A stretch of DNA of 10,996 nucleotides from an uncultured Sphingorhabdus sp. (GTDB lineage Bacteria; Pseudomonadota; Alphaproteobacteria; Sphingomonadales; Sphingomonadaceae). The DNA is taken from contig CALMYW010000200.1 of NCBI GenBank assembly GCA_937873665.1, positions 1-10,996 on the forward strand, read 5' to 3'. The notes below the pieces were generated by a model. It was not told the origin of the DNA and made no database searches. It saw nothing but the letters and a program-made list of their open reading frames with translations. Position numbers and translations under genes: made by a program. Positions 1-10,996 of the stretch are shown piece after piece; positions within the stretch are counted from its first letter, which is position 1; the number at the start of each line of letters is the position of its first letter.

Positions 1-34
1 AGGAGTGTGGGTTCGATTCCCACCGCCCGCACCA
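1..34 (+). tRNA. tRNA gene, 3' end only (5' part outside the window)
   Basis: Seen directly: a five-base T stem (GTGGG at 7-11 pairing with CCCAC at 19-23) encloses the T loop TTCGATT (12-18). The 3' acceptor strand CGCCCGC (24-30), discriminator A31 and an encoded CCA (32-34) follow. The missing 5' acceptor strand should therefore read GCGGGCG. An A discriminator with that acceptor would fit tRNA-Leu better than bacterial tRNA-Gly, which usually has U, but the anticodon is not in the window, so the identity stays open. tRNA 3' ends are common integration sites for islands, and accessory genes follow directly here. Confidence 0.86.
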
Positions 35-39
35 GCCCT

Positions 40-89
40 CTCGGCATGATCCATTTACGCCACCGCACGGTGGACGGATCATGCCCGAG
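40..89. repeat. Long compound stem-loop just after the tRNA
   Basis: The outer arms, 13 bases at 40-52 and 14 bases at 76-89, are complementary apart from one bulged C. An inner hairpin (CCACCG at 60-65, CGGTGG at 68-73) sits inside. No T-tract follows, so it is not a classical intrinsic terminator. It could aid tRNA 3' processing, end transcription by another route, or belong to an attachment region. The pairing is seen; the role is unknown. Confidence 0.6.
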
Positions 90-123
90 CGGGGCATAGC
101 GGCCCATACGGGCCGCGCCCCGC
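89..123. repeat. Second GC-rich compound hairpin
   Basis: GCGGGGC (89-95) pairs with GCCCCGC (117-123), and inside it GCGGCCC (99-105) pairs with GGGCCGC (110-116) around an ATAC loop. The only unpaired bases in the stem are a three-base ATA bulge. It abuts the preceding stem-loop. A stem this strong could stop transcription from the tRNA, but no T-run follows it. Confidence 0.55.
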
Positions 124-133
124 TTCCCGCGAA

Positions 134-157
134 ATGACAATCGAACGGCATTGTCAT
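134..157. repeat. 8-base inverted repeat
   Basis: ATGACAAT (134-141) and ATTGTCAT (150-157) are perfect complements around an eight-base loop. This is the third inverted repeat in the row after the tRNA. It could be an operator or recombinase-binding site. No function is evident from the sequence. Confidence 0.45.
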
Positions 158-168
158 GCTGGCCGTAG

Positions 169-196
169 GAATCCCGGGCGGGATTCGGCCATCGCC
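169..196. repeat. 28-base palindromic repeat, copy 1 (second copy at 1656-1683)
   Basis: GAATCCCG and CGGGATTC form a perfect 8-base palindrome around a central GG, followed by GGCCATCGCC. The copy at 1656-1683 matches at 26 of 28 positions and differs only in the two central bases (GG here, AA there). Weaker similarity continues upstream (GTCA, then GCT and GCC blocks), so the element may be about 45 bases long. The two copies flank the fic gene in the same orientation. It may be a dispersed REP-like element, a recombination site or a terminator-like structure. Confidence 0.6.
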
Positions 197-423
197 CATA
201 TCGACTCCGCGAAGCGTCCATATTAGCCTTGGTCGGAAGGCCCAGCGCGACTCTTTGTGGCTTAAGAGCGAGTCACTGCAACTTTTTGAGGTTTAAGCGG
301 TGCGCTAAATTCCGCCGTCGCTCCAAAACGACGGCGGGAAGCATCGCTTCTGAGTGATTGGCTATCGCTTTATCAATCACAATGATGCTATATCATGATT
401 GATAGAAAGGCATCCTATCGATC
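197..423. other. Gene-free stretch upstream of fic
   Basis: No convincing coding frame is visible here. It holds a perfect 9-base inverted repeat (CCGCCGTCG at 312-320, CGACGGCGG at 329-337, eight-base loop) and, next to the gene, the nested palindrome annotated separately. The last 70 bases are visibly more AT-rich than the rest, which suits a promoter for fic. I could not place -35 and -10 boxes with confidence. Confidence 0.45.
371..404 (+). promoter_or_regulatory. Nested palindrome, candidate fic operator
   Basis: TATCAATCA (371-379) and TGATTGATA (396-404) are perfect inverted arms. Inside them ATGAT (382-386) and ATCAT (392-396) form a second palindrome. The site ends 20 bases before the fic start and lies in an AT-rich patch where the promoter is expected, so a dimeric repressor could cover it. 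The binding protein is not identified. The fic product has a C-terminal winged-helix-like part, so autoregulation is possible but is only inference. Confidence 0.45.
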
Positions 424-1527
424 ATGCGCTGGAATTGGCAGCTTCCCGACTGGCCTGATTTTCGCTTCGATGCGGATCGCATCCGCGCGTCCGAAGAGCA
501 GTTCCTGAAAGGCTCCGGCGTTGTCATTGGCGCTCTCCATCATCTCGACACCGATGAGCGCGATAGGCTGACCATCGAACTCATCTCACAGGAGGTTGTC
601 GATAGTTCTGCCATCGAGGGTGAAATTCTCGACCGCGCGAGCGTCCAGTCGTCGCTCGCACGGCATCTGGGCTTTGCCGCCGATCAGCGCCGCGCAAGCG
701 CGGCGGAAGCCGGAGCCGCCGAGCTCATGGCCGATGTTTATCGCAATCATGCTGCGCCGATTGATGACCAGACCCTGTTCGCGTGGCACGCGATGCTGAT
801 GAACGGGCGCCGCGATATTGCCGATGTCGGGCGCTACCGGACGCATGAAGACGCCATGCAGATCGTCTCGGGCGCGCTTCACGCGCCGCGTGTGCATTTC
901 GAGGCACCGCCGTCCGCTACCGTCCCGATGGAAATGGCCCGGTTCATCGCGTGGTTCAACGACAGCGCGCCATCATCACCGAATCCGTTACCCGCGATCA
1001 CCCGCGCCGCGATCTCGCACCTGTGGTTCGAGAGCATCCATCCGTTCGAGGATGGCAATGGTCGGATCGGACGCGCGATTGCCGAAAAGGCATTGGCCCA
1101 AAACCTTGCGGCCCCGACGCTGACGGCACTTGCTGAGACGATCAATCGCCACCGCAAAGCCTATTACGCCGCGCTTCAGCTCGGCAGCCAGAACAACGAG
1201 ATCGACGCCTGGCTGACATGGTTTGCCGATATTGTCATCGAGGCGCAGGCGCGGACGATCACCCGTATCCGCTTCCTGATCGACAAGACGCGGCTGCTTG
1301 ATCGCTTGCGCGGGCAAATCAACGAACGGCAGGAAAAGGCCCTGCTTCGCTTGTTTCGCGAAGGGCCGGACGGCTTTGCGGGTGGGTTGAGTGCCGGAAA
1401 TTACCGGACGATCACAGATGCCAGCCTAGCCACCGCGACCCGTGATTTGAACGACCTGATCGAAAAGGGTGCGCTGATCCGTATTGGCGAGCGGCGCTAT
1501 GCGCGCTACTTTCTTACGAGCAGCTAG
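424..1527 (+). CDS. fic: Fic-domain protein (DUF4172 type), probable AMPylating enzyme
   Basis: Fic enzymes usually transfer AMP from ATP to hydroxyl side chains of target proteins in the cytoplasm. The catalytic loop HPFEDGNGRIGR (residues 206-217) is complete, including the catalytic His206. The flap that docks target peptides lies near residues 136-164. The N-terminal 60 residues, rich in Trp and starting MRWNWQLPDWPDF, match the DUF4172 leader found in this class. SSAIEG at 61-66 fits the (S/T)xxxE(G/N) inhibitory helix, so this should be a class II Fic that is shut off in cis and needs no separate antitoxin. Residues about 300-365 look like a winged helix. The 367-residue length is normal and the frame is intact. 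A GAAAGG ribosome-binding sequence lies at 405-410, rather far from the ATG. The gene converges on mcrC. The target protein cannot be read from sequence; roles in toxicity or phage defence are open. Confidence 0.93.
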   Translation: MRWNWQLPDWPDFRFDADRIRASEEQFLKGSGVVIGALHHLDTDERDRLTIELISQEVVDSSAIEGEILDRASVQSSLARHLGFAADQRRASAAEAGAAELMADVYRNHAAPIDDQTLFAWHAMLMNGRRDIADVGRYRTHEDAMQIVSGALHAPRVHFEAPPSATVPMEMARFIAWFNDSAPSSPNPLPAITRAAISHLWFESIHPFEDGNGRIGRAIAEKALAQNLAAPTLTALAETINRHRKAYYAALQLGSQNNEIDAWLTWFADIVIEAQARTITRIRFLIDKTRLLDRLRGQINERQEKALLRLFREGPDGFAGGLSAGNYRTITDASLATATRDLNDLIEKGALIRIGERRYARYFLTSS

Positions 1528-1655
1528 CATGAGAGGAATGGAGCCGACGCAGATTCGGAACTCGGTGACAATCGCCTCCTCGTCCGTCCTTCTCTCAGGG
1601 CCGGATTCTAATCATTCCAGGATAGAACTCAGGGAGTCAGGTCAGCTAGCCACGA

Positions 1656-1683
1656 GAATCCCGAACGGGATTCGGCCATCGCC
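1656..1683. repeat. 28-base palindromic repeat, copy 2
   Basis: This matches the repeat at 169-196 in all but the two central bases (AA instead of GG), in the same orientation. It lies between the convergent ends of fic and mcrC, where a stem-loop could slow transcription from both sides, but no T-tract accompanies it. The preceding GTCAGCTAGCC resembles GTCATGCTGGCC before copy 1, with a one-base gap and one mismatch. Confidence 0.6.
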
Positions 1684-1692
1684 ACCAAATCA

Positions 1693-1710
1693 AACCCGCG
1701 CCGCGCGGTT
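1693..1710. repeat. GC-rich hairpin between convergent genes
   Basis: AACCCGCGC and GCGCGGTT pair across a very short loop with one bulged C, about 20 bases after the 28-base repeat. A smaller hairpin (GTCGC 1741-1745, GCGAC 1750-1754) follows. Together with the repeat these may end transcription of fic and of the opposite operon. There is no clear T-run on either strand, so I do not call a terminator. The rest of 1528-1809 shows nothing else recognisable. Confidence 0.35.
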
Positions 1711-1809
1711 GTCGTTCCGATTGTGACTCGATGTTTCGCAGTCGCCACCGCGACGATCATTTCCCGTGCGGATCAACGATTAGTGCAGATATTCGTCCGG
1801 CCGCGGCGT

Positions 1810-3135
1810 TCACGCCACGGCCACCGAACCCTCCTTGACGGGTGACAGCAAGCCTTTCAGTTGCAGCACGACCGCCGCCTCGCCCGGTAAGAGATCAACG
1901 CTAGCTATCCGCAGCCGTTCATCGCCCTCCATCATGCCGTAACCCGCCTCCAAAGCCTCAGCGCCAAGGCCAGCATGATGTGGATAGAGCAACATCACGT
2001 CCCGGCACTGGTATAGCCGGGCGTAAACCATCATCTGATAGACATCGGACTGCGACACGCCGCGCTTCTTGTCTTCAGGATTTCGGCCGATCTGCTTCCA
2101 TTTGGTGTCGATCACCATCACGACTTGACCATCGCGCCTAATGAGAATGTCGGGTGCCGTCTGGAAGCGTTGCCTTCCTCCTTCGCCCTCTTCCATCAAG
2201 CAGTAGCGCAATCCGCCCTGCGCGTGGACCGTCAAATCGCTGCCCCGCAGCGCCCGCCGGGCAAGTGCGGCGATATAGGCCTCAAACAAGTCGTTCATTG
2301 CGAACAGCAGAGTTGTTCCCTGACTCGCTTTGGCATCATGGTTGGTACGCTGCCATTCGCGCTTCAAGAACAACTTTGCCAGCCCGTAGAGCGTCTCCCA
2401 ACGGCGATTTGTCCGGTCGATGCGCACTTGGGTCCAAGGCAAAGCGTTGACCGGAACGTCGCTCACCTCCGCCAACAGAAACCGCAGTTCATCAAGACGT
2501 CGCTGCGTTTCCAACGCGCGGGCATGGCGGCGCAACATCAGGACGCAAGCCTTCATAACGCGCAGCAACGGCGTATCCGGCATCAGGGAATCGAACCGGC
2601 AGGCAAGTCGGTCTGGTCGCACCGCATGGTGGGTGAACTGGCGAATGACATCGAGCCGTCCGCGCAGCGCGGGCAGATCTTCCTCCTGCGCCATGTAGGC
2701 GCGGGGAAGGCCGCGTCGTGCCTCGGCTAGCAGGCGGTCTGCAAACAACCGGATTAGGATATCGAGCAATGTCTCCCTTTGACGCGCCATCTCTAAGGCC
2801 TGCCCATCTCCAAGTTTTAGGCCGAGCGCGACATCGAGCATGGAGATAAGGCGCGTGCGGATTGTCTCATCGCCTTCATCGGCAGCAGAATCGATCTTAG
2901 GCAATATCTCAAGACTACAACCGGGCGCAGCAATTACGCCCACAACTTGCTGCGCCCTTATCTCGCTGTAACGGTCTACAAGGATATTCGTCCCAGAGGG
3001 GTTGGCTAACGGGTGTGACCGCGCAGCCAGTAACAGGGCATTCGCCTGACTACGGGTGAAGGTCTTCTCCGAACCTAGACCAGTGCCGTTGTGGACGCCG
3101 ATGCGACCCCACTCGTGGACGGTTAGATACGTCAT
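1810..3135 (-). CDS. mcrC: McrC-family nuclease subunit of an McrBC-type restriction system
   Basis: McrC joins McrB rings, stimulates their NTP hydrolysis and provides the PD-(D/E)XK nuclease that cuts DNA. In this 441-residue protein the N-terminal beta-rich part carries the family block LEILPK (75-80). A middle helical part has LRGRLDVIRQF (157-167) and the F/D-containing block near 181-193. The C-terminal nuclease shows PDILI at 328-332, DTKWK at 343-347 and DVYQMMVYA at 364-372, so the catalytic Asp and Lys are intact. The open frame extends 22 codons upstream to 3201, but those residues have no family likeness. I chose the ATG at 3135 because the protein then begins MTYLTVHEWG, typical of McrC, and because it overlaps the stop of the preceding gene as ATGA. 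The last gene of the operon; it converges with fic. Confidence 0.93.
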   Translation of the reverse strand: MTYLTVHEWGRIGVHNGTGLGSEKTFTRSQANALLLAARSHPLANPSGTNILVDRYSEIRAQQVVGVIAAPGCSLEILPKIDSAADEGDETIRTRLISMLDVALGLKLGDGQALEMARQRETLLDILIRLFADRLLAEARRGLPRAYMAQEEDLPALRGRLDVIRQFTHHAVRPDRLACRFDSLMPDTPLLRVMKACVLMLRRHARALETQRRLDELRFLLAEVSDVPVNALPWTQVRIDRTNRRWETLYGLAKLFLKREWQRTNHDAKASQGTTLLFAMNDLFEAYIAALARRALRGSDLTVHAQGGLRYCLMEEGEGGRQRFQTAPDILIRRDGQVVMVIDTKWKQIGRNPEDKKRGVSQSDVYQMMVYARLYQCRDVMLLYPHHAGLGAEALEAGYGMMEGDERLRIASVDLLPGEAAVVLQLKGLLSPVKEGSVAVA

Positions 3136-3878
3136 GGATGGAACCGGGCAATCACGCGCTCGGCATGATCGGCCATGTATTGCGGAAAAGTGTCCAGCCA
3201 TTCACGCCAAGAACAGGCCGTGAAGCGGACTGTCGAACCGGCAACCCCTTCCGCAAAACGGGTGATCTCGGATCGATGATCGGCAAACGCCTTCGCTGAA
3301 ATGGCGCGGCCTTCCGTTGGTTCGGCATAGAGGTAAAGCAGGATCGGCGACTTTCCCCGTCGCTTCGCCTCGGTCACTAGGCCATAGCCGTGCTTCACCA
3401 GTTGCGTGGCATCGAGATGGCGAAAGACCGCGGGCTCCGCCAGCAGCCGGTCGCGCATCGCGCACCACGGCTCCATGCCCTTATCCCATTTATGCGATGA
3501 GTATTTGGGCGACAGCTTTGCTAGCTTGAAATCACGGAACGGCTCGAAACGCTTCGATTCAACTCCGATCAGGTGTGTCGCCGTTTCGACGGCGGCATCG
3601 AGCCAGGGATGGCGGCCACCGGCCCAAGGGAAACGCATCTGTCGCTCGACATCAACGGACAATGCGGGCCAATCGAGATCATGCAGGCACGGGAATGGCG
3701 GCAGAGTGTCGGAATGTTCGAGAAACAGGCCAAAGCCATTGACGGCCAAGGCCGAGCTGCTTTCGGGGCTGCCAAACTTTCCCGATGCAAGCTCCTGCCC
3801 TGCTGCCGCGCCGAGTGCAGCAGCAACCCGGTCAACCGGAACACCGGGAAGGAGGTGATTGGCCAGTTCCTCGATCAC
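3132..3878 (-). CDS. PD-(D/E)XK nuclease-like protein between mcrB and mcrC
   Basis: This 248-residue protein is not part of a classical McrBC pair. It contains HPWLDAAVET (90-99) followed by LIGVESKRFEPF (103-114). Asp94 with Glu107-Ser-Lys109, the second motif in a hydrophobic strand, fits the D...ExK signature of PD-(D/E)XK nucleases. A later strand KSPILLYLYAEP (176-187) suits the same fold. It is reminiscent of PGN_0703-like putative restriction endonucleases, from memory and not confirmed. The start is GTG at 3878: its bases overlap the mcrB stop as GTGA, and its own stop overlaps the mcrC start as ATGA. This tight coupling suggests balanced production with McrB and McrC, hence a subunit or accessory nuclease of the same complex. 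It could also be a catalytically dead specificity subunit. Confidence is high for the gene, moderate for the nuclease fold. Confidence 0.75.
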   Translation of the reverse strand: MIEELANHLLPGVPVDRVAAALGAAAGQELASGKFGSPESSSALAVNGFGLFLEHSDTLPPFPCLHDLDWPALSVDVERQMRFPWAGGRHPWLDAAVETATHLIGVESKRFEPFRDFKLAKLSPKYSSHKWDKGMEPWCAMRDRLLAEPAVFRHLDATQLVKHGYGLVTEAKRRGKSPILLYLYAEPTEGRAISAKAFADHRSEITRFAEGVAGSTVRFTACSWREWLDTFPQYMADHAERVIARFHP

Positions 3879-6397
3879 TCGTCAGGCTCCTCCGGTGCGT
3901 TCACCACTTTGCCGTTCAACCGTTCAAAAGCGTCAGACTTGAACGGAGCAAGCACCGACCAGCTTGAAACTCGGTCCCCTTCGATACCCGGCGGCGGATC
4001 GAGCTTGTCCTCCCGGACAAACCCGTCGCCAAGCACCGCATGAATGCGGCTCCAGTCCTCGAAGAAATACTCCTGCAACAACGGGATTACTTTGTTCCGC
4101 ATGGCCGCATTTACGTCCGCAGAAGTGTCACAGCCGATGAAAAAGGCGTGGCCGATGCGATGCTCACGGTCGATCAGATATTCGATTCGCTGGTTGATGG
4201 TGGTGAGTGCGCGGACAAGATCGATCGCTGTCCGTTTGCTGGCGTCCGCCAGCAAGCCGGGGTCCGGGGCCATTTCCCTGAAATTGAAACGCCGCCGCAA
4301 TGCCGTGTCCAGCAGCGCGATGGACCTGTCTGCCGTATTCATCGTGCCGACGACGTGTAGGTTCGACGGAACCCCAAAATCCCGCTTCTTCGAATACGGC
4401 AGTGTCAACGTCAGCTCATTGGGCATTCCCAGTCGCTTGTCAGGTTCAATCAGCGTGATGAGTTCGCCGAAAACCTTGGAAATATTGGCGCGGTTGATCT
4501 CATCGATAATGAGTACGAATTGGTCGGGTGTGCTGTCACTCACTGGCGCAGCGTCGCCGCTGTTGTCACTGTCACCAGCAATTAACCGACCAAGCGCGGG
4601 GAGATTCATGCGCTTCGATGGCAGCGAGTACAGCGTGCGCATCGTGAAGTTACCATCGACAATCGTGTCGAGCGGCAATGGTTCGTCCAAGGTCAAAAGC
4701 CAGCGAACATCGCGGCGATGCGCGTAGTATCCCTCAGCCGAAGGTTCAAACCGGTAGCCACCCGTAACTTCGGCAATCGCCCGAAACGCAGTATTGCCAT
4801 AGGGCACGATGACAATGTCACCGATCTGCATTTCGCAGCGGAACGGCCAGGTTTGTGTCCAATTGCTGGGAGTAGTGTCGTCGGGCTTCTGCGCGAGCCA
4901 TTCGGCCTTGATCGCGTCAAAGGTCGAGAACCGTTCATCGCTCCAATCGATGGAACCGCCCCAGCCGAGGGTTATGTAGTTGTTGGCAATTGCGGAGTCA
5001 TAGACGTCATCCTCGGTGCCGATGGCACCTTGCCCCATTTTCCAGAAGCGGCGACCGGAAAAATCGTAGCCTTCTGCGCTAGCAGAAGGTGTCGTTCGCG
5101 TGCGGGCCTGATCGGCCAAGGCGCAGATTTCGCGAAAAATACCGGCGCGAGCTTCAAGCCGGAAACCCGCAGAACTGCCGTCACTCTCACCCGTTTCGGG
5201 TCGCAATCCTTCGACAAAGGTTTCATAATCGTAGTTCTGGTGAAATGTGACAAAGCCGATCCGCTTTTCTGCGACCAGCTCATTATAGCGCGCCATCAGC
5301 GCGGCGCGGCCACCCATCGTTTCCGGATAATCCGCAGTGCCATCGCAAAGCGTCACTGCCTCCAGCGCCGTGCGATAGGTTTTGCCGGTTCCCGGAGGAC
5401 CATAAAGGATAAGATTTGTTGGAGAATTCATTGGGCGAGCTTTCGAGTGCGAACTACCGGTAAGGGCGAAGCGATAGGTCATATTACCGCCACGCCCGCT
5501 ATCCGGTCCTGATATGATTTCCGGCTTGGGCAGTCCGGTCATGTCCCGCAGCTTCTTGCCCTCAATCGCCTGACATACGTTTGGCAACTGATTGGAAAGC
5601 CCAAGCTCTTTGTGAACATCGCCTGCCCGAATGGTAACGGTCGCATCGTTGCGCCGTTTTGCTGGTTCGATATGATTGGCGATCAGGTGTTTGCGGATGC
5701 GATCAGCCTGCACCTCATCGCCACCTGGCCGCCGCCGACTTTCAATCTCATAGCCCAATCGAACAAATTCCGAGTGGATTGGGCCGCCTTCCGCATCGCC
5801 GAAGGTGTCGCGCTGACCCTTCACCGTAATGTCTGGGTTGCCGGGAATTGAGCTATAGGCAACGAGGAAGATTGCCTTGGCCGGATAGCGGGCCTCTTCG
5901 CCGGGGCGGAAAACAACATAATCGAAATTGGTCGCAAATCCATATTTCTGCATGAAATCAGTGGCGCTCTGGTCATATGCCTTCATCGCCGCTTCAACGG
6001 ATTCTCGGCTCAGTTCGAGTGCGTCTTCGCCATCGGCTGGCTCATTGACAGCACCGTAGTTCGGGTCGCGGCCTTCGAGAAAATAGCCATATTGCTTCAG
6101 GGCAGCGATCATGTTTGAAAGCTGTCCACTCGGTTCGTTTGCCTGTGGAACCACCGATCTTATGACTGAAAGGTCGGCACTTTCATCACCTTTCAGTTCG
6201 GACAATCGAGCGATCAGCGATTCCCAAACGCCCTCCTCAAAGACCTTTTCCAGCGTGGCTTGCTCGAAGCCCAACCCCTTCAAGCCACGCTCTGCACGCA
6301 AACTGCGGCGAACGCGATTGTCCTTGGCCTTCTTCGTGAGCGGGTTTCCCTTCCAGAGCCGCTTGCCCAACCATTCTCGAAATTCAGGCTCCCGCAT
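3875..6397 (-). CDS. mcrB: McrB-type AAA+ motor with an EVE-like insertion and extra N-terminal modules
   Basis: McrB forms a ring that uses GTP to translocate DNA and activates McrC. Here 840 residues, against about 460 in E. coli McrB. Core motifs: Walker A GPPGTGKT (333-340), Walker B LIIDEINR (629-636), the McrB signature MNTADRS (686-692), and RRRF (701-704) as likely arginine finger. Between Walker A and Walker B lies about 140 extra residues (447-590) beginning GRRFWKMGQG and containing GDIVIVPYGN and RRDVRWLL; this resembles an EVE/PUA-fold reader of modified bases. Residues 135-220 (YDQSATDFMQKYGF, then YPAKAI and a closing LGYEI) resemble the N-terminal head of ScoMcrA. Residues 226-312 (TIRAGDVHKELGL) look winged-helix-like. 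Residues 1-65 are helical and basic. A strong GGAAGGA ribosome-binding site (6403-6409) is five bases before the ATG. No frameshift is seen. The AAA+ call is firm; the accessory domain names are inferred. Confidence 0.93.
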   Translation of the reverse strand: MREPEFREWLGKRLWKGNPLTKKAKDNRVRRSLRAERGLKGLGFEQATLEKVFEEGVWESLIARLSELKGDESADLSVIRSVVPQANEPSGQLSNMIAALKQYGYFLEGRDPNYGAVNEPADGEDALELSRESVEAAMKAYDQSATDFMQKYGFATNFDYVVFRPGEEARYPAKAIFLVAYSSIPGNPDITVKGQRDTFGDAEGGPIHSEFVRLGYEIESRRRPGGDEVQADRIRKHLIANHIEPAKRRNDATVTIRAGDVHKELGLSNQLPNVCQAIEGKKLRDMTGLPKPEIISGPDSGRGGNMTYRFALTGSSHSKARPMNSPTNLILYGPPGTGKTYRTALEAVTLCDGTADYPETMGGRAALMARYNELVAEKRIGFVTFHQNYDYETFVEGLRPETGESDGSSAGFRLEARAGIFREICALADQARTRTTPSASAEGYDFSGRRFWKMGQGAIGTEDDVYDSAIANNYITLGWGGSIDWSDERFSTFDAIKAEWLAQKPDDTTPSNWTQTWPFRCEMQIGDIVIVPYGNTAFRAIAEVTGGYRFEPSAEGYYAHRRDVRWLLTLDEPLPLDTIVDGNFTMRTLYSLPSKRMNLPALGRLIAGDSDNSGDAAPVSDSTPDQFVLIIDEINRANISKVFGELITLIEPDKRLGMPNELTLTLPYSKKRDFGVPSNLHVVGTMNTADRSIALLDTALRRRFNFREMAPDPGLLADASKRTAIDLVRALTTINQRIEYLIDREHRIGHAFFIGCDTSADVNAAMRNKVIPLLQEYFFEDWSRIHAVLGDGFVREDKLDPPPGIEGDRVSSWSVLAPFKSDAFERLNGKVVNAPEEPDE

Positions 6398-6402
6398 TCT
6401 TG

Positions 6403-6409
6403 TCCTTCC
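6403..6409 (-). promoter_or_regulatory. Ribosome-binding site of mcrB
   Basis: On the minus strand GGAAGGA lies five bases before the ATG at 6397, immediately after the stop codon of the methyltransferase (6415-6413). It fixes the mcrB start and shows that mcrB is read from the same transcript rather than from a separate promoter in the 15-base gap. Confidence 0.7.
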
Positions 6410-6412
6410 CCA

Positions 6413-9400
6413 TCACTCTTGGACGTCAATTTCGCCGGGCTTTCCGTCCACCCACGGCACGGCGCAATCACGCGCCTTGGCGTGGGCAGCGTCGAGGGCT
6501 GGCCCCATGCACAGGATTTCGGTGATACGGCGCGCGGTTTTGGCGAAGTGGAGCGCCTCTTCGCCCGTCAGCGCGCGACCGAGAACGTCGGCTTCGCGGT
6601 AAGAAAGCCACTTCTTGAGCACCTGATATCCGCCGAGCGTGTAGTCCCAGACCTTAGCGGGCACACCCTCCCATCTGGCATCGGCGTTGATGTAGACGTC
6701 TACTGCCTGCTCGCCAATTAGGCTGAATAGTGTTTCGAGGTCGAGATCATGGCGCGCTGCCAGTTGGGACAAAGCATTGCGTTCGACATCGGTCCACACC
6801 CGGACATCGGTTTTCCCGCCACCGGGCATGACAAGCCGAGTCCCATTATCGCGACGCTGGATATAGCCCCATCCGGCGGTCACGTTGAATGATTTGCCGC
6901 GAGGCGTTGCTATCGCTGAAAGACCTGCAAGCAGCGATCCTTGGGTTACACCCTCAACTTCGATTTCAGCATCGAGCAATGCCGAAAGCGCAGCACCCAA
7001 TTCGGCAGACGAGGTGAATACCTCAAGCTCACCGGGGAACGGAATGCGCGGCCAATCAATTCTGAGTGCGTCAATATAGCTGACTTCGTATGTTGGCGCG
7101 TTCAGGGTAGCGAGAATGTGGTCGAAGAGCTGGCTGCTTGAGATGCCTCGATCTGCCAGCGCCTTCTTGAGTGATTTCGCAACATTCGGTTCGAGGTTCT
7201 GGCTGTCTTGGCGGACTGTGGCCGGAAAGATCGCGACGTTGCTCTCGACTAGATGATGATCGCCAAGCACGGTGACGGATTGCGGCTTGTAAAAGACGCC
7301 CATCCTGTTGCGTTCGCCAGCCGTGAGGAAACGATTTACAAAGCCTGTGTTGCCGAAAAACTCCGGACGCTTTTCGTCGATTAGCTTCGTGTCGGGATCC
7401 CAATATGCCCATCGCACGTCAAAAGGACGATAAGCATAGCGGACGATTTCGCCGAGCGCATGCTTCCGCCCGATCAGCGATTTTCGGGTCTCTGCCGAGT
7501 CGTAGCGAGACGAGCTGTTCATCAACGCGGGAAAGGCTCTCGTTAAATCCGCATCTGAAACTTTGAGATCAAAATATTGCTCGATGCGCTTTTCCAACGC
7601 ATCGCGATCAACGTCGATGAGGAATTCGTCGCGGCTCGTTTTTACCCCCGCGAAGCTAACCGGCAGTAGCTCCGTCAAGCGTGGCCATTCGAAATAGCCC
7701 GCGCCGACATCGGCGGGCATAAATTGCAGACGCAACGGCAGCGAGGGGGTGAGGTGTTCATAAAGCGTGGTCGGGTCGGCTTCGGCGGACGCCGCCAGTG
7801 TCTCGCGCTTCGCAGTTCCCCACAAATGCCTGAAAGCGATCGTTTCGGCTGGCTTGTGATCCTTCTTGCGCACCAGCGTCGCAATCGCCGTGCCGACTTG
7901 AATGCCTGCCGGATTGGCTGGCGTCGAGAAGATCGACGGGTCCGACAATCCTTCAGGAGTTTTTTTGCCGGTCTTGTATTTGTCCCCGTTCAGGCAGTCG
8001 ATTGCGATGCTGTCGAACGTCTCTAGATAGCGTTCGCGCATACCGGGGCAGCTCAGGCTGTCTAGCCAGCCATAGTTCGAGATGAATGAAATAACGCCTT
8101 CGCCGGTCTTTTCTGCGATGCGCCGTTCGGCCATGCGGAAGAAACGGACATACAGCTCATTCAGGCCCTGTCCTTTTGATGGCGCGACCTTTTTGACCTT
8201 ACGGTATTCATTAGTTAGCGCGCGTTCTTCCGCGTTGTCCGCAATTCCGGCAAAGCCATCATAAGGCGGATTGCCGAGGATAACGAGGATCGGCGTAGAT
8301 TGCTTGACCGCATCGGCGGATGCACGTTCAGCTTCGAGTTCGGGAAAAGGTAGCGGTTTGTTTGTGTGCGGCTCCCATCCGGTTAGCGCGTTGGTCAGGT
8401 AGATCGCCGGTCGCGTGTCTGCGGCAAGCGGCGCATCCATGTTTGCCAGCGTCATCCCCGCCTGCATATGCGCGACGACAAACGGCGCAGGCATAATCTC
8501 GAACCCGAAGACGCGCGTTTGCGCCGCATCTCGCAGCCGGTCGGCCAGCGCATCGCCAAGCCCGTGATGTTCGAGGTTGGCACGGATGCGACGCAGGACG
8601 GCATTGATGAAGCCGCCTGTCCCGCAGCACGGATCAAGCACATAGACTCGCCCGTCGGCCAGGCCGTCGGCTATACCCAGTTCGTCTTTTAGCGCACGGT
8701 CAACACGCGCGACCATGTAATCGACGATTTCGGCGGGCGTGTACCAGACGCCGAATTGCTTGCGCAGTTTGGGGTCGAACGCTTCTAGAAAAGGCTCGTA
8801 GAAATACTGGACTGCTTCGCCTTGATCGAAGCGTTTCAGAAATTCCGCCGCGTCAATGCGGTTGAGCGTGTTGCCGGTCCAGTCAAGCACCTCAACAAGA
8901 TCGAGCTGCTTGATATGTTGTGGCGAAGTCAGTTGCTGGAACAGCGTCTGGATGAAGGGAACATGCAAGCTCCAGCCTGCCGAGCGCCAGTCGAAGCGCG
9001 GCGGGTTGCGCGGCGTTTCGCGCGCCCAGATCACCCATGCGGAGAACAGTCCGTAGAACAGAGTTTGGACGAGCGTGGAGCGGAAGAAATGATCACCCTT
9101 TTCCTCATCGAAGGTGATGCCGAGCGCATCTTCTAGTGCAGAGCGAACTGTTTTGAGTGCTGGAAGATCGCCCGCCGCATCGACCCTCGCGAGTGCGTCA
9201 CGGGCGTATGACGCGAGGAACCACGCTACATCCTTGGGCTGCACCAGCGCGACATTCTGTGTCAGCGCACGGCGGAGATATTCAACGAAGGCGAGGCCGA
9301 TGGTTTTGGCCGACTTTCCCGGCGTCTGGACGAGCGACCAGAAATCAGCGGCGGTGTAGGCAAGCGCGAATGCTTCGAGCCGGGTCGCTGTGCCGTTGAC

Positions 9401-9796
9401 ATCAGGCCCGACGAGCTGAAACGCACGCATGTTTGTGACCAGCACGAGGCCGTAAGCATCATAGTATTTGGTCAGTTGGGCGGGTGTCGATTTGAACAGG
9501 CTGTCGTCGGCAACCGCCTTAACTTCGACCACGCCGCGTTCTGGCAGTTGCCCTTTGCGCGGCTCGCCCTTCTGGATTTGATTCGTTGCGAACAGACCGA
9601 AATCTGGGCTGCCCGCGCCAGCATTGGAAAGCTGTGACAGCGCCATAACCTTGGGAGAGAGCGACGCGCCGACCCGCTCGAAAAGCGTATGGAGCGCAGG
9701 ATAATAGGCGGTTTCCGGCGTTCCAGCGCCGAGTGCGCGAACCCGGCGAACGGCCTCGAAAAATTCCTCAGCGATTTGAATTGGTTCGTAAGCCAC
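6413..9796 (-). CDS. Type ISP-like restriction-modification enzyme without helicase (nuclease plus N6-adenine methyltransferase)
   Basis: This 1127-residue protein should methylate adenine in a specific DNA site and may cut unmodified DNA. The N-terminal part carries SPDFG (63-67) and VVEVKAV (89-95), a PD...ExK nuclease signature. QFGVWYTPAEIVDYMV (347-362) is the usual lead-in to the methyltransferase. Motif I is DPCCGTGGF (388-396) and motif IV is NPPY (509-512), the N6-adenine type. The long C-terminal part, ending with GGYQVLKKWLSYRE (1055-1068), matches the type ISP specificity domain. Classical type ISP enzymes such as LlaBIII also have a helicase between nuclease and methyltransferase and are about 1,500-1,600 residues; none is present here, giving a type IIG-like architecture. 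The start is GTG at 9796 with AAGGGG five bases upstream. First gene of the operon, followed 15 bases later by mcrB. It may work alone or protect self DNA for the McrBC part. Confidence 0.9.
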   Translation of the reverse strand: MAYEPIQIAEEFFEAVRRVRALGAGTPETAYYPALHTLFERVGASLSPKVMALSQLSNAGAGSPDFGLFATNQIQKGEPRKGQLPERGVVEVKAVADDSLFKSTPAQLTKYYDAYGLVLVTNMRAFQLVGPDVNGTATRLEAFALAYTAADFWSLVQTPGKSAKTIGLAFVEYLRRALTQNVALVQPKDVAWFLASYARDALARVDAAGDLPALKTVRSALEDALGITFDEEKGDHFFRSTLVQTLFYGLFSAWVIWARETPRNPPRFDWRSAGWSLHVPFIQTLFQQLTSPQHIKQLDLVEVLDWTGNTLNRIDAAEFLKRFDQGEAVQYFYEPFLEAFDPKLRKQFGVWYTPAEIVDYMVARVDRALKDELGIADGLADGRVYVLDPCCGTGGFINAVLRRIRANLEHHGLGDALADRLRDAAQTRVFGFEIMPAPFVVAHMQAGMTLANMDAPLAADTRPAIYLTNALTGWEPHTNKPLPFPELEAERASADAVKQSTPILVILGNPPYDGFAGIADNAEERALTNEYRKVKKVAPSKGQGLNELYVRFFRMAERRIAEKTGEGVISFISNYGWLDSLSCPGMRERYLETFDSIAIDCLNGDKYKTGKKTPEGLSDPSIFSTPANPAGIQVGTAIATLVRKKDHKPAETIAFRHLWGTAKRETLAASAEADPTTLYEHLTPSLPLRLQFMPADVGAGYFEWPRLTELLPVSFAGVKTSRDEFLIDVDRDALEKRIEQYFDLKVSDADLTRAFPALMNSSSRYDSAETRKSLIGRKHALGEIVRYAYRPFDVRWAYWDPDTKLIDEKRPEFFGNTGFVNRFLTAGERNRMGVFYKPQSVTVLGDHHLVESNVAIFPATVRQDSQNLEPNVAKSLKKALADRGISSSQLFDHILATLNAPTYEVSYIDALRIDWPRIPFPGELEVFTSSAELGAALSALLDAEIEVEGVTQGSLLAGLSAIATPRGKSFNVTAGWGYIQRRDNGTRLVMPGGGKTDVRVWTDVERNALSQLAARHDLDLETLFSLIGEQAVDVYINADARWEGVPAKVWDYTLGGYQVLKKWLSYREADVLGRALTGEEALHFAKTARRITEILCMGPALDAAHAKARDCAVPWVDGKPGEIDVQE

Positions 9797-9837
9797 GCTC
9801 TCCCCTTTGTGCTGTCGTAGATGAGGGGCAAAGACGG

Positions 9838-9866
9838 AACAAGATTTACCTTTGTCCGAACTTGTT
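9838..9866 (-). promoter_or_regulatory. Inverted repeat upstream of the restriction operon
   Basis: AACAAG (9838-9843) and CTTGTT (9861-9866) are complementary, in an AT-richer patch 40-70 bases before the GTG start of the methyltransferase. The position suits a promoter or operator for the operon; restriction genes are often controlled here. The arms are short, and I could not assign -35 and -10 boxes convincingly. Confidence 0.25.
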
Positions 9867-10276
9867 TTGCATGGCTGCCCTACGGGCGACCCGCTCTATT
9901 CGCTACGCGAACCAAGCCTGTAGTCTTGGCCCATCCGGGTGACGATCGGGAGCGGGGGCAAATGAGCGGGAAGTTTTAGGGTCGCACTCTTTCCCGCGCT
10001 GCGCGCTCCTTGAGGGTGCGGAGTCTTTTGGCTGACCCGCTGGCGCTCTTGCCTCTCTCCTGGCCGGATGGGCGCTGGCGCACAGTTGCGCGCGCACACC
10101 ATCCGACTGGCGTCGCACCGGCAAGGGTGCCGTTCCTGTTCGGCCGCTGCGCGGCGAACTTTCTTCAATGACATTCGACTGATTGTGGACGGCGCGGACG
10201 CGCCGGCGTGTGTGTGGCCGTCCCCGAAGAGGGGGATGGGCGGCGCTTCCGGCTAGGCCCGTCGCGCTCAGGCGCA

Positions 10277-10303
10277 ACCCGGCAGGCCGGGTCTTTCACT
10301 TTG
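10277..10303 (+). terminator. Possible weak intrinsic terminator or attenuator ahead of ardC
   Basis: A perfect 7-base stem (10277-10283 with 10286-10292) closed by a two-base AG is followed by CTTTCACTTT. The T content is modest and interrupted, so termination would be weak. It sits 115 bases before ardC on the same strand and could act as an attenuator or merely be chance in GC-rich DNA. Confidence 0.22.
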
Positions 10304-10396
10304 TTACAGCCTTGCAGGTGCGCCTGATCGCGCCGGGCCTCTTGGTCGCTTTTTGCCGCCCACCCCCCTCTCCGGGGGCGTGTGGTTTTAGAGGCG

Positions 10397-10402
10397 AGGA
10401 GG
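10397..10402 (+). promoter_or_regulatory. Strong ribosome-binding site of ardC
   Basis: A perfect AGGAGG lies five bases before the ATG at 10408. A GTG immediately before that ATG (10405-10407) is in frame but only two bases from the Shine-Dalgarno, so the ATG is preferred. Confidence 0.75.
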
Positions 10403-10407
10403 CTGTG

Positions 10408-10996
10408 ATGGCGGTTGGCAATCGGAAACGGGGTTTTGGCGGCAAGGGTAAGGCGGCGCTGCGCGCCGCGCGCGAGGGCGATACGCCCCGCGCTTCGCTC
10501 TATGACGAGGTAACGGCGAAGATCATCGCCCAGCTTGAGGCTGGCCTGTTCCCTTGGGCGCAGCCGTGGAACTCGGCGGCAGCCGTGCCGGGATTGCCGC
10601 GCAATGCGGTTTCGGGGCGTCCCTATTCGGGCGTCAATGTGCTGATCCTTTGGGGTGCGGTCATTGAAGGCTGCTACCCGTCGCAGGACTGGTTGACCTT
10701 TCGGCAGGCGCTGGCCGCTGGCGGATGCGTCCGCAAGGGCGAGCGCGGCCATACAATCTTTTACGCCGACCGCTTCACCCCCGAAGATGGGCGCGAGCAG
10801 GGCGAGGGCGCGGAGGGCGAACCCCGCGCGATTCCGTTTCTCAAACGCTTCGTCGTGTTCAATGCCGCGCAATGCGACGGACTGCCCGAGCGGCTGACAG
10901 CCGACCCGACACCGTTGCCTGAGCGCGAACAGCATGAGGGCGCGGAGGCGCTGATTGCCGCGACGGGTGCGGATTTCCGCATCGGCGGCGCGCGGG
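10408..10996 (+). CDS. ardC: ArdC-type antirestriction protein, N-terminal part (runs off the window)
   Basis: ArdC proteins enter recipients during conjugation, bind single-stranded DNA and protect incoming DNA from restriction. The 196 visible residues, of about 300 expected, cover the N-terminal ssDNA-binding domain (DUF1738, PF08401 type). Family blocks appear in order: a basic leader, YDEVTAKIIAQLEAG (32-46), PWAQPWN (49-55), GRPYSGVNVLIL (70-81), WLTFRQA (94-100), VRKGERGHTIFY (107-118) and FVVFNAAQCDGL (147-158). The expected C-terminal zincin-like metallopeptidase domain lies beyond the window. The coding sequence is markedly richer in GC than the neighbouring restriction operon, suggesting a different origin. 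Such genes are usual cargo of plasmids and integrative conjugative elements, so this supports mobile DNA at this edge. It is divergent from the restriction operon. Confidence 0.9.
   Translation, partial: MAVGNRKRGFGGKGKAALRAAREGDTPRASLYDEVTAKIIAQLEAGLFPWAQPWNSAAAVPGLPRNAVSGRPYSGVNVLILWGAVIEGCYPSQDWLTFRQALAAGGCVRKGERGHTIFYADRFTPEDGREQGEGAEGEPRAIPFLKRFVVFNAAQCDGLPERLTADPTPLPEREQHEGAEALIAATGADFRIGGAR

Follow-up and report, generated by a model that had tools for sequence, protein, structure and literature searches.

A type IIG-like restriction-methylation gene in front of an mcrB-nuclease-mcrC set with apparently exchangeable front halves

Introduction

McrBC-like nucleases encoded with methyltransferases are described for LlaJI and PcaI (PMC1459862, PMC8989522). 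Moreover, a census describes branches of McrBC lying with type I restriction-modification (R-M) genes in potential single operons, and others lying with methyltransferases; in the E. coli K-12 branch it reports that the GTPase domain carries insertions, which are likely to be specificity domains, and it gives NxD as the GTPase signature of CoCoNuT systems (PMC11090510). In V. cholerae, the type IV genes of TgvAB are found inside a type I operon on VPI-2, for which coverage of both modified and non-modified phages has been suggested (PMC11411939). An earlier note on the present DNA treated McrBC as normally lacking a partner methyltransferase; this premise goes too far in view of the counterexamples of LlaJI and PcaI and the R-M branches of the census (PMC1459862, PMC8989522, PMC11090510). 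A limited check of the literature, by title or start of abstract, found no system composed of a type IIG enzyme, McrB, a nuclease and McrC.

Results

Organisation of the operon

In the window, by which we mean the whole 10,996-nucleotide stretch analysed, the minus strand carries four genes in the order A-B-C-D, encoding an R-M enzyme, McrB, a nuclease and McrC. The features are as follows.

6413..9796, minus strand: gene A, type IIG-like restriction-methylation enzyme, 1127 aa, GTG start (Pfam, PADLOC, PDB sequence comparison)
9518..9607, minus strand: gene A PD-(D/E)xK-like motif PDF...EVK, residues 64-93 (motif pattern only)
8255..8803, minus strand: gene A N6 methyltransferase region, residues 332-514, with PCCGTG at 389-394 and NPPY at 509-512 (Pfam and motifs)
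6575..7669, minus strand: gene A C-terminal specificity domain PF18135, residues 710-1074 (Pfam)
6398..6412, minus strand: A/B gap, 15 bases from the stop of A to the ATG of B
3875..6397, minus strand: gene B, McrB-like AAA+ GTPase of NxxD type, 840 aa (Pfam AAA_5, motifs)
6062..6397, minus strand: McrB front module, residues 1-112 (window copy without Pfam match)
5732..6004, minus strand: McrB residues 132-222, matching ScoMcrA residues 12-93 (family profile, 5zmm_A, E 3.8e-9)
5444..5725, minus strand: McrB conserved small module of unknown fold, residues 225-318
5378..5401, minus strand: Walker A GPPGTGKT, McrB residues 333-340 (motif)
4613..5056, minus strand: module inserted between Walker A and B, putative reader, McrB residues 448-595
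4499..4516, minus strand: Walker B VLIIDE, McrB residues 628-633 (motif)
4328..4339, minus strand: NTAD (NxxD) GTPase signature, McrB residues 687-690 (motif)
3132..3878, minus strand: gene C, PF22558-like PD-(D/E)xK nuclease, 248 aa, GTG start, GTGA overlap with B
3552..3599, minus strand: gene C motif D94...E107-x-K109 (invariant in 23 aligned sequences)
1810..3135, minus strand: gene D, McrC, 441 aa, ATGA overlap with C (Pfam McrBC PF10117, 246.4 bits)
2101..2154, minus strand: McrC nuclease motif PD...DTK, residues 328-345 (motif)

The expected motifs are intact in all four genes. The common strand, the 15-base gap and the two overlaps reported in the earlier note were borne out by ORF coordinates and junction sequences, and its tight packing, multidomain McrB, extra nuclease-like gene and leading R-M enzyme are likewise present in the sequence. 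An NTGA overlap joins B to C in all six of the gene C-bearing relatives examined, and C to D in five of them, the sole exception being L003, in which extra ORFs lie between C and D. The A/B junction is a gap without overlap, and a separate promoter for B could lie upstream of it, inside A. Promoter and terminator scans returned close to chance numbers (4 found against 3.3 expected, and 12 against 9.9). Within the window neither a tRNA nor an Rfam match at the gathering score turned up.

The single-chain enzyme encoded by gene A

Pfam assigned gene A to N6_Mtase PF02384 (37.7 bits, cut-off 20.4) and Type_ISP_C PF18135 (145.8 bits), its best PADLOC matches were type IIG models spanning residues 13-1074, and its nearest PDB sequence was 7lo5, followed by LlaGI (5ffj) and LlaBIII (4xqk). 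Relatives of gene A reach 93% identity. Type ISP enzymes combine nuclease, helicase ATPase, methyltransferase and specificity domains in a single chain, and LlaGI and LlaBIII contain a helicase. No helicase family was found in gene A (Pfam, E 0.1) and the match to 5ffj and 4xqk is confined to the methyltransferase part, which rules out a true type ISP enzyme. The 'type ISP-like enzyme' of the earlier note needs amending here: since no helicase family is seen, 'type ISP' is an annotation name only. In gene A, as in a type IIG enzyme, nuclease, methyltransferase and specificity parts share a single chain that lacks an NTP motor, the nuclease part of this assignment resting on the motif pattern and the PADLOC IIG models. 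Many database records name this enzyme 'type ISP restriction/modification enzyme'. Viral contigs searched by pattern with gene A yielded seven stretches, with no relative among them.

McrB, McrC and the extra nuclease

Genes B and D were recognised as McrBC from an AAA+ McrB with Walker A, Walker B and NxxD and from an McrC with PF10117 and PD...DxK, although both proteins fall short of the NCBIfam equivalog cut-offs for McrB and McrC. The NxxD signature is invariant across 22 aligned McrB, and a CoCoNuT is ruled out, as the NTAD of the window's McrB is NxxD, not NxD. The longest ORF of gene D begins at 3201; the ATG at 3135 was chosen as the start, in agreement with the starts of relatives.

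The module inserted between the Walker motifs diverges strongly among close relatives and contains a PADLOC PDC-S02 match at residues 466-567, and it may act as a reader. Pfam had no match for it, and its PDB sequence matches were unconvincing (the best PDB row was a dUTPase, E 0.011). An EVE/PUA identity, suggested by motif style, was dropped, as neither Pfam nor PDB sequence profiles support it. Further forward, the part of ScoMcrA matched by residues 132-222 is presumably the ScoMcrA head domain, which is described as having unknown function (PMC6224610).

Gene C scored 22.3 bits against REase-ARP PF22558, below the curated cut-off of 27; among the matches listed, PF22558 is precomputed for most of 120 homologues, including P0001 at 96%. 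Remnants of gene C sit between open mcrB and mcrC genes in L002 and L018, and a possible gene C tail is found between them in L021, so that the gene is eroded in at least two relatives whose mcrB and mcrC stay open. In the gene C tree the eight mcr-embedded copies, the window's included, form two groups, and may nevertheless share a single origin. A literature search found no paper treating PGN_0703 together with a restriction endonuclease. Gene C is best read as an optional third nuclease of the operon.

What stands in front of mcrB

Relatives of mcrB were found by exact peptide patterns and the neighbours of the best 80 of 190 were analysed; the 72 loci with at least 2 kb upstream were counted and eight shorter rows left out. 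A close gene A was found beside none of the 80 (72 of them with at least 2 kb upstream), the outcome that the earlier note had named in advance as refuting its single functional unit of four genes. Instead, 25 of the 72 loci carry a co-oriented methyltransferase within 9 kb upstream of mcrB, as against two with an opposed methyltransferase upstream and one with such a gene downstream; the set contains near copies (L022-L025; L052-L054 with L061), so the 25 are not 25 independent events, and unlike methyltransferases were missed because the reference proteins derive from those same loci.

The partners are of several kinds. By Pfam, they comprise HsdM, HsdS and HsdR in L003 and L014, HsdM and HsdR in L027, a BsuBI/PstI-type pair in L016, and a methyltransferase, HsdS and a sub-threshold DndB-like protein in L001; the remaining R-M partners were assigned by similarity. 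The HsdS of L027 had no Pfam match at E 0.001, and L053 2231-5581, considered as a type I R subunit, was rejected as Pfam shows a SNF2-like helicase instead; the methyltransferase count uses neither. The R-M gene lies 23 bases from mcrB in L001, 41 in L003 and 24 in L045, and overlaps it by four bases in L052. Some close mcrBC relatives (L004, L018, L021, L049) have no recognised R-M gene in the same orientation, and a second IIG-McrB-McrC set is found on plasmid p150 of Sphingomonas sp. AAP5.

In a neighbour-blind sample of 33 McrC loci drawn from 397 family genomes, a recognised co-oriented methyltransferase lay upstream in four and an opposed one in two; three of the four also belong to the first set, and the upstream sequence of L174 and L189 is truncated. 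Among the 72 loci, with 25 co-oriented methyltransferases against two opposed, the slot in front of mcrB is filled non-randomly; in the unselected sample the link to R-M genes is a minority arrangement (4/33).

Among relatives of gene A (44-77% identity), mcrBC was near one of the 16 examined with flanks and absent from the flanks examined of the other 15, with L143, L145, L150, L152 and L153 being contig-edge, split or partial. This count excludes L146 (a plasmid shared with L124), the 33% rows L128 and L154, L132 (55%, short contig), L139 (a second fragment from the L145 genome), most of 42 further genomes and most plasmid rows. The gene A tree implies two changes, either two gains or a gain and a loss, with a long-branch warning for L128 and L124. 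An obligate four-gene unit is ruled out by the mcrB relatives without gene A and the solitary position of most gene A relatives examined. These results, with the erosion of C, also count against the single functional unit proposed in the earlier note.

Probable exchange of front halves between loci

The tree of gene D was built from 34 rows; rows with fewer than 380 matched residues were excluded, as were L006, L009 and L023-L025, which are near copies. In it, L001 and L014 are sisters. Their McrC proteins are 96.5% and the C-terminal parts of their McrB 90% identical, whereas the McrB insert is 41% and the front 21% identical and the R-M sets differ, so that differing partners and readers sit on near-identical back halves. 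Conversely, the insert is 95-96% identical in the window, L001 and L003, beside three kinds of R-M system, and therefore would not read a single partner's site; such near-identity beside different partners argues against one cognate enzyme. The middle McrB modules of L001 and L003 are 75% and 83% identical. L014 and L015 have R-M sets of the same type and different McrB readers, though their HsdS may differ. Front halves, comprising R-M genes and McrB readers, thus appear to have been exchanged between lineages, probably by recombination.

Discussion

We favour, with moderate confidence, an operon of two complementary restriction activities, probably co-transcribed, with exchangeable front halves and an optional C. 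The front enzyme is swapped and the spare nuclease decays in relatives, which points to two complementary defences rather than one new machine. Gene A would methylate the host at its own sites and cut DNA lacking that mark. McrB-McrC, coupling GTP-driven translocation to exchangeable readers, would probably find and cut DNA whose foreign modifications block gene A. Gene C would be an optional nuclease inserted between mcrB and mcrC via four-base overlaps. The conserved back half would consist of the C-terminal AAA+ part of McrB and McrC, with C where kept, and front halves would recombine onto it. A bolder version, in which McrB-C-McrC is a universal effector chassis for recombined front cassettes of R-M genes and readers, and in which McrB recruits C as a second nuclease that increases killing power at a cost and has been lost repeatedly, seems unlikely to us.

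The genes might instead be defence-island neighbours with no functional coupling, gene A having landed upstream of mcrB by chance. The absence of a close gene A beside all of the best 80 of 190 mcrB relatives, the 15 of 16 gene A relatives without mcrBC in the flanks examined, and the few family McrC loci with an R-M methyltransferase in front (4/33 co-oriented, two opposed) are all consistent with this. However, the strand bias (25 co-oriented against two opposed in 72 loci from the best 80 of 190), the close spacing or overlap with mcrB at many loci (such as L001, L003, L045 and L052) and a second IIG-McrBC pairing speak against it, and we think this account rather doubtful. There is a smaller chance yet that McrB-C-McrC is a second restriction arm, active on gene A sites that lack methylation and blocked once gene A has methylated them, after the manner of LlaJI and PcaI, whose McrBC-like nucleases are described with cognate methyltransferases (PMC1459862, PMC8989522). 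R-M partner and McrB front modules do differ together between L001 and L014, but the near-identical inserts in the window, L001 and L003 and the related middle modules of L001 and L003 occur beside different R-M kinds, sets of the same type stand beside different readers in L014 and L015 (with the same reservation over HsdS), some mcrBC relatives have no recognised co-oriented R-M gene, and gene A has a nuclease motif of its own. An integrated complex, with A for recognition and methylation, McrB as the motor that A lacks, and C and McrC for cleavage, would suit the missing helicase family in gene A (Pfam) and the four-base overlaps joining genes B-D. It is highly improbable given that mcrBC occurs without A, A without mcrBC, mcrBC with an eroded C, and C alone, and that the partners come from R-M types with no relation to one another, several of them bringing an HsdR motor of their own.

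Two complementary activities thus remain the preferred reading. These loci form a natural series that combines an almost unchanging McrBC effector with varied R-M enzymes and readers, and they make it testable whether R-M and type IV restriction act together, whether readers are adjusted to spare the partner's methylation, and why an extra nuclease comes and goes.

Comparison with known systems

With type IIG enzymes (7lo5, LlaGI, LlaBIII) gene A shares the adenine methyltransferase region; LlaGI and LlaBIII are longer, and their similarity to gene A covers the methyltransferase part only. Gene C shares its family, PF22558/PGN_0703 putative nucleases, with most homologues among the matches listed, whereas members examined outside mcr loci stand alone. 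Like LlaJI and PcaI, the window encodes McrB-like and McrC-like proteins along with a methyltransferase; there, however, McrBC is described as the nuclease of the R-M system, acting on unmethylated DNA (PMC1459862, PMC8989522), whereas in the window a nuclease motif is present in gene A itself, and the readers are common to several partners. TgvAB also shares an operon with R-M genes, but is GmrSD-related and has a type I R-M part, the window's system being McrBC (PMC11411939). In arrangement, as distinct from branch placement, the window resembles the McrBC of the E. coli K-12 branch, with co-directional McrB and McrC beside R-M genes and an insertion in the GTPase domain (PMC11090510). The hsd-mcrBC order of the K-12 type is found in L003 and L014; in the window gene A stands in place of hsd, so that its R-M part is type IIG-like, and a third nuclease gene lies between mcrB and mcrC.

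Organisation of the operon and its flanks

Six genes of the window are considered below.

424-1527, DUF4172-Fic gene (Pfam), flanking the operon
1810-3135, minus strand, gene D, McrC
3132-3878, minus strand, gene C, PF22558-like nuclease
3875-6397, minus strand, gene B, McrB
6413-9796, minus strand, gene A, restriction-methylation enzyme
10183-10995, ArdC N-terminal-domain gene (Pfam), divergent from gene A and truncated by the window edge

An earlier note had described a tightly packed A-B-C-D set on one strand, with a restriction enzyme in front of McrB and McrC. ORF calls and a reading of the junctions confirmed this, including the 15-base gap followed by GTGA and ATGA overlaps. A motif scan found the motifs of gene A (PDF...EVK, PCCGTG and NPPY), gene B (Walker A, Walker B and NTAD) and gene D (PD...DTK) to be intact. 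The additional nuclease-like gene reported between mcrB and mcrC was likewise upheld; its motif D94...E107-x-K109 is intact in the window and invariant across 23 aligned sequences. The window yielded neither a tRNA nor an Rfam match that reaches the gathering score. By DNA sequence, a plasmid of Sphingomonas paeninsulae shares 87.8% identity with the Fic region, which suggests mobile DNA and a Sphingomonadales origin. At the window end, the ArdC-like anti-restriction gene stands head to head with the restriction operon.

Gene A had been labelled 'type ISP-like'; many records annotate such an enzyme as 'type ISP'. Its Pfam matches are N6_Mtase and Type_ISP_C. No helicase family was found by Pfam, and the best stretch of the PDB matches (7lo5 first, then LlaGI and LlaBIII) covers the methyltransferase part only, so we call the predicted enzyme type IIG-like. 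Its best PADLOC matches are type IIG models. A metagenome relative exists at 93% identity.

Gene B has matches among McrB chains of known structure. Over residues 132-222, its family profile aligns with ScoMcrA residues 12-93 (E 3.8e-9), presumably the ScoMcrA head domain, the function of which is described as unknown by the authors of that structure (PMC6224610). Between Walker A and Walker B sits a module of ~150 residues, part of which matches the PADLOC candidate PDC-S02; the module matched neither a Pfam family nor, convincingly, any PDB sequence.

Recurrence of the four-gene set

The best 80 of 190 mcrB relatives were examined, 72 of them with at least 2 kb of upstream sequence. No close gene A was found at the 80 loci, an outcome that the earlier note had named as one that would refute its proposal; the only matches (L058 and L059) are weak, span 97 residues and lie ~3 to 4 kb upstream. 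Conversely, 16 distinct gene A relatives (44-77% identity) were fetched with flanks and one had mcrBC there, on plasmid p150 of Sphingomonas sp. AAP5. Gene C is absent from that set, whose members match the window proteins at 53% (IIG), at 69% and 67% in two segments of McrB, and at 62% (McrC). According to the gene A phylogeny, the link to mcrBC of the window and p150 copies must have been gained or lost two or more times, and the two lie apart in the McrC tree. The exact order A-B-C-D was seen in no other record examined. The proposal that the four genes form one functional unit is not supported.

Restriction-modification partners upstream of mcrB

Partner types were assigned by Pfam for representatives and by similarity for the remaining loci. 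A co-oriented recognised methyltransferase lies within 9 kb upstream in 25 of the 72 mcrB loci; two others (L007, L042) have one on the opposite strand and L040 has one downstream. Pfam scans revealed type I restriction-modification (R-M) sets in L003, L014 and L027, and a BsuBI/PstI-type nuclease with a methyltransferase before mcrB in L016. In L001 the methyltransferase is of the N6 type and includes an HSDR_N_2 part; it is accompanied by an HsdS-like and a DndB-like protein, the latter scoring slightly short of its Pfam cut-off. A three-gene set stands directly before mcrB in both L001 (4814-9977) and L002 (4790-9977). In L053 (2231-5581), and similarly in L054 and L061, an SNF2-like helicase lies upstream of an hsdM-hsdS-mcrB run. 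L016 also has two ORFs (298 and 181 aa) between mcrB and mcrC, the 298-aa ORF having no Pfam match; these ORFs and the upstream pair fall within 7028-16366.

A wider sample comprised 33 McrC loci from 397 family genomes, of which L174 and L189 have short upstream sequence. Here a co-oriented recognised methyltransferase was found upstream in four (L162, L163, L164, L194) and an opposed one in two (L178, L183); L175 and L182, where an NPP motif occurs in an upstream ORF that carries no label, were not counted. R-M partnership is therefore common in close relatives of the window (25/72) and a minority in the wider family (4/33). Several other loci have a protein of ~1,110-1,150 aa in front. Among more distant relatives, a putatively TM0106-like protein of ~1,140 aa stands directly before mcrB in L028, L033, L173 and others; the copy in L028 matches AAA_12 and RNase_H_2. 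Of 175 plasmid records matching McrC, 63 are from Klebsiella, the listed relatives having ~65% identity.

Proposed exchange of R-M partners and putative reader modules

In the McrC tree, 12 rows including the window form a group with support of 99/97; within it are four kinds of R-M partner as well as members without a recognised partner. L001 and L014 are sisters (100/99) with different R-M sets; they are 96.5% identical in McrC and 90% in the C-terminal part of McrB, versus 41% in the insert (the putative reader module between Walker A and B) and 21% in the front 112 residues. The insert is 95-96% identical in the window, L001 and L003, beside three kinds of R-M system; the middle McrB modules of L001 and L003 are 75% and 83% identical. 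L014 and L015 have one R-M type in common and differ in their readers (insert 36%). Since near-identical inserts accompany different R-M kinds, and L014 and L015 differ, the putative readers do not simply follow the R-M partner, which argues against a cognate design like that of LlaJI, an R-M system with a McrBC-like nuclease.

Gain and loss of gene C

At E 0.001 or better, 1493 homologues of gene C were found. Among the 120 listed, most carry a precomputed PF22558 assignment, and two bear the source name PGN_0703 family putative restriction endonuclease, one name being incomplete. In the window, gene C falls short of the Pfam cut-off for PF22558, and its family profile matched no solved structure at E 1. 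A metagenome relative exists at 96% identity.

The gene lies between mcrB and mcrC in L001, L003, L014, L017, L033, L035 and L173, with NTGA overlaps at the B/C junction in 6/6 checked loci and at C/D in 5/6. In L003, a further pair of ORFs (134 and 242 aa; 13461-14736) separates it from mcrC. Remnants were found in L002 (some 20 residues of the start and 28 of the end) and L018 (an N-terminal piece ending in a stop, then a C-terminal piece); L021 has only a possible C-terminal tail, and L004, L015 and L049 gave no clear piece. In L002, L018 and L021 mcrB and mcrC read open, though McrB of L018 and L021 lacks the usual 112-residue front module. A gene C match occurs in 10 of 298 family genomes, inside mcrBC in four; solitary copies among the fetched loci are L126, L127, L155 and L157-L159. 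In L158, L159 and L161 (a partial match) the relative adjoins a gene of ~256-267 aa, alike by eye. Judged by sequence, gene C is an accessory gene that has been gained and lost. Its tree has two mcr-embedded groups, and the embedded copies may share one origin.

Discussion

These comparisons support, in general form, an operon that combines R-M with McrBC and whose parts can be exchanged. For the window operon, layered defence is the best-supported reading. In the wider sample two opposed methyltransferases were seen next to the four co-oriented ones, which shifts the balance slightly towards the alternative of uncoupled neighbours. Gene A would act as a modification-blocked enzyme in the front position, the GTP-driven McrBC would probably take modification-bearing DNA, and gene C would be an optional nuclease beside it. 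We infer co-transcription, the enzyme activities and the target modification of this operon. A tested parallel for such complementarity is TgvAB within a type I operon (PMC11411939). A McrBC census (PMC11090510) records type I and methyltransferase associations together with insertions in the GTPase domain.
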